DNA from: Methanosphaera sp. BMS
Lineage (GTDB): Archaea; Methanobacteriota; Methanobacteria; Methanobacteriales; Methanobacteriaceae
Reading direction: 5' to 3'
DNA: 64,000 nt
Assembly: GCF_003268005.1 (NCBI RefSeq)
Contig: NZ_CP014213.1
Coordinates: 744,001 to 808,000, forward strand
Part shown: one piece after another, positions 1 to 64,000 of the stretch
How positions within the stretch are numbered: position 1 is the first letter of the stretch
Layout: every line of letters begins with the position of its first letter
Program-made: the position numbers and the translations under genes
The notes under the pieces: generated by a model
Seen by the model: the letters and a program-made list of their open reading frames with translations, nothing else
Told to the model about the DNA's origin: nothing
Database searches by the model: none

Positions 1-913
1 GATTATAGAAATTATGCTGCAGAAGGCTAAATGTTACAATAATTGTTGCTAAAGCAATGAAAATGAACATGTACCTTATTTCAATATCCTTGTGAACAAG
101 TTTCAATTTTCCCCTCAATAAGTTATAATGCAGGATGAAATTCATGGCACCCAAAATCATTACAATCATGGTGACAATTTCAACGAGTGGATTGGCAAAA
201 TAATTCAAATAGCTGGGATCCGATGAGAATCCACCAGTACCCAATCCGGCAAAGGAATAGCAAACAGAATTGAACAAATCCACTCCAACCAATATGTACA
301 ACAGGATAGCCAAAATGGTTAATAATGTATATATCCTAATAAACATCATTGAATTATGTTTGATGTTTGGAGTTATTTCCTCAGTATTTCCTTCAGCCAC
401 ATATAACCTTTTTAAGCTAACGGATGATGGAAGTAGAACGGATAATAATATTATCACACCTAATCCACCAATCCATTGAAGCAGGCTTCTCCAAATTCTA
501 ATACAAAATGCCACGGGAACATCGGAATACATTGTAAATCCTGTTGAGGTAATTCCAGACATGGATTCAAAGTACGAATCAACAAAGGACAAATCACGTG
601 AAAATATCATCGGCAATGCACATACAAGTGCCGAAAGTATCCAAATAGACAATACGAAGATGAATGAACCCTTAAATGATAAATCGCTGAGATTTTTCGA
701 GTTACATGAATAATATAATAATAGTCCTATGGCTAATGAGATAATCATTGAATAAGTAAAAGAGTTAAAATAGGTCATGCCATCATTGTATATCAGACAG
801 ATAATTATCGGAATCATCATGAATGATGCTATTGATATTAAAACAAATCCAGTGTAATGGGCTATTGTCTTTATTTCATCTCCACCTATTTTTTCCAAAT
901 AATTTAAATTCAT
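1..913 (-). CDS. trkH: TrkH/KtrB-type potassium transporter, membrane subunit (3' end cut by window edge)
   Basis: The reading frame runs on the minus strand from an ATG at 913 off the left edge, giving the first 304 residues of a family that is usually about 480 long. The translation shows the pore loops of the superfamily: FESMSGITSTGFT, then WRSLLQWIGGLGVIILL, then a second filter GTGGFSSDPSY. These half-repeats (membrane-pore-membrane) coordinate K+ in the cytoplasmic membrane; the family works with a cytoplasmic nucleotide-binding TrkA/KtrA subunit, which would lie outside the window. TTG and GTG codons occur just upstream of the ATG, so the exact start is open. The hydrophobic segments and filter motifs make the family secure; TrkH rather than KtrB is less so. 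Confidence 0.88.
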   Translation of the reverse strand, partial: MNLNYLEKIGGDEIKTIAHYTGFVLISIASFMMIPIIICLIYNDGMTYFNSFTYSMIISLAIGLLLYYSCNSKNLSDLSFKGSFIFVLSIWILSALVCALPMIFSRDLSFVDSYFESMSGITSTGFTMYSDVPVAFCIRIWRSLLQWIGGLGVIILLSVLLPSSVSLKRLYVAEGNTEEITPNIKHNSMMFIRIYTLLTILAILLYILVGVDLFNSVCYSFAGLGTGGFSSDPSYLNYFANPLVEIVTMIVMILGAMNFILHYNLLRGKLKLVHKDIEIRYMFIFIALATIIVTFSLLQHNFYN

Positions 914-1339
914 GTAAATCACTAACAATAATTAATATAGCTAAAAGAAATCTTATAATATGTGTATCTGATTTATTTTTAAATCCAACATGTTATAATT
1001 GGAATTACAAGTATTTTACGTTTACTTAAGGCTATTATATTATATATATATTTATTTATTATTTGGAAAAATATTTATAAATTTTGATGATAATGAAAAA
1101 TTTTATAGGAAATCAGCTTTGAGTTATAAAAAACATGCAAAATGGTGTTGGATTAGTTGTATTTGAAATTATGTAGATTAAATTTGGATAGGCATATACC
1201 ATACGCATTGTATGCAGGATAAAATTATTCAGGAAAAAATACATTCGGTTAACAAATAAAGATAAGGAATGTTGTCAACATCAGTCATTACCGAAATTCG
1301 TGAATATCTGTAAAAAAATAAGAAAAGGAATTAATGGTA
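914..1339. other. Intergenic region upstream of trkH, no gene seen
   Basis: This is the AT-rich gap between the divergent 5' end of trkH and the 3' end of the FHA regulator. A run of alternating T and A near 1030-1060 could contain the trkH TATA box on the minus strand. A short inverted repeat (AATTAAT at 1329-1335, ATTAATT at 1339-1345) overlaps the stop codon of the next gene. I see no tRNA and no convincing reading frame. Confidence 0.5.
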
Positions 1340-2128
1340 TTAATTGTAACTTACAAATAAAACCACGGAATTTGATCCATGTGATAACTGAATGAATGAA
1401 TCATTAGGGACTTTTACTGCTTTACCCGTTTCGATTTTTTTATTGGCGATAAAGGTCCCGTTTTCAGAGTTATCAACCATTAACCATTCACCATCATCAT
1501 TATATATTTTCAGGTGTGGTTTGTGCCTTTCGGTAACTGTTTCATAGGCAGAGGACAGTATTAATGATTCTGAACCATATTTACCAGGAGGATAACAATA
1601 ATCTCTTCCTATGTAACCTGTTTCATCTTCATTGATGGTTAATACTTCACTTTTATCAATACCAGTGAAAACAGTAATAACACAATCATATTCATTTTTA
1701 AGTTCTAGGTTTTCCTTATATAACTGCATATAACTTTGAATTTCTTCTACGAATATTTGATTTTCAAAGAGTATGCAGTCAAATGCCATCATATTGAAGT
1801 AATATGAATAAACTGCCTGTGGGAGCGGTTCACCATTTCGATTTCTACGACTTCTTATTCTGCCAATTAAACCCGCATCCATTAACTTTTTCAAATGGTT
1901 TCTTAAGCCTTGTTCTTTAAGAAATATCTTCTTTTTTTCCAGTTTTTCGTTGATTTCCTCTACGTTAAGTGTATACTTAACGATTGAATGATATTTCTTT
2001 GCATTGTCACGTAGTGTCTTTTCAAGCATTTCAAGTATGAGTATTCTCACCATATTGTCAAATGCTGATACCACACCCAATAATGAATCCAATTCTTCTT
2101 TTGTATATCTAACACGACCGTTGTACAT
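1340..2128 (-). CDS. Winged-helix transcriptional regulator with C-terminal FHA domain
   Basis: This 262-residue protein seems to join two modules. Residues about 1-130 look like a winged-helix DNA-binding region: a helical start, a recognition segment near LRNHLKKLMDAGLIGRI, and a basic wing RSRRNRNGEP. Residues about 165-262 have the signature of a forkhead-associated (FHA) domain: IGRD, a conserved Ser/His region (ERHKPHLKIYND) and NGTFIANKKI followed by short beta strands. FHA domains bind phosphothreonine peptides, so DNA binding may respond to a Ser/Thr kinase; that is inference. The ATG at 2128 is preceded by AGGAGG. It lies next to a large adhesin gene, a plausible but unproven target. 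Domain calls are from motifs only. Confidence 0.72.
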   Translation of the reverse strand: MYNGRVRYTKEELDSLLGVVSAFDNMVRILILEMLEKTLRDNAKKYHSIVKYTLNVEEINEKLEKKKIFLKEQGLRNHLKKLMDAGLIGRIRSRRNRNGEPLPQAVYSYYFNMMAFDCILFENQIFVEEIQSYMQLYKENLELKNEYDCVITVFTGIDKSEVLTINEDETGYIGRDYCYPPGKYGSESLILSSAYETVTERHKPHLKIYNDDGEWLMVDNSENGTFIANKKIETGKAVKVPNDSFIQLSHGSNSVVLFVSYN

Positions 2129-2922
2129 ATTTATATCCTCCTAAAGTGGTTGTAAAATTTTTTATTTAAAGATGTTATTATTTTATATCCTATTTATGAA
2201 TTGTTTATTTCAATCCAATTACAGGGCAGCAATCCACCCTATTTTACAGCATAATGCTGATATAATGACTTATTTTATTTGAAAATATTATATACTGGTT
2301 TAATTCCCCCTTTACAGTATTATATATTTTTAATTCATTTTGCCATTATCCTGTTGAATTCGTTGATGTTATGTTCTATTTTTTGATTGTAATTTTGATA
2401 TCCAACTCATTGTCTTTAAATGTATGCTTAACAGGATTTACATTCTTTTTGATCTTTAGAGATATTCAGATGTAATTTATTGTTTCAATATTAATATTGA
2501 GGAAGGTATTGGTGAAAGTGATGTGTTATGAGAAATATTGACATATTCGCCTCTTAGGTTATGTTGATTATTGTAGTCAATATGTATAGTATTACTGGGG
2601 TATGTTTTTTTTATTTGTTGTCATATTTTTCCTCTAATATAATATATTATCTGCAATATTTTTCTAGGTTTAAGGTAATTCTCCGTAAGACCTTTAAATA
2701 CTATCAGTTAACATAATAATCAAAATATTTTATAAAATTAAAAAGATTATTAATGATATTTTAATGTAATATATTATATATTAACAAAAATGCTATAAAA
2801 ATCTAAAATTATTGTTATTTTTTAATACAGTAACTGAGCAAAAATATAGGGGATTATCCACATCAAAAAATATTGCTATATTAATTAAAAAAATAAAAAG
2901 TGGGGAGTTTAGTAAAATCGTA
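2129..2922. other. Long intergenic region with a degenerate coding remnant
   Basis: The 794-base gap separates the promoter side of the FHA regulator from the 3' end of the protease adhesin. It is AT-rich and has no intact gene. A broken minus-strand reading frame inside it (2376-2640) is listed separately. The plus-strand open frame that starts here and runs into 3273 overlaps the adhesin and is a shadow. Confidence 0.5.
2376..2640 (-). pseudogene. Possible remnant of an adhesin-like protein C-terminus
   Basis: Read on the minus strand, 2465 down to 2376 encodes a 29-residue stretch ending in DNELDIKITIKK and a stop, resembling the beta-rich tails of the secreted adhesins here. Upstream of it (to about 2640) other frames give peptide-like stretches such as LRGEYVNISHNTSLSP and LHLNISKDQKE, split by stops. 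The pattern fits a decayed copy of an adhesin gene next to an intact one. It could also be chance in AT-rich DNA. Confidence 0.3.
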
Positions 2923-5900
2923 TTATTTAACGATTATCTTGTTGATAGTTGTATAACCTGCATATGTAGCAGATATATTCTTATCTTCGAGTGTATTGTT
3001 AACTGTTATGGATGCATAACCCTCTTGGTCGGTTTGCACCTCATATGGCATGTCGTTTACCTTGAATATTACAACTTCACCGGCACCTACCGGTTTGGCA
3101 TCCTCATCCAATGCCCTAACCTTGAATGTTGTACTGCCATTGTATTGACAGTTCACATCATGGTTTTCCACTATGCGTGCACCTACGGTTATAGTATATG
3201 TTATGTTTTCACCCGTAACTGGGTTAATGACTGTAACCTGATGAGTACCCGGAGTCAATTCCTCATCCAGTAAGGCTACACCGTTTTTGTCCGTGACTTT
3301 TCTATATTCCTTACCATCAATAATGAAGATTACTTCCGTATTTTTAAGATCAACACCCCTGTTATCGTAGAATGCTGCAGTATACTTATCTATGCTGCGT
3401 ATTGACTTAACATGGGCATTACTTTCTACTTTGGAATTGATGTATGCCTTGGATTTGATTCTTGAAGATAGCCTTTTTTGATAGCTGTTATAGTTTTTAG
3501 ACGTAGAATCATATGACCTGTGATGTGTATCTGACGGAATACATTCTTCATCATCATCAAAGTCCAAGAAGTCAACCCACTCCTCGCCGGTTTCAGGATT
3601 ATATAATGTAATGTTATATTCTTCATCATCAAATATGGTGTTAACAATTGCCACTCCAAGTCCATTTGTTGTGGTATCGTATTTTTTACCGTTGATGTCT
3701 ATGGTTACTTTGGAGTTTTTAAGTACTTGACCATATCCATCATAAAATGTGGCCTTGTAACCATTTTTCTGACTTTTCTTGTTATCTGCTGAAACACTTA
3801 TGGATGACTTGTCAACAGTGTATATTTTAAGACATGCCGTTGCATTCCTGTAGATCAAGTCAAACCAGTTTTTACCGTCAACCGAAAATATTGACACGTC
3901 AGTCATGTAATGCTGCCTGCTGTTTAATTGAATAGGTGCAGCATTTGATATTACCTCAATAATTACATTATCATTTCTCTTGACGGGAACATACTTATTT
4001 AATTTGATTGTGGAATATCCATAGAAATTGCTGGTACCCGTCTGGACATGCTTGAAGTAATCATTTACAATTACCCTAATTTCATAATTCACGCCTTTTT
4101 GATTAAAGTAAGTACCAACAGCTGCAATATAATCATCATCTGTCATATTGAATTTATTAACATAATGGATTACTTCACCACTATCCGGATATAGGAAATC
4201 ATCATTGGAACCGGATATGTCCGTCTGATAGACCTTATTATAAGCTACTGTATTATTAAATATAAAACAAAACGCTTGTCTGTTCAATAATACACTATCA
4301 TAATAGGAAAGATAATAATAACCCTTATCTGCCCAATCAGGGCCATAACTATTTTTAATTATCCATGCACCATCACCAGGAGGCATGGTTGGAAAGTTAT
4401 TCCTGCTAATTGTATCATCCCATCCGACGATACATACCACATGGTTATTACCGATATCGGTAGGTGCATAAAAACAGCCCGTTCTCGGATTATATAATGT
4501 ATTGTTATCATACTGTCCGTTGATGTTAATTACTATACCACCATATTTGTAGAGAGCTTCTTTATATATATCGTTATTCCTGACATTCATCAATGGATTC
4601 ATAAATAAAACATCCTGTGCATGGACATTTGAATCAGTACTTGAATATTCTGAAATCTTGGATAATTCATCAAATTCATCATACTCTGACGGATAGGTTC
4701 CAAGCCAACTAATGAAACTACCAATAGGAAGTAATAGTGCAGCTAACTCACCGGTACTGTTTTCACCATACTTTGAAAATTTAAGCATACTATTGAAGAT
4801 TATATTCTCTGACAAATCCAATTTTTGATTAGTAGCCTTTAGAATTGATGATTCAAGTGCGGCAATTGAACCGAAAGCCCAACATGAACTTTTTGATTTC
4901 TGATTTTTTACATTGGTGACGTAGCCCAATTTACGATAATCATAAACTTCAGGATATCTGCTTATATCTTCAACGGAATTTACGATTTTTAATGGAGTGA
5001 CAACCTCATCAACATATGTTGCATAATCAACATTATCTAATGACAACTTATCCTTATTTAATTTATTATTCTTAATGTTACCACTGCTGAATACCGCATA
5101 GACTGCTATCTTATTGGACTTGAATGTATTGTTAACTATGTTATACTCTACATCATAAAGGTATATGGCCTCATCAGCTCCTGAATTGGAATTGAAAGTT
5201 GAGCCCTTAATAACTAACGGACCCCTATCAACATATAATGCACTTGCATCATAATCAGACAATAATACCTTATTGTTTTTGAATATGCTTTTTTGAATAG
5301 TGACATAAGCATTAGATGTGTAGATAGCTCCACCACTATATACAGCCCTATTGTCAATGAAATTACAGTTATCCACTATTAACTCACCCGTTACTTGAAG
5401 AATTGCTCCTCCAAAGTTACTGCGACACTTTGTAAAGTTGGATGATGTAATTCGTGCGGTTGTAAAGTTCTCAACGATACCTAGAATATCAATGAATATC
5501 GCTCCACCATTATTGGTTGAAGTGACATTATTGAAGATACATTTGTTGATGTTAAACTTTTTGGTAACATCCTTTGCAGAGATGGCCCCTGCCGTCAAAT
5601 CACTATGAAGATTGATGAACTTTGAGTTTCCAACAGTCAGATGGCTGTCGGCCCATATTGCAGTTGAATATTTGGATTTGGTATTTTCAAATGTTGAACC
5701 TGCAACGTCAATAGTGGAATTATCCACACTTGCGACAAATCCCTTTTGCAATTTATATTTACTTCTCATATAATCGTTTTTAATTACAATCTTGGAATTT
5801 GAAGAGGTTATGATACCGTTTTCTTGGGATCTGCAGTCAAGGAACTTATCGTTTATACTGGTATAATTTGCATATTCAACATATACTGTACCTGAGTTCT

Positions 5901-6339
5901 TATTTTGACAACCCCTAAAAGTTACATTAATCGTTTTGACACTAGCTTTCGGATTAACGTATATTGCAGAACCTGATCCGGAATCTGCATTCGCCAATAT
6001 CATATTCGTGATTGTTACATTTCGTCCATATATATCAAAAATCCTCGATGAAGCCTTGGCATCAACGGTATGGCCGCATCCGTCAATGAGGATATTGCTC
6101 TTGTTGATGATTATTCCATGAGGACTGTCTGAATCAACCTTTTGATAATTGGAATTTAAGTTAAGCTTTTTACTGGACTTATTGATGTCATTTTGCAAGC
6201 CTTTAAAACTTGTATCCTTTGCAGCCTTAAGTGACAAGCCGGATAATTGAGTATTATTTTTACTCTGTAATGTAACATTATCTCCCGTGTCATTAGATTG
6301 TGCATGAACACCGGAGATGCCTAAGATAAGAATAACCAA
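2923..6339 (-). CDS. Secreted adhesin-like protein: beta-helix, papain-like cysteine protease, Ig-like domains
   Basis: A protein of about 1138 residues built from several parts. A hydrophobic leader ends near VHAQS. Residues about 60-440 contain parallel beta-helix (pectate-lyase-like) repeats with GGAIF/GGAIY turns. Residues about 465-690 are a C1 (papain) peptidase: Cys486 in KSSCWAFGS, His633 in NNHVVCIVGWDD and Asn663 in IKNSYGPDW form the expected triad. Three beta-sandwich repeats follow, with patterns such as DGKEYRKVTDKNGVA. No anchor motif is visible. The role is presumably extracellular, binding and cutting host, food or microbial protein. The first usable start is TTG at 6339, but the leader's basic N-region (KINAKNTKTLL) lies upstream in frame with no ATG/GTG before a TAG; the true start is uncertain. 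Confidence 0.8.
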   Translation of the reverse strand: MVILILGISGVHAQSNDTGDNVTLQSKNNTQLSGLSLKAAKDTSFKGLQNDINKSSKKLNLNSNYQKVDSDSPHGIIINKSNILIDGCGHTVDAKASSRIFDIYGRNVTITNMILANADSGSGSAIYVNPKASVKTINVTFRGCQNKNSGTVYVEYANYTSINDKFLDCRSQENGIITSSNSKIVIKNDYMRSKYKLQKGFVASVDNSTIDVAGSTFENTKSKYSTAIWADSHLTVGNSKFINLHSDLTAGAISAKDVTKKFNINKCIFNNVTSTNNGGAIFIDILGIVENFTTARITSSNFTKCRSNFGGAILQVTGELIVDNCNFIDNRAVYSGGAIYTSNAYVTIQKSIFKNNKVLLSDYDASALYVDRGPLVIKGSTFNSNSGADEAIYLYDVEYNIVNNTFKSNKIAVYAVFSSGNIKNNKLNKDKLSLDNVDYATYVDEVVTPLKIVNSVEDISRYPEVYDYRKLGYVTNVKNQKSKSSCWAFGSIAALESSILKATNQKLDLSENIIFNSMLKFSKYGENSTGELAALLLPIGSFISWLGTYPSEYDEFDELSKISEYSSTDSNVHAQDVLFMNPLMNVRNNDIYKEALYKYGGIVININGQYDNNTLYNPRTGCFYAPTDIGNNHVVCIVGWDDTISRNNFPTMPPGDGAWIIKNSYGPDWADKGYYYLSYYDSVLLNRQAFCFIFNNTVAYNKVYQTDISGSNDDFLYPDSGEVIHYVNKFNMTDDDYIAAVGTYFNQKGVNYEIRVIVNDYFKHVQTGTSNFYGYSTIKLNKYVPVKRNDNVIIEVISNAAPIQLNSRQHYMTDVSIFSVDGKNWFDLIYRNATACLKIYTVDKSSISVSADNKKSQKNGYKATFYDGYGQVLKNSKVTIDINGKKYDTTTNGLGVAIVNTIFDDEEYNITLYNPETGEEWVDFLDFDDDEECIPSDTHHRSYDSTSKNYNSYQKRLSSRIKSKAYINSKVESNAHVKSIRSIDKYTAAFYDNRGVDLKNTEVIFIIDGKEYRKVTDKNGVALLDEELTPGTHQVTVINPVTGENITYTITVGARIVENHDVNCQYNGSTTFKVRALDEDAKPVGAGEVVIFKVNDMPYEVQTDQEGYASITVNNTLEDKNISATYAGYTTINKIIVK

Positions 6340-6399
6340 ACATATTATAAATAACAGTGTTTTTGTATTCTTTGCATTTATTTTTCTTAAGATATAATT

Positions 6400-6415
6400 A
6401 ACCCCCCTTTTTTTT
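6400..6415 (-). repeat. Homopolymer tract (A8 then G6 on the minus strand) at the 5' end of the protease adhesin
   Basis: On the minus strand a run of eight A is followed directly by six G, about 60 bases before the TTG start. The G run could act as a ribosome binding site, but no ATG, GTG or TTG lies at normal spacing in frame. Such tracts are prone to slippage and are typical of phase-variable surface genes in other organisms. The bases are seen directly; the role is inference. Confidence 0.45.
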
Positions 6416-6892
6416 GATATCTAAATATATGTTTTAAATGATATATAACATTATAATTAAAGATAGATAAACAATATTTGCAAATAAATATTGGATTTAG
6501 AAAAAATAAATTATAAACATGAGAATAAATAAAAACACCTACATGACAATAAGATTTTTTTTAAATATAACTTGATTATCATACGACCATATCAAATATC
6601 AGTAATATATAGTGGGTATGCATATTTTTTAATAAAAATAGGGTTTTTAATGTTTTATTCAAACAATTGATTAGGATTTGCTTATTATTTTTTTTGATTG
6701 TTTAGATTAATGTCATATCAATTATTACTTTATCCAATTAATAGAATTGATGAAATTATTCTGACTAAAAAATAATGTTAAATAAAATAAAATATAAATA
6801 ATTAAGTAGTATAAAAAAATTATTAACAAAATAACCAAAGAAATAAAATAAAAATTAAAATGTTTAATTAATATTGGGAGATGTAATTTAAA
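6416..6892. other. Intergenic region between divergent genes, no gene seen
   Basis: AT-rich DNA between the protease adhesin (minus) and the esterase (plus). Both promoters should lie here. The esterase ribosome binding site GGGAGATG sits at about 6874-6881. I see no RNA gene or reading frame that can be supported. Confidence 0.45.
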
Positions 6893-7741
6893 ATGTCTAA
6901 ATCATTACTTGCAAAGGCACTGGAAGCCGTTTTAAGGGCAACCAAACTGAAATATATGGATTCAAAAGAAGAAGTTGATAAGTTTATAGAAAATCCACCG
7001 GAAACCAAAGTTCCCAAACGTCCATTCAAAAGTAAAGATTTGGACGGATGTGAAGTTTTTACCTTTGGGGATGAAAACGCTGAAAACACCATATTATATG
7101 TTCATGGTGGAGCATACGTACTTGAAATAAACTTTTTCCAACTCTTACACTGCAGAAAACTTGCTAAAAAACTTAATGCATATGTAGTTGCACCTGTTTA
7201 TCCTCTTGCCCCATCAAATCAAGCACATCAAACATATGATCTTCTAACCCCATTGTATGAAAAGTTGAGTTCAAGAAATAATTTGATATTAATGGGTGAC
7301 TCAGCAGGTGGAGGCTTTGTTTACTCATTTTGTCAATATATAAAAGACAAGGATTTACCTCAGCCATATAGAATTATAACCTATTCACCATGGGTTGATA
7401 TTTCAATGTCTAATATTCCATACAACAGTGAAGAAGATGCCACATTGGGTGATGTCGGGCTTCGTGAAATAGGTAAAACATGGGCAGGTGATTGGAATAC
7501 TCAAGATTATAGGGTAAGTCCAATATTTGGGGACAATACTGGTTTACCCGATACACTTATATTTGTTGGCGGAGAAGAACTGTTTTATGATGACATTCAT
7601 AAATATGCCAAAAAACTAAGAGATAATGGCGTTGATGCTAAAATAAGTGTCGGTGAAGGAATGTTCCACATTTATCCGGTATTTCCGATTTCAGAATCAA
7701 ATAAGGTTGTAAAAGAGATACAGGAATACTTAAATAAATAA
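6893..7741 (+). CDS. Alpha/beta hydrolase, hormone-sensitive-lipase-type esterase
   Basis: A 282-residue protein with the HSL-family pattern: the oxyanion-hole motif HGGAY at residues 71-75, the nucleophile Ser137 in GDSAGGG, and catalytic His259 in GMFHIYP. The usual acid position reads GGEELFYDD, so the acid is probably Glu229 rather than Asp. There is no signal peptide, so it should act in the cytoplasm on short-chain esters; the natural substrate cannot be told. The ATG at 6893 follows GGGAGATG at good spacing. Nothing in the neighbourhood fixes a pathway and it appears monocistronic. Confidence 0.85.
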   Translation: MSKSLLAKALEAVLRATKLKYMDSKEEVDKFIENPPETKVPKRPFKSKDLDGCEVFTFGDENAENTILYVHGGAYVLEINFFQLLHCRKLAKKLNAYVVAPVYPLAPSNQAHQTYDLLTPLYEKLSSRNNLILMGDSAGGGFVYSFCQYIKDKDLPQPYRIITYSPWVDISMSNIPYNSEEDATLGDVGLREIGKTWAGDWNTQDYRVSPIFGDNTGLPDTLIFVGGEELFYDDIHKYAKKLRDNGVDAKISVGEGMFHIYPVFPISESNKVVKEIQEYLNK

Positions 7742-7978
7742 ACACCTCCTTGTAGTTATATGAAAATCCCTATGACAAATACTGTTTATTAAAATAATAA
7801 TTAATCTTAAACCCCAATTTTTTTTTAAATATTCTTCTTATTTTGACAGTAGCGTTTTTGAAAATTAATTAAATTTTAAACGTATTGACGCATTTATCCC
7901 CTAGTTTAAAATTATTAGTTTTATAATATAATACGATTTTTCACAGAAATTACAATAATCATACCATTTACTAGCCAA

Positions 7979-8995
7979 TTAATTAATCATAACATTAAGC
8001 GTTAACAATATAATCAATAATAATATGTTAAATGCCGTGAAAATTATTAAATATCTCCCCTTATATTCACCACATTCACGAAGGAGAATATTATATGAAA
8101 TTAGATTGGCCATGGATGCTATTAGAGTTCCAAAACCTCCAATGTTAATCCCGATGATAATATCCTTCACATTACTGCTAAAGCCGGATAGCAACATTGC
8201 AGTAGGAACATTAGAGATTCCCTGGGATATTATAACACCACAAAGCACTTCATTTCCAACAATCCACTGTCTGAAAAGCAGGTTGAAAAAGGAAATATTC
8301 TGCAGATTACCAATCAATACGAATAATGCAATGAATGTCAAGAGCAGATAATAGTCAACTCCACTAATAACCCTTCTTAAGAAGTGATGTCTGCTGAATG
8401 GAATCTTATCAATAGTAGGTAAAAGAATATCATCCTTTCTGATAAACAACAATACAGCAATCATAAATATCCATGAAACAATAATATACGGCAATAACAC
8501 CAGGAAAAAATCCCCAAATGATATGTTTGATGTAGTGTATACGACAATATTGTGTGGAGCACCTATCGGCAGAACCATACATCCCACATTAGCGGCGATA
8601 GTCTGTAGACAAACAGTGATGATTATCAAATCAGCACGACGTACCTTCTTTAGTGCCATTATTGAAAATGGTACAAACAATATTAAAGAAACATCATTCG
8701 TGATGAAAATTGAACTAAAGAAAGTGATAAATACCAATATCAAAACAAGGTTACGTGTATTTGCAGTTCTTGTCAATAATCTTCTAACAAGCAGTTCGAA
8801 TACTGACAGATTTTTTAAAACCTCAACGATAATCATTATTACAAAGAGCAATAGGATAGTATCCCAATTAATATAATTTAAATAATCAAAATTTGGTTTT
8901 ACAAAAAAACAAGAAAATAAAGCCAAAAGTAATGATACGGAAAAAACCGTTTCATCCTTAAAAAAATTAATTGATTTATCCAGGAATTTAGCCAT
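7979..8995 (-). CDS. ArsB/NhaD-type ion permease (citrate-transporter superfamily)
   Basis: 338 residues, almost wholly hydrophobic with about nine to ten predicted membrane segments. Typical motifs of the ion-transporter superfamily appear: NWDTILLLFVIMIIVEVLKN near the start, FITNDVSLILFVPFSI in the first half, and a matching IISQGISNVPTAMLLSGF in the second half. Asn-Asp and Asn-Val-Pro hairpins like these bind ions in ArsB, NhaD and DASS carriers. Substrate could be Na+/H+, arsenite or a dicarboxylate; no ars genes are near. It is somewhat shorter than the usual 400 or more. It starts with ATG at 8995; the ribosome binding site is weak. Confidence 0.75.
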   Translation of the reverse strand: MAKFLDKSINFFKDETVFSVSLLLALFSCFFVKPNFDYLNYINWDTILLLFVIMIIVEVLKNLSVFELLVRRLLTRTANTRNLVLILVFITFFSSIFITNDVSLILFVPFSIMALKKVRRADLIIITVCLQTIAANVGCMVLPIGAPHNIVVYTTSNISFGDFFLVLLPYIIVSWIFMIAVLLFIRKDDILLPTIDKIPFSRHHFLRRVISGVDYYLLLTFIALFVLIGNLQNISFFNLLFRQWIVGNEVLCGVIISQGISNVPTAMLLSGFSSNVKDIIIGINIGGFGTLIASMANLISYNILLRECGEYKGRYLIIFTAFNILLLIILLTLNVMIN

Positions 8996-9077
8996 ATTAT
9001 TACATTTATATAAAGAGGTATAATAGGTTTATCCCGGATAAGCATATGGGGGCAAGGTGATTATTAATGTATTTTTA

Positions 9078-10334
9078 TTAGAAAATCGGTTCTAAAGATT
9101 CAAGAATATCTGTCATTTCTTTGCTTTTAAATATTTCAGTAAGTATAGGGGATAACTCCTTAATCTGTTTACCATAGAATGAATCATCAATCTGCTTTAA
9201 GAGTTTGGGAATGTCCAACTGCTGTGGACATTTACGTTTACAAATCCCACATTCAATGCATAATGACCCGTCAAATGGTGAATCAAAAATGCCCAACACA
9301 ATAGCCGCATAGATTATATATGATGGATGTACTCCAAGACACATTTTATCGGGAAAGATATATTTATCATTATACAATTGGAAGATTGCGGAAATTTCAA
9401 CTCCCTGAGGACATGGAGCACAATAGTCACAAGTTGTACAAGGAATTTTTATAATCTCATCAAATACCCCTTTAACTTCTTCAATAACCTCCAGCTCAGC
9501 ATCAGTTAATGGATTATTCCCATAGTTTTCCACTATTTGAATGTTTTGTTTAACCATGTCCAATTCTTTCATTCCACTAAGTACGCAAGTAATTCCCGGT
9601 GTATTGAATATCCAAGATAATGCCAAATCAACATTATCTCTTTGAATGCCTGACTGAGTTATAATATCACGTGCTTGTTTAGGCATCAAATCAGCGAGTA
9701 TTCCACCCTTTAATGGCTCCATGATAAATACTCCCATATCCCTGGATGATGCTAATTCAATAGCCCTAATGCCTGCCTGTGCATTGACATCCAAATAGTT
9801 ATACTGCAACAAAGTCATGTCCCAATCATATTCATCGATGACCTTTTCAAAATCCTTATATGGGCCATGAAATGAAAATCCCACATTGTTTATTTGACCC
9901 TTCATCCTCTTTTCATCAAGAAACTCAAATAATCCCATATCCTTTAAATCCAGAATATTCTGATATGAGATAACATTATGTATATAATAATAGTCTATAT
10001 GATCAGTTTTAAAGTTATTTAATTCCTCGATGAACATCTTCTCCATGTCATCCCTGGAAGCAACGGATTCCCTGTACAATTTCGTTGAAAGATATACACT
10101 GTCACGACAGCCTATCTTATCGATAATTTCTCCCAATGCCTTTTCACTTGAACCTGAACCATCACCGTAGCCATATGCAGTATCAAAATAGTTTATTCCA
10201 TGCTCAACTGCATATTCCACCAAGTCCTTAGCAAATTCCACGTCAATCATGTCATTCTTATCTTCAAGACGCATCAGACCAAATCCGAGCATTGACACTT
10301 CAGCACCATTATTAGGCATCTTCCTATATTCCAT
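9078..10334 (-). CDS. Aldo/keto reductase with C-terminal [4Fe-4S] ferredoxin-like domain
   Basis: 418 residues. The N-terminal TIM-barrel reductase has NYFDTAYGYGDG (Asp and Tyr of the catalytic tetrad), the Lys in YLSTKLY and the His in YYIHN. The C-terminal part carries CTTCDYCAPCP and CIECGICKRKCPQQLDIP, which suggest two iron-sulfur clusters. This two-part layout is common in anaerobes and suggests ferredoxin-linked reduction of an unknown carbonyl, not classic NADPH chemistry; that is inference. The start is set at ATG 10334, where GAGGGT lies about six bases upstream and the protein begins MEYRKMPNNG; a longer frame from TTG at 10349 lacks support. Confidence 0.85.
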   Translation of the reverse strand: MEYRKMPNNGAEVSMLGFGLMRLEDKNDMIDVEFAKDLVEYAVEHGINYFDTAYGYGDGSGSSEKALGEIIDKIGCRDSVYLSTKLYRESVASRDDMEKMFIEELNNFKTDHIDYYYIHNVISYQNILDLKDMGLFEFLDEKRMKGQINNVGFSFHGPYKDFEKVIDEYDWDMTLLQYNYLDVNAQAGIRAIELASSRDMGVFIMEPLKGGILADLMPKQARDIITQSGIQRDNVDLALSWIFNTPGITCVLSGMKELDMVKQNIQIVENYGNNPLTDAELEVIEEVKGVFDEIIKIPCTTCDYCAPCPQGVEISAIFQLYNDKYIFPDKMCLGVHPSYIIYAAIVLGIFDSPFDGSLCIECGICKRKCPQQLDIPKLLKQIDDSFYGKQIKELSPILTEIFKSKEMTDILESLEPIF

Positions 10335-10897
10335 TAAATGTACCCTCAACTATCTTTTGATAAAAATATATTTATAACTACATTATATAAAATAATTTTC
10401 AAAAAAACGTCGTATATAAAAAAAAGTGAAAAAGCAATAACTCCAAAAAAAACTCCACAATATTGTTTATTATAGTATATGAAATGGAGAAAAATACTTA
10501 AAAATCGGGAAGATAATACAGAAATATATCCTAAAATGATGAATGCATATAAATAATTGTTCCTGAACGGGTGTGAATAAATACAACAAGAAAAAAACAT
10601 GCAAATAATGTTATGAGATTACAAGAGGCCAAAAACAAGAATGATAAAAAGCATTTGTAAAAAAACATACGTACAAAAGATATCCGATGGTGATGTTTCT
10701 TAAAAATCAATGGGCATTAAAGAAGTATAATGGTTCTTAAATGTTATATTATGCCTTATTTTAGCATGTTTTATATTTCATATTATATTTTTACCAAGAA
10801 CCCAGCAGTAAATAAGAAGCTGTTGTCCACCATTTAGAAAAAATTAAAATGAACAAGTAAAATAAGTAATTAGTTTGTTATGAGAAGTGTTCAAAAA

Positions 10898-10956
10898 ATG
10901 TAAAAGAGGAAAAAATACAAATTCCTCTTTAATTTCCCTTAAATCCTATTTTACAT
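10898..10956. repeat. Nested inverted repeat (two-part stem-loop)
   Basis: AAAGAGGAA (10903-10911) pairs perfectly with TTCCTCTTT (10922-10930) around a ten-base loop. Outside it, ATGTAAAA (10898-10905) can pair with TTTTACAT (10949-10956), overlapping the inner arm by three bases. It may be a structured RNA, a terminator or the remains of a transposon end. Nothing next to it explains it. Confidence 0.4.
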
Positions 10957-11044
10957 GAACTAATTAAAAAGGAAATACAATGAAAAATAATAAGTTAAAA
11001 GAAACAAATATTAAATCACTTTTTCATAAATAAGTTTTATTAAT

Positions 11045-11118
11045 CCAATTTTTCAATAAGTGACATTCATTTGAGGTCTTAATTGCATGTCTCTGTATTT
11101 TATACTTATTGAATGGTT
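11045..11118. repeat. Imperfect inverted repeat, small MITE-like structure
   Basis: TTCAATAAG (11052-11060) is repeated inverted as CTTATTGAA (11105-11113). Matching continues outward imperfectly: TTAATCCAA on the left against TTGAATGGTTAA on the right. About 75 bases in all. It could be a short non-autonomous element or a stem-loop RNA. No target duplication was identified. Confidence 0.3.
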
Positions 11119-11477
11119 AAAATAATAAACTTTTAATATCTTTTATTAGATTCAATAAAATTTAAAATATTTTTTGAATAGTGTTAAATATAAACATATA
11201 GTTTGATGTATTATCATAATTTTAAATGATAATACAATTGATATTTATTTATTGTTATAGTATATTTACTTATTATTTCTGACTTTTTGAATAATCATTA
11301 ATTAATTTTCGTTAAGACTGAAGTATTGTGAATGAGTTTCTATTGAAAATCCAGAAATATCATAAGTATTTCATACATCAAGTGGATAATTTTGAACAAT
11401 GAAAATTCTACCGAAACGAATTGCAGTTATTCACGCATACAAACGTTGTTGTTATCAACATCATTAACTAATTAAAA

Positions 11478-11669
11478 TTGTAACCACAAATAAGTTTGTT
11501 CACACATTTCATTGTATTATATCAGATTAAAACTTCAAGAAAGATCCAGACTATGAACACTAAGATAAGTGTTGATTTTGTAGCCACAGATTATATTGTA
11601 GCCCCGAATATCCAACTACATGCATAAAATTCAATAGGTACACAAATCCAAAATGTTCCCACAAATAAA
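11478..11669. repeat. Cluster of degenerate short repeats (TTGTnnCCACAAAT family)
   Basis: TTGTAACCACAAAT (from 11478), TTGTAGCCACAGATTA (from 11578), TTGTAGCCCCGAATAT (from about 11598) and ATGTTCCCACAAATAA (from 11654) are variants of one motif. Its reverse complement TTTGTGGGAAC reappears in the other gene-free region at 20365-20982. Spacing is irregular, so this is not a CRISPR array. Confidence 0.35.
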
Positions 11670-12045
11670 TAGTAAACACATAAATAATAGAGGACAATAT
11701 ATAATAATCCATTTAAAAACATTGAATTATAAACTGACCTTAATTTAATTATCTTTTGCCATTAAAATTTGTTGTTTAATCTAAATATCCCTAAATAATT
11801 ATTGATGGAAAATTTAATATAATGCATATAAGAATACAAGCATTTAATATCGGATTTCCGAGAATATGTTACCCATTCAACAACAATTGTACAAACACGA
11901 ATAATAAAATAAAATCATTAGACTGTCAGCAATCCCAGATATAAAGTTTCCTGTGATAAAAAAGAGAATTTCCTAAAAAAGATTAAAATAATATAAAAAG
12001 AATAAGGGTTATACGTTAAAATTATTAACATATACCCATGCATAA

Positions 12046-12246
12046 TTATTGTATTGCCAATTTAATATCTGCAGCGGTAACTGTTTTACGTCCGGCATGG
12101 TTTGCATATTTTGTTGCAACTTCTGCTACTTCTTCTCCGTATTCTTCCATTACGTTTGCAAGTTCAACTACTGCTTCATCGCTGATTCTTTTTCCACCTG
12201 CTTTTTGAATTATTCTTTTTACAGGTGCGAGTGGTAATTCTGTCAT
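12046..12246 (-). CDS. Archaeal histone, HMf family (copy 1)
   Basis: 66 residues forming one histone fold (three helices). It begins MTELPLAPVKRIIQKAGGKR and contains the conserved loop HAGRKTV that contacts DNA. Compared with the typical 67-70 residue HMf proteins it stops right after KLAIQ and lacks the usual basic C-terminal residues. It forms dimers that stack and wrap chromosomal DNA. ATG at 12246 has AGGAGAT about seven bases upstream. A second, divergent histone is at 62120. The gene stands alone within gene-poor DNA. Confidence 0.97.
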   Translation of the reverse strand: MTELPLAPVKRIIQKAGGKRISDEAVVELANVMEEYGEEVAEVATKYANHAGRKTVTAADIKLAIQ

Positions 12247-12710
12247 AATATTATCTCCTATTGTTTTATAATTATATGTATGGATAATTAATTATATATA
12301 CTTTAGATAACAATGCATTCCATTTTTTACCCCGATAAAAAAATGATTTATGAAGTCAATGTTAGATAAGTCACAGCTCCACAGAACTGTCCATCTGATT
12401 ATCATACTTTTTGAAAAATCCTCTTGTTTTAATCTCAAATGTTATTAACATAAATCTAATTCTTTCAAAATTAATAATATCATGGTAACTGAAGTAAAAG
12501 AATAAATGATAAATATAACCGTTGGTTATTAGGTTATATACGTAATTATTTTTATTAATTTTATGACATGCAATGTTTGTATGAATTATTTTTAAACCTT
12601 ATGATAAAACATACTATAAGGAAATAAAAACACAAATTTAAACGTTTTCTGAACATTAATTTATGGAACTGGTTTAATGCTGTTGTAAAAAAATGAGAAA
12701 ATAGGGGAGT
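12247..12710. other. Intergenic region between histone and giant adhesin
   Basis: AT-rich gap holding the histone promoter on the minus strand and the 3' flank of the adhesin gene. No gene or RNA is recognisable. Confidence 0.45.
12291..12303 (-). promoter_or_regulatory. Probable TATA box for histone copy 1
   Basis: The minus strand reads AAAGTATATATAAT, about 50 bases before the histone ATG. This matches an archaeal TATA box preceded by A-rich BRE-like bases, and would give a short leader holding the AGGAGAT ribosome binding site (12253-12260). Confidence 0.5.
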
Positions 12711-15700
12711 TTAGTTTGTGATTTTTATCACTTTTGTCGTGTTTCTCTGTGAGTTGTATGCCAGTCTATCCTGTGTTATGACTTCTATGCTGGTGTAGTT
12801 TTTAGATTGAGGTACCGGTATGTTTTTAAGGTTTAACACTCCATCGGTTGTGTAGTAGTACTGTACATTTGTACCGTTTTTGAGAGTTACACCATTTATT
12901 TTTATTACAAGTTTGTTTGGTCCTGCTACTGTGTTTTTTAGGTAGTCTTTGATTGTTATTTTCATGGATAATGTGTGTGTCTTGTTGTTTATTGTAGCGT
13001 TGGCTAGGTTGATTGTGATGTTTGATCTTTCCACTTGGAAGGTTGGTGTTTTTGTCATGATGTTCTGGTAGTTTTTGTTGTAGAGTCCCACTTGTATGGT
13101 GTGATTTTTTGGTGTTAGTGTCTGCATATCTGTTACGCAGGATATTCCTAGTGGTATTGTGTAGTTTACTGTTGCCGTGCCATTTATTATCTTGACTTTA
13201 AGCATTTCTCCGTTGGCGTCCTTGAGTGTTATGCCGTTTATTTTGAAGTATACGTATTCGTCCTGGTATCGTGTTATGTTGCTTGTTTTTTTGCCGTTGG
13301 TGGTGTCATATATTTTAGCGGTTATCGTTAGTACTTGTCCCTGTTTGATTATCTTCTTGTTTGTAGTTACTTCTATTGTAGCGTTACGTTTGGATATATT
13401 TATACTTGCCGGGCTACTGGTTGATGCGTTGTATATTGTTGTACCAACGTAGTATGCTGTGATGTTTTTAGCATTGGTCATATTGATGTCTGGTATGATG
13501 GTGGCTGTTGCTACTCCATTTACTACTTTAACTTTAAGTGGGTTATTTGAACCGGTTAGTTTTCCGTTGTCTTTTATTGTTACGCCGTTTACTTTGAATA
13601 TGAGGTTTCCTTCGTTTACATTGTTGCCGTTTGTATCGGTTACTGTTGCTTTGATGGTGAGTTTTTCTCCTATAACTCCAGTAGCTGGGTTAACTGTGGT
13701 TTGTGTTTTTATCTTGTTTTTCACGGTTATTCGGATGGTTTTTGTGCTGTTGTTGTATCTGCTGTCTCCAGCGTATGTTGCGGTTATGTTTTGTGTTTCA
13801 ACTTTAGTAGGTGTGTAGGTTTGTGTTATTATTCCAGTATTGTTTGTTTTTGCCGTTACTGTTTTTCCGTTGATGTTTAGTGTTACTTGTTGATTTGCTA
13901 GTTTATTGTTATCTGCATCTGTTAGTGTCACGGTAATGGTTACTTGTGTGTTGTTTATTGGTGTGGTATTGGATACTTTTAGATCCAGTTTAGTGTTTAT
14001 CTTTTTGACTGTTATAGTGGTTGTTGCTGTACTGTTAATGTATTTGCTATCTCCTTTATAGTTTGCGGTTATTGTCTGTTTTCCTAGTGTTGTTGGTGTG
14101 TATGTTTGTGTTGCTACACCGTTGCTATTGGTTTTAACATTGAATGTTTTACCTGCAACATTTAATGTAATGTTTTGATTTGCAATTGCTTTATTATCAG
14201 TATCTGTTAGTGTTGCTGTTATTGTAATGTTTGTATTGTTTACTGGTGTACTGTTGGATACTTTTACTAATAGTTTGGTGTTAATATTCTTAACGGTTAT
14301 GGTGGTTGTTGCTGTACTGTTAATGTATTGGCTAGTTCCATTGTATGTTACGGTTATTGTTTGTTTTTCTACTTTGGTTGGCGTGTATGTTTGTGTTGCT
14401 ACACCATTGCTATTGGTTTTTACATTTAATGTTTTATCACTTACTTTTATTGTAATGTTTTGGTTTGCTAGTTTGTTACCATTGGTATCTGTTAGTGTTA
14501 CGGTTATGTTGATTGGTGTGTTGTTTATTGGTGTGGTGTTGGATACTTTTACAGATAGTTTGGTGTCTATTTTTATGATGTTTATTGTTGTTGTTTGTTC
14601 TGGACTGTTGTTGTGTTGACTGTCTCCATTATATGTAGCAGTTATTGTTTGTTTTCCTAGTGTTGTTGGTGTATAGTTTTGGGTTGCTACACCGTTGCTA
14701 TTGGTTTTTATGTTGAATGTTTTATCGGCAACAGTTACTGTGATGTTTTGGTTTGCAAGTTTGTTACCAGTTGCATCTGTTAGTGTTGCTGTAATTGTAA
14801 TGCTTGTACTGTTTACTGGTGTACTGTTGGATACTGTTAGTGTTAGTTTTGTGTCTATTTTATATACGTTTATTTGTGTTGTTGTTGTGTTCGTGTTGTA
14901 CATATCGTTTCCAGGGTATGTGGCGGTGATTGTTTGTGTTTCAACTTTTTTAGGAGTGTAAGTTTGTGTTACTGTTCCTTTTTCGTTTGTGTTGAGGGTG
15001 AATGTTTCCTCGCCTATTGTGATTGTTATTGGCGTGTTGTTTAGTGTTTTATTGTTTTTGTCTTTTAGTGTTGCTGTTATGTTGATTGGTGTGCTATTTA
15101 TTGGTGTATTATTGGATACTGTTAGTGTTAGTTGTGTGTCTATTTTGTTTGCGGTGATTTGTATTGTTGTGCTGTTTTCTTGGTATGGCTTGTTTGCCTT
15201 GTATGTTGCGGTTATTGTTGTTGTTTGGTTGTTTGTTGGCGTGTATTCTATACTTGCAATACCGTCCGTGTTTGTTGTTATCGTATTTGTCTGGTCTTTT
15301 ATTGTTACGAGTATTTTTTGTCCTGGTAGTGTGTATCCTAGTTGGTCTTTTAGGGTGTAGGTTATGTTTATTGTATCATTTACGTATGGCTGTGTATTGT
15401 TTATGGTGGCTTCTATTGTCGTGTTTAACTGTTCATATTCTACATCAAATTCAAGAGTAGCACTAGCATCCTTATATACTGTGGATTCATTTGCATATTT
15501 TGCTTCAACTGTTATCGTGTCATTGCTATTTACAGTTACAGGATATATTAACTTACCGTTTTCACCTGTTAGATTATTATATGTTAGTAGAGTATCTGTT
15601 GTGTTTTTTATTGTTAGTGTTATGTTGGCATCTTTTACTCCATTTTTATCCACATCAAGTAATTCTACAGTTATGTTAAATGTTTTATTAACATATACCA

Positions 15701-17555
15701 TCTCATCACTTTTACTTATATTAAGTGTCGTGTTTATTTTTTCAACAGGTATTAATATACTCTGGGTTGAGTAATTATAACTTGTTGTTTCAGGATGTGA
15801 CGCATTTACTGTGATTGTTTGATTGTTTACTGGTATGTATTCCAGGTAGGCGATTCCATATTGGTTTGTTTGAAGTGTCTGTTCCTGATTGTTAATTTTT
15901 ATGATTATTTGCTGATGTGATAGGTTTTTATTATTCATGTCTGTTAAGTGGAATGTTAAATTAATAACATCATATACATATGGATTAGTGTTATTAGATG
16001 ATATTGTAAGTGTAGTGTTAACCTTCTCATCATAGAACACATTACCCACAACACGAGCACTACCCTGACCGGATGTAACTATGTATATTGTATTATTGTA
16101 TACAGTTCTATCATCACCTATATTATCCTCTATTTTAACGTTTTGACTACCAGCTACTACTTTAATTGGCTCACCGTTTTGGGGTGCGTTGTTGGCTATG
16201 AAATAATTATCCTCAACAACCACAACACCCCACTCGTTGTATATTGCACCCCCATCTTGGTTTGCAGTGTTGTTTGTCAATGTAGAGTTAGAAATATTAA
16301 ATGACCCATCATAGTTATCTATTGCACCTCCAAGACCAGTTCCATCATTAGGATTTCCTGCTTTGTTGTTTTCCAGTATGGAGTGTATGATTGTTAGCAA
16401 ACCATTGTTTTCTATTGCACCCCCATCACTGCTTGCGGTGTTATTGTTGAGGTTGGATTGTGTTATGGTAAGATTACCCCCATAGTAGTTGTATATTGCA
16501 CCTCCCTGTCCATCTTTTTGTCCTGTTGCTGTGTTATTGTTGAGGTTGGTGTTGTTTATGTTAAAAGTACCACTGCCTGTGTTGTATATTGCACCTCCAA
16601 CTCCATATTGTCCTGTTGCGTTGTTTTGTGTGAGGTTGGATTGTGTTATGTTAATAGTACCACCGTTGTTGTATATTGCACCTCCAACTCCATATCCATC
16701 TCCATTTTGTCCTTGTCCTGTTGCTGTGTTTTGTGTGAGGTTGGATTGTGTTATGTTAATAGTACCAGTGTTGTATATTGCACCTCCATACTCATATCTT
16801 TGTCCTGTTGCCTTGTTTTGTGTGAGGTTGGATTGTGTTATGGTAAGATTACCACCTTCGTTGTTGTATATTGCACCTCCACGTCCATTTGTTTGTCCTG
16901 TTGCGGTGTTGTTGTTGAGGTTGGAGTCTATTATTGTTATGTTACCGTTGTTGTTGTTTATTGCTCCTCCATATTGTGCTGTGTTGTTTTTGAGTGTGCT
17001 GTTTATTATGGTTAAGTTTCCACCGTTGTCTATTGCTCCACCATATCCACCAGTGTTTTTGGCATTTATTATTGTGATGTTTTTAAGAATTACTGAAGAG
17101 CCACTATTAATATAAAATACTTGTGTTTGGTTTCCGTCTATGGTTTGTCCGTTACCGTCAATAGTAATTGTTATCGCCTGATTAAAAGTAATTGTACCGT
17201 TAGCTGTATATGTTTCTCCTGTTAGTGTTATAGTTGTATCTTCTGTTGCATCAGTTATTGTACTGTTAAGTGTAGTCCATGAATCTACTGTTGTATCTTT
17301 TTTTAGGTTATTTGTGTTTTTTTGTATGTTTTTTGTGGTTTTTGTCTGATTTGTATTCGTTTTTTGTTTTATATTTTCTACTGTATTTGTATCACTTGGT
17401 GATACTGTTGATTTTTCTTGTACTGCTTTTTCAAGTATTAGGGGTGTATCGCTAGTGGGTGTGTCTGCTTCGGTGGATACTTCATTTGCCGTTGCAACTC
17501 CCACTAAGAGTACTAATACTATGACAAATAACAGTACTTCTTTTATTTTTTTCAT
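12711..17555 (-). CDS. Giant secreted adhesin-like protein: Pmp/beta-helix repeats plus Ig-like (Big) repeats
   Basis: 1614 residues, rich in Thr and Asn. A clear signal peptide (MKKIKEVLLF then a hydrophobic run ending ATANE) is followed by a low-complexity Thr/Asn linker. Residues about 95-480 are a right-handed beta-helix with ten GGAI turns of the polymorphic-membrane-protein type, e.g. GGAIYNNEGGNLTITQSNL. From about residue 510 come roughly eleven beta-sandwich repeats of about 96 residues. Five or six in the middle are close copies (KLANQNITV, TNSNGVATQTYTPT), showing recent tandem duplication; the last three are divergent. No anchor or pseudomurein-binding repeat is obvious. Many Asn-X-Thr sites suggest glycosylation. 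GGAGGA precedes ATG 17555. Presumably a cell-surface adhesin. Confidence 0.9.
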   Translation of the reverse strand: MKKIKEVLLFVIVLVLLVGVATANEVSTEADTPTSDTPLILEKAVQEKSTVSPSDTNTVENIKQKTNTNQTKTTKNIQKNTNNLKKDTTVDSWTTLNSTITDATEDTTITLTGETYTANGTITFNQAITITIDGNGQTIDGNQTQVFYINSGSSVILKNITIINAKNTGGYGGAIDNGGNLTIINSTLKNNTAQYGGAINNNNGNITIIDSNLNNNTATGQTNGRGGAIYNNEGGNLTITQSNLTQNKATGQRYEYGGAIYNTGTINITQSNLTQNTATGQGQNGDGYGVGGAIYNNGGTINITQSNLTQNNATGQYGVGGAIYNTGSGTFNINNTNLNNNTATGQKDGQGGAIYNYYGGNLTITQSNLNNNTASSDGGAIENNGLLTIIHSILENNKAGNPNDGTGLGGAIDNYDGSFNISNSTLTNNTANQDGGAIYNEWGVVVVEDNYFIANNAPQNGEPIKVVAGSQNVKIEDNIGDDRTVYNNTIYIVTSGQGSARVVGNVFYDEKVNTTLTISSNNTNPYVYDVINLTFHLTDMNNKNLSHQQIIIKINNQEQTLQTNQYGIAYLEYIPVNNQTITVNASHPETTSYNYSTQSILIPVEKINTTLNISKSDEMVYVNKTFNITVELLDVDKNGVKDANITLTIKNTTDTLLTYNNLTGENGKLIYPVTVNSNDTITVEAKYANESTVYKDASATLEFDVEYEQLNTTIEATINNTQPYVNDTINITYTLKDQLGYTLPGQKILVTIKDQTNTITTNTDGIASIEYTPTNNQTTTITATYKANKPYQENSTTIQITANKIDTQLTLTVSNNTPINSTPINITATLKDKNNKTLNNTPITITIGEETFTLNTNEKGTVTQTYTPKKVETQTITATYPGNDMYNTNTTTTQINVYKIDTKLTLTVSNSTPVNSTSITITATLTDATGNKLANQNITVTVADKTFNIKTNSNGVATQNYTPTTLGKQTITATYNGDSQHNNSPEQTTTINIIKIDTKLSVKVSNTTPINNTPINITVTLTDTNGNKLANQNITIKVSDKTLNVKTNSNGVATQTYTPTKVEKQTITVTYNGTSQYINSTATTTITVKNINTKLLVKVSNSTPVNNTNITITATLTDTDNKAIANQNITLNVAGKTFNVKTNSNGVATQTYTPTTLGKQTITANYKGDSKYINSTATTTITVKKINTKLDLKVSNTTPINNTQVTITVTLTDADNNKLANQQVTLNINGKTVTAKTNNTGIITQTYTPTKVETQNITATYAGDSRYNNSTKTIRITVKNKIKTQTTVNPATGVIGEKLTIKATVTDTNGNNVNEGNLIFKVNGVTIKDNGKLTGSNNPLKVKVVNGVATATIIPDINMTNAKNITAYYVGTTIYNASTSSPASINISKRNATIEVTTNKKIIKQGQVLTITAKIYDTTNGKKTSNITRYQDEYVYFKINGITLKDANGEMLKVKIINGTATVNYTIPLGISCVTDMQTLTPKNHTIQVGLYNKNYQNIMTKTPTFQVERSNITINLANATINNKTHTLSMKITIKDYLKNTVAGPNKLVIKINGVTLKNGTNVQYYYTTDGVLNLKNIPVPQSKNYTSIEVITQDRLAYNSQRNTTKVIKITN
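13720..15160 (-). repeat. Tandem DNA repeats encoding about 96-residue Ig-like units
   Basis: Within the adhesin gene, units of about 285-290 bases recur in tandem. Each encodes a version of SNSTPVNNT, ANQNIT, TNSNGVATQTYTP and a Thr-rich strand. Identity between neighbours is high enough to see at the DNA level, so unequal recombination could change the number of repeats. Confidence 0.7.
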
Positions 17556-17822
17556 ATTGAACTATCCTCCATTAGTTATAGTTTATTATGATACTCTATA
17601 TGTGAAGTGGTGGTATTTAATATTTTTTAGAGTTTTTTATAAAAAAAGAAGTTAAATTAAATAGTAATATACTTATTAAAGAGTTTATATTCTGAAATTA
17701 CTGATTTTTCTTAGAGCTGTTATGATTGTATCCGATGTATCTTTTTTCTATGATTATTTAATGGATAGACATGATTAATCATGATAATTAGGGGGTGAAT
17801 ATTATCTTTTTTTTTTATACAA

Positions 17823-17857
17823 TGAGTATTGGACAAAACTCTTAAATTACTTATTTT
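17823..17857. repeat. Left terminal inverted repeat of the IS
   Basis: Starts TGAGTATTGGACAAAACTC; 16 of the first 18 bases match the reverse complement of the right end, and TTATTTT is shared further in. Confidence 0.65.
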
Positions 17858-18170
17858 ATCTTAATTTTCCATATTTATTCTTATTTTAGTTTTTTAATGG
17901 TGTATTGTTCTTTTTTTATTTTAGTTTTATTATTTTTTTAATTATTTTTATTTTTTTATTAATTTTTTTCTGCGTGTATTTTGCTTGTTTTTGATAGTTA
18001 CAGTTAGTTTTATATATTATTTTTATATAAATAATTATAATTATTTAATATTTAATATAAGTAGTTAGTTAGTCTTTAAACTAAGTATTAATGTTTATTT
18101 AATTGTATTTTTATATTTTGATTATATTTTGTTAGATTTATTAAATATTATATGGTTGGGTGTTTATGTT

Positions 18171-19655
18171 ATGTATTCTGAAGTTTTTGATGAAAAGAAA
18201 CGTTTGTTACGTGAGCGTGGTTTGATTAGTTTTGTTTTGGATGATGATTTGTTGTTTTTTATCAAGTTTTTTGTTGAGAATTATTGTCAGGAAATTTGTG
18301 GTTATTTTGAGCAAAAAGGAACTGGACGTCCTCGTTATCCAATTGAAAACATGCTTGGATTGCTTTTATATGCTTATTGTAATAAAGTATTTTCTCCGAA
18401 GGACATAGAGAGCAATTCACGTACTAATATTCCTTATATGGTGTTGATGGATGGGTTAACACCATCTAGTCGTAGTATTAGTCGTTATCGTTTTGTTTTA
18501 GGTTGTTATTATAAGTCTATTCTTTCTAGAACATTGCAGTTGGCTGTTGATTTGGGTTTAACAGATTTTGATCATGTAGCAATTGATGGTACAATTATTA
18601 AAGCATATAACAGTAGTTTTAATGTTATTCGTAAAGTAGATGTTAATCGTTTAATTAAAATACTAGAAAATGATAATCATGATGAAGAGATTATAAATAA
18701 GTTAAGAAAACCTGCTTATAATTTGTTAAATAGTGATATGAAGTTAAAAGAAAAACTTGACTTTTTATATCATTTGAAAGAAGAATTAAAAAGTAGTGGG
18801 CAAAAAACTGTGGCATTGTATGATAGTGAAGCTCGTTGGATGTTAAACAAAAAAGGAAAAAAAGAAATATCATACAATCTTCAAACAGCAGTAGACTACA
18901 CAAGCAAACTAATATTAGCTATTCATGTTTCCAATCACCCTACTGACCATTATCAACTACCACCAACACTAACCAAAGCCATACAAAATAGTCCAGTACC
19001 ATTAAATAAAATAAGTGCCGATACAGGATACCATAACGAAGTAAGCAGCAGCATACTACAAAAATACGAACTAGATGGATATATAGTTAACAGAAAACAA
19101 ACCAAAGACCACAAAAAACAATACAATTCCAACCCATTCCATAAAGATAATATGATAGAAATTGAAGGAACTAATGCATTTTTATGCTTTAATAATGAAC
19201 TACTAACATTCAAATACCAATACGTAGTTAATAACAAAAATAAAAAGAAACAAGAAGACCCATATGAAATAAAAAGAATATTCAACAATCCCGAAGCATG
19301 TTACATCTGCCCATACAAAAAATTATGCTTCACTGACTCACATACACACAGACAAGTAACAGAATATGGATCAGAATACACACAACAGATGAAATACAAA
19401 CTCGAAACCATCGAAGGAAAAGAAGAATACAAAAAAAGATCCAAAACAGTAGAAGCACCATTCGGAACATTCAAACAACAATACCACATCAACAAACTAC
19501 CATTTATCAAAACACAAAACATAGAAAACAACATAAACCTATACAGCATAACATACAATATAAAACGAATAATAAACATGATAGAACTAGAATTAGATGT
19601 AAATAAAGAATATCAAACATTTAAAAAAGAAAAAATAAAAGAATATCAATTATAA
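18171..19655 (+). CDS. IS1182-family DDE transposase
   Basis: 494 residues from the ATG at 18171, preceded by GGGTG; a longer frame from TTG 18129 is less likely. Motifs fit IS1182: an N-terminal region with RPRYPIENMLGLLLYAY, first catalytic Asp in VAIDGTIIKAY, second Asp in KISADTGYHNE, a Cys-containing stretch ACYICPYKKLCF, and the Glu region KTVEAPFGTFKQQYH. The frame is intact, so the protein may be active. Composition is odd: the first half of the gene is T/G-rich and the second half A/C-rich on the same strand, with the change near 18850. Confidence 0.9.
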   Translation: MYSEVFDEKKRLLRERGLISFVLDDDLLFFIKFFVENYCQEICGYFEQKGTGRPRYPIENMLGLLLYAYCNKVFSPKDIESNSRTNIPYMVLMDGLTPSSRSISRYRFVLGCYYKSILSRTLQLAVDLGLTDFDHVAIDGTIIKAYNSSFNVIRKVDVNRLIKILENDNHDEEIINKLRKPAYNLLNSDMKLKEKLDFLYHLKEELKSSGQKTVALYDSEARWMLNKKGKKEISYNLQTAVDYTSKLILAIHVSNHPTDHYQLPPTLTKAIQNSPVPLNKISADTGYHNEVSSSILQKYELDGYIVNRKQTKDHKKQYNSNPFHKDNMIEIEGTNAFLCFNNELLTFKYQYVVNNKNKKKQEDPYEIKRIFNNPEACYICPYKKLCFTDSHTHRQVTEYGSEYTQQMKYKLETIEGKEEYKKRSKTVEAPFGTFKQQYHINKLPFIKTQNIENNINLYSITYNIKRIINMIELELDVNKEYQTFKKEKIKEYQL

Positions 19656-19891
19656 AAAAAATAGAACATTTACTAACCTCCTCAAAAAACACACCCTCTT
19701 TTTTTACAAACACCTAATAAAACAAATAAAAATATAACAATGTTAATTATTTTAATAAAAAATCTAAATAAACACAAAAAATAAGGAAAAAATGATGAAA
19801 AAACTCCAATAAAATATCAACATTGATAAAATAATAATATTCAAAAATAGGTTAAAACAAGAAAACAAGAAAATATAAAACGATTAAGCAG

Positions 19892-19926
19892 AAAATAAAA
19901 GAATAAAAAGTTTTGTCATATACTCA
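19892..19926. repeat. Right terminal inverted repeat of the IS
   Basis: The plus strand reads AGTTTTGTCATATACTCA at its outer end, the inverted counterpart of the left end with two mismatches in 18 bases. Confidence 0.65.
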
Positions 19927-21507
19927 CAATTTTCCTGGCGTATAATTATTTGTGTTTTTGTTCATTTTGTAAGTCCAATCAGCATATTTTATATTTTTTA
20001 TTATTTTTCTTGTTTTAGTAATATTTTGTTTAGTTTATGTTATTTTTTGTATGTATCTGTTTATTTTGTTCTTCTTCTTTTCTTGTGTTTTGTCGCATAT
20101 TATATTAATATACGATCAAATCCAAGATATGAATGATTAATACTAAAAGTAAACAAGTCGGTGAAAGGAATGAGGTTATTATTAATATATTAATTTTTTA
20201 AACTAAAAACTATATAATTTCTACTTTAAAATAACAATAAGTATTTATTATGAATTTGGTAAAAGAAGGCAAAGTTATGAATGGAAAAAAAATGTAAAAA
20301 ACCAAAATAACTCGTTCGGAACCATTTATACAAGAAAATTTAAGAGTTATATGTGCCCCATGAATTTGTGGGAGTTATGGCCGATAACAAGAAGTCATTG
20401 AATGATAACAGCAAGATATGGATGAAGCATAGCAAGGATAGGATATGATCTTATCATTTACAATGTGGAAATTTAACTAGATTTATCATGATTCCATGAT
20501 TAATGTCGTCAGGTTAAGATTTCGTTCTTTATGTAAAATATTTCAATTTAATTTTAACTTATTTTTATGAAACTGATGAAAAAGAAACATTAATAACAAA
20601 TTTACCACAAGAAACTATGGGTAAAGAACAATTAAAAGAAATATATTTATGAAAACTAATGGTTACATGCTTTTTGCTTATTTTATTTTTTGTATGGTTA
20701 TTGTATAACTAATATATTATTCGGAGAAAAATGATACAATATATTTCTAGTTGGGAGTTGGAATAATATTAAAATTACGGGCTATAATTAATATGGATAT
20801 TTAAATAAGATATCAAATTATCATGGTTAAATATAATTAAATTAAATAGTAGTTTCTAATTTAATATTTTTTGGATAGATTATCAGCATGTTCTCTATCA
20901 TTTTTGGTGTTTACATTTTTTTGTGGGAACGTTTTGGTTTTGTGGGTTCAAAAGAGCATATATGCTTTGTTTTTGTGGGAACAATACTGATTTGTATGTA
21001 CACCATATTTCAAATGTGTTCTACTAACCATTATATGGTTGTATATGTGTTAAATATTCATTCAGATACTCCTGATTTTACTGTTTACAATACAAAATCA
21101 CCCAATATATACTAACTTAACGACACTACAAAATATATTAAAAATATCTATCATGGAAACTAAAAGAACAAGCAAATATGGGACTATTAATTATTTTAAA
21201 ATTGAAAAATAGAACAACTGATTAGATAGGACGTAGCATCGAATGACAAGATATGATAATTTCATAATTCTTGCACACTCCATTATAATAAAATAAAAAA
21301 TAAATACGTAAAAATAATAAAAAAGATTAGTCTTCAATGAGAGTTGTCGCACATCCTCAATAAAATACAAAAAAATGCTAAGACAATCCCATAACACAAA
21401 AACTACATCAATATTAAAAACAAAAGGATTATTAAAAGAAAATTACAAAACTAAAAAAAATAATATTGTCCACAATCGGTTAATAGAAAAAGAATATAAT
21501 AAGAAGT
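19927..21507. other. 1.6-kb gene-poor region to the right of the IS
   Basis: No intact gene can be supported. A 23-codon frame at 20377-20448 starts MADNKKSLND with GGGAG just upstream and then ends; it may be a remnant. Motifs of the TTTGTGGGAAC family occur at 20365, 20919, 20938 and 20970. The open frames at 20888-21115 (plus) and 21191-21397 (minus) have no family features and look like chance. The region resembles that at 10.3-12 kb. Confidence 0.45.
20365..20982 (+). repeat. Dispersed degenerate motif TTTGTGGGAAC, several copies
   Basis: Copies: TTTGTGGGAG (20365-20374), TTTTTTTGTGGGAAC (20916-20930), TTTTGTGGGTTC (20938-20949) and TTTTTGTGGGAACA (20970-20982). The stretch TGTGGGAACnTTTTGG at 20922 matches the inverse of CCAAAATGTTCCCACA near 11650, indicating a repeat shared between two gene-free regions. 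Confidence 0.4.
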
Positions 21508-21843
21508 CTATAGAACATAGGTCAAAATTATTAATTTTAAGAATTTAATGATTATCATCAGTCCAATACCACCTAAAAGTCCAGTCGATAATCTTAAATA
21601 GTTATTGCTGTGTCGGAAATCAAACAACTGAGTCGTTCCATCCAAGACAGTAGGAATACATAATAAGATACCGAATAATACGTATTCGGGTGTGTAGACT
21701 ATTGGAACATGATATGCATAGACTGTATATAGTATCATGGTTGTATAGAAGCCTGTGCATCTGGCACAAAGTGGAAACTGATGTCCTCTAATAAAGAATG
21801 AACGTTCAGGTTTTCTGTGACATATTAAATTTAAAAAATTCAT
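21508..21843 (-). CDS. DUF2085 small membrane protein
   Basis: 111 residues. The N-terminal motif (CHRKPERSFFIRGHQFPLC followed by ARCTGFY) is the hallmark of DUF2085; its Cys, His and Arg residues suggest metal or cofactor binding at the membrane face. Three or so hydrophobic segments follow. Function of the family is unknown. ATG at 21843 follows GGGATTATA. The next gene upstream (zinc-ribbon protein) is 62 bases away on the same strand, so they may be cotranscribed. Confidence 0.85.
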   Translation of the reverse strand: MNFLNLICHRKPERSFFIRGHQFPLCARCTGFYTTMILYTVYAYHVPIVYTPEYVLFGILLCIPTVLDGTTQLFDFRHSNNYLRLSTGLLGGIGLMIIIKFLKLIILTYVL

Positions 21844-21905
21844 TATAATCCCATTAATATAATCTCTGTTAAAAAAAAAATAATTGAAAGGGAAATTTTA
21901 AAAAT

Positions 21906-22772
21906 TTATTCAAGAATGGATCCATATACTGAAGGAACAGTATTACTACCACCTATTTTGGTTGTATATGAATAACTGCCACCACAAACACCATAAACAG
22001 TTACCCAATCGTCTTCAACGAAGTTTGTATCATTATAATATTCAACATAAGCCAGTTGATCATATTGGTCATTTACATACATCAATAGGTAATTACCACC
22101 ACTATTTCCTTCGGATATTTGCATAATTCTACCCCGAAGTTTTATATTATCTCCATAATATTTGTCCGGATTCTTATTTAATTCCTTATAATTAATTTCC
22201 TTACAGTCTGCCTTGTTGAATGAACTTAAAATGTTTCCGGTGGTGTTATATCCAGAATCACTACTGGTAGATAATGAACCTTTATCGGAAATACCACCCA
22301 TAAGGCTACCAACTATCAATATACCAATACAACATAATAGGATTACTCCTATAATCTTTATAGGTAGTGATAAATTTGATATTTTATCCAACATTGAACC
22401 GCCCGATTTACCGGTATTTTGATTAGTACTTTGTTGTTGACTGTTTACCTGAGGTTGATTATTTACCTGCTGGTTATTATTGATTGGCGGCAATCTGTTT
22501 GTTCTTGGCTGATTGAAAGTATGTTTTTCTTCATCAATACGTCGTGGATCATTTTGTCCCCGTGGTTGGTCAATACCCTGGGAGGTATTGACTTTTGGCT
22601 GATTGAAAGTATGTTCCTGTTCATCGATACGTCGTGGATCATTTTGTCCTCGCTGATTATAATTTTGCTGCTGGAAATCACCTATACCGGAAGTGGTTAA
22701 CTGTTGTCCACATTCGGAACAAAATTTATCATCATCCTCATTCAGTGATCCACAGTTTAAACATTTAATCAT
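21906..22772 (-). CDS. Zinc-ribbon membrane protein with Gln/Asn-rich linker and extracytoplasmic beta domain
   Basis: 288 residues. The first 25 form a zinc ribbon, CLNCGSLNEDDDKFCSECG. Residues about 30-125 are a Gln/Asn-rich linker with a 30-residue tandem duplication (RGQNDPRRIDE...HTFNQP twice; 90-base DNA period). One membrane segment lies at about 135-160 (IIGVILLCCIGILIVGSL). The C-terminal 95 residues look like a small OB-like fold (NPDKYYGDNIKLRGRIMQI, DWVTVYGVCGG), similar to tRNA_anti-like domains found after zinc ribbons in methanogens. Function unknown. GGTGATAAT precedes ATG 22772. Confidence 0.7.
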   Translation of the reverse strand: MIKCLNCGSLNEDDDKFCSECGQQLTTSGIGDFQQQNYNQRGQNDPRRIDEQEHTFNQPKVNTSQGIDQPRGQNDPRRIDEEKHTFNQPRTNRLPPINNNQQVNNQPQVNSQQQSTNQNTGKSGGSMLDKISNLSLPIKIIGVILLCCIGILIVGSLMGGISDKGSLSTSSDSGYNTTGNILSSFNKADCKEINYKELNKNPDKYYGDNIKLRGRIMQISEGNSGGNYLLMYVNDQYDQLAYVEYYNDTNFVEDDWVTVYGVCGGSYSYTTKIGGSNTVPSVYGSILE

Positions 22773-23275
22773 ATTATCACCAAAACCCTCTTGTAGGCTA
22801 AATTTAATTAATAAATTAAAGTTATATTATCATAAAATTAACCTCCAACTTAATATCTTTACAAATATTAAATTAAATCGTTAATCTTATATTCTTGATT
22901 ATATTTTTTATATTATAAATATTGTTTTATGATATTTGTGTTGGGTCTTGAGATTTCCAAAAACAAATACTTCAAATTCTTTCCATGATAATTATTGAAA
23001 ATGGCTACAATAAAATAATGGATGAACTATTGAGTATTGAAATAATAATGGATAAGATAAAGCAATGTATTTTTCACATCATTTCGAATAATTCTGCTAG
23101 CGATTAACCCAGAATATGTAGATGAGGTAAAATTATAATTTCATTAAAAATTCGTGAAAAGAAAGGTTATTTTCAAGTAAAATATAAGTGAATATATAAG
23201 AATTAATGATTAAGAAAAAAAGTAAAAAAAAAGTAAAGGTTTAAAAAATAAGTAAGTGATAAAAAAGCTTTATAC
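22773..23275. other. Intergenic region at the downstream edge of the ribosomal cluster
   Basis: AT-rich gap between the zinc-ribbon gene and the last gene of the translation cluster (both minus strand). It should hold the promoter of the former and the terminator of the latter. No RNA gene is recognised. Confidence 0.45.
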
Positions 23276-23295
23276 TTATAAGTTAGCTAAAGCTT
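23265..23295 (-). terminator. Stem-loop at the end of the ribosomal cluster
   Basis: AAGCTTTA (23265-23272) pairs with TAAAGCTT (23288-23295), spanning the eL14 stop codon; a T-rich run follows on the minus strand. A plausible terminator, though archaeal termination mostly depends on T tracts. Confidence 0.35.
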
Positions 23296-23497
23296 CTTTA
23301 ACTGCTTCAATATCATCTGATACTTCAACAGTTGCATCCACTGGTTCTAAGTGTTTGATGTTACATCTTTTGTTTTTAACTTCATTTCCAACGATTTCAA
23401 CGAAGTTTTCATCAATAACGTCTACGATAACACATTTTTTCCCAGATTCTCTTCCTGCGATTTTAACACATACTCTTCCTTTTTCTATTGCTGGCAT
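23276..23497 (-). CDS. rpl14e: Ribosomal protein eL14
   Basis: 73 residues beginning MPAIEKGRVCVKIAGRESGK, the KOW-type SH3 barrel of eL14, with CVIVDVIDENFVEIVG. It is a large-subunit protein found in archaea and eukaryotes. The start is the ATG at 23497 with AGGTGA just upstream; a GTG three codons earlier is not needed. It is the last gene of the minus-strand translation cluster, nine bases after cmk. Confidence 0.95.
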   Translation of the reverse strand: MPAIEKGRVCVKIAGRESGKKCVIVDVIDENFVEIVGNEVKNKRCNIKHLEPVDATVEVSDDIEAVKEALANL

Positions 23498-23506
23498 ATT
23501 TCTCAC

Positions 23507-24031
23507 CTATTTATTTTTTTCTTTAATACAATTTATAATAATGTTAACAGTAGCTTCAGAATCAAAGGTATCCGTGTTGATGACTATATCATATAATGAC
23601 AAGTCATCAATGTTAATACCATGAATTTCCTTGTATCTTTTTCTTTCACTATCTGTTCTTTCTTTAATCTCACGATTAACCGTATCTATGCTTTTAGCTT
23701 CTCTGTAACTGATACGTTCTGCACGAATGTTATCCGGAGCCATGAGCCATATACGATAATCGGCATCAACAAAGTGTGCCGATATACGTCCTTCAACAAT
23801 TAAATCGTCAGCTTCGGCGGCCATCTCGGCCTGCCTTTTATCAAGGGCTTTGTCAATATCATCATTACCTTCAGCAAACTCGCTGAATTCAAGTAAGTCC
23901 ATATTATATTCAACCGCCATTTTCCTAAAAACATCCCCTGCAGAAATGTAAGGAATGTCTAATTTTTCAGATAGATTAATAGCCGCTGTAGACGTTCCTG
24001 TTCCTGCAAGTCCACCTATAGTAATAATCAT
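23507..24031 (-). CDS. cmk: Cytidylate kinase (archaeal type)
   Basis: 174 residues. The P-loop [12 protein letters not shown] near the N-terminus, the CMP-site motif ISAGDVFR and the lid-region arginines ([16 protein letters not shown]) identify the enzyme that phosphorylates CMP/dCMP with ATP in pyrimidine nucleotide supply. Its ATG overlaps the eL34 stop by four bases (ATGA), showing translational coupling. Position between eL34 and eL14 is the standard archaeal order. Confidence 0.95.
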
Positions 24032-24297
24032 AATTTTCTTGCCTCTTCTTTGAATAACTGTTTAGTACAGTTGGTACATAAATTTCCACCATATGGTCTG
24101 TTAGGTCTTCTTTGGTTTTTGGATAATTTCCTAATTTCATATGGTCTTCCACGTGGTACTGCATCTAAAACTTTACCACATTTTGCACATACATGTTTTG
24201 AAGGTTTCTTCTTATTGTAATGTACTACTCTTCTTCCTCCAGGAACTCTTTTAGCTCGTTTTTTGAATGTTCCTGTTCTATATCTTGGTGCAGTCAT
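24028..24297 (-). CDS. rpl34e: Ribosomal protein eL34
   Basis: 89 residues, basic, with [16 protein letters not shown] near the start and a zinc-binding pair CAKCGK ... CTNC. Member of the archaeal/eukaryotic large subunit. AGGAGG precedes the ATG. A 111-base gap upstream contains a possible internal TATA box (GGATATATACT on the minus strand, about 24384-24394). Confidence 0.95.
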
Positions 24298-24408
24298 ATT
24301 AGTCCTCCTATTTAATCAATCTTATTAAGTTTAGTAATTTTGCCCCTTTAACTTAATATTAATATCTAATGTAGTATATATCCTAAGATACTATTAAATA
24401 TTATTAAA

Positions 24409-24945
24409 CTATACGGTTTTTAAACCGAGTAGTCTTCTGAATACAAATGAAAAAGCAAATGAGCATAAGATGTACCATCCAAAGAAATTGATGGTCAACG
24501 GATTTGCTTGAGTCCAGAAGATATTCCAGATAGGCATTAGCAATAGGTAATATTGTGACTGTGATATGTTTATTACCATATGGCTAATTGTATGATTACC
24601 CACCATACCATAGAATACAAGTAATATAGGTATCATGGTAATTAGTGTAGGCTTAAACTGCATAGTCATTAAATCCTTTTGTTTAGGCATGAAGTCCATC
24701 TGTTTTTTCTGAACCTTAGCCAATGCCTTTGGATCACCTGACTTTTGAGCCTGTCGTAATTCATTCTGCAACTCTTTCATTTCACCTTGTATTTCTTCCA
24801 TTTTATCATAATCTATAAGTAATTTCTGAAGAATTACTATAAAAAATGCAATTAATGCCGCAATTATTAATACCGTTATCAATGGATTTGATGGATTAGG
24901 ATCAATTGCTATAATTGGATTTAATATTGAATCGAGATAAGACAT
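24409..24945 (-). CDS. DUF106 membrane protein, EMC3/YidC-like insertase (Oxa1 superfamily)
   Basis: 178 residues from ATG 24945. A first membrane segment (LITVLIIAALIAFFIVIL) is followed by a charged cytoplasmic coiled coil (MEEIQGEMKELQNELRQAQ) and then hydrophobic segments, the layout of archaeal DUF106 proteins related to YidC, Get1 and EMC3, which insert proteins in the membrane. Being next to secY fits. GGAG lies seven bases before this ATG; the ATG at 24960 overlaps the adkA stop (TAATG) but has no clear binding site, so the shorter form is preferred. Confidence 0.85.
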   Translation of the reverse strand: MSYLDSILNPIIAIDPNPSNPLITVLIIAALIAFFIVILQKLLIDYDKMEEIQGEMKELQNELRQAQKSGDPKALAKVQKKQMDFMPKQKDLMTMQFKPTLITMIPILLVFYGMVGNHTISHMVINISQSQYYLLLMPIWNIFWTQANPLTINFFGWYILCSFAFSFVFRRLLGLKTV

Positions 24946-24959
24946 GTCTATACTCCACA

Positions 24960-25517
24960 TTATGATAAAATATCAACAATTTCAGATACTGCATCATCCA
25001 AACCGTTGTCGTGGTTTTGTACTATAGCCACTGTTGCACCGGTTAGCACCGCATAACTCATAGCCGTTGATTTTGCCACTGATTGATGTAAGTCTATTTC
25101 ATCTGTATACTCCATGTCACGTACACGGGTATCATCAGTCATTCTTCTGTACATGATTTCACTGGCGTCTGCTTCAACCAATATGAATTGTGTCGGTTGT
25201 AGTTGTTCTAAAACCCATATTGGTAATCCAGGTAGGAAACCTTTTGGTGTTTTAATTGAACAATGGGTATCGATGATAACATTATCGTTTTCTGCCATTT
25301 TATGGATTCTTTCAGCTGCTTGTTTTTGCACGTCTTTTTGTATTTCAGGATTTAGTTTACGCATGTCGTCACGTGTTTCCACTAAACCTTTTTCACTTGC
25401 AATATCAAACATTACATTTCCATAATTGATGTTAACATAATCTACTTTTTTTAATACTTCATTTAATACAGTTGTACTACCTGTACCAGGTATACCTGCA
25501 AGTACTACTATGTTCAT
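24960..25517 (-). CDS. adkA: Adenylate kinase, archaeal AdkA
   Basis: 185 residues. It starts MNIVVLAGIPGTGSTTVL, the archaeal P-loop form, followed by VNYGN-like substrate segment (YVNINYGNVMFDIA) and RRMTDDTRVRD near the lid. It interconverts ATP, ADP and AMP. The frame extends to a GTG at 25526; ATG 25520 or 25517 with AGTGAT upstream is more likely. It sits between secY and the DUF106 gene, the usual archaeal arrangement. Confidence 0.95.
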   Translation of the reverse strand: MNIVVLAGIPGTGSTTVLNEVLKKVDYVNINYGNVMFDIASEKGLVETRDDMRKLNPEIQKDVQKQAAERIHKMAENDNVIIDTHCSIKTPKGFLPGLPIWVLEQLQPTQFILVEADASEIMYRRMTDDTRVRDMEYTDEIDLHQSVAKSTAMSYAVLTGATVAIVQNHDNGLDDAVSEIVDILS

Positions 25518-25573
25518 CATTATCACTTCAATAATTTCTCTATATTTTATTAAAGGAGTGAATGGTTTTAAAC

Positions 25574-26923
25574 CTATTCATCTCCTAAGAATCTTCTTAA
25601 CATTGGATTTACATCCATCAGCTGTTCCTTAGCTATTTCCTCATATAACTTGTAAACAACACCTACAGTAAGAAGTACACCAGTACCTCCACCTAATGCA
25701 CCGGTCAGGTCTGCTGCAAATGCAAGTAAACCTACGAATGCACCACCTAATACAGTGATGGTTGGGATGTATTTGTTAAGTATTCTTTTGAATTGCACTT
25801 TACTACTTCTGAAACCAGGTACCTGAACACCCATGTTTGACAATTGATTTGCCACTTTATCCGGTCCGATACCACTTATTTCTACCCATAGCAATGCAAA
25901 TAGTATTGAAAGTCCTATAAATACAATTCCGTATATTAACACTTTCAATGGATCAGTTACTAGTATGGAAATATTTGAAGGTGTTGTTAAGTAATAAGCT
26001 ATACCGCTTATTGCCTGACCCTGTGATACTTCCCCTAATATTGGAAATCCTGCTGATTGGAATAATCCTGCAAATAATTGTACATTTAATAGTAATGCAC
26101 TTGTTAATATAACAGGCATGTTACTTGCATATACAAATTTTAAAGGATATTTGGATCTTGCTCCTTTTACTCCACCATAGGATAATGGAATTTCAACTCT
26201 CATACATTCAGCATATACTACAACCAGGAATACTACGATTGTAGCTATTACAGGTATCAGTAAGTTAAACTGTGGTTGTCCTGTCATGAGTGAATAAATG
26301 AAGTTTGGTATTCTACCTGCCGGTACTGATGAACCGGTTGCTGGTAGGAAGTTTAATGCTCCAACTAATATTTGCTGGCTTACTCCTGCAGCAATGAATA
26401 ATCCGATACCACTACCGAATCCCCATTTACTTACTACTTCATCCAAGTAGATGATGATAATTCCACCTAATACCATCTGAATTATGAGTATTAAAGTATA
26501 GTCTCCACTGATTGGAGGGAGTGAACCTGTTAGTACAAGTACCGCTCCTTCAAACAATGTGAAGATAATTGCTAATAATTTTTGTGTTCCTTGGAATGCA
26601 GCTTTATCTTCCTGAGTAGATAAATCTAAATCAATCAGCTTACCACCGACTAATAACTGCATTACAATTGATGCTGTAACTATTGGACCAATACCTAAGG
26701 TAAGTATTGAACCGAAGCTACCTGCCATTACTGATCTTAACTGTGCGAATTGATCTATAGCCGTAGGGCTAAGACCGTATAGTGATACTTCAGTAAGTAT
26801 GAAGTATAACACTAATATGATTCCTGTCCATTTTAATTTATCTTTGAATCCAAGTTTTCTTTCAGGATTTGTAACTTGGGGTAGGATAGAATAAAATGGT
26901 TTTATACTGTCTAGTGCTGACAT
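25574..26923 (-). CDS. secY: Protein translocase channel SecY
   Basis: 449 residues with about ten membrane segments. Recognisable parts are the plug region after TM1 (YGLSPTAIDQFAQLRSVMAGS), TM2 GSILTLGIGPIVTASIVMQL, and the cytoplasmic loop VVVYAECMRVEIPLSYGGVKG that meets the ribosome. It forms the SecYE-beta channel for secreted and membrane proteins, including the adhesins here. Length fits archaeal SecY. Last major gene of the spc part, just after uL15. Confidence 0.97.
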   Translation of the reverse strand: MSALDSIKPFYSILPQVTNPERKLGFKDKLKWTGIILVLYFILTEVSLYGLSPTAIDQFAQLRSVMAGSFGSILTLGIGPIVTASIVMQLLVGGKLIDLDLSTQEDKAAFQGTQKLLAIIFTLFEGAVLVLTGSLPPISGDYTLILIIQMVLGGIIIIYLDEVVSKWGFGSGIGLFIAAGVSQQILVGALNFLPATGSSVPAGRIPNFIYSLMTGQPQFNLLIPVIATIVVFLVVVYAECMRVEIPLSYGGVKGARSKYPLKFVYASNMPVILTSALLLNVQLFAGLFQSAGFPILGEVSQGQAISGIAYYLTTPSNISILVTDPLKVLIYGIVFIGLSILFALLWVEISGIGPDKVANQLSNMGVQVPGFRSSKVQFKRILNKYIPTITVLGGAFVGLLAFAADLTGALGGGTGVLLTVGVVYKLYEEIAKEQLMDVNPMLRRFLGDE

Positions 26924-26970
26924 AATTTCCCCTATGGATTAGATATTATCTAACTGTTACAGAAATTTGC

Positions 26971-27408
26971 TTATATAATTTCTGCTACACCACCGGCTTC
27001 TTCAATTTTAGCTATTGCACTTTTTGAAAACATAGGTGATTTAATTACCATTGAAGTAGATAAATTACCTTTACCTAATACTTTATTGTATCCTAATTCA
27101 GTAACATCTAAAACAATTTGTCCATCTTCTTCTACAGCTATATCTTCTGCTAGGAATTTTTGGATTTCATTGTCAATGAATGATAGGTTGATAGCCTTGA
27201 ATTTTTGGATAGTTTTTTGAGGACGTTTAAATCCATATTTACCAAAGTGGTTAGGATCGTTTATGACCATCCAAGTCCAGTGATGTTTGTTTCCACCTGC
27301 TTGTCCACGACCTCCACGGTGTCCTGCACCTCTTCTTTTCTTAGTACATCCTCCACCGACAGATCTTGAACCTCGTAGTTTTCTGATTTTTCTTGTTTTC
27401 CTAATCAT
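26971..27408 (-). CDS. rpl15: Ribosomal protein uL15
   Basis: 145 residues. The N-terminus is the Gly/Arg-rich extension of uL15 (KLRGSRSVGGGCTKKRRG, AGHRGGRGQAGGNKHH), which reaches into the large subunit; the C-terminal domain ends SKSAIAKIEEAGGVAEII. Gene order uL30-uL15-secY is standard. Confidence 0.96.
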   Translation of the reverse strand: MIRKTRKIRKLRGSRSVGGGCTKKRRGAGHRGGRGQAGGNKHHWTWMVINDPNHFGKYGFKRPQKTIQKFKAINLSFIDNEIQKFLAEDIAVEEDGQIVLDVTELGYNKVLGKGNLSTSMVIKSPMFSKSAIAKIEEAGGVAEII

Positions 27409-27422
27409 TTTAACACCTGCAA

Positions 27423-27881
27423 TTAGATCATTTTTAAGAGTAATTCATTAATATTTTCTGACCTGTAACCAAGGGAGCCACCTTCATTGAAGGATTTTTT
27501 AGTGCCTTCATATCCTTTTCTAGGTGGGTTTAAACGGAATAATGGTTTTAAACCACATTCTTTGAGTGTTGTTTCTTCATTGAATATAGCTACAGCCATT
27601 TCTTCAACTGTAGAATAGTCAGTGTTTTCTTGAACATACTCATCAGTAACTCTTTTGTTACCAGGAAGTCTTCCTCTTTCTGATACTAATTTTATTAGAG
27701 TTTCTTCAGAAATTTCTCCCCATGTTATGTAATCTTTACCTTTTTGTAACATTCCTTTGTAACTAGGTGTTTCCGGAATGAGTACACAATGGCTGATTCT
27801 TGTAAGGTTTAACATGTCAAGATTGTCAGCTATTTTTCTTTTGATTCCTGTTCTTCCACGAATTCTTGTAACTGCATACAT
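27423..27881 (-). CDS. rpl30: Ribosomal protein uL30
   Basis: 152 residues, the long archaeal form. It starts [20 protein letters not shown] and ends with the archaeal extension [17 protein letters not shown]. Large-subunit protein near the 5S region. Spacing to uS5 is 14 bases. Confidence 0.96.
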
Positions 27882-27895
27882 ATTTACACCTCAAT

Positions 27896-28579
27896 CTAAT
27901 CTAATACTCCAAGAGCCTTTAGATCCTGTTCGCTTGATTTTACACTTGACAATTTTTTAAGTGCATCAAATATTGCACGTGCAAAGTTGATTGTGGTTTG
28001 AGTTTGACCTCTGGTCATTGACCATACATCTGCTATACCTGCAAGTGATAGGATGGTTTTACCCACGTTACCTACTGCAAGTCCTACACCTCCAGGTGCT
28101 GGAATAAGGGTAACGTTTACACTGCTCATTTTACCTTCAATCTTGAAAGGTACTGTGTGTTTTCTTCCACAAACACAACCCCAATCTCCACAACCTCTTC
28201 TTACTTTGATGATGTTGTGTTTTGCATTGTCAACAGCTTTTCTGATAGCCGGACCTACTTCCTGAGATTTACCTTCTCCTAATCCGACATATCCTTTTCT
28301 GTTTCCTACAGCTACAATTACTCTAAAGTTAACTTTTCTACCAGATTTGTGCATTCTTTGAACAAGGTTAACATCCATAACTTCTTCTTCAAGATCTGGT
28401 AATAGTGCGTCAACAATTTCAATTTCCATTATTGGAAGGCCTTTTTCTAATATTTGATCAATATCAGTTATTTCGCCATCTTTAACTTTCTGTCCAAGTT
28501 CGGTTTTTGGAATCCAATTTTCCACATTGAACTTAGCCGGAGAGTTTTTATTGTTTGATCTATTTGATCTTTTGCTCAT
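27896..28579 (-). CDS. rps5: Ribosomal protein uS5
   Basis: 227 residues. It has the double-stranded RNA-binding half ([37 protein letters not shown]) and the C-terminal half with [20 protein letters not shown]. Important for decoding accuracy. Its ATG overlaps the uL18 stop by four bases. Confidence 0.97.
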
Positions 28580-29157
28580 TGTGTTGCCTCATCTATTTTA
28601 TTTTTAACGCTATCAAAATGATCTGGTATTTCTACTGGAGATAATCCACATCTAATGTAATTTGCGAATTTTGCGTTTCTTTCTTCATCATCCATACTTT
28701 CAGCGTATTGGGCTATGTGTTCTCCTCTGATTCTTGAATCATCTGGTAAAATTGATTCATTGTGAGGTATCCATAAACCAGCATCAAGTGCTCCTTTTAA
28801 AACTGCGTATATTTTAGTACCTTTGATGGATGGTTGTAATCCAATGTCTAAAATGGTTTCATCGTAGTCTTCTAAGAGAGCTTTTTTACCGAATAAGTAT
28901 CCGGTAAGATAAGCAGCAGACGTGTTTTTACCGTTACCTAACCATCCGTAGTCTTTTAATTGTTTTGATGTAGCTGATACTAATGTTTCATCCCCATTAG
29001 CTCCTACTTTAATTAATTGGACAATAGTGTGGTTTGATGTAACTCTAACAACCATTCTTGTTTTGTCAAGATCCACTAATTTATATCTTCTGTTATAATT
29101 AGTTTTACCTTCTCTTCTTCTTTTGAATTGAACTTTATATGTTGCTCCTCGTGCCAC
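28576..29157 (-). CDS. rpl18: Ribosomal protein uL18
   Basis: 193 residues, starting [20 protein letters not shown], the 5S rRNA-binding protein in its long archaeal/eukaryotic form (like eukaryotic RPL5), with [16 protein letters not shown]. Coupled to uS5 by a four-base overlap and only three bases from eL19. Confidence 0.96.
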
Positions 29158-29160
29158 TTT

Positions 29161-29619
29161 CTATTCCCCCGTTTGTTTTAACATTCCGTGGTCTTTTGCG
29201 TAAGTTTTCATGTATGATTTACTTCTGAATGATCCACCTTTTGCCATGTTATATAATTTACGGTATGTAGTTCTATCAATTTCATCATTAGCACGCATAT
29301 CTTTGAGAACAACTCTTAAAGAACGAATGGTACTCATCCATGCTTCTTTTTTAGGAGTTCTTGCATGTTTTGCCCCTTTGATACTTCCATGGCCTCTTCT
29401 TCTTCCTTTACGTTTTTGTTCAGCATTCTTTTTGCTTCTGTAACTGCTTATTCCAGTAGCAGGTCTTGCTTTGATGACTCCATCATTAATCAAAGCTCTA
29501 ACACTATTTCTTGTAATTGCTCTGGATACTTCTTCCATGTGTTCAGGGTCTATCCAAACTCTGTTAACCCCTACTTTAAGAATCTTTGCAGCTAATTTTT
29601 TCTGTGTAGTAAGATTCAT
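29161..29619 (-). CDS. rpl19e: Ribosomal protein eL19
   Basis: 152 residues beginning MNLTTQKKLAAKILKVGVNR, with the basic segment KRKGRRRGHGSIKGAKHAR and a long C-terminal helix. The start is ATG 29619, five bases after GAGGAGG; the open frame upstream is non-coding. Confidence 0.96.
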   Translation of the reverse strand: MNLTTQKKLAAKILKVGVNRVWIDPEHMEEVSRAITRNSVRALINDGVIKARPATGISSYRSKKNAEQKRKGRRRGHGSIKGAKHARTPKKEAWMSTIRSLRVVLKDMRANDEIDRTTYRKLYNMAKGGSFRSKSYMKTYAKDHGMLKQTGE

Positions 29620-29715
29620 AAAAATCCTCCTCAATAATATAAATAAATAAATTAATTAAGTATCATTAAATGTATCCACAGTCCATAAGACCATAAGACT
29701 CCATTTTTAATAAAC

Positions 29716-30045
29716 TTAATTTAATACTTTAACCCCTATTTCTTGAGCTTTTGCTACAATTAACTGTCTTTTTCTTTTTCCTACTGTTGCACCAATTCTT
29801 GCTGCATCAGTTTCAGGATTTAAAGCTTTGATTTGGTCGACGTTTTCAACTAATATATCTTTATAACCTGATGGATGTAATCCTCTGTTAGCTTTAGGAC
29901 ATCTGAATCCTACTCTAGCCATTGCAGGTTTTCTTGCTTGGTATCGTCGTCTTTTACTTAGTTTACCTCTAGGTCTACGGTAACTATCACCAAGTTTTTT
30001 ATATCTCCAATATTCTTGTCTTTTGAAGGTTGGTTTTTTAGTCAT
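29716..30045 (-). CDS. rpl32e: Ribosomal protein eL32
   Basis: 109 residues from ATG 30045 (MTKKPTFKRQEYWRYKKLG), with SYRRPRGKLSKRRRYQARK and PSGYKDILV typical of eL32. A TTG five codons earlier opens a longer frame, but GAGAGGAAG fits the ATG. It is followed by a 96-base gap before eL19. Confidence 0.96.
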   Translation of the reverse strand: MTKKPTFKRQEYWRYKKLGDSYRRPRGKLSKRRRYQARKPAMARVGFRCPKANRGLHPSGYKDILVENVDQIKALNPETDAARIGATVGKRKRQLIVAKAQEIGVKVLN

Positions 30046-30067
30046 TGTACTTCCTCTCAAAATATAT

Positions 30068-30619
30068 CTATTCTATTTCTTCCTGAGTTTTATCCACTAG
30101 GTATATTCCGTCTTGGAATACACGAGGATCCCGTCTTTTAATTTTTGTTGCCTGTTCAATGTTAGCCATTGTCTGACCGACATGTTCCTTGTTTATACCT
30201 GTTAAAGTTACGTCTTCACCTTTGACTTGCACTTTAACATCACCGATTATTTTTGCTAGACGTGGACTTCTTTCACCGAGGAAGTTGTCAATTGTTATGG
30301 TATTTCCTTTAACTTTTACAGTCATTGGAAAGTGAGCATAGACGATTTTCATTTTATAAGTAAAACCATGTTTTACACCATAAATCATATTAGATATGTG
30401 TGATCTAATTGTTCCTACCATAGCCTTATCTTTTTTGTTAGGAAATGCTACGCTTACGATAACATTTTCTTCATCTTGGCTTATGGCTATTTTATTATGG
30501 TTGAAGTTTCTTGTTAATTCTCCTCCGTTTCCTTTAACTGTTACATCGTTACCATCTATGGTTACGGTAACATCTTCAGGGACGGGGATTGTCTCTGTTA
30601 TATTTGATAATTTAACCAT
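30068..30619 (-). CDS. rpl6: Ribosomal protein uL6
   Basis: 183 residues with two related alpha/beta halves; IPVPEDVTVTIDGNDVTVKG at the start and the C-terminal RNA-binding KIKRRDPRVFQDGIY of the archaeal form. It lies near the GTPase-associated centre. Confidence 0.96.
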   Translation of the reverse strand: MVKLSNITETIPVPEDVTVTIDGNDVTVKGNGGELTRNFNHNKIAISQDEENVIVSVAFPNKKDKAMVGTIRSHISNMIYGVKHGFTYKMKIVYAHFPMTVKVKGNTITIDNFLGERSPRLAKIIGDVKVQVKGEDVTLTGINKEHVGQTMANIEQATKIKRRDPRVFQDGIYLVDKTQEEIE

Positions 30620-30633
30620 GTTTTCACCTAAAT

Positions 30634-31026
30634 TTAATATACATATACTAATAATCTTCCACCAACGCCTGCTTCTTTAGCTTCGTGGTGAGTCATTACA
30701 CCTTGTGGTGTTGTTACTATTAATATTCCAAAGTTTTTAGCTGGTAAATATCTTTTTTCGAAGTCTTCGAACTCATCGTTTTTAACTGCGTGACGAGGTT
30801 TTATAACACCACATTTGTTGATGTTACCTTCTAATTCTACATTAAAGTAGCCAGCTTTTCCATCATCTACTAATTCAAAATTTCCTATATAATTTTCCTT
30901 CTGCATTGTGCTTAATACATATCCTATGAGTTTTGATGCAGGTTTGATAACGCATGTATCATTACCTTGTAACTCATTGTTTCTGATATTTGTTAAAGCA
31001 TCTGCAAGAGGATCCATAAGAGTCAT
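30634..31026 (-). CDS. rps8: Ribosomal protein uS8
   Basis: 130 residues, starting [18 protein letters not shown] and ending [19 protein letters not shown]-type motif with VYVY, the 16S helix-21 binding protein. GGAGTG lies eight bases before ATG 31026. Confidence 0.97.
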
Positions 31027-31045
31027 TCTATAAACACTCCTTTAT

Positions 31046-31189
31046 TTAGTTATATTTTTTAAATCCGATTTTTGGAGCTATTTCTCTAAAGCATTGACGA
31101 CAAAGATTTAATCCGTATCTTCTTACAATTGCTGAATGATCTCCACATCGAGTACATTTTCTTGCTGCTTTCCCATATTTTCTTGGCAA
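31046..31189 (-). CDS. rps14: Ribosomal protein uS14, zinc-binding (short gene, TTG start)
   Basis: A 47-residue frame between uS8 and uL5. The translation begins (M)[18 protein letters not shown] and continues [16 protein letters not shown], with four cysteines in two CxxC pairs (residues 12, 15, 30, 33) forming the zinc site of archaeal uS14. The only possible start is TTG at 31189, with AGGTGA eight bases upstream. Position matches the spc order exactly. Confidence 0.96.
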
Positions 31190-31201
31190 AATATTCACCT
31201 T

Positions 31202-31708
31202 CTATTCAATAGTAACTTGGAATTTTTCTTTCATTAATTCCATTGCTTCTTCTGGAGTAACTCTTTGATGTTTTGGTATTTTTTTAGGTCTTAATCTTCT
31301 GTCTTTGATTCTGTGACCAGGTTTTTCAAAGGTTACTGAAACGTCCATACCAAAAATTCCTATATCAGGGTCGTATCTTACGCCTGGAATATCAATGTGT
31401 TCTCTAATACCAAAGGATACATTACCTTCTTTATCAAATTGAGAAGCTTTTATTCTATTTTCTAAACCGTTTAAAACCATTGATATAATTTTTTCAGCTT
31501 TTTCTCCTCTTAAAGTTACTTTACATGCTATTGGTTGTTTTTTCCTGATACCAAATTCAGGGTTTGTAACTTTTGAGTATGTTCTAACTGGTTGTTGATC
31601 TACAAGGCTGGTTAATAAACTTTCAGCTCTTGTTAATCTTTCTCCACCTTCACCTACACCAATGTTAACGGTTGCCTTTTGTATTCTAGGTTTTTCCATA
31701 ATATTCAT
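31202..31708 (-). CDS. rpl5: Ribosomal protein uL5
   Basis: 168 residues from ATG 31708 ([20 protein letters not shown]), with the 5S rRNA-binding fold and [20 protein letters not shown] near the C-terminus. The ATG three codons upstream sits directly on the GGAG and would overlap eS4, so the later start is chosen; both ends are uncertain by three codons. Confidence 0.96.
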
Positions 31709-31709
31709 A

Positions 31710-32435
31710 TTAGTCATCTCCTAATAATGATATTACAGGTTTATCCTGACCTATAACAAATACGTATCTTGCTAAGGTTAAGAATGAACCTTCATCAGTT
31801 TCCATTAATACAGTGTTTGATTTTGATGATTTTGTGATGGTAATTTCTTTGATTGTACCTAATTCACCTATGTGGTTACCACCAGTAATTAAAGCTAATG
31901 CTCCTTCTTCAAATTTGATTGAATCATTGATGTTCTGTTCAGGGATGCTTAATAATAAAACGTCACTTGTTTTATATTCATCTTCTGTAACAACATTTCT
32001 ACCGTCATGTAAGTTTAATTGAGTTTTTCCACCTTTGATTGTGGTTTTGTTTTCAATACTTACTAATTTGAAGTCAGCATCTTTTTCATCAATTTCATGA
32101 AGTACTAATCTACCTTTATAGTCAGGTAAGATTCTGTAGTATTTGTTGATTTTAGGAATTGAAATAACATCCATAAATCCTACTGGGAATCTGTGGTCTT
32201 TTCTTGCTGTACCATCTACTAATACTTCACCATTGTTTAAGATTATTTTTGCTTCACGAGCATTGTTTGCTACACCTAAGATATCTCTTAAAACCATTAC
32301 TAATGGTATAGATTTATCAAGTGCGTGTGGACCTGCACTAGGTTTAGTTGTCCATGTTTCTTCTTTTACATGAATAGGCCACATTTTAGGTGCTTTAAAT
32401 CTTTTTAAGTGTTTTCTTGATCCCATATTTGCCAT
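31710..32435 (-). CDS. rps4e: Ribosomal protein eS4
   Basis: 241 residues beginning [20 protein letters not shown], an S4-like RNA-binding segment ([20 protein letters not shown]) and a C-terminal KOW motif ([19 protein letters not shown]). Archaeal/eukaryotic small-subunit protein. One base separates it from uL5 (preferred start). Confidence 0.97.
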
Positions 32436-32437
32436 AT

Positions 32438-32791
32438 TTATGCCTTCCTATTTAATGCATTATTCCTTCTTTCATCATCTAAGTAAAGTTCAGTAATTAC
32501 TAAATTTGATGGGTGAATTGGTTGGTATAATTTTGTTCCATCTTGTTTCTGGCTTGATGCACCATCTACCATTACACGGTAGTTTTTGAGATCTACTTTT
32601 TCTACTTTACCTTCTGTTCCTTTGAAGTCACCACGTACAATTAAAACTTCATCTCCTTTTCTTACAGGGAATGATCTTTTATTGAACTGGTCTCTTAGAC
32701 TTTCGGAAAGATGTACACTCATCAAGTCATGACGTTTGTGTAATGGTGCTGTATATAAAGCTTTACGTTGTTTTCTTGGTTGTTTTGACAT
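32438..32791 (-). CDS. rpl24: Ribosomal protein uL24
   Basis: 117 residues from ATG 32791 (MSKQPRKQRKALYTAPLHKR) with the KOW motif RKGDEVLIVRGDFKGTEGKV. AAGGTGG precedes this ATG, and the longer frame would overlap uL14. uL24 starts assembly of the large subunit. Confidence 0.96.
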   Translation of the reverse strand: MSKQPRKQRKALYTAPLHKRHDLMSVHLSESLRDQFNKRSFPVRKGDEVLIVRGDFKGTEGKVEKVDLKNYRVMVDGASSQKQDGTKLYQPIHPSNLVITELYLDDERRNNALNRKA

Positions 32792-32801
32792 AATTCCACC
32801 T

Positions 32802-33200
32802 TTATACAATTATACTTGCAGCACTACCAATTGCAGGCCAGATATCAGCAGCTTCTTTAGCTATAGGTCCTCTGATTTCTGAACCTTTTAATACTCCATC
32901 TTCGGTAATGATTACAGCAGCATTATCTTCAAATTTAACTCTCAGACCGTTTGCTCTTCTGTATTCTTTTTTCTGGCGTACAACAACAGCGGTTGTTACT
33001 TCTCTTCTCATGTCAGCAGTTCCTTTTTTAACGGAAATTACTACCATGTCACCTACACCAGCTGTAGCAAGTCTTCTTCTTACTCCTTTAAATCCTTTTA
33101 CTGAAATAATTTCAACTTCTCGTGCTCCGGTGTTATCAATACATTTTAATCTAGCACCGATTGGAAGGGACTTGGAGACTTTTGATGTAATTGCTTTCAT
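32802..33200 (-). CDS. rpl14: Ribosomal protein uL14
   Basis: 132 residues. [20 protein letters not shown] is the family signature; [11 protein letters not shown] and [17 protein letters not shown] are also conserved. It lies at the subunit interface. Confidence 0.97.
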
Positions 33201-33205
33201 TTTAT

Positions 33206-33523
33206 TTATTCTCCTTTAACTTCTACTAGCACAAAATGTTTAGTTTTACTTAGTTGTCTGCATTCTGCAATTTTAACAGAATCTCCAACTTTCACATCAA
33301 GACAATCTGGTTTATGTGCTTGTATTTTAGAATTTCTTTTTTCATATCTTTCAAATTTCTTAATAAATTTATAGAAACTTCTTTCTACAGTAATAGTCCT
33401 ATCTGCCTTATCACTTGTAACTATGCCTTCTATAACTTGGCCTCTTACAGGGAGTTCCCCATGAAATGGACAGTTAGGATCATGACATTCATTTTCTGGT
33501 TCTTTAACATTAATGCCTACCAT
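33206..33523 (-). CDS. rps17: Ribosomal protein uS17
   Basis: 105 residues with the archaeal N-terminal extension carrying [17 protein letters not shown], then the OB-fold ([18 protein letters not shown]). Binds 16S rRNA early in assembly. Four bases after the RNase P protein gene. Confidence 0.96.
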
Positions 33524-33527
33524 ATTT

Positions 33528-33809
33528 TCACCTAATTTTTTTAAATTTCTTCTTTATCCGGTCTTCAGGTCGGGCTACAATAACTTTCCCATCTATCGAT
33601 ACTTGTGAACCGTCAGGTAATGTAAACAAGAATATGACATTATCCTTAGGTATCATCTTTTCAGTATCATTTGTTTCTACTGTAATGGTGTTACGAGTTT
33701 CATCAATTACAGTTCCTTTCATTCCCACAAATGGCTTATGACTACTGTCAGTTATTTCAACAGTAAGTCCTATAAGTTCATGTCGGAATACATTTTGTGG
33801 AGTTATCAT
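33528..33809 (-). CDS. rnp1: RNase P protein component 1 (Rpp29/Pop4 homologue)
   Basis: 93 residues: [20 protein letters not shown], then a small beta-barrel with [17 protein letters not shown] and [17 protein letters not shown]. It is one of the protein subunits of archaeal RNase P, which removes the 5' leader of tRNA precursors. Its place between SUI1 and uS17 is the usual archaeal arrangement. Confidence 0.95.
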
Positions 33810-33887
33810 AAAACTTCACATCTGAATTTGTTTCCCTTTCAATAATTAATATTATTGATTATCTTCAAATCTTCCCAAAGGTTGAAC

Positions 33888-34193
33888 CTATTTTATCTCT
33901 ATAGTATCTGAGGAAAAACCCATACCAGCAAGTACTTCTTTTACTTTACGTTTGTGGTCACCTTGCAGTTCAATTTGACCTTTTTTGGAAGTACCTCCGC
34001 ATGCACATTTTGACTTTAAGGTTTTGGTTAATTCACGTACATCTATATCATGTTCATCGATACCTTCAACGATAGTCATTAACTTACCGAATCTACGACG
34101 TACAGTGTAAACTTTTACCTTTTGTACTTCACGTGCAATTTCCTCGCATACACATAGATCTTCTGGAAGACCGCATATTTCACAGATTTTCAT
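33888..34193 (-). CDS. sui1: Translation initiation factor aIF1 (SUI1)
   Basis: 101 residues from ATG 34193. It starts with an archaeal zinc knuckle ([16 protein letters not shown]) followed by the SUI1 fold ([34 protein letters not shown]). It guards start-codon selection on the small subunit. The open frame extends 11 codons upstream over the uL29 stop, but the start at MKICEICG is conserved. Confidence 0.95.
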
Positions 34194-34200
34194 CTCTATT

Positions 34201-34407
34201 TTATTCTCCCTGTTGTTTGTTTTCATTAATTATAGTAAGAACACGGGCAATAGTTCTTCTAGTTTCTCTGATTTTACCAGGATTATCTACACCTGATACA
34301 GATCCTTTACTAATTAATGTGTTATATTCAGCATGTAACTCATTTAATTTAGCTTCTAAATCTGTAGGGCTTAAGTTCCTTAGTTCTTTGCTTCTTAAAA
34401 TAACCAT
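34201..34407 (-). CDS. rpl29: Ribosomal protein uL29
   Basis: 68 residues, two helices: [20 protein letters not shown] and [18 protein letters not shown]. It lies at the polypeptide exit and contacts SRP. GAGGT lies about eight bases before ATG 34407. Confidence 0.96.
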
Positions 34408-34451
34408 AAGTAATACCTCATTATTCATTTAAGGTTTCAATGCCCTTATTA

Positions 34452-35399
34452 TTATTCCTCAGATTTGTGTAATCTAAGATGAATTTTTTCCACTGTATCT
34501 TTTAATTTGGAAAAGCTTTCTGAATCCATGAAAGAAACTTCGTCTTTTTCTAGAATCATATTGTAAACTTTTTCTTCCTCTTCGGATAAATGGTCAATAC
34601 CATCTTTGATTTTAGGAACAACATCTTCTTCAAATTTTTTAACTGCTTCTTTTATAAAACTTGAATCTTCATCTTGTTCTGTAATTTCTTCTGCTTCAGT
34701 TTCTTCAGAAATTTCATCCAAAATATCTTCACCGGTAACCTCTTCAACAATTTCAGTTTCCTGTGCTTGTTCGGTAGTTGTTTCTGCTTTAACAGCGTCA
34801 CTTTCGGTTGGTTCGGATATTTCAATGTAATCAGGTAATACTACTTCAGGAGGCATGATTCTTACGTATACCCCAAGTACTCCAGGTTTTAATTGAGCTG
34901 TAGAAAATCCTTCTTTTACGTGTTTGGTTGATGGTTCTCCACATTTTTTAATGTAACCTTCATTAAATTTAGCACATGCGGAACGTGAACCTCTTATTTT
35001 ACCACTGATTGTTACTTCTACACCTTGAGCACCAGCACCCATGATTCTTCTGATTATGGAGTATGCTACTCTTCTGAAGTGCATTCCTCTTTCTAACATT
35101 GAAGAAATTTTATTTGCCATTATTCTAGGGTTTAATTCAGCAACTTCCACTTCTTTAACTTCAACTTGTGGGTTTTCTAAGTCGAAATCATTTTTGAGTG
35201 TTTTTGTTATAGATCTGACGGTTTTTCCACCTCTACCTATAACCATTCCTGGTTTTTCAGCGTAAACAAGAATAATTGTACCTGCTGGTGTTACTTGAAT
35301 ATCCATTCCACCGTAACCTGCTCTTTCGAGTTTGGTTTCAAGATATTCATCGATTCTTGTTCTTTTTAATCCTTCTTTTACGAAATCTTTTTCAATCAT
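34452..35399 (-). CDS. rps3: Ribosomal protein uS3 with long acidic C-terminal tail
   Basis: 315 residues. Residues about 1-189 are normal uS3: KH domain with GMVIGRGGKTVRSITKTL, then ISGKIRGSRSACAKFNEGY and GVYVRIMPPEVVLPDY. After this comes a tail of about 126 residues that is very rich in Glu, Asp and Thr (SEETEAEEITEQDEDSS) and ends in helical, mixed-charge segments. Archaeal uS3 tails vary in length; this one is long. It sits at the mRNA entry site of the small subunit. Confidence 0.96.
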   Translation of the reverse strand: MIEKDFVKEGLKRTRIDEYLETKLERAGYGGMDIQVTPAGTIILVYAEKPGMVIGRGGKTVRSITKTLKNDFDLENPQVEVKEVEVAELNPRIMANKISSMLERGMHFRRVAYSIIRRIMGAGAQGVEVTISGKIRGSRSACAKFNEGYIKKCGEPSTKHVKEGFSTAQLKPGVLGVYVRIMPPEVVLPDYIEISEPTESDAVKAETTTEQAQETEIVEEVTGEDILDEISEETEAEEITEQDEDSSFIKEAVKKFEEDVVPKIKDGIDHLSEEEEKVYNMILEKDEVSFMDSESFSKLKDTVEKIHLRLHKSEE

Positions 35400-35405
35400 G
35401 TGTAC

Positions 35406-35870
35406 TTAAGCCTCCCCCAATACGACTTGTATATGTGTTGTAGGTGTATTTGATGGGCTTGCTCTTCCAAATGCTCTTGGAGTCCAACCTCTTATAATAA
35501 ACCCTCTGTTAGCAGATACATGAATTAATTTAAGGTTTTCTACATCTAATTCTTGATTTTCTGCATTTGCTTCTGCGTTTTCTATAACTTTTAAAATTGC
35601 AGCTGCTGCTTTAACAGGGTATCTACCAGAAGGCCATCCTTTTAAATCACTTCTGTGACCAACTTTTTTGTTGTGTCTTTTGAAAGGTACCACTGCTTTT
35701 TTAGCAATAACATCTTCTAAGTATGCTTTTGCATCTTCTAAATACATATTACGAATAGTTCTACATATTTCCACTGAATGTTTAGGAGAAATTTTAAGAC
35801 CATGACTTGATGCTTTAGCAATTTTTTCATCTTCTTTTGCTTGGTATGAATAAGTATTTTTCTTTGCCAT
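35406..35870 (-). CDS. rpl22: Ribosomal protein uL22
   Basis: 154 residues in the archaeal form: [20 protein letters not shown], then [15 protein letters not shown] and the loop [20 protein letters not shown] that lines the exit tunnel. Six bases before uS3. Confidence 0.96.
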
Positions 35871-35887
35871 ACAAATCTTCTCCTTAT

Positions 35888-36298
35888 TTATTTAAGTGGA
35901 ACAAACATTGATGATCTTGTAGCACCCATACCTGGGTCTCCGTGTTGTACTCTTGATCTGGTTTGTGCGAATTCACCGAAGTAGCATCCAATCATTTCCG
36001 GTTGTATTGTTACTTCTACGAAATCTTGACCATTATAAATTCCAAATGTTAAACCTACCATATTAGGAAGTACAATCATATCACGACAATGTGTTTTGAT
36101 AACTATTGGTTTTCCACTTTTATTTTCGATATTCTTAACTTTTTCGATTCTGTTTAGAACTTTTTCTTGTTCAGGTAAGAATCCTCTCTTGAGAGATCTT
36201 CTTTGTCTTGATGGTAATAATTCAATTACTTCATCAAGGGACATTTCTTGAAGCTCTTCAAGTGTATATCCTCTAAATTTAAATATTTTACGAGCCAA
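35888..36298 (-). CDS. rps19: Ribosomal protein uS19
   Basis: 136 residues. [20 protein letters not shown] is the archaeal N-terminus; [20 protein letters not shown] and [20 protein letters not shown] are core motifs. It sits in the head of the small subunit. Confidence 0.97.
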
Positions 36299-36310
36299 TT
36301 AAGTGCCTCC

Positions 36311-37036
36311 TTATCGTCTTCTACCAGTACGTTTAGCTGCTATAGAACCAACTTTTCTTCCTGCAGGTGCATGTCTTGAAATTGTTGTTGGTCTTCCTGG
36401 GTGTTGTCTGTTACCTCCACCGTGTGGGTGGTCTACTGCGTTCATCGCTACACCTCTAACAGTCATCATCTTCTTACCTTTTGCTTTGAGTGCGTGATAT
36501 CTGTTACCAGCTTTAAGGAATGGTTTATCTTTTCTTCCTCCACCAGCAACTACACCGACTGTTGCTCTACTGTTAGGGTTGAATGCTTTTAATTCACCAG
36601 ATGGTAATTCAATCATTGCTTTACCTACATCGTGGGTAATTAATGAAGCATATGTACCTGATGATCTAACGAATTTTCCTCCGTCTCCAGGGTTATTTTC
36701 TATGTTATAAACTGGAGTTCCTTCAGGAATTTCACTTAATGGTAATGTGTTTCCTGGTTGAACTGGTGCGGATACACCGTATTCTATTTCATCATCTATT
36801 GCTATACTTTCTGGTGCTAGAACTAATTTTTCTTCACCATTTTCGAATTTTACTACTGCAACAGGTGCTGATCTTCCAGGATCATGGATAATATCAGTTA
36901 CTAATCCTTTGATACTACCGTCTTTTTCATAAGCATCATATGATCTGTATGATACTTTCCCTCGGAATCTGTGAGATGAACTACGGTATGTTGGAGTTCC
37001 TCGACCTCTTCTTTGTATAATCAATCTTTTTCCCAT
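36311..37036 (-). CDS. rpl2: Ribosomal protein uL2
   Basis: 241 residues from ATG 37036 (MGKRLIIQRRGRGTPTYRSS), preceded by AGGAGGAT. The conserved peptidyl-transferase-proximal segment GVAMNAVDHPHGGGNRQHPG is present. Upstream in-frame codons do not belong to it. Confidence 0.97.
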   Translation of the reverse strand: MGKRLIIQRRGRGTPTYRSSSHRFRGKVSYRSYDAYEKDGSIKGLVTDIIHDPGRSAPVAVVKFENGEEKLVLAPESIAIDDEIEYGVSAPVQPGNTLPLSEIPEGTPVYNIENNPGDGGKFVRSSGTYASLITHDVGKAMIELPSGELKAFNPNSRATVGVVAGGGRKDKPFLKAGNRYHALKAKGKKMMTVRGVAMNAVDHPHGGGNRQHPGRPTTISRHAPAGRKVGSIAAKRTGRRR

Positions 37037-37060
37037 AATAATCCTCCTAGTCAATTATAA

Positions 37061-37321
37061 TTAGAATACTCCCATTCTAACTGCAATATCCTCAGCGGCA
37101 TCTGAATCTTTTAATTGAATTGATGCAACTTTTTCTCCTCTAGGAGTAATATGAGTATTTATTTTAAGAACTTCTACTTCGTATAGTTCTTGAAAAGCTT
37201 GTTTTATAACTCTTTTATTAGCAGATCGGTGAACCACAAATGCTATTCTATTATTGTCATATATGTCATTCATGGTTTTTTCTGATAATTGTGGTTTTAT
37301 TATTACTGAATATGGATCCAT
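37061..37321 (-). CDS. rpl23: Ribosomal protein uL23
   Basis: 86 residues: MDPYSVIIKPQLSEKTMNDI and VLKINTHITPRGEKVASIQL. It lies at the tunnel exit and docks SRP and SecY. Five bases from uL4. Confidence 0.96.
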   Translation of the reverse strand: MDPYSVIIKPQLSEKTMNDIYDNNRIAFVVHRSANKRVIKQAFQELYEVEVLKINTHITPRGEKVASIQLKDSDAAEDIAVRMGVF

Positions 37322-37326
37322 AATAA

Positions 37327-38121
37327 CTAACTCCTATTTTGTTGGAATAAATCTCCAAGTTTTTCAATTGCAGATTTGGTATAAATAGTTAATCTTCCTG
37401 CGTGTGTTCCTGGTGCAAGTAACTCAGCGTTAACATTGTTTACTTCTACAACATCGACTCCTGCATGATTTCTTGCTCCTAAGCTTATTCCACGGTCATT
37501 ACCTACAACTACTAAAGGACCACTAGGTGTTCTGTATTTTCTTCCTCTAAGTTTTCCTTTACCAGATTTGATTTTTCTTCCTTTTTTAGCTCTTAGGATA
37601 TCATCCATAATACCTAAGTCTTTGAAGATTTCTCTGGTTTCTTTAGTTGTTTTAACAGTTTCTAATTCATCATCAATAACGAATGGTATTTGTTCTAAAT
37701 TAGAAATTTGATGTCCTCTTTTTTCAACTAATTCTTTATTAGCTGTAGCAGCTATTGCAGATCTAATTGCTAAGATTCTTTCTTTTCTGTTTATTTTTTC
37801 ATGGTAAATTGTATTTACTCGTGGTGGGTGAGCTTTTCTACCTCCAATTGCTTGAGGTACGAATGCTGCTTTTGATCCTGCTGGATGTTTTGAACCTTTT
37901 ACACGAGGTACCATTGCTGCTCCTCTACCTGAACCAAATGATTCTGCAGTAGTTCTTTTACCGGCCATTGGGTCTGAACCCCATGGTTGAATTCTAGCAG
38001 TCTGCATAGAGATTACTGCTCTTTTAATTACATCTGGCCTGTATACTTCTTCAAATATTTGTGGGAGCTCAATTTCGCCAGTTACTTCGCCTTTAATTGA
38101 ATAAACGTTAACTTTTGCCAT
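37327..38121 (-). CDS. rpl4: Ribosomal protein uL4
   Basis: 264 residues from ATG 38121 (MAKVNVYSIKGEVTGEIELP) with GAGTGAT upstream. Signature AESFGSGRGAAMVPRVKGSK and the long archaeal C-terminal domain GPLVVVGNDRGISLGARNHA. The GTG start at 38130 is less likely. Confidence 0.96.
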   Translation of the reverse strand: MAKVNVYSIKGEVTGEIELPQIFEEVYRPDVIKRAVISMQTARIQPWGSDPMAGKRTTAESFGSGRGAAMVPRVKGSKHPAGSKAAFVPQAIGGRKAHPPRVNTIYHEKINRKERILAIRSAIAATANKELVEKRGHQISNLEQIPFVIDDELETVKTTKETREIFKDLGIMDDILRAKKGRKIKSGKGKLRGRKYRTPSGPLVVVGNDRGISLGARNHAGVDVVEVNNVNAELLAPGTHAGRLTIYTKSAIEKLGDLFQQNRS

Positions 38122-38139
38122 ATATATCACTCTTTAAAT

Positions 38140-39153
38140 CTAGACTCCCTGTTTTGAAGCTGTGCTTATGTAAGATATTTCCGGAGCTGTAGGGTCTTTA
38201 CTTGCGTTTCTAACTCCTTTTCTTAAAACAACTAATCTTTTTGATGGTCCTGGTAATGAACCTTTAACCATTATGTAATTGTTTTTTATGAAACCATATT
38301 TTACAAATCCACCATCTGGGTTTACTAAGTCAACCTCAGATGCATCTCCTAATTTTAGGAGTTTTTTATTATATTCTGTTCTTTTATGGTAACCCATTTG
38401 ACCAGCCATTGCGACTGTCCACATAGTTCGGTTAGGTGTCCATGGTCCGATTGAACCGACGTGTCTTTCTATACCACTACGTGCTGCTTTACCATATTGA
38501 ATTCTAACACCGAATCTTTTAACAGGTCCTTGAACTCCTTTACCTTTGGTGGTTGCTATTGCATCAGTGAATTCTCCTTCTTCAAATACATCTTTAGGTG
38601 TAATTTCTTGACCGAGAACACTTATTGCATATTCGAGTTTATCTTCTACAGATTTTCCACCTACTCCGAATTCAAGTACTTCTGGTTTTTTCTTAGGCAC
38701 ACTGGTAAGTTTTGGTTTAGTGTGAACTAGAACTCGAATTTCATCAATTTCATCAATTCTGTTTCTTAAATTTTCTAATTTAGGTTCTATGTCCTCAAAT
38801 TTAGGAATTGATATTTTTCTTGATAATTCATCATCTAAATTATCATTTGCAAGTACATCGGTTAATGTTTTTAATCCATATGTTGTTTTTGTGTAAGCTC
38901 TAATTCCCAACACTACTAAAGGTGGTGCCTCTAATATTGTAACTGGAACTGCAAGTTCCATGTTTTCTGTTGGAGAACCTTTTCTAGAATCCAGAGCCGT
39001 CACGTGGGTCATACCCACCTTGTATCCTGCGAATCCGAGTATTCCAGTTTCCTCTACTTCAGGCCAGGTACTAACACGAGGTGTTTCTCTAGCCACTCTT
39101 TTACGAGGACTGAATGCAACCGATCCTTTTCTTGGTTGGTGATGTCTAGTCAT
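38140..39153 (-). CDS. rpl3: Ribosomal protein uL3
   Basis: 337 residues, the long archaeal form starting MTRHHQPRKGSVAFSPRKR. The core motif GKGVQGPVKRFGVRIQYGKA and the extension to the peptidyl-transferase centre (GPWTPNRTMWTVAMAGQMGY) are present. First ribosomal gene of the cluster, 64 bases after the SPOUT gene; AGGAG precedes ATG 39153. Confidence 0.97.
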   Translation of the reverse strand: MTRHHQPRKGSVAFSPRKRVARETPRVSTWPEVEETGILGFAGYKVGMTHVTALDSRKGSPTENMELAVPVTILEAPPLVVLGIRAYTKTTYGLKTLTDVLANDNLDDELSRKISIPKFEDIEPKLENLRNRIDEIDEIRVLVHTKPKLTSVPKKKPEVLEFGVGGKSVEDKLEYAISVLGQEITPKDVFEEGEFTDAIATTKGKGVQGPVKRFGVRIQYGKAARSGIERHVGSIGPWTPNRTMWTVAMAGQMGYHKRTEYNKKLLKLGDASEVDLVNPDGGFVKYGFIKNNYIMVKGSLPGPSKRLVVLRKGVRNASKDPTAPEISYISTASKQGV

Positions 39154-39205
39154 GTTATTTTCTCCTTTTGTTTACAAAAAATTTTTTATGTTGTTATTTA
39201 CGTCA

Positions 39206-39215
39206 CTTTATAAAG
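39206..39215 (-). promoter_or_regulatory. Possible internal promoter for uL3 and the ribosomal genes
   Basis: CTTTATAAAG lies about 55 bases before the uL3 ATG, overlapping the end of the SPOUT gene. A TATA box here would place a start near 39184 and let the ribosomal genes be transcribed separately. Confidence 0.4.
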
Positions 39216-39217
39216 TA

Positions 39218-40036
39218 CTACATGTTTCTTAAAGCATTTATAATTGATAAAGTACTAGCTACTGCCTCTTCAGTCCTTACAGTTTCAGTACCCTGACTAC
39301 AAATAGTATTAAGCACAAAATCTAACTTACGTTCATTTATCATGGTGTTAATTCCAGAATATGGGCCACCAAATAAAATAGCAACATGTTGAGCTTGATT
39401 GATACTGGATTGAACCTCTGGTAAAATAGAGTTAATAGTAGGAGCATATTTTGATGTTCCAATAACCAAGTCAGGTTTTTGTTTCATCATGGTTATGCTT
39501 TCAGAGAGGTTACTGTCACTAGTTATTGTCTCATATCCCCAATAAACATTTTCCGGTTTATCAGGTTCAATTAATATTTCTTTACCAAATTTCTCTATAC
39601 GAAAACTCAGTACTTTATTCACGCTTAGCTTTTCTTTACATAATGCAAGACGGCCGACACCAATATCGACCATAGTGCCCTTACGAACACGTTTTGTTGT
39701 CAATCCCTGTCTGTAGTCGCCAATCTTGACATCCTCAGACGATGGATGATGTGGTGTCCTAAGCGGTGGAAGTATTCCTACATTCTTCAGCTGGTTTGAA
39801 ATCGGGAACACCTGCTTTCGCAAGTATTGCGGCGTATTCATATACTCAAGAATGGTCTTCATATACAAAGCATCCTCTCTTGAGCCACCATCTGAATTAT
39901 CATTGTAAATAACAATATTGTCTGCTCTAAATAAAGCAGCATATCTTCCGATTAATCCAACTTTATACGTTCTAACTTTTGAATCTTTTGATTCTGCCAA
40001 AAAACTGTTTGGCACAAATATTGATAATTTCTCCAT
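39218..40036 (-). CDS. SPOUT-class RNA methyltransferase (COG2106 family)
   Basis: 272 residues: MEKLSIFVPNSFLAESKDSK at the start, an inserted OB-like segment (GTMVDIGVGRLALCKEKLS) and the knotted C-terminal SPOUT region with HVAILFGGPYSGINTMI, which binds S-adenosylmethionine. The human relative is SPOUT1/C9orf114. It often heads the archaeal ribosomal cluster next to uL3, suggesting a role on rRNA; the exact target is unknown to me. The ATG at 40036 has no ribosome binding site, fitting a leaderless message. Confidence 0.85.
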   Translation of the reverse strand: MEKLSIFVPNSFLAESKDSKVRTYKVGLIGRYAALFRADNIVIYNDNSDGGSREDALYMKTILEYMNTPQYLRKQVFPISNQLKNVGILPPLRTPHHPSSEDVKIGDYRQGLTTKRVRKGTMVDIGVGRLALCKEKLSVNKVLSFRIEKFGKEILIEPDKPENVYWGYETITSDSNLSESITMMKQKPDLVIGTSKYAPTINSILPEVQSSINQAQHVAILFGGPYSGINTMINERKLDFVLNTICSQGTETVRTEEAVASTLSIINALRNM

Positions 40037-40058
40037 ATTTAAAAGTTTGTACTTAAAC

Positions 40059-40067
40059 CTATAAAAG
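40059..40067 (-). promoter_or_regulatory. Probable promoter at the head of the ribosomal cluster (leaderless)
   Basis: On the minus strand AAACTTTTATAGG lies with its centre about 27 bases before the SPOUT ATG. At normal archaeal TATA-to-start spacing, transcription would begin at or next to the ATG, and no Shine-Dalgarno sequence is present there. A second TATA-like run (AAGTATATATATTG, about 40118-40131) is an alternative. Confidence 0.45.
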
Positions 40068-40380
40068 TTTTAGGAAGAAGTTATGAATTGGAATACTATA
40101 TTATATATTACTTTACAACAATATATATACTTACCTATTATTAGGCATTAAAACTAGTTATTTTTATCATGGATTATCAAAAAATTTCCGATATGAAAAA
40201 TATCATAAACATTAAAATTTTAAGATAACTTTATATATTTGTATGTATAAAATAAGTAAAATAATTTTCCCATACTAAAAATTATAATAAATCTCTACTG
40301 TAATCATGTTAATATGATAAAATACAGTTGATTAAAAGTTAAATAAAATTAAAAAAGAAAATGGTGAAATTAGGATGGAT
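40068..40380. other. Intergenic region upstream of the SPOUT gene
   Basis: AT-rich DNA between the translation cluster promoter and the 3' end of the MvhD-like gene. Apart from the TATA-like sequences nothing is recognisable. Confidence 0.4.
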
Positions 40381-40779
40381 TCATTCCAACTCGGATAGTT
40401 CTTCATAAAATTCATTCATTAATCTCTGGAACTTTGAACCTTCCGAAGCTGAAACCCATTCATATTTAAATCTTCTTTGATCAATATTCATTTCATCAAG
40501 AATAAACCTTATCATACGTGCACGTCTACGCCATTTATAATTACCCGCATCATAATGACAATCACCGATATGACATCCGCCTACAAAGACTCCATCGGCA
40601 CCATCATGAAATGCCTTGAAAATCATGTCGGAATTTATCCTACCTGAACACATTACCCTGATGATTCTTATATTTGGAGGATAACTCATACGTCCTGTAC
40701 CTGCATTATCCGCTCCACCATAACAACACCAATTGCAGCAAAAGCCTATAATTTTAATTTCCTTGTTTGATTCATCCAT
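40381..40779 (-). CDS. mvhD: MvhD-like [2Fe-2S] electron-transfer subunit
   Basis: 132 residues. [20 protein letters not shown] and [20 protein letters not shown] are the family motifs of MvhD/FlpD, the small iron-sulfur protein that carries electrons from hydrogenase or formate dehydrogenase to heterodisulfide reductase (HdrABC). Here it follows FdhB-like and FdhA-like genes by 20 bases, not hydrogenase genes, so it most likely serves that complex. Last gene of the three-gene operon. Confidence 0.9.
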
Positions 40780-40799
40780 AAAACATAACCCCTGACTAA

Positions 40800-41954
40800 T
40801 TATTCAATTATTTCCTCTTTCAATTTACTGTACATAGGTGCCTTATCCGGACTGACTCCAGCAATATAGCCCGTATCCTCTTTATACTTTAACTGAACCT
40901 TCTGGTATAGCTTGGCTAATGGTATCTCCATAGGACATACATCTTCACATTGACCACAGTTAATGCAGCTAAATGCCATATGTCCCATTCTTAATCCATG
41001 CATCAATAACGGATCAGGCTTATCAGTCGGTTTTTCTTCAAAGAAGTCTCTTTCTAAGGAACATACCCTGCAGTTACATACAGGACATACGTCACGACAT
41101 CTGTAACATTTAATACATCGGGTAAGAATTTTGTTAAACTCCTCGGGAGTAGGATATTCTGTTTCAAGTTGTTTTTTCTGTGCCTTTTTAGCCATCTTCT
41201 TCATTACGTTTTCCACTTTGCCACGTATTGTTATCTGTTTTTCGGATGGCTCCTTAACTTCAATATATCCCTTGTCTATTGCATTTTGTATAAGTTCTTC
41301 ACCCCGTGGAGTGTTGATTTCAACGAATGTATATCCCTTGCTTGAACCCCAGTTTCCACAGGCAACATCCGCTTTTCGTGGTATTTTAAGTTCACACCTT
41401 TGACAATTTTTTCGTCTTCCGTATCCTTCAAGTTCAAGGTCGTCTATTTTCACACTTTTTTCTTCACCGTTTGCCAATTCTATGATAAACATACCCTTAT
41501 TGATTTCCTCTGAAACGACATCATCCGGATTAACATCATAGAACAGTTCAACCATCTTCTCAGCTACCAGTGGACTTACGGTTCCTCCACAGTTTAATCC
41601 TATCATGTAGAGGTTATCCCTGTTGAGTCCATGTCTTTTAAGTATTTCATCTATTGCCATTGCATCACATGGTTTTGTTGTGACCGCAATTGTCTGATCT
41701 TTGAGAAACTTGGCAATGATATCCGCAGTCATTATCGGTGCACAGTGAAGTGAACCTGATGTTTCCAGCAGTTCATCCTTGGTGGTGATGTAACTTGGCA
41801 TTCCGTCATAGACGCTATCATTTTTCTTGACATTTAATATTCCATCCACCATATCCTCTTCCAGTAGACTTAGCAGTAGTGAAGTTACTGCTCCACCATT
41901 TTCACAGTTTTCTAAAATATCCTCATTTGTTGATTTGATTTGTAAATATTTCAT
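40800..41954 (-). CDS. fdhB: FdhB/FrhB-like F420-binding subunit with two [4Fe-4S] motifs
   Basis: 384 residues from ATG 41954 (GGTGGGAAT upstream). The N-terminal two thirds are the FrhB/FdhB fold that binds FAD and coenzyme F420 ([48 protein letters not shown]). The C-terminal third has two ferredoxin clusters: [19 protein letters not shown] and [16 protein letters not shown]. All key parts appear intact. It would exchange electrons with F420/F420H2. Partners are the FdhA-like gene just upstream (12 bases) and MvhD. Confidence 0.88.
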
Positions 41955-41966
41955 TATTCCCACCAC

Positions 41967-42995
41967 TTATATTAATTCAAGTATTTGCGTTACAGTCTTC
42001 AAGTTATTATCATCATCCTGTATTGCATCAGGATATGTTTGGGTTGTACCCATTGAATTGGTAAATGACATTTCATCCTGACACCATAAGCGTATAGGTA
42101 CTGACAAACCAAGTGAAGTGTCATCCTCGGTAAATGAAATCACGTCCTTATTTTCAAGTACTTTTTCATCCAGGTATTCACATGGATTTTCATTGATGAA
42201 TATGATTAATTCTGAGTTGCTGATTGTTGTGTTTATTTCATCAACTGAAGAAGGATTGATTTTTTGCAGTGACGAATAACTGTTTGGATGTTTGAGCAAT
42301 GGCAGTAGCTTAATATTGTTATCATTAACTAAGCCGATTACTTTTTCATAGTTTTCGTTTGTATCAATTTGATTTATTATGATTATTGAGTTATCCTTTA
42401 GTCCAATTGATTTGATTACTTCATCAATCGTATCATAGGAATCTATCTTAATGAATTCATCACTGTTGTATCCTGTCAGGTTATTTTCTGTGTGGATATT
42501 AATTGTCTGTGCGTTGTTTTGTTGTGCGTGTATGATTCTTCTGGCTATTAAGGAATTATTTCTGTATATGTCGCCTATTGTTATGATTTGTTCTGCCTTT
42601 TCTATTTCATCATATGTTGATAGAATTTCAGAATCTATTTTTGAAAAGTTATATTCATATGTCAGGAGGTTATATTTGTTTTGCTTTGTAAAATCAATTA
42701 TACTATCTAATGTTTTATCATCACAATTTCCGGAGGTTATTATAGTTATCTTATCATTATCTATAGTGTTTATCTTTTCTTTGATGTCTTCAATAGTTTT
42801 TGTATAGTCAAATGCCTTGATTGTATTTTCGGATAGTTTGTTAATATAATCAATGCAGTTCTTACAGTTTTTGCCTTCATTTATCTCATGATTTTTGAAT
42901 GGATTTATCCCTACTATAAATCCATCGTTACTTATTAGATTTATACCACAACCAATGCTGCATTTAGGGCATATTGTGTGATTAATTTTTAGCAT
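41967..42995 (-). CDS. Degenerate FdhA-like protein: Fe-S domain kept, molybdopterin catalytic core missing
   Basis: 342 residues, about half of a normal formate dehydrogenase alpha subunit (near 680). The first 50 residues hold the [4Fe-4S] domain (TICPKCSIGCGINL, then CKNC). The Sec/Cys-His active-site region is absent. What remains is a shortened nucleotide-fold part (YDEIEKAEQIITIGDIYRNN) and a C-terminal segment LWCQDEMSFTNSMGTTQ resembling the WxxxExSFTN motif of the superfamily. It cannot be a formate dehydrogenase. It resembles the formate-dehydrogenase-like (flp) genes I recall from Methanothermobacter. It may be a scaffold between FdhB and MvhD. Confidence 0.75.
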   Translation of the reverse strand: MLKINHTICPKCSIGCGINLISNDGFIVGINPFKNHEINEGKNCKNCIDYINKLSENTIKAFDYTKTIEDIKEKINTIDNDKITIITSGNCDDKTLDSIIDFTKQNKYNLLTYEYNFSKIDSEILSTYDEIEKAEQIITIGDIYRNNSLIARRIIHAQQNNAQTINIHTENNLTGYNSDEFIKIDSYDTIDEVIKSIGLKDNSIIIINQIDTNENYEKVIGLVNDNNIKLLPLLKHPNSYSSLQKINPSSVDEINTTISNSELIIFINENPCEYLDEKVLENKDVISFTEDDTSLGLSVPIRLWCQDEMSFTNSMGTTQTYPDAIQDDDNNLKTVTQILELI

Positions 42996-43676
42996 TCGAA
43001 TTCACCTATTATATGTATTTAAAATTCTTTTTTGATTATAAAAAGATTTTAAAAAATTTAAATAATTTTTATACATTTTATAATTATTTTTTTTAATCTC
43101 TTTCTTGATTAAAATCGATATTGATAAAAAAATGAATTTTTATTAATATTTAATAATAATTAATCATTAATTATATATAAATGTTATTATTAATCATTAT
43201 ATTTAATAATTTTTAAAAATATTTTATTAATATAAAAAATTCAAGTATGATACAACAATAAAAGAAAAGCTCACAAAAAAAGAATATATGGATACAATAC
43301 TGTCCGGTTAAGATAGTTTTTGTGTAAAATTCACTAAACGACAAAAAATTCAATTTTCCAACAATAACTATTAATGAATAAATAATATCAGATAGCCATT
43401 TATAAAAATATAAAAAATAGACACCGTTTAGCAATTTTTTTTATTTATTCCTAAATTTGGCAAAACAAAGCTCTAAAAAAAGATATATGCAGTGGTTTAT
43501 AATGAATGTATAGGAATGATAAAAAGACAATTATATTTAAAATAGAGAAAACTAAAAAAATAAGGATTTTATTAAAGCCATTGCAGGAATTAGATCATCT
43601 GGTAAAACAACATCACTTTTAAATTTTATTGAAGATTTAAAAAAAGAAATAATGAAAAAAAACAATAAAAAAAGGA
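42996..43676. other. Gene-free region containing an ATPase remnant
   Basis: AT-rich gap upstream of the FdhA-like gene, holding its promoter. Around 43240-43310 the plus strand reads like a peptide (TIKEKLTKKEYMDTILSG) before a stop. From 43516 a broken P-loop ATPase start is visible and listed separately. The minus-strand open frame at 43213-43434 has no support. Confidence 0.4.
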
Positions 43677-43677
43677 T
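43516..43677 (+). pseudogene. 5' remnant of an AAA-type ATPase gene (DUF4143-like)
   Basis: ATG at 43516 opens MIKRQLYLK, then after a stop and a frame change the sequence continues DFIKAIAGIRSSGKTTSLLN and FIEDLKKEIM. This matches the start of the family whose members begin with KRELYLEKI followed by the Walker A motif GIRRSGKT. At least one in-frame stop and one frameshift are present, and the rest of the gene is missing; the fragment ends at the pycA 3' end. Confidence 0.55.
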
Positions 43678-45164
43678 TACTGTTCTTGATCTTCCCTTAT
43701 TCTATTCATATATTCATTTACACTGGTGGCTATGGCAGCAACTTTTTTAGGTGGTAGGAATGCTCCCTGCATGATTTTTTCATGCTCCTTATCCTCTTCA
43801 ATAACCTTCTCAATTTCCATTAATAAATCCTGTTTATTCTCTTCAATAAATCCGGTGTGTAATTTAGCATCCCTGAAATTCTTATTCTTCATAAGTGCCT
43901 TATGGAATGGGATTGTCGTTGGAATACCTACAATGATAAACTCATATAAAGCCCTTTGCATTCTGGCAATGGCCTCATCCCTATCAGCACCCCATGTAAT
44001 CAGCTTTGAAATCATTGAATCATAAATTGACGGAATGGTATAACCAGTGTATACCCCACTATCCATCCTTACACCAATACCACCTGGAGAACGATAACCT
44101 ACAATCTTACCAGGTGTTGGTACAAATTCATTCAACGGATCTTCTGCATTTATACGGCATTCAATGGCATGACCTGTAACACCTATATCTTCCTGCTTAA
44201 TGGATAACTCTTCACCAGCAGCTATCTTAATCTGTTCTTTAACTAAATCTATACCTGTAATTACCTCGGTAATCGGATGTTCCACCTGAATCCTTGTGTT
44301 CATCTCAAGGAAGTAGTATTCACCGTTGGAATACATGAATTCAACAGTACCTGCACTGTTATAGTTTACTGCTTTTGCGGCCTTAATGGCTGATGCACCC
44401 ATTTTTTCCCTTAATTCATCGGTCATGATAGGTGATGGTGCCTCTTCGATTAACTTCTGATGTCTTCTCTGAATGGAACATTCCCTATCACACACGTGTA
44501 TGGTATTACCATAGTTATCTGCCAATACTTGGAATTCTATGTGTCTTGGTCTTTCAATGTACTTTTCAATATATACGGTTCCATCACCGAAGGTTGACTG
44601 TGCAATGTTTTGGGTTGATTCTATAGCACGAGGAAGTTCTTCCTCATCATAAACCGTCCTCATACCAATTCCTCCACCACCGGCGGATGATTTGATTATG
44701 ACTGGATAACCTATGTCACGTGCTTTTTGTTTAGCCAATTCTATATCTTCTATAGGTTCTTTGTCTCCGGGAACTGTTGGAACTCCATTTTCTATCATGA
44801 GCTGTTTGGATGTGATCTTATCCCCCATAGCTTCTATCGCTTCTTTACGTGGACCAATTAATGTTATACCATTTTTAGCACATTCTTCACCGAGTTTGCA
44901 GTTTTCGGATAAGAATCCATATCCTGGGTGTATTGCATCTACGCCCAATTCATTTGCTATTGCAATAATCTTATCGATATTCAAATAACTGTCAGCCAGA
45001 ATTGATGAACCTAAAGGTACCGCTTCATCAGCATACATTGTAAATAATGCTTTTTCATCAGTATCCGAATATATTGCTACGGTTTCAATATCTAGTTCTT
45101 TACATGCTCGCATAATACGTATGGCTATTTCACCACGGTTTGCTACCAATACTTTTTTAAACAT
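43677..45164 (-). CDS. pycA: Pyruvate carboxylase subunit A (biotin carboxylase)
   Basis: 495 residues. MFKKVLVANRGEIAIRIMRA is the biotin-carboxylase start; the ATP-grasp loop KSSAGGGGIGMR and the active-site EMNTRIQVEHPITE are intact. It carboxylates biotin on subunit B using ATP and bicarbonate; the pair makes oxaloacetate for amino acid synthesis by the partial TCA route. Acetyl-CoA carboxylase is absent from archaea of this type, so pyruvate carboxylase is the likely role. The divergent birA next door supplies the biotin attachment step. Subunit B is not in the window. ATG at 45164. Confidence 0.9.
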   Translation of the reverse strand: MFKKVLVANRGEIAIRIMRACKELDIETVAIYSDTDEKALFTMYADEAVPLGSSILADSYLNIDKIIAIANELGVDAIHPGYGFLSENCKLGEECAKNGITLIGPRKEAIEAMGDKITSKQLMIENGVPTVPGDKEPIEDIELAKQKARDIGYPVIIKSSAGGGGIGMRTVYDEEELPRAIESTQNIAQSTFGDGTVYIEKYIERPRHIEFQVLADNYGNTIHVCDRECSIQRRHQKLIEEAPSPIMTDELREKMGASAIKAAKAVNYNSAGTVEFMYSNGEYYFLEMNTRIQVEHPITEVITGIDLVKEQIKIAAGEELSIKQEDIGVTGHAIECRINAEDPLNEFVPTPGKIVGYRSPGGIGVRMDSGVYTGYTIPSIYDSMISKLITWGADRDEAIARMQRALYEFIIVGIPTTIPFHKALMKNKNFRDAKLHTGFIEENKQDLLMEIEKVIEEDKEHEKIMQGAFLPPKKVAAIATSVNEYMNRIREDQEQ

Positions 45165-45445
45165 TATTGTACTCCATTAATTTATTAAAGTAAAAAAATT
45201 TCATTTATTATCTTAGTCTTTCTATATTATATTTTTTATTTATTGATAAATATAATTTATCTTAAATTAATTTATTGAAAAATTTTAACAAGACCCATGC
45301 TTCCCGGTTAACTATAATTGGATGAGAATTTTTTCAAGAGAAAAAAGATATCTTTAATAAAAATGTGATATAATATAATATCAATAGATTGAGTGATTAT
45401 TCATCTTATTAAATTCATCACCAAAAATATTTTATAGGGTTTAAA

Positions 45446-46411
45446 ATGATTAGAAAACATATTTTAAAAAGTATAGAAGAAGAATATGTAACAGAAAGTG
45501 AATTAATAGAAAAATTAAATATTACCCATGAACATCTTAAGGATAATTTGATGAAATTGAAAGATGCGGGCTATGATATTATACATGAAAATGAAAAAGG
45601 TTACAAATTAATCAATACACCTGATATAATTGAACCGTTTGAAATTGAAAGAAACTTATCAACAAAGTATATTGCACATAACATCCATTTCTATCAGGAG
45701 GTAACATCCACCAATGATATTGCCAAGAAATTTGTGGATAATGATGCACCAGAAGGTACTGTTATTATAGCAGAACAACAGACAGCCGGTAGAAGCAGAT
45801 CCAAGAATGATTGGGCTTCACCTGAAGGTGGAATATGGATGACATTAATACTTAAACCGGAAGTGACTCTTCTTGAGGCATCAAAGTTAACTATTGTTAC
45901 CGGTGTTGCAATTGCCAAAACATTGCATGACAAATTCAATTTGGATGCGGGAATCAAATGGCCAAATGACATCATGATTGGAAACAAAAAGATATGTGGT
46001 ATACTGACCGAAGCGGTAACCGACTATGATGACTTGAAGGCAGTTCTCATAGGAGTTGGTATAGATGTCAACATCAATCAGAGCGATTTACCTGATAACC
46101 TTCAAGATATTACAACAACCATTAGTGAAGAAACTAGTGAAGAGATTAAACGTGCCGAAATAATGAAGGTATTTTTCAGTATATTTGAAGAATTATATGA
46201 AGAGTTTAAGAATGGTCAATTCAAGCACATCATTGGTGAATGGAGAAGACTATCAAGCACTACAGGTAATCGTGTAAAAGTATATAAAGACGGCAAAGCA
46301 ATGCTTGCAGATGCCGTAGGCATTGACAATCAAGGGGCATTAATTGTAGAATTAGATGACGGCTCACTGGAAAAAATAATTTCAGGTGAATGTATAATAA
46401 TAGATGAATAG
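45446..46411 (+). CDS. birA: Biotin-protein ligase BirA with N-terminal helix-turn-helix
   Basis: 321 residues. A short N-terminal winged helix (YVTESELIEKLNITHEHLKD) precedes the ligase domain, with EQQTAGRSRSKNDWASPEGG (biotinyl-AMP loop; the second Gly of the usual GRGR is Ser) and IKWPNDIMIGNKKICGILTE, and an SH3-like C-terminal domain. It attaches biotin to the pyruvate carboxylase B subunit. Divergent from pycA across 281 bases; the DNA-binding domain could regulate both, which is inference. Confidence 0.92.
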   Translation: MIRKHILKSIEEEYVTESELIEKLNITHEHLKDNLMKLKDAGYDIIHENEKGYKLINTPDIIEPFEIERNLSTKYIAHNIHFYQEVTSTNDIAKKFVDNDAPEGTVIIAEQQTAGRSRSKNDWASPEGGIWMTLILKPEVTLLEASKLTIVTGVAIAKTLHDKFNLDAGIKWPNDIMIGNKKICGILTEAVTDYDDLKAVLIGVGIDVNINQSDLPDNLQDITTTISEETSEEIKRAEIMKVFFSIFEELYEEFKNGQFKHIIGEWRRLSSTTGNRVKVYKDGKAMLADAVGIDNQGALIVELDDGSLEKIISGECIIIDE

Positions 46412-46520
46412 ACATTCATCTACAAAATCACCCTTTTTTTCAATTGAATAATCCCCATAAAAATTTAAAAAAAAAAATAACTCATTTTAAACAAGATATT
46501 TATCCATTTAAAACAGATCA

Positions 46521-47672
46521 CTATCCATATAACACATCATCTATTTGATTATTTTCAATGACATCCTTACATTCGGCAAATGTATTATAAATAGCATCAA
46601 CCAGTTCATCCATGGATAATTTGGATGAATCCTTGGCAGACCAGTCCAACCTGATGGTCTTGGATGCACCAGGCATACCTACAGCCGGAATGGTTATAAC
46701 GTTATAGTTTTCAAGGAGTATCATAGAATAGACCGTAGCTATAATATCACTAGGGACGTCACAAACCAAACCCATCTTTTCAAGCTGAAGCTTAATCTCA
46801 TCCTCCTTAAACATGAATCCGGTCGGGGTCTTAAGCGGATTCAAATTCTTAGCAACAAGCTTATCATACAATTCATCCTTCTGAATGAACGCATCCCTGA
46901 TATCATCGGGTGAATATTTCTCGAGAGCCTTAACCATAGCAGCTACAAGCGGTGCCTGAGCCTCCCATCCATACTCATTAACTGTTAACTTTATCCTGTT
47001 TATAAGTTCGGCACTTCCGGCCATTAATCCTCCACGAGGCCCTTCCATCATTTTATCAGTACTTGTTACACTTAAATCGGCACCCAGATCAATTGCCGTA
47101 GGCTGATTATACACTGCCCTTCTTACCCTTGCACCTGAAGCATCATCAACGAATACAAGCAAGTCATTATCCTTTGCTATCTGAATGACCTTTTTAAATT
47201 CATCGACATCAATTACTTCATGATCCATTGTCGTACCGGTAATAAATACCAGTGAAGTGTTATCGTCAACCATGAACTCATCAAGTGAGGAGTATTCCAC
47301 ATAATTGGCATTTACCAGTTTGGCAGTACGGGGTATTGATGGATGACCCGGTTTTTTTGGAAGGTAATGAACTATTGTGGTGTGCGGCTTAACCAAGGTT
47401 ATGATTGTTGCTGCTATACCACTGGTGGTACGATTTAATGGTAAAACCTTAGATCCGCCAAGATGTTCGATTCCTAATTTCTGAATCCTTTCATCAAAAA
47501 CGGCCGGTCCGGCATATGTTTCAAGCAGTGATATGTCCCCAGGGGTTACATCAAATCCACCTGCAAGACCTGTTAAATCAATTAGGGAGTCAATACCTGT
47601 TGACTGTATTTTTTTATTGATTATGGATAAACCTTTTTCTCTTTTTTTAATTTCATCTAAAGTAACTGTCAT
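46521..47672 (-). CDS. SelA-like pyridoxal-phosphate enzyme, MJ0158 family
   Basis: 383 residues. The protein matches the archaeal MJ0158 group related to selenocysteine synthase and cystathionine lyases: LPLNRTTSGIAATIITLV, VDDASGARVRR, and the PLP lysine in SVTSTDKMMEGPRGGLMAG. MJ0158 itself is reported not to act as SelA; the family role is uncertain. No selenocysteine genes are seen here. AGGTG (AGGTGTTTAA) precedes ATG 47672. Neighbour 47766-48086 is on the same strand upstream. Confidence 0.82.
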   Translation of the reverse strand: MTVTLDEIKKREKGLSIINKKIQSTGIDSLIDLTGLAGGFDVTPGDISLLETYAGPAVFDERIQKLGIEHLGGSKVLPLNRTTSGIAATIITLVKPHTTIVHYLPKKPGHPSIPRTAKLVNANYVEYSSLDEFMVDDNTSLVFITGTTMDHEVIDVDEFKKVIQIAKDNDLLVFVDDASGARVRRAVYNQPTAIDLGADLSVTSTDKMMEGPRGGLMAGSAELINRIKLTVNEYGWEAQAPLVAAMVKALEKYSPDDIRDAFIQKDELYDKLVAKNLNPLKTPTGFMFKEDEIKLQLEKMGLVCDVPSDIIATVYSMILLENYNVITIPAVGMPGASKTIRLDWSAKDSSKLSMDELVDAIYNTFAECKDVIENNQIDDVLYG

Positions 47673-47765
47673 TTAAACACCTGTAAAATAAGTTATTGTT
47701 AATAAAAAGAATTATAAAATAAATATAGTGAAAAAAATAGTAGATAAATTGGTTGATATAATGTA

Positions 47766-48086
47766 TTATTCTACATTAACCGTAAATACATCAGCGAATA
47801 ATTCTACGATTAACTCCAATTGTTCATCGTTAAGGCTGATGATTGTTATATCATCATTTTCTTTGATGAAGTATTCTGCATTGACTATTGCACCTTTATC
47901 ATCACTGTAAATATATAATCCATCGGCTTCGTTTTCTTTGTCTTCATGGAAGTAGATTATGAATTTGATTAACATGTCAACGGCTTTAACTTCATCAAAA
48001 TCATAGTCAGGATTATCATTCTTTTTTTCTAATGCTTCTTTTAATATACTTACTCTTTCATCTAATTTATCTACATATTCACTCAT
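47766..48086 (-). CDS. Small acidic protein of unknown function
   Basis: 106 residues, not recognised. It is acidic, predicted mainly helical at the start (MSEYVDKLDERVSILKEALE) with alternating beta segments later (ADGLYIYSDDKGAIVNAEYF, DDITIISLNDEQLELIVELF). No signal peptide, membrane segment or metal motif. AGGGGA seven to eight bases before the ATG supports translation. 93 bases upstream of the PLP enzyme gene on the same strand, so possibly cotranscribed with it. Confidence 0.7.
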   Translation of the reverse strand: MSEYVDKLDERVSILKEALEKKNDNPDYDFDEVKAVDMLIKFIIYFHEDKENEADGLYIYSDDKGAIVNAEYFIKENDDITIISLNDEQLELIVELFADVFTVNVE

Positions 48087-48702
48087 TGCTATTTTCCCCT
48101 TATATAAATTACAAATTTTTTTTTAGTTAAATATAATAATATATTGTATCTTAAGATATTTATTATTTATGAAGATTACTTATCAAAATAGCTATTTGAA
48201 AAATGGGCAGATAATAGTAATCACTGCTATCTAATCAACCAAAAAAAATAAGTATGGACATTCATTTTCATAATCTATTTTTATATTAGTGCAAATTATT
48301 TTTTTTCAAAGTTGAATCGTTTCATTTATTTGATGGCTTTTTTTCATCATGTGCTTTTTTAATTAAAAGGGGATTTTTTTTTAAATTATCAGATTATTGC
48401 TTAAAAGATACTATGTCTTATTTATTAAAAACGTCTTTCTTAATAAGATGATGGCCAAATAAAGTTTTTCCATACAATCTGCAGCATCAATTACAAAAAA
48501 TCATTTGACAATCGGGTATGGATAATGATTTGGATTATGTGAAATACAAATAATCAATTCTAAATAATGATACATCAAATCAGTAGTTAATAAAAAGACA
48601 AAAGACTTATAAAATAAATTATAAAGAAATATACATAACTTGCTTTAATGTTAAATTTTGATTATTTAATATTAATATTTTAAGCAGATAGGAGGTAGGT
48701 AT
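48087..48702. other. Intergenic region between divergent genes
   Basis: 616 bases of AT-rich DNA between the small acidic protein gene (minus) and the flippase gene (plus). No RNA gene, repeat or frame can be supported. Confidence 0.4.
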
Positions 48703-50256
48703 TTGTCTGATAAAAAATCTAAACTAGCAGCCGGAAGTATAATAACAATGCTTGGTTCGGTTATTCTTAGATTAGGCGGATTTATTTATCGTTTTATATT
48801 GAGTAGATTACTTACAACTGCAGAATATGGAATTGTAGGATTAACATTACCTTTCCAGAATACCTTTATCATAGCGGCTTCAGGTGGTATACCACCGGCA
48901 ATAGCAAAATACGTATCTCAGTACAAGGCCGTTGACGATAAGGAAATGGTACATCAGATATCCGTTACAGGTATGAAGCTGATGGTATTTTTAGCCATAA
49001 TAGCGGCAGTGATAATGCTGATTATATCAGAGCCTGTAGCCATAAATATGTGGCACAAGCCGGAGGCAATATTGCCTTTGAGACTGGTATCATTGATTAT
49101 ACCGTTTAGTGTAATTGTCGGAGCCCTGAGGGGTATATTCCAGGGTTTCTATAATATGCAAGATTTGTTTTACAGTAAGTTTATTGAACAGATAGCTACT
49201 TTGATTCTTGCATCAAGTCTGGTATTCATCGGTTGGTATGCTGCGGGAGCAGTTTTAGGTACGGCATTAGGGTTTATGGTATCATTGTTCGGATCATATT
49301 ATCTTTATAAAAGGGACATCAAGGATGTCTACTTGAATGATGAATATGAAAAGATTTCATTTAAGGAAGAAACAAAGATAATGATTCAAATTTTTAAGTT
49401 TTCAATTCCGGTGGTAATATCCGGTATAGCGGAGATTATACTTTATGACTCAGGAACATTCTTTATAGGCATGTTCTTACCGGCACTCTTTGCAGGTCTG
49501 TATACCAATGCAACGGCCATCAGCCGTATACCATTGATAATAGCCAATTCCATCTCGGTATCAGTATTGCCTGCTACAAGTGAAGCAGACAGCTTATCCG
49601 ATAGTAAGTTGCTTAAGATGTATATACACCAGGCATACAGATATACGTCATTAACATCACTACCTGTTACTGCATTTATAATATCATATTCAATGCCACT
49701 TCTGTGTTTATTATTCGGTGATAACTTTGCAGCTGGTGCTGGAGCATTAAGTATCTCAGCCAGTGGGATGTTTTTCTTCTCAATGTACCTGATAGCCAGC
49801 AGTATGTGTCAAGGATTGGGCAAACCTTCATTTCCAATGTATTCACTGATTGTCGGAGCTATAATCAGTGTGGTTAGTTGTGTAGTTCTAATACCGCTTT
49901 ATGATATTAGAGGAGCATCCGTATCCACTGCATTTGCAACATTTATATTGATGGTCATGACGATTTATGAAGTCACTAGGTTAACGAAGATACATCCACC
50001 ATACAAGGATTTGGCTAAGATTCTTGTTGTCACGTTTATCATGATGACAATAATGGATTTTGCACCTCAAACATTAATTGGGATGATTGTTGGTGGAGCG
50101 ATTGCCAGTGTTATCTATGTTGTCCTAATCGTATATCTTAGGGCTATTAAAAGTGAGGATATGGTATTTATAGAACATATCGTTAATAAAACCGGGCCGC
50201 TCAAAAAATACTTGAACAAAATAGTTGTTAAAATAAATAATTATATTGAAAGTTAA
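48703..50256 (+). CDS. Lipid/polysaccharide flippase of the MOP superfamily (SpoVB/Wzx-like)
   Basis: 517 residues with about fourteen membrane segments. The opening KLAAGSIITMLGSVILRLGG and YRFILSRLLTTAEYGIVGL is typical of polysaccharide exporters of the MurJ/SpoVB/Wzx group. In a pseudomurein-walled archaeon it could flip lipid-linked wall precursors or glycans; this is inference. The start is TTG at 48703 with a strong GGAGGTAGG just upstream; no ATG fits. Transcribed alone. Confidence 0.88.
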   Translation: MSDKKSKLAAGSIITMLGSVILRLGGFIYRFILSRLLTTAEYGIVGLTLPFQNTFIIAASGGIPPAIAKYVSQYKAVDDKEMVHQISVTGMKLMVFLAIIAAVIMLIISEPVAINMWHKPEAILPLRLVSLIIPFSVIVGALRGIFQGFYNMQDLFYSKFIEQIATLILASSLVFIGWYAAGAVLGTALGFMVSLFGSYYLYKRDIKDVYLNDEYEKISFKEETKIMIQIFKFSIPVVISGIAEIILYDSGTFFIGMFLPALFAGLYTNATAISRIPLIIANSISVSVLPATSEADSLSDSKLLKMYIHQAYRYTSLTSLPVTAFIISYSMPLLCLLFGDNFAAGAGALSISASGMFFFSMYLIASSMCQGLGKPSFPMYSLIVGAIISVVSCVVLIPLYDIRGASVSTAFATFILMVMTIYEVTRLTKIHPPYKDLAKILVVTFIMMTIMDFAPQTLIGMIVGGAIASVIYVVLIVYLRAIKSEDMVFIEHIVNKTGPLKKYLNKIVVKINNYIES

Positions 50257-50416
50257 AAATAATACTTTTAATATATTACTCTTTTTTTATTAAATCTTTT
50301 TGAAAATCTTATTTGATTAATAGTCAATAGGATTACATTTAAAATATTTTTAAATGAATAATCAATTATAAGTTAAATGGTAAAAAATAGCTTTTAAAAA
50401 GAAAGATGAAGGAAGG

Positions 50417-52516
50417 TTATAATTTGATTTTTATATCCAGTGCACTGGATCCTTCTTCATAACAGAATACTGGATTGATATCCAATTCTTTGATTTCAGG
50501 GAAGTCTAATGTTAATCTGGTTACACGTTTTAATGTATCTTTAACTGCTTCAATATCACATGGAGCATCTCCACGGTAACCTTCTAAGAGTTTACTTACT
50601 TTTGTACTGTTGATTTGTTCATCAATAGCATCTTCAGTAATTCCATAACCTAATTTGAAGTTTACATCATTAATGAGGTTTACATAGATTCCACCCATAC
50701 CAAATCCTATGATTGGACCAAACTGTGCATCACGAAGCATACCTATTAGAACTTCCTGTCCTTTAGGCATCATTTTTTGAACTTCCACACCGTCAGGTAC
50801 GACATCTGGATGTGCTTCTTTTGCTCTTTGGATGATTTCTTCAAAGGTTTGTTCAACTTCCTCTTTGGAGTTGATGTTTACTTGTACTCCACCAATATCT
50901 GTTTTGTGTAATATCTTATCGGATGCGATTTTCAGTACTACAGGATATTGCATTTCTTCAGCTGCCTGACCTGCTTCCTCTTTGGTAGTTGCAAGTACTA
51001 TAGGAGCTGCTGAGATACCGTATGCTTTTGCTACTTGATATGCTTCGGAACCGATTAATGCATCTTTTCCACTGGCTTTTACGGATTCAATAATTTTTGC
51101 TGCTTCATCCTTGTTGATATCTGATAGACCATCCAATGCTGATTCATGTGATTTTTGTTTTATTTCAGTGAATGCTGCCATTCCTTTAAGAGCGGTTACT
51201 GCTGTTTCCGGGAATACGAATGTTGGAATGTTATGTTCACGTAATACAAGGTTTTCCTCTACGAATGTAGGTCCACCCATGTTTACTACCATGATTGGTT
51301 TGTCGAATCTGTTTTTAGCGTCAACTATTGCTTCTCCCACTTCCTTAGGTTTGTAGGATGCTGTTGGACATGCCATGATAATGGCACTGTCAATGTAGTC
51401 TTCTGCAAGTACGATTTCAAGTGTTTTTTCATATGCTTCTGGTGATGCATCTCCCAGTACATCTATAGGATTGTGAACACTACCCTCTTCCGGAATAACT
51501 TCCCTTAGTTTTGCCATGGTTTCGTCTGTTAGTTCTGCTAATTGAAGTCCTTCCTCTTCTATTTTATCGGCGGTCAGTACTCCTCCACCACCGGCGTTTG
51601 TTATTACTGCAATGTTTTTACCTTTTGGTAAATCAGTTTTTGAAAATGCTGTTCCAAGGTCAAATAGTTCCTGCATTGATCTTGCTCTCATTACACCACA
51701 GTTTTCAAATGCTGCATCGAATGCAAAGTCATTACCTGCCAATGCACCTGTGTGTGATGATACCGCTTTTGCTCCTGCCTGTGAAGAACCTGATTTAATG
51801 AGTATTACAGGTTTTTTCTGTGTGACCTTTTTCATTACTTCTATGAATCTTTCTCCTTCACTGATTCCTTCGAGATATCCTAGGATAACATCTGTTTTAT
51901 CATCATCTGCCAGTTGTTCTATTACATCTATTTCTGATACGTCTGCCTTGTTTCCCAGACTTACTACCTTACTGAATCCTATTCCTTCAGATACACTCCA
52001 ATCTATAATTGCAACAGTCATTGCTCCACTTTGTGATACGAATGCAATGTTTCCAGGTTCTGGCATTATCTGTGCAAATGATGCGTTTAGTGGTGTGTGT
52101 ATATCTAAACTTCCAAGACAGTTAGGTCCCTGGATGTTCATGTCATATTTTTTAGCTATTGCGGATAATTCCTCTTCGAGTTTTACACCGTCTCCACCTA
52201 CTTCTTTGAATCCTGCAGTTAGAACTATGACATTTTTAATTCCTCTTTGTTCACATTCTTCTAAGGAAGCGTTAGTAAACTTTGAAGGTATTGCTACAAC
52301 TGCTAAATCACATTCTCCTTCTATATCTAAAACTGATTTATATGCTTTTAATCCTAATATTTCACCATCTGCTTTGATGTTTATAGGATATATTTCTCCC
52401 TGATAACCACAGGTTTTTAAATTATCTGTAACTATGTAACCTAGTTTTCCTTTTTGACTTGATGCGCCTATTACAGCTACACCTCTTGGATTGAATAATC
52501 CTGTGAGATCTTTCAT
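50417..52516 (-). CDS. acd: ADP-forming acyl-CoA (acetyl-CoA) synthetase, fused alpha-beta
   Basis: 699 residues. The alpha part has the CoA-binding start LFNPRGVAVIGASSQKGKLG, ligase-CoA domain FVSQSGAMTVAIIDW and the phospho-His in VSSHTGALAG. The beta part is an ATP-grasp domain (YPVVLKIASDKILHKTDIGG, FGPIIGFGMGGI). It interconverts acyl-CoA plus ADP plus phosphate with acid, CoA and ATP. In an organism needing acetate it could activate acetate or salvage energy; substrate is not certain. Start at ATG 52516, eight bases after GGAG; an ATG two codons earlier is too close. Confidence 0.9.
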   Translation of the reverse strand: MKDLTGLFNPRGVAVIGASSQKGKLGYIVTDNLKTCGYQGEIYPINIKADGEILGLKAYKSVLDIEGECDLAVVAIPSKFTNASLEECEQRGIKNVIVLTAGFKEVGGDGVKLEEELSAIAKKYDMNIQGPNCLGSLDIHTPLNASFAQIMPEPGNIAFVSQSGAMTVAIIDWSVSEGIGFSKVVSLGNKADVSEIDVIEQLADDDKTDVILGYLEGISEGERFIEVMKKVTQKKPVILIKSGSSQAGAKAVSSHTGALAGNDFAFDAAFENCGVMRARSMQELFDLGTAFSKTDLPKGKNIAVITNAGGGGVLTADKIEEEGLQLAELTDETMAKLREVIPEEGSVHNPIDVLGDASPEAYEKTLEIVLAEDYIDSAIIMACPTASYKPKEVGEAIVDAKNRFDKPIMVVNMGGPTFVEENLVLREHNIPTFVFPETAVTALKGMAAFTEIKQKSHESALDGLSDINKDEAAKIIESVKASGKDALIGSEAYQVAKAYGISAAPIVLATTKEEAGQAAEEMQYPVVLKIASDKILHKTDIGGVQVNINSKEEVEQTFEEIIQRAKEAHPDVVPDGVEVQKMMPKGQEVLIGMLRDAQFGPIIGFGMGGIYVNLINDVNFKLGYGITEDAIDEQINSTKVSKLLEGYRGDAPCDIEAVKDTLKRVTRLTLDFPEIKELDINPVFCYEEGSSALDIKIKL

Positions 52517-52749
52517 AAACATTTCTCCAAATTAATTATTTTCTTTCATATAACATAAAACAAACTCAAAAAGTATTTTGTTTTTTCTTTATGTATGAAA
52601 GTTCCATGATTAATCATTATAATATGATTATCATGTATTAGATGGTTATATTTTTATCACTATAGATATATATACTTATTTCAAATATTATACCTATGAT
52701 AATTGCTATGTTAAAAAAAGTTTAAAAAAAGAATTGAAAAATATAAAAT

Positions 52750-54903
52750 TTAAAACTTCATAGTCAGGCTAATCCTATTTTTTTCATAATCCACTGATAA
52801 AACCTTTACAGTTACTATGTCTCCAACGCTGACAACATCCAGCGGATGTTTTATAAAGCGAGTACTGGACAACTCCGAGATGTGTATTAATGCATCCTGA
52901 TGTACTCCTATATCCACAAATGCACCAAAGTCAACCACGTTACGTACAACACCCTCAAGTATCATGTCCTCCTTGACATCTTCAATGTCCAGAATATCAG
53001 ACTTCAACTGTGGAGTATTGAGCTCCTGTCTAGGATCACGTCCCGGCTTTTTAAGTTCGTCAAGAATGTCCCTTAACGTCCACTCTCCAACATCCAACTC
53101 GTTTGCAAGTGCTTCGATATCGTCAACCTTAATGTCAACTCCACCATTTTTAACATCCCTGAGGTCATATCCGTATATTGTCAGCAGTGCCAATGCTATA
53201 TCATATGACTCCGGATGTACACATGTACTGTCGAGTATATTCTTTGGAGTGTATATTCTCATGAATCCGGCACACTGCTCGAATGTTTTTGCTCCCAGAC
53301 CCGGAACCTTCAAAAGCTGATTTCTATCGACAAATGAACCGTTTTCCTCCCTGTATTTAACTATGTTCTTTGCTATTCTAGGTGATATACCGGCGATATG
53401 TTCCATCAATGCACTGCTGGCTGTATTTAAATCTATTCCAACACTATTTACGCTTCTTTCAACAACACCATCCAAGGATTCGGAAAGCTTCTTGGGATTC
53501 ATGTCATGCTGATACTGTCCCACACCTATTGATTTTGGATCGATTTTTACAAGTTCAGCCAATGGATCCTGAAGTCTTCTGGCAATGGATATTGCCCCAC
53601 GCTGCGTTACGTCATACTCCGGAAACTCCTGACTAGCATAATCACTGGCCGAATAAACGGATGCACCTGCTTCATTTACTATTGCATATTCAACACCGGT
53701 TCCCTTAATTATTTTTGATATGACCTCTTCGGATTCACGTGAAGCGGTACCATTACCAAGTGCTATCAGGTCTATATCATATTTGTCAATCAAATCCCGT
53801 ACTATTTCAATCGTTTCATGTACCTTTTTCTGTGGCTCAGTCGGATATACAACAGCAGTATCCAATACCTTACCGTACTCGTCGATTACTGCCAATTTAC
53901 ATCCTGTCCTGAAGGCGGGATCCCATCCAAGTACTCTTTTGTTTACGATTGGTGCCTGCATAAGCAACTGTTCCAGGTTCTTTTTAAATACCTTTATTGA
54001 CTTGTCCTCTGCAACGTTGGTAAGAATATTTCTTATTTCACGTTCAATTGCAGGTGCTATCAATCGTTTATATGAATCCTTTATGGCTTCCCTTATAAAT
54101 TCAGTGGTGTACTTATTTGTCTCCAGTTTATTAGGATTATCAGAGTAGTTGATTAATACCTCATCCTCAAGGAAAAACTGAATATTCTTTAGCGGTGCCT
54201 CGATTTTTACCTTGAGTATTCCTTCCTTTTCGCCACGATTTATTGCCAGAATTCTATGCTGAACTATGTCTGATATGTTTTCATTGTAGTTATAGTACAT
54301 GTCATATACTGATGATGACTCCTTATCCTTTGCTTCAACTGAAAACATACCACGCTTTATGGTAATGTCCCTTATGAATCGTCTGAAGTATGCCTTGTCG
54401 GATATCATATCTGCGATGATGTCATTGGCTCCCTGTTTTGCCTCTTCTATCGTTGTCACCTCATCGTTGAGGTATTGACGTGCTTCCTCGTCAATTGAAT
54501 GGGTTAACTGCTGGTCATATATGGTTAATGCCAATGGCTCCAGGCCCTTATCCCTGGCCTTTGTTGCTCTTGTCTGTTTTTTCTGTTTATATGGCCTGTA
54601 TAAATCCTCCAATTCCACCAGGGTTAAGGCATCATTTATCTCTTTTTCCAGTTGAGCCGTGAGTTTTCCCTGTTTTTCAATGTTGTTTAGTATTTGACGT
54701 TTTCTTTCTTCCAGTTTAACCAGGTAATTTAAACGTTCGGATAATTGTCTTAATGTATCATCATCCAAACCGCCGGTTGCCTCTTTTCTGTATCTGGCAA
54801 TGAAGGGAATTGTGTTGTCTTCATTTATTAATGTAATTGCCGCTTGGGCTTGCCATGACTTGATATCCAGTTCATTGGCTATTGTTCGTTCTATGCTTAA
54901 CAT
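52750..54903 (-). CDS. tex: Tex-family RNA-binding transcription accessory protein
   Basis: 717 residues with the full Tex layout: helical N-terminal domain (IPFIARYRKEATGGLDDDTL), a YqgF/RNase H-like domain (GWDPAFRTGCKLAVIDEYG), paired helix-hairpin-helix motifs (FVDRNQLLKVPGLGAKTFEQ) and a C-terminal S1 domain (VRNVVDFGAFVDIGVHQDAL). Related to eukaryotic Spt6, thought to act in transcription or RNA handling. In archaea it is present only in some groups and may have come from bacteria. AAGTGAT precedes ATG 54903. Confidence 0.93.
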   Translation of the reverse strand: MLSIERTIANELDIKSWQAQAAITLINEDNTIPFIARYRKEATGGLDDDTLRQLSERLNYLVKLEERKRQILNNIEKQGKLTAQLEKEINDALTLVELEDLYRPYKQKKQTRATKARDKGLEPLALTIYDQQLTHSIDEEARQYLNDEVTTIEEAKQGANDIIADMISDKAYFRRFIRDITIKRGMFSVEAKDKESSSVYDMYYNYNENISDIVQHRILAINRGEKEGILKVKIEAPLKNIQFFLEDEVLINYSDNPNKLETNKYTTEFIREAIKDSYKRLIAPAIEREIRNILTNVAEDKSIKVFKKNLEQLLMQAPIVNKRVLGWDPAFRTGCKLAVIDEYGKVLDTAVVYPTEPQKKVHETIEIVRDLIDKYDIDLIALGNGTASRESEEVISKIIKGTGVEYAIVNEAGASVYSASDYASQEFPEYDVTQRGAISIARRLQDPLAELVKIDPKSIGVGQYQHDMNPKKLSESLDGVVERSVNSVGIDLNTASSALMEHIAGISPRIAKNIVKYREENGSFVDRNQLLKVPGLGAKTFEQCAGFMRIYTPKNILDSTCVHPESYDIALALLTIYGYDLRDVKNGGVDIKVDDIEALANELDVGEWTLRDILDELKKPGRDPRQELNTPQLKSDILDIEDVKEDMILEGVVRNVVDFGAFVDIGVHQDALIHISELSSTRFIKHPLDVVSVGDIVTVKVLSVDYEKNRISLTMKF

Positions 54904-55099
54904 TCATATCACTTTTAGTGTAAATATTATTTAATAATAATTATAGTTATATTTATCATAAAATTATTGTCTATCATTATTATGTTATATAGTTACTATT
55001 TTAAAAATTATTTGGATGTGGAGAAAAATGGGTTAATTACCATTATACAAAAAAAATATTTAAATATAAGTTAGTTAAAAAGGGGAGGATAGGAGTTAA

Positions 55100-55122
55100 T
55101 TAATCTAGATAAACTAGATTAA
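55100..55122 (-). terminator. Perfect stem-loop downstream of the CapA-like gene
   Basis: TTAATCTAG (55100-55108) and CTAGATTAA (55114-55122) pair fully around a five-base loop, four bases past the stop codon at 55127. Probable 3'-end structure. Confidence 0.45.
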
Positions 55123-55126
55123 TGAT

Positions 55127-56272
55127 TTATTTAGAATTAAATAATGAGAACTTTGAAGTGGTTTCATTATCCAGGCTGTAATGTATTACACCCCGTCCGT
55201 CATCAGTTCTTTCCATACTATCACATTGAGGATTCAATTCATCAAGTAAAGCATTGGCACCGGATGAATCCATAAACTGAGGTAAAAATCCGCTGACATA
55301 AATCGGGTATAATGTAGCGGTTACATTTGTCTTGTCAAGGTCAAATCCTACAATATATCCTACATGTGTATCCGACCTGCTTTGATCGAATATGGTATTA
55401 CCCAAGTTATAATAGATTGGCTTGTTCTTGTATAACTCGACACCCTGGGTTACGTGTGCATGTGCACCTACAACCGCATCAGCTCCGGCATCAATCGCCT
55501 TATGGGATATGTTTATCTGCATATCATTTGGACTTCTGGAGTATTCATTACCATAATGCATATATACCAATACAAAGTCAGAGCCATTCTCCTTGGCCTC
55601 TTTTATTTGTTGAGGTGAAGTTTCATCATCCCATGCGGAGTAGCCGGGACTATCATCCTTGGCTATAGGCATTACTTCCTGCGAATATTCCTGGAAGTTA
55701 TCGCTATCCATATAGTTGAATATTGTAATTTTATACCCATTTTTTTCAATTACTGCAGGTTTTGATGCTTCCTGTTTGTTTTCACCAACACCGATATGGG
55801 TGATTCCATTTGCGTCCAAGTTTTTCATGGAATCCCTCATACCCTCAACACCATAGTCAAACAGGTGATTGTTAGCATTAGCGGATATAACCGTACCATT
55901 TGTACCGTTAATCAAAGGTATATATTCAGGACTTGCCTTCAATGGAACATCACCCTTAACGGCATTTGAGGATGTGGTAAATGGATTTTCAGTATTTACA
56001 AGCAGAATATCACTACCCGATGTTACATTGGATATATATCTAAATGGGCTTTCATCAAGTGATAATACGGCGGGCGTATTTCTACCGAACATTAAATCTC
56101 CCGTTACAACTATTGACAGATTACTTCTGTTATCATTAACTATTGTCATGGATTCCAAGTCACTCGTATCACCCATCAATGCATGCAAATATGGACTATC
56201 CAGGGCTACAAGCAGTATTCCCAGTAATATGATCAATAGAATCAATAATATTAACTTATTTTTAAATTTCAA
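55127..56272 (-). CDS. CapA-family (PGA_cap) metallophosphoesterase, membrane-anchored
   Basis: 381 residues. One N-terminal membrane segment (LILLILLIILLGILLVAL) is followed by the calcineurin-like CapA fold: SIVVTGDLMFGRNTP, ILLVNTENPFT, ISANANNHLFDYGVEGM, VYMHYGNEYSRSP and VVGAHAHVTQGVELY, which carry the Asp, Glu, Asn and His metal ligands. Bacterial CapA takes part in poly-gamma-glutamate export; in methanogens the role is unknown but must be outside the membrane, given the anchor. The start is TTG 56272 with GTGAT nearby, as no ATG is available. Confidence 0.85.
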   Translation of the reverse strand: MKFKNKLILLILLIILLGILLVALDSPYLHALMGDTSDLESMTIVNDNRSNLSIVVTGDLMFGRNTPAVLSLDESPFRYISNVTSGSDILLVNTENPFTTSSNAVKGDVPLKASPEYIPLINGTNGTVISANANNHLFDYGVEGMRDSMKNLDANGITHIGVGENKQEASKPAVIEKNGYKITIFNYMDSDNFQEYSQEVMPIAKDDSPGYSAWDDETSPQQIKEAKENGSDFVLVYMHYGNEYSRSPNDMQINISHKAIDAGADAVVGAHAHVTQGVELYKNKPIYYNLGNTIFDQSRSDTHVGYIVGFDLDKTNVTATLYPIYVSGFLPQFMDSSGANALLDELNPQCDSMERTDDGRGVIHYSLDNETTSKFSLFNSK

Positions 56273-56511
56273 ATTATCACGACATATTTAAATACTATAA
56301 ATATATCTATGATTATTTAGATAAAAATACTTTCTCTATTAATTATTAATTTTAACAAAATATTTTTCTCTTAGGTAGTTTATTCCAATATCATATCTAA
56401 ATTTTTTTATAGCTTTTAAAACATATATTATATTATAATAAAAAAATATTTTAATTATAAAATTTATTTTTACATTATTATCTTAAATTACATATTAACA
56501 GGAGGCTATCA
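56273..56511. other. Divergent promoter region, capA-like and gltX
   Basis: AT-rich spacer containing the promoters of both genes. AGGAGG at about 56501-56506 is the gltX ribosome binding site. Confidence 0.4.
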
Positions 56512-58203
56512 ATGGATATTGAAGAAACTATTTATAAATATGCTTTAACCAATGCAGTTGAACATGGAAACAGTTGTCAAACGGGTTCCGTTATTGGAAT
56601 GGTCATGAGCAGACATCCGGATATGAGAAAAGATCCTAAAACTGTAAGTCAACTGGCAGGAAAACTGGTTGCAAAGGTTAATGCAATGAGTCCCGAAAAT
56701 CAGCAAGAGGAACTTGACAAGTTGGGTGGATTGGAAGAACGTAAGAAACAGGAAGAAAAGCCTAAGGGACTGCCTGAACTTGAAAACGCTGAAGGTAAAA
56801 ATATAACCCTCAGATTTGCACCAAATCCGTCAGGTCCACTGCATATCGGTCATGCAAGAGCAGCAATATTAAACATGCTATACAAACAGAAGTATGACGC
56901 TAAGCTTATTCTAAGAATTGAGGATACCGATCCAAAACGTGTTGAAGTTGATGCATATGATTTCATACCTGAAGACATCAAGTGGCTGGGTATCGAGGCC
57001 GATGAAATATACACACAAAGTGACAGGCTGGACATCTACTACGAATATGCAAGAAAGGCCATCGAGATAGGTGCGGCTTATATGTGTACATGTGACGGTG
57101 GAGACTTTAAAAAGCTCAAGGATAACTGTGAAGCATGTCCGTGCAGAAGTCATAGCGTTGAAGAGAATCTTGAATTATGGGACAACTTTGATTCCATGAA
57201 GGAAGGTGAAGCCGTTCTACGTGTCAAGACCGACATAAATCATAAGAATCCGGCAATTCGTGACTGGGTTGCAATGAGAATTGTTGACTATGAACATCCT
57301 AGACTGGGAAATAAATACAGAATTTATCCTATGATGAACTTCTCCGTAACCGTTGATGATCATCTCATGGGAATGACACACGTTTTAAGGGGAAAAGACC
57401 ATCTTGCAAATAGTGAAAAGCAACGCTACTTATATGAACACTTCGGATGGGAAGTACCTGAATTCATCCACTACGGCCGTCTTAAAATGGATGATGTTCT
57501 CTTGAGTACCTCAAAGGCAAGAGAAGGTATAGCTGACGGCACCTATAGCGGATGGGATGACCCTAGACTGGGAACCATAAGGGCCATAGCAAGACGTGGA
57601 ATCAAAAAGGAAGTACTGTATGAATTGATTGAAGAGATTGGTCCAAAACAGGCAGACGCTACAATAAGCTGGAAAAAAATCTATGGATTAAACCGTAACA
57701 TCATAGAGGAAGAAACCAACAGATACTTCTTCATCCCGGAAGCAGTCAAAGTGGACATAGAAGACCTTCCTGATGACATGAAGCAGCTATCAGTCAAACG
57801 TGAACTGCACTACAACCAACCGGAAAAAGGATTCAGAACATTAAACTTCAAGGGCACAGCATACATACCAAAGGATGACTATGACATAGCAGTCAATAAG
57901 AACAAGCCACTAAGACTGATGGATCTGGTCAACATCAAAATAGATGAGAACACCTGCAGATATGAAAGTGCTTCACTGGAAGATGCACAGGAAAAACATG
58001 CAAGGATAATCCAATGGACACCAACACAAGACAGCATCAAGGCATGTGTAGTAATGCAGGACAATACAAAAGTAAACGGATACATCGAGTCAGACGCCAA
58101 AGAATTAAAAGTGGATGATAGGGTACAGCTTGAAAGATTCGGATTTGCAAGAGTAGATAGCGTATCCGATGATGAAATAACATTCTATTACACACATAAC
58201 TAA
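56512..58203 (+). CDS. gltX: Glutamyl-tRNA synthetase, archaeal (GluRS/GlnRS-type)
   Basis: 563 residues. The class I motif HIGH is in NPSGPLHIGHARAAILNM and the KMSKS counterpart reads DDVLLSTSKAREG. The N-terminal 100-residue helical extension and the beta-barrel anticodon domain mark the archaeal/eukaryotic type. It charges tRNA-Glu and, in archaea, does not make Gln-tRNA directly; a transamidation route would be needed. AGGAGG precedes ATG 56512. dapL follows 64 bases downstream. Confidence 0.96.
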   Translation: MDIEETIYKYALTNAVEHGNSCQTGSVIGMVMSRHPDMRKDPKTVSQLAGKLVAKVNAMSPENQQEELDKLGGLEERKKQEEKPKGLPELENAEGKNITLRFAPNPSGPLHIGHARAAILNMLYKQKYDAKLILRIEDTDPKRVEVDAYDFIPEDIKWLGIEADEIYTQSDRLDIYYEYARKAIEIGAAYMCTCDGGDFKKLKDNCEACPCRSHSVEENLELWDNFDSMKEGEAVLRVKTDINHKNPAIRDWVAMRIVDYEHPRLGNKYRIYPMMNFSVTVDDHLMGMTHVLRGKDHLANSEKQRYLYEHFGWEVPEFIHYGRLKMDDVLLSTSKAREGIADGTYSGWDDPRLGTIRAIARRGIKKEVLYELIEEIGPKQADATISWKKIYGLNRNIIEEETNRYFFIPEAVKVDIEDLPDDMKQLSVKRELHYNQPEKGFRTLNFKGTAYIPKDDYDIAVNKNKPLRLMDLVNIKIDENTCRYESASLEDAQEKHARIIQWTPTQDSIKACVVMQDNTKVNGYIESDAKELKVDDRVQLERFGFARVDSVSDDEITFYYTHN

Positions 58204-58267
58204 AAAAAATGATGTTTGTAATAAGGATACTTAATAAGAAAATATATAAAAATATGGATGTGAAAAC

Positions 58268-59503
58268 ATGGCAGTAAATGTAAATGAATATTACAGCAAC
58301 ATACAAAACAATTACTTATTTGTAGAAATAGCAAGAAGAGTAGAAAAATATCAGGAAGAAAATCCTGATGCCGATTTAATAAAAATGGGTATAGGGGACG
58401 TGACAAGACCACTGACAAAGACAGTCATCAAGGCATTCCATGATGCAGTAGATGAAATGGGCCAAGCCGATACCTTCAGAGGTTACGGTCCTGAACAGGG
58501 ATATGACTTTTTAATTGAAGACGTTATAAAAAATGACTTTAACCCACTGGGAGTTGAACTTAAAAACAGTGAAGTATTCATAAGCGACGGAGCAAAATGT
58601 GATACAGGTAACTTCCAGGAATTATTCTCACAGGACAACATAATAGCAGTAACAGATCCGGTATATCCTGTATACGTTGACAGTAACGTAATGGCAGGCC
58701 GCAGCGGAAAAATAGGCGATGACGGATTCTATGAAAATATAGTATATCTTCCATGTACCTCAGAAAACAACTTCGTACCGGCCTTACCTGAGGAAGACGT
58801 AGATATCATCTACTTATGCTTCCCAAATAACCCTACAGGTACAACATTAACCAAAGACCAGTTAAAGGTATGGGTGGACTATGCAAAAGAAAACGATGCA
58901 CTCATACTATTTGATGCGGCTTACGAAGCATTCATTTCAACAGATAATGTTCCACATTCAATCTATGAGATTGAAGGAGCCAAAGAAGTGGCAATAGAAT
59001 TCAGAAGTTATTCCAAAGTAGCCGGTTTTACAGGTACACGCTGTGGTTACTGTGTTGTACCTGAAGAAGTTTACGTGAAAAATGAAGCGGGTGAAGACGT
59101 GCAGCTAAATCCATTATGGAACAGAAGACAATCCACAAAATTCAACGGTGTATCATACCCAGTTCAAAGGGCGGCACAGGCAATATACACCCCAGAAGGT
59201 AGAAAGGAAATCCAGGAAAACCTTGACTACTACATGAAAAATGCAGCGGTAATCAGAGAAAGCCTCGAATCAATAGGCCTTGAAGTATACGGTGGAATCG
59301 ATTCACCTTACATCTGGTTTAAAACACCTGAAAACATTGACTCATGGACATTCTTTGACATACTGCTGGATGAAGCCAATGTAGTAAGTACACCAGGTGC
59401 AGGTTTCGGTCCTAGCGGTGAAGGATACATCCGATTAACAGCATTCAACACCTATGAAAAAACCGTTGAAGCAATGGACCGTATATCAAAATTAGAATTT
59501 TAA
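58268..59503 (+). CDS. dapL: LL-diaminopimelate aminotransferase
   Basis: 411 residues. [53 protein letters not shown] and the PLP-lysine region [16 protein letters not shown] are characteristic of DapL. It converts tetrahydrodipicolinate directly to LL-diaminopimelate in lysine synthesis, a one-step route known in methanogens, chlamydiae and plants. GGATGTG lies upstream of ATG 58268. Probably cotranscribed with gltX. Confidence 0.94.
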
Positions 59504-60079
59504 TTCTAAATACTAACCTACCTTTATTATTTTTTTAGTAAAGTAATGAACAATCATTACTTAATTCTATTTTTAAATTGATTTACACAATTACCTTCAC
59601 AAAATATAGTTGCAATAGCTTTAAACATATATTATAGAGAATGGGACAATAATTCTGTTTAGATGTTTTTTTAGCTAGGATTTTCTTATTATTATGTTCA
59701 TAATTATCAAATATAACTTGATATTATGTTTAATATATAATAGAAAATTATTTTTATTCTCATGAGTGTTGGCATAAATTATGTTTTTTCACTCTTGAGT
59801 AATACTTTTATACACTTACTAATTTATTAGTATCTGTTTTAGTTAAAATTTAAAATAATTATATTATTAATACTTATCATGACTCCCCTTTGAATACTTA
59901 TCATATGCTCTCATTTTATTTATATAGTATCTATGAATAATATAATAATATAATCATGTAATATGTTATGTCTTTATAATGGGGGACTGTTATGAATGTT
60001 TATTGGGGAACATTTTGTTAGATATTATGTGATTATGTTTATTCAGTGATTATAAAGGAGGTGAACTAAGATAAGTATT
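59504..60079. other. Intergenic region and presumed left end of the TnpB element
   Basis: AT-rich DNA after dapL. It should contain the left end of the IS605-type element, but I could not define a boundary. A strong GGAGGTGA at 60057-60064 lies 16 bases before the tnpB ATG. No tnpA gene is present. Confidence 0.4.
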
Positions 60080-61435
60080 ATGTCTGATGATTGTGTTTTA
60101 TTAACTCAAAGTGTTCTTATTCGTGGTCTTACTAAGAAACAATATAATGTTTTGGTGGATATTTCCTTGAAACTTAACTCTTTGAGAAATTGTGCGGTGG
60201 AAAAGACGCCATTTGTTAAATCTACTGACAGAAAGCATTTTAAGAAAATAAATTTTAAATCAATAATTAGCAAGGTCAAAGAGGAATTTAAGATGGAATA
60301 TTCTTTTGTTCAGGCTCATTTAGCTAATGCTGCTATAAAAAAGCATGTTGAATCATTCAATGAATATATTGAGTTGAAAAATAAAAAAATTGATGGTAAA
60401 TACAATCGAAAGGTTAATCCGCCTAAAAAACATGAGAATTATCGACTACATAACATTATAATTCCGAAAGAATCTATTACTTCTTCTAAAAAGAAGCTAA
60501 GAGAGGGTTTTATAGAATTACCCTTAAGTAGGGAGTATAAGAAAGTGTTGGAATCAAAGAATTGTAGACCTAGAATAAAAATTCCTGAGAATATACGAGA
60601 TAAAAAGATTATTCAAGTGGAAATCATTCCTATAAATAATGGAAAGATGTTTAAGGCAAATTTCACTTATGAAGCTGAAAAAGAGCCATTGGATTTGGAT
60701 AAGGATAAAATTATGGGTATTAATCCTGGTGTAAATAATTTTGCAACAATTATTACAACCGAAGGGCCTCACGTGCAATTGTGGACGGGAGAAAATTAAA
60801 AAATCAAATATACTTCAAAATGTAAGAAAACAGCACACTACCAATCAATACTTAATAAACAAGGACGTAAAACATCCAATAGAATCCAAAAAATAAACCA
60901 AAAATTCAAAAACATACAAGACAACTTCCTCAACCAAACAGTAAACTTCATCATAAAAAAATGCAAACAACAAGATATAGGTACAATTGTGCTTGGATAC
61001 AACAATAATTTCCAGCACAAGACCAATATAGGAAAAAAACAAAACCAAATATTTTCACACATAGCATTCAAACAATTCAAACAAAAACTAGAAACACGAT
61101 GCCAAATACACGAAATAGACCTGATAATACAGGAAGAATCATACACAAGCCAAAGCAGCTTCCTAGATGAAGACATACTCCCAAAATACCAAGAAAAAAA
61201 AGACGCTGAAAACAAGGGGGATAAAAAAAAGAAGGATAAAAAGAAGGAAGATAAAGTTAAATATGAATTTAAGGGCAATAGAGTCCAACGTGGATTATAC
61301 GAAACACAAAATGGAAAAATTATTAACGCAGATGTAAACGCTGCAGCCAATATTATACGAAAATGTAAGCATAGGTTCAATTTTGAGCTATTGTGTAAGT
61401 GGGTCCAGACTACTCCGTATAAAATCAAATTATAA
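60080..61435 (+). pseudogene. tnpB: TnpB (IS605/IS1341-type), frameshifted, first RuvC Asp changed to Asn
   Basis: Two open frames make up one TnpB. The first (60080-60799) gives the N-terminal domain through the start of RuvC: LTKKQYNVLVDISLKLNSLR ... MGINPGVNNFATII, then ends early. The second (about 60800-61435) carries AHYQSILNKQGRKTSNRIQK, DIGTIVLGYNNNFQ, the RuvC Glu in IIQEESYTSQSSFLDED and the last Asp in IINADVNAAANI. Two small shifts near 60770-60800 are needed; in a middle frame the expected IVDGRKLKN appears. The first RuvC Asp (usual GIDxGVNN) is Asn. It lacks the CxxC zinc finger. Almost certainly an inactive nuclease. Confidence 0.85.
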
Positions 61436-61438
61436 CCA

Positions 61439-62119
61439 AGACATCCAGATATATAATAGGTGCGGTATAAAAAAAATGTTTATCCCTTATTGTCCATTAT
61501 TGTTATTATCATATGTTTGTCGTTATTTGATTTGAACAAAGGCAAAAGAGAGTATTCCATGCAGTATGATTATTTCTGGGTTTTAAATCTTTTATAATAA
61601 AAGAAAGAAAGGTTGTACTGTTTATTGTTTACTTGCTTTAAAATGAAAAAATGGGTGTATTATAAAATATATGTTTATGGAAGTTTTTTTTTCTTCTTGA
61701 CTTATATGAGTAATACTTTTTTTTGTTTTAAAATACTTTTGGCCAAGTCTCTCTCATAGTAAAATAATTGTCGTACACCCTTGTTGTCGGGTTTTTTTTA
61801 TCTTGTTTTTGAACTTATTTTTTTGCCTGGTTTGTGTTATTTTTTTTGTTATTTTTATTAAAAATATACAAAAAGTATATATATTTAAATATTAATATAT
61901 ACATTATATATTATTATTTAATATTTTTTAAAAATAATAATATGAATTGTTAATATTAACAGAACATTATATAAAAAATTTTAAAATTTTTAAAAATAAT
62001 TACACATCTTTATATTAAAAAAATAAGAATTTTAATAGATTTTTTTAAAAATTCCATTAAAATAAAGCGAATCTTTATATAATAGAAGTTTAATATTAAT
62101 ATTAAGGAGTTGATAAAAA
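61439..62119. other. AT-rich intergenic region before histone copy 2
   Basis: Contains the unresolved right end of the TnpB element at the left side and the histone promoter at the right. Some 680 bases with no gene, tRNA or repeat that I can support. Confidence 0.4.
62074..62083 (+). promoter_or_regulatory. Promoter of histone copy 2 (BRE/TATA)
   Basis: AAAGCGAATCTTTATATAAT spans an A/G-rich BRE-like stretch and a strong TATA box (TTTATATAAT). Transcription would start about 25 bases downstream near 62105. AGGAG (62105-62109) lies ten bases before the ATG. Confidence 0.65.
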
Positions 62120-62326
62120 ATGACAGAAATACCAAAAGCACCAATTACAAGAATTGTAAAAAATGCAGGTGCAGAAAGAATTAGTAAAGATGCAGAAGAA
62201 AAATTTGTTGAAGCAGTAGAAGCTTACACAGCCAAATTAGCTGAAGCAGCAATCGATTTAGCAAAACACGCAGATCGTAAAACTATTCAACCAGATGATG
62301 TAGAATTAGCATTAAAACATTTCTAA
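62120..62326 (+). CDS. Archaeal histone, HMf family (copy 2)
   Basis: 68 residues: MTEIPKAPITRIVKNAGAER, middle helix KFVEAVEAYTAKLAEAAIDL and loop KHADRKTIQPDDVELALKHF. One histone fold. Clearly different from copy 1: the Gly before the RK pair is Asp and the middle helix is more acidic, so the two may form heterodimers with altered DNA wrapping. It has its own strong promoter and a 3' hairpin, and stands alone. Confidence 0.97.
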   Translation: MTEIPKAPITRIVKNAGAERISKDAEEKFVEAVEAYTAKLAEAAIDLAKHADRKTIQPDDVELALKHF

Positions 62327-62337
62327 ACACATCTTTT

Positions 62338-62372
62338 ATCTAGATTTAAATAATTATATTTAATTTCTAGAT
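62338..62372 (+). terminator. Stem-loop downstream of histone copy 2
   Basis: ATCTAGATTTAAAT (62338-62351) pairs with ATTTAATTTCTAGAT (62358-62372) with one bulge, 12 bases after the stop, followed by a T-containing stretch. Likely 3' end of the short histone message. Confidence 0.5.
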
Positions 62373-62728
62373 TAACCCTTTTATTAACTAATTTTTTAAA
62401 AATTATATTTCTTGATTACCTATTGTGAATCAGTCATCATATCCCACTATAAAATAATTCGCTTATTATCGTAATTTATCAGAATATATTACATTTATTT
62501 TTAAGCTCATTAAATATATATTTTATGCTGACGATTCAATTTCACATTGTTTATTGATTGAAGACTTTGTTTATAAAAATACTGATTTTAAAAGCTTTGA
62601 TAGAAAAAGTATTAAGATACGACCTTATTTTAAGAAAAAGTAATAAATACTTATAAATACTTATTAAATAATAATATTATATAAAGTAGTATTAACTTTA
62701 AAAAATCATTAAGCACATGGGTGATTGT
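62373..62728. other. Intergenic region with TATA-like sequence before the small HTH gene
   Basis: AT-rich. A TATA-like run (ATTATATAAAG) around 62676-62686 could be the promoter for the next gene. Nothing else recognised. Confidence 0.4.
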
Positions 62729-62944
62729 ATGATTAATGAAGAAATAATATATAATTATGTAAAAAACTATAAAAACATCAAAGAAGAGGACATCATAAAT
62801 ATAATATACTTCGATAGTCCAGTATCAATAACAAAACAACAAATAAAAAACATATTAACTCACTTGGTAAGCCAAAAACGATTGACCATCAAAGAAAACA
62901 ATGGAAAGATAAACTATTGTGTAAACACCACACAAATAACATAA
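62729..62944 (+). CDS. Small winged-helix-like protein
   Basis: 71 residues from ATG 62729, five bases after GGTGAT. Predicted three helices and a beta wing: EEIIYNYVKNYKNIKEEDII, then VSITKQQIKNILTHLVSQKR (possible recognition helix) and LTIKENNGKINYCVN. This resembles small archaeal winged-helix DNA-binding proteins, but no family could be named. It is monocistronic and contains no membrane or metal motif. The upstream GTG-containing frame to 62717 is less likely. Confidence 0.6.
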   Translation: MINEEIIYNYVKNYKNIKEEDIINIIYFDSPVSITKQQIKNILTHLVSQKRLTIKENNGKINYCVNTTQIT

Positions 62945-63008
62945 CCTCCCCATTTTCATTTTAAAAATAAAAAAAATGGATAAAAGAAAAAAAGTTTTAC
63001 CAAGTTAA

Positions 63009-63656
63009 TTATGCAGTTATATGACTTGGTGCATCCTTGCTTGTCCAGTCAACCAGCATGGCTATAAACGGTTGAGCAACACTTATCCATATCACGCTTA
63101 TAATAAATGTACTGAATATGATAATTATCATGTCAAACCATGGGACAAGTCCGAAATAACATCCGACAACCATTATCGTATCATCTACAAGTTCACTGAA
63201 TGCTACAACCAACCAATTTTTCACCCTAAGATATGATTTGCCCCTGTTGACTATTGTCGTTAATCTTGCATTGGTCAGATTACCGATAAGATAACTGATA
63301 TAAGCAAAGATCAATATTCTAGGGGTTTGTGTAAATACAAATGCCAAGCTGGAGTCACCCGTATAATATGATGGTGACGGCAGGAATATCTGTAAAACTG
63401 TCATTGCAACAAATAATATATCAGCTGCAAGTCCTAACATAATTGTTTTTTGTGCTATTTTTTCACCATATACTTCTGCAATGACGTTGGTTAAAACATA
63501 TACCAGTGGATATATAAGTACTCCTGCAGGAGCCTCCATATGTACGTAGGGTATTTCCATGATTTTAACCGTTGTCAAATTAGCTATAATAAAAGCTACA
63601 CAGAAGAATACTGTTAGTATTACTCTTTTTTCTGTATAATCAAATTCGAAATTCAT
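63009..63656 (-). CDS. 7-deazapurine (queuosine/archaeosine precursor) transporter, YhhQ/VUT family
   Basis: 215 residues, about six membrane segments. FCVAFIIANLTTVKIMEIP, VLIYPLVYVLTNVIAEVYGE and FSELVDDTIMVVGCYFGLVP match YhhQ/QPTR transporters. The bacterial members take up preQ0/preQ1; in an archaeon the likely purpose is salvage of preQ0 for archaeosine in tRNA, which is inference. Start at ATG 63656. Convergent with the HTH gene. Confidence 0.88.
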   Translation of the reverse strand: MNFEFDYTEKRVILTVFFCVAFIIANLTTVKIMEIPYVHMEAPAGVLIYPLVYVLTNVIAEVYGEKIAQKTIMLGLAADILFVAMTVLQIFLPSPSYYTGDSSLAFVFTQTPRILIFAYISYLIGNLTNARLTTIVNRGKSYLRVKNWLVVAFSELVDDTIMVVGCYFGLVPWFDMIIIIFSTFIISVIWISVAQPFIAMLVDWTSKDAPSHITA

Positions 63657-63849
63657 AATATCTACCGATTAGATTTTTTTTACAAATAAAAATATGTTTT
63701 ACGAGTATATAAATATAAGAAGCCATTTTTAAAGCATTATTTAAGAATAGTCAAGAAATTAAATGGAATTTGATTTGCACATTTGAAGAAAAGATTATTT
63801 AACAACATCGGTATAAACCTATATGTAATAACAAATGAAGGATAAGCAA

Positions 63850-64000
63850 ATGATTGAGCAAGTAAGAATAGGTAACAATGAAGATTTGATATATGGATTA
63901 TTATACCTGCCTGATAACATGAAAGACAATAAGTATCCTCTGGTAATATTATCCCATGGATTGTCATTGAATCATACGTTCATGAAGCCATATGCAGAAA
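63850..64000 (+). CDS. Alpha/beta hydrolase (cut by right window edge)
   Basis: The frame starts at ATG 63850, six bases after AAGGAT, and runs off the window. The 50 visible residues include GLLYLPDNMKDNKYPLVILS and SHGLSLNHTFMKPYAE, i.e. the first strand and the HG oxyanion-hole motif of a cytoplasmic alpha/beta hydrolase. The catalytic residues are outside the window. Confidence 0.7.
   Translation, partial: MIEQVRIGNNEDLIYGLLYLPDNMKDNKYPLVILSHGLSLNHTFMKPYAE

Follow-up and report, generated by a model that had tools for sequence, protein, structure and literature searches.

A switch in strand composition between the halves of an IS1182-like insertion sequence, and its recurrence among transposons of Methanosphaera and Methanobrevibacter-type hosts

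The window, i.e., the whole 64-kb stretch of DNA analysed here, belongs to a Methanosphaera genome of one contig (2,868,093 bases) and contains a complete insertion sequence (IS) with its transposase gene. Strand composition is expressed as K = (G+T-A-C)/all, positive in T/G-rich (keto) and negative in A/C-rich (amino) sequence, and for genes as D3, the keto skew at third codon positions of the first half minus that of the second half. The locus has the following features:

17819..17823, no strand: target duplication ACAAT, 5 bp, left copy, read from the sequence
17824..19925, + strand: complete IS1182-like insertion sequence of about 2.1 kb with inverted ends GAGTATTGGACAAAAC / GAGTATATGACAAAAC; copies L001-L003 share exactly these bounds
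17824..18170, + strand: left non-coding part of the IS, T/G-rich, K +0.38
17824..18845, + strand: T/G-rich (keto) half of the element, by strand composition
18171..19655, + strand: transposase gene, 494 aa, with Pfam DUF772, DDE_Tnp_1 and DDE_Tnp_1_6; closest NCBIfam model IS1182
18846..19925, + strand: A/C-rich (amino) half of the element, by strand composition; best two-part split at 0.49 of the element
19656..19925, + strand: right non-coding part of the IS, A/C-rich, K -0.39
19926..19930, no strand: target duplication ACAAT, 5 bp, right copy, read from the sequence

Among all NCBIfam matches the transposase is hit best by the IS1182 model NF033551 (E=1.3e-71), which aligns to nearly its whole length but scores 242 bits, under the cut-off of 270, and for this reason the element is named IS1182-like, where an earlier, sequence-only reading had called the gene an IS1182 transposase outright. 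With the IS1182 family it shares the nearly full-length match, the inverted ends and the target duplication, and it differs in the score and in its composition switch, which bacterial IS1182 genes lack. A DDE transposase domain is present (DDE_Tnp_1_6 and DDE_Tnp_1 above cut-off in Pfam, an assignment at the level of domains), as are terminal inverted repeats of the form GAGTAT..GACAAAAC. The transposase protein is found in three identical copies at different genome sites, one of them in opposite orientation, and the three insertions are flanked by the 5-bp target duplications ACAAT, TGTTT and TTATT. Because identical copies at separate sites show different duplications, the composition pattern travels with the element.

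On recount, the coding strand contains exactly the bases given in the sequence-only reading, A14 T31 G13 C2 at 18241-18300 and A32 T9 G3 C16 at 19081-19140. When 700-base halves are compared, the strongest strand-composition switch of the whole window lies at 18845 (keto difference +0.61), in agreement with the position near 18850 noted before, and the reading frame of the transposase runs unbroken across it; the second-strongest switch is the right end of the element at about 19909 (keto difference -0.52). The flip in codon choice described from the letters is borne out by third codon positions, which reverse from A.27 T.53 G.17 C.03 before to A.56 T.18 G.02 C.24 after the switch, and first and second codon positions shift as well. 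Non-coding flanks had been said to follow the same sides, which holds for the parts inside the IS (17824-18170 and 19656-19925) but not beyond the IS ends, where the skew stops. The fold-symmetric pattern is a property of the element. D3 of the transposase gene is +0.91 compared to +0.11 +/- 0.08 for synonymous-codon shuffles of the same protein (z=10.4), and 305 non-overlapping ORFs of at least 250 aa from 40 sampled 20-kb stretches of the same genome (800 kb) have a mean D3 of 0.02 (sd 0.17). As both fall far short of the observed value, amino-acid content alone, which the sequence-only reading named as an explanation that would undo the observation, does not explain the switch.

The pattern recurs in other transposons, and the switch is present in other copies and in distant homologues, so that the absence from other copies that would have spoken against the sequence-only reading is not seen. 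The five top D3 values among the 305 sampled ORFs all belong to transposon genes, one DDE, one TnpB and three IS66-like genes, two of the latter being copies of a single element; the ORFs at ranks 6 and 7 resemble, by their sequence, adhesin-like genes and rank 8 is another IS1182-like gene, while the two most negative values come from a protein without Pfam match and an adhesin-like gene. Unrelated full-length transposon genes of this genome, i.e., IS1182-like, other DDE (445 and 473 aa), IS66-like and TnpB genes, switch in the same direction with D3 of about 0.4 to 1.0. Searching named genomes for IS1182 with a single protein gave no match and with an alignment as query 58 loci, and among the matches listed in a phylum-wide search none lay outside the family. 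Close IS1182 homologues within the genus Methanosphaera reach D3 of 0.84 to 1.14, including those at 42% identity (L030-L033, L057), and IS1182 genes of Methanobrevibacter-type hosts, by which we mean genera g4, g5 and g10, mostly 0.1 to 0.6, with the exceptions L034 (+0.15), L037 (-0.13), L038 (-0.43) and L048 (-0.36); this comparison covers loci with a best aligned segment of about 300 residues or more, and its 42 rows include overlapping loci of one copy. At the level of whole elements, 20 DDE families with ends fixed by at least two copies were taken from six genomes (G000, G050, G060, G043, G025, G063). All 20, which are not fully independent as several are homologous between genomes, slope from keto to amino, 17 of them at -0.5 or steeper, and G025 supplies two of the three weakest. 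Mean slopes of host ORFs, taken at 300-600 aa together with similar flanks, are -0.02 (sd 0.15; 163 ORFs in G000) and -0.01 (sd 0.11; 108 in G060), and a slope of -0.5 is reached by none of these 271 ORFs versus 17/20 DDE elements. An element-wide change from T/G to A/C thus recurs over DDE families of Methanosphaera and Methanobrevibacter-type hosts, non-coding parts included, and ordinary genes lack it. As separate observations, at G000:C1:1987583-1991234 two ends of the 473-aa DDE family are separated by 3.65 kb, double the usual 1.8 kb, which suggests a nested insertion or cargo, and adhesin-like genes at L072:12202-17091 and L196:3858-7931 and 12253-16302 contain long blocks of extreme strand composition of either sign, in which the keto skew at third positions reaches +0.89 or -0.79 across hundreds of codons.

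In other groups the switch is weak, absent or reversed. Bacterial IS1182 genes from Colwellia, Pseudomonas, Halomonas, Chromohalobacter, Staphylococcus, Enterococcus, Sulfurimonas and others, AT-rich ones included, have D3 of about -0.3 to +0.3, the highest value, 0.38, being that of a Clostridiaceae fragment, and eight annotated transposon genes on two bacterial plasmids (gene GC 0.26-0.43) range from -0.11 to +0.18. Two bacterial-labelled loci from goat gut metagenomes, L138 and L141, have D3 of 0.35 and 0.53, and their genes resemble methanogen IS1182; these contigs may be misbinned or reflect transfer. Within the archaeal family, three DDE loci in genera g3 and g16 show no switch (D3 0.04 to 0.07). 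TnpB genes are mixed: two families of this genome carry the switch, several others of the genus lack it, and those present in multiple copies in Methanobrevibacter are A/C-rich over their whole length. The comparison of TnpB and of g3/g16 DDE genes covers loci whose ORF has 280 aa or more, and a few of these ORFs (e.g., L260, L218, L211, L221) may be neighbours rather than transposases. A Methanosphaera TnpB gene, L207, has uniformly A/C-rich third positions over its full length (-0.61 to -0.84) without a switch, and at about 59567-62854 of the window (locus L119) lies a disrupted copy of a 439-aa TnpB element family with an open frame of 211 aa at the match, which probably causes two further window switches near 60554 and 61363. 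A search of this genome for a TnpA partner able to move TnpB elements found neither a Y1 nor a serine type.

The bias is greatest at silent sites and common to non-coding DNA, as is typical for replication-type asymmetry. Along eight pooled genes, C/(C+T) at two-fold silent sites climbs from.10 to.74, with.63 in the last eighth, and G/(G+A) declines from.35 to.02, with.06 in that eighth; background genes remain at.36-.39 and.28-.29. Fourfold sites lose T (.65 to.06) and gain A (.21 to.78). This silent-site pattern resembles leading versus lagging strands of strongly skewed chromosomes. Non-coding ends of the DDE families have the expected sign in 19/20 cases on the left and 18/20 on the right. 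In the IS1182_A group most comparisons of non-coding ends are little or no closer than shuffled sequence, and despite this lost similarity the group keeps a K between +0.24 and +0.38 at the left end and between -0.30 and -0.43 at the right end. The downstream non-coding end of L057, part of an AT-rich element, has several runs of C and hardly any G. The switch point lies on average at 0.45 of the element (sd.11, range 0.20-0.62) versus 0.36 of the gene (sd.17), several families switching off-centre at 0.20-0.37 of the element, and a later gene start in the element goes along with an earlier switch in the gene (Pearson -0.48, p=.03; Spearman -0.30, p=.20). These position data lean towards a process at the level of the element without settling the matter. 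As material for separating gene from element, two-gene elements were sought, and an IS21 helper gene turned up in a single one of the 119 genomes of the family, which is not a Methanosphaera genome; a search for short non-autonomous elements with DDE ends found no clear set. No chromosomal strand skew of matching size appeared in 20 sampled stretches.

Changes at third positions were polarised by comparing the window element with an 89% relative, using a 77% relative as outgroup. In this active lineage amino-to-keto changes number 24/162 in the left versus 26/410 in the right half and keto-to-amino changes 14/308 versus 10/68 (Fisher p=.003 and.005 for the two classes), corresponding to a half-specific ratio of 7.6 (CI 2.8-20). 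Singletons of young copies from 14 multi-copy families, counted at silent and non-coding sites, amount to 101/11759 and 108/15608 on the left and to 67/15623 and 34/7429 on the right, a half-specific ratio of 1.32 (CI 0.81-2.17), while upkeep of the present composition needs 2.79. As the ratio falls below that needed, mutation while resident is, alone, unlikely as source of the pattern. Two sources are left, mutation that accompanies copying and selection acting over long times. An apparent erosion of the skew in a first all-site count of young copies was dropped as confounded by constrained coding positions, and the count was redone at silent and non-coding sites.

We tentatively favour, with a confidence that stays somewhat short of even, the view that the switch is a mini-replichore signature left by strand-asymmetric mutation tied to transposon copying. 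When a copy leaves or is copied, the gap would be refilled by repair synthesis from both flanks on the sister chromosome, the new strands extending inward and meeting near the middle. In the left half the plus strand, and in the right half the minus strand, would then stay single-stranded longest, and deamination there (C to T, A to G) would render each strand T/G-rich in its 5' half; the composition would build up over many rounds, in the way that replication shapes the leading and lagging strands of a chromosome. Since C and A would both be altered on the exposed strand, both silent-site transitions are expected to move together, as is seen. The single-stranded transposition intermediate proposed in the sequence-only reading comes close to this, insofar as inward copying would expose the 5' half of each strand, and its "opposite replication effects" would apply only if copying is coupled to transposition, as the chromosome has no comparable skew and young-copy mutations do not maintain the pattern. 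D-loop repair synthesis in yeast leaves long mutagenic single-stranded DNA according to PMC9262586, a likeness to break-induced replication in which the long single-stranded nascent DNA gives mutations; there the effect was shown in yeast, here copying would be read from composition over evolutionary time.

Several observations speak against copying as the cause. Young copies, each with at least one transposition behind it, show little half-specific mutation, which fits selection at least as well and would allow few such changes per jump. Several families switch at 0.20-0.37 of the element and not in the middle, and TnpB genes are mixed; some IS1182 genes of relatives (L034, L037, L038, L048) lack or reverse the pattern; and A/T transversions at fourfold sites flip too, which deamination alone would not give. 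As bacterial IS1182 genes lack the pattern, copying would furthermore need a host factor. The main rival, which we consider rather unlikely all the same, is selection on bulk nucleic-acid composition that keeps the ends T/G-rich when read inward, e.g., blocking host read-in transcription or limiting transposase expression. It accounts for active lineages keeping the bias while young copies drift without it, and T-rich coding strands favour termination in archaea. However, the terminator signal proper, runs of T, is no more frequent than codon usage predicts, and a terminator needs neither G over A nor C over T at silent sites, both of which are seen. Antisense RNA became more structured after removal of the gradient in both genes tested, as selection might predict, while local folding of the sense RNA in these two genes was unchanged; the lack of T-run enrichment and the unaffected sense folding weaken the two selective ideas tested. 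The hairpin intermediate or selection for folding suggested by the sequence-only reading finds no clear support in this unchanged sense folding, although whole-gene folding energy was lower than in within-half shuffles for DDE445 and not for the other gene. Moreover, the non-coding ends keep composition rather than sequence, and weak selection would have to act at about 2000 sites of a short-lived parasite.

If the element replicated as a small circle, from an origin where its two ends join, forks would converge mid-element and give the same polarity and the sharp switch near the middle of several families; we consider this improbable, as neither a circle nor an origin was observed, bidirectional replication of a 2-kb unit would be out of the ordinary and all the unrelated families would need it. 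Transcription from both flanks, or chromosomal replication, could expose opposite strands in the two halves while the element is resident, and read-in from both sides gives the correct polarity, but the young-copy ratio at silent and non-coding sites (1.3, CI 0.8-2.2) is below the 2.8 needed, the chromosome has no matching strand skew and host genes lack the pattern, which leaves this account a small chance. We give almost no credence to the idea that the pattern stems from amino-acid content, that the gene is a chimera or that IS1182 transposases are peculiar in this respect: the shift at first and second codon positions speaks in its favour, but the synonymous shuffle refutes it for this element, and unrelated DDE, IS66-like and TnpB families share the switch while bacterial IS1182 genes do not.

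In replication strand asymmetry, be it of leading and lagging strands or mitochondrial, one strand is enriched in T/G and the other in A/C, most strongly at silent sites. As in replication-associated asymmetry (PMC3269012), two opposite arms meet at a point; the unit here is a transposon of 1.3-2.1 kb with arms running inward from its ends, in a host chromosome without skew. Fungal genes, according to PMC3315797, have opposite GC skews with C-biased 5' and G-biased 3' ends and uniform AT skews, and ordinary genes are affected. They likewise show a sign change along the gene that involves fourfold sites, amino acids and flanking non-coding DNA, but here the sign is opposite, the AT skew reverses too and the pattern sets mobile elements apart from ordinary genes. 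A full-text search of open-licence papers found no report of such a pattern in transposons, which is not proof of absence.

It is possible, though we hold it with clear doubt, that DNA transposons of gut Methanobacteriaceae are regenerated mainly by inward copying from both flanks with long-lived single strands, a host-specific mode that would leave a replichore-like signature over unrelated families. If selection were the cause, the finding would reveal a nucleic-acid-level constraint common to unrelated transposons. In either reading the pattern is strong, recurrent and testable, and it offers a simple marker by which the transposon genes of these genomes can be found. Should the copying model hold, base composition alone would report how a transposon is copied in hosts in which transposition has hardly been studied, and it would point to unusual single-strand repair in gut methanogens; the opposite skew of the transposon halves may then be a fossil record of transposon copying.
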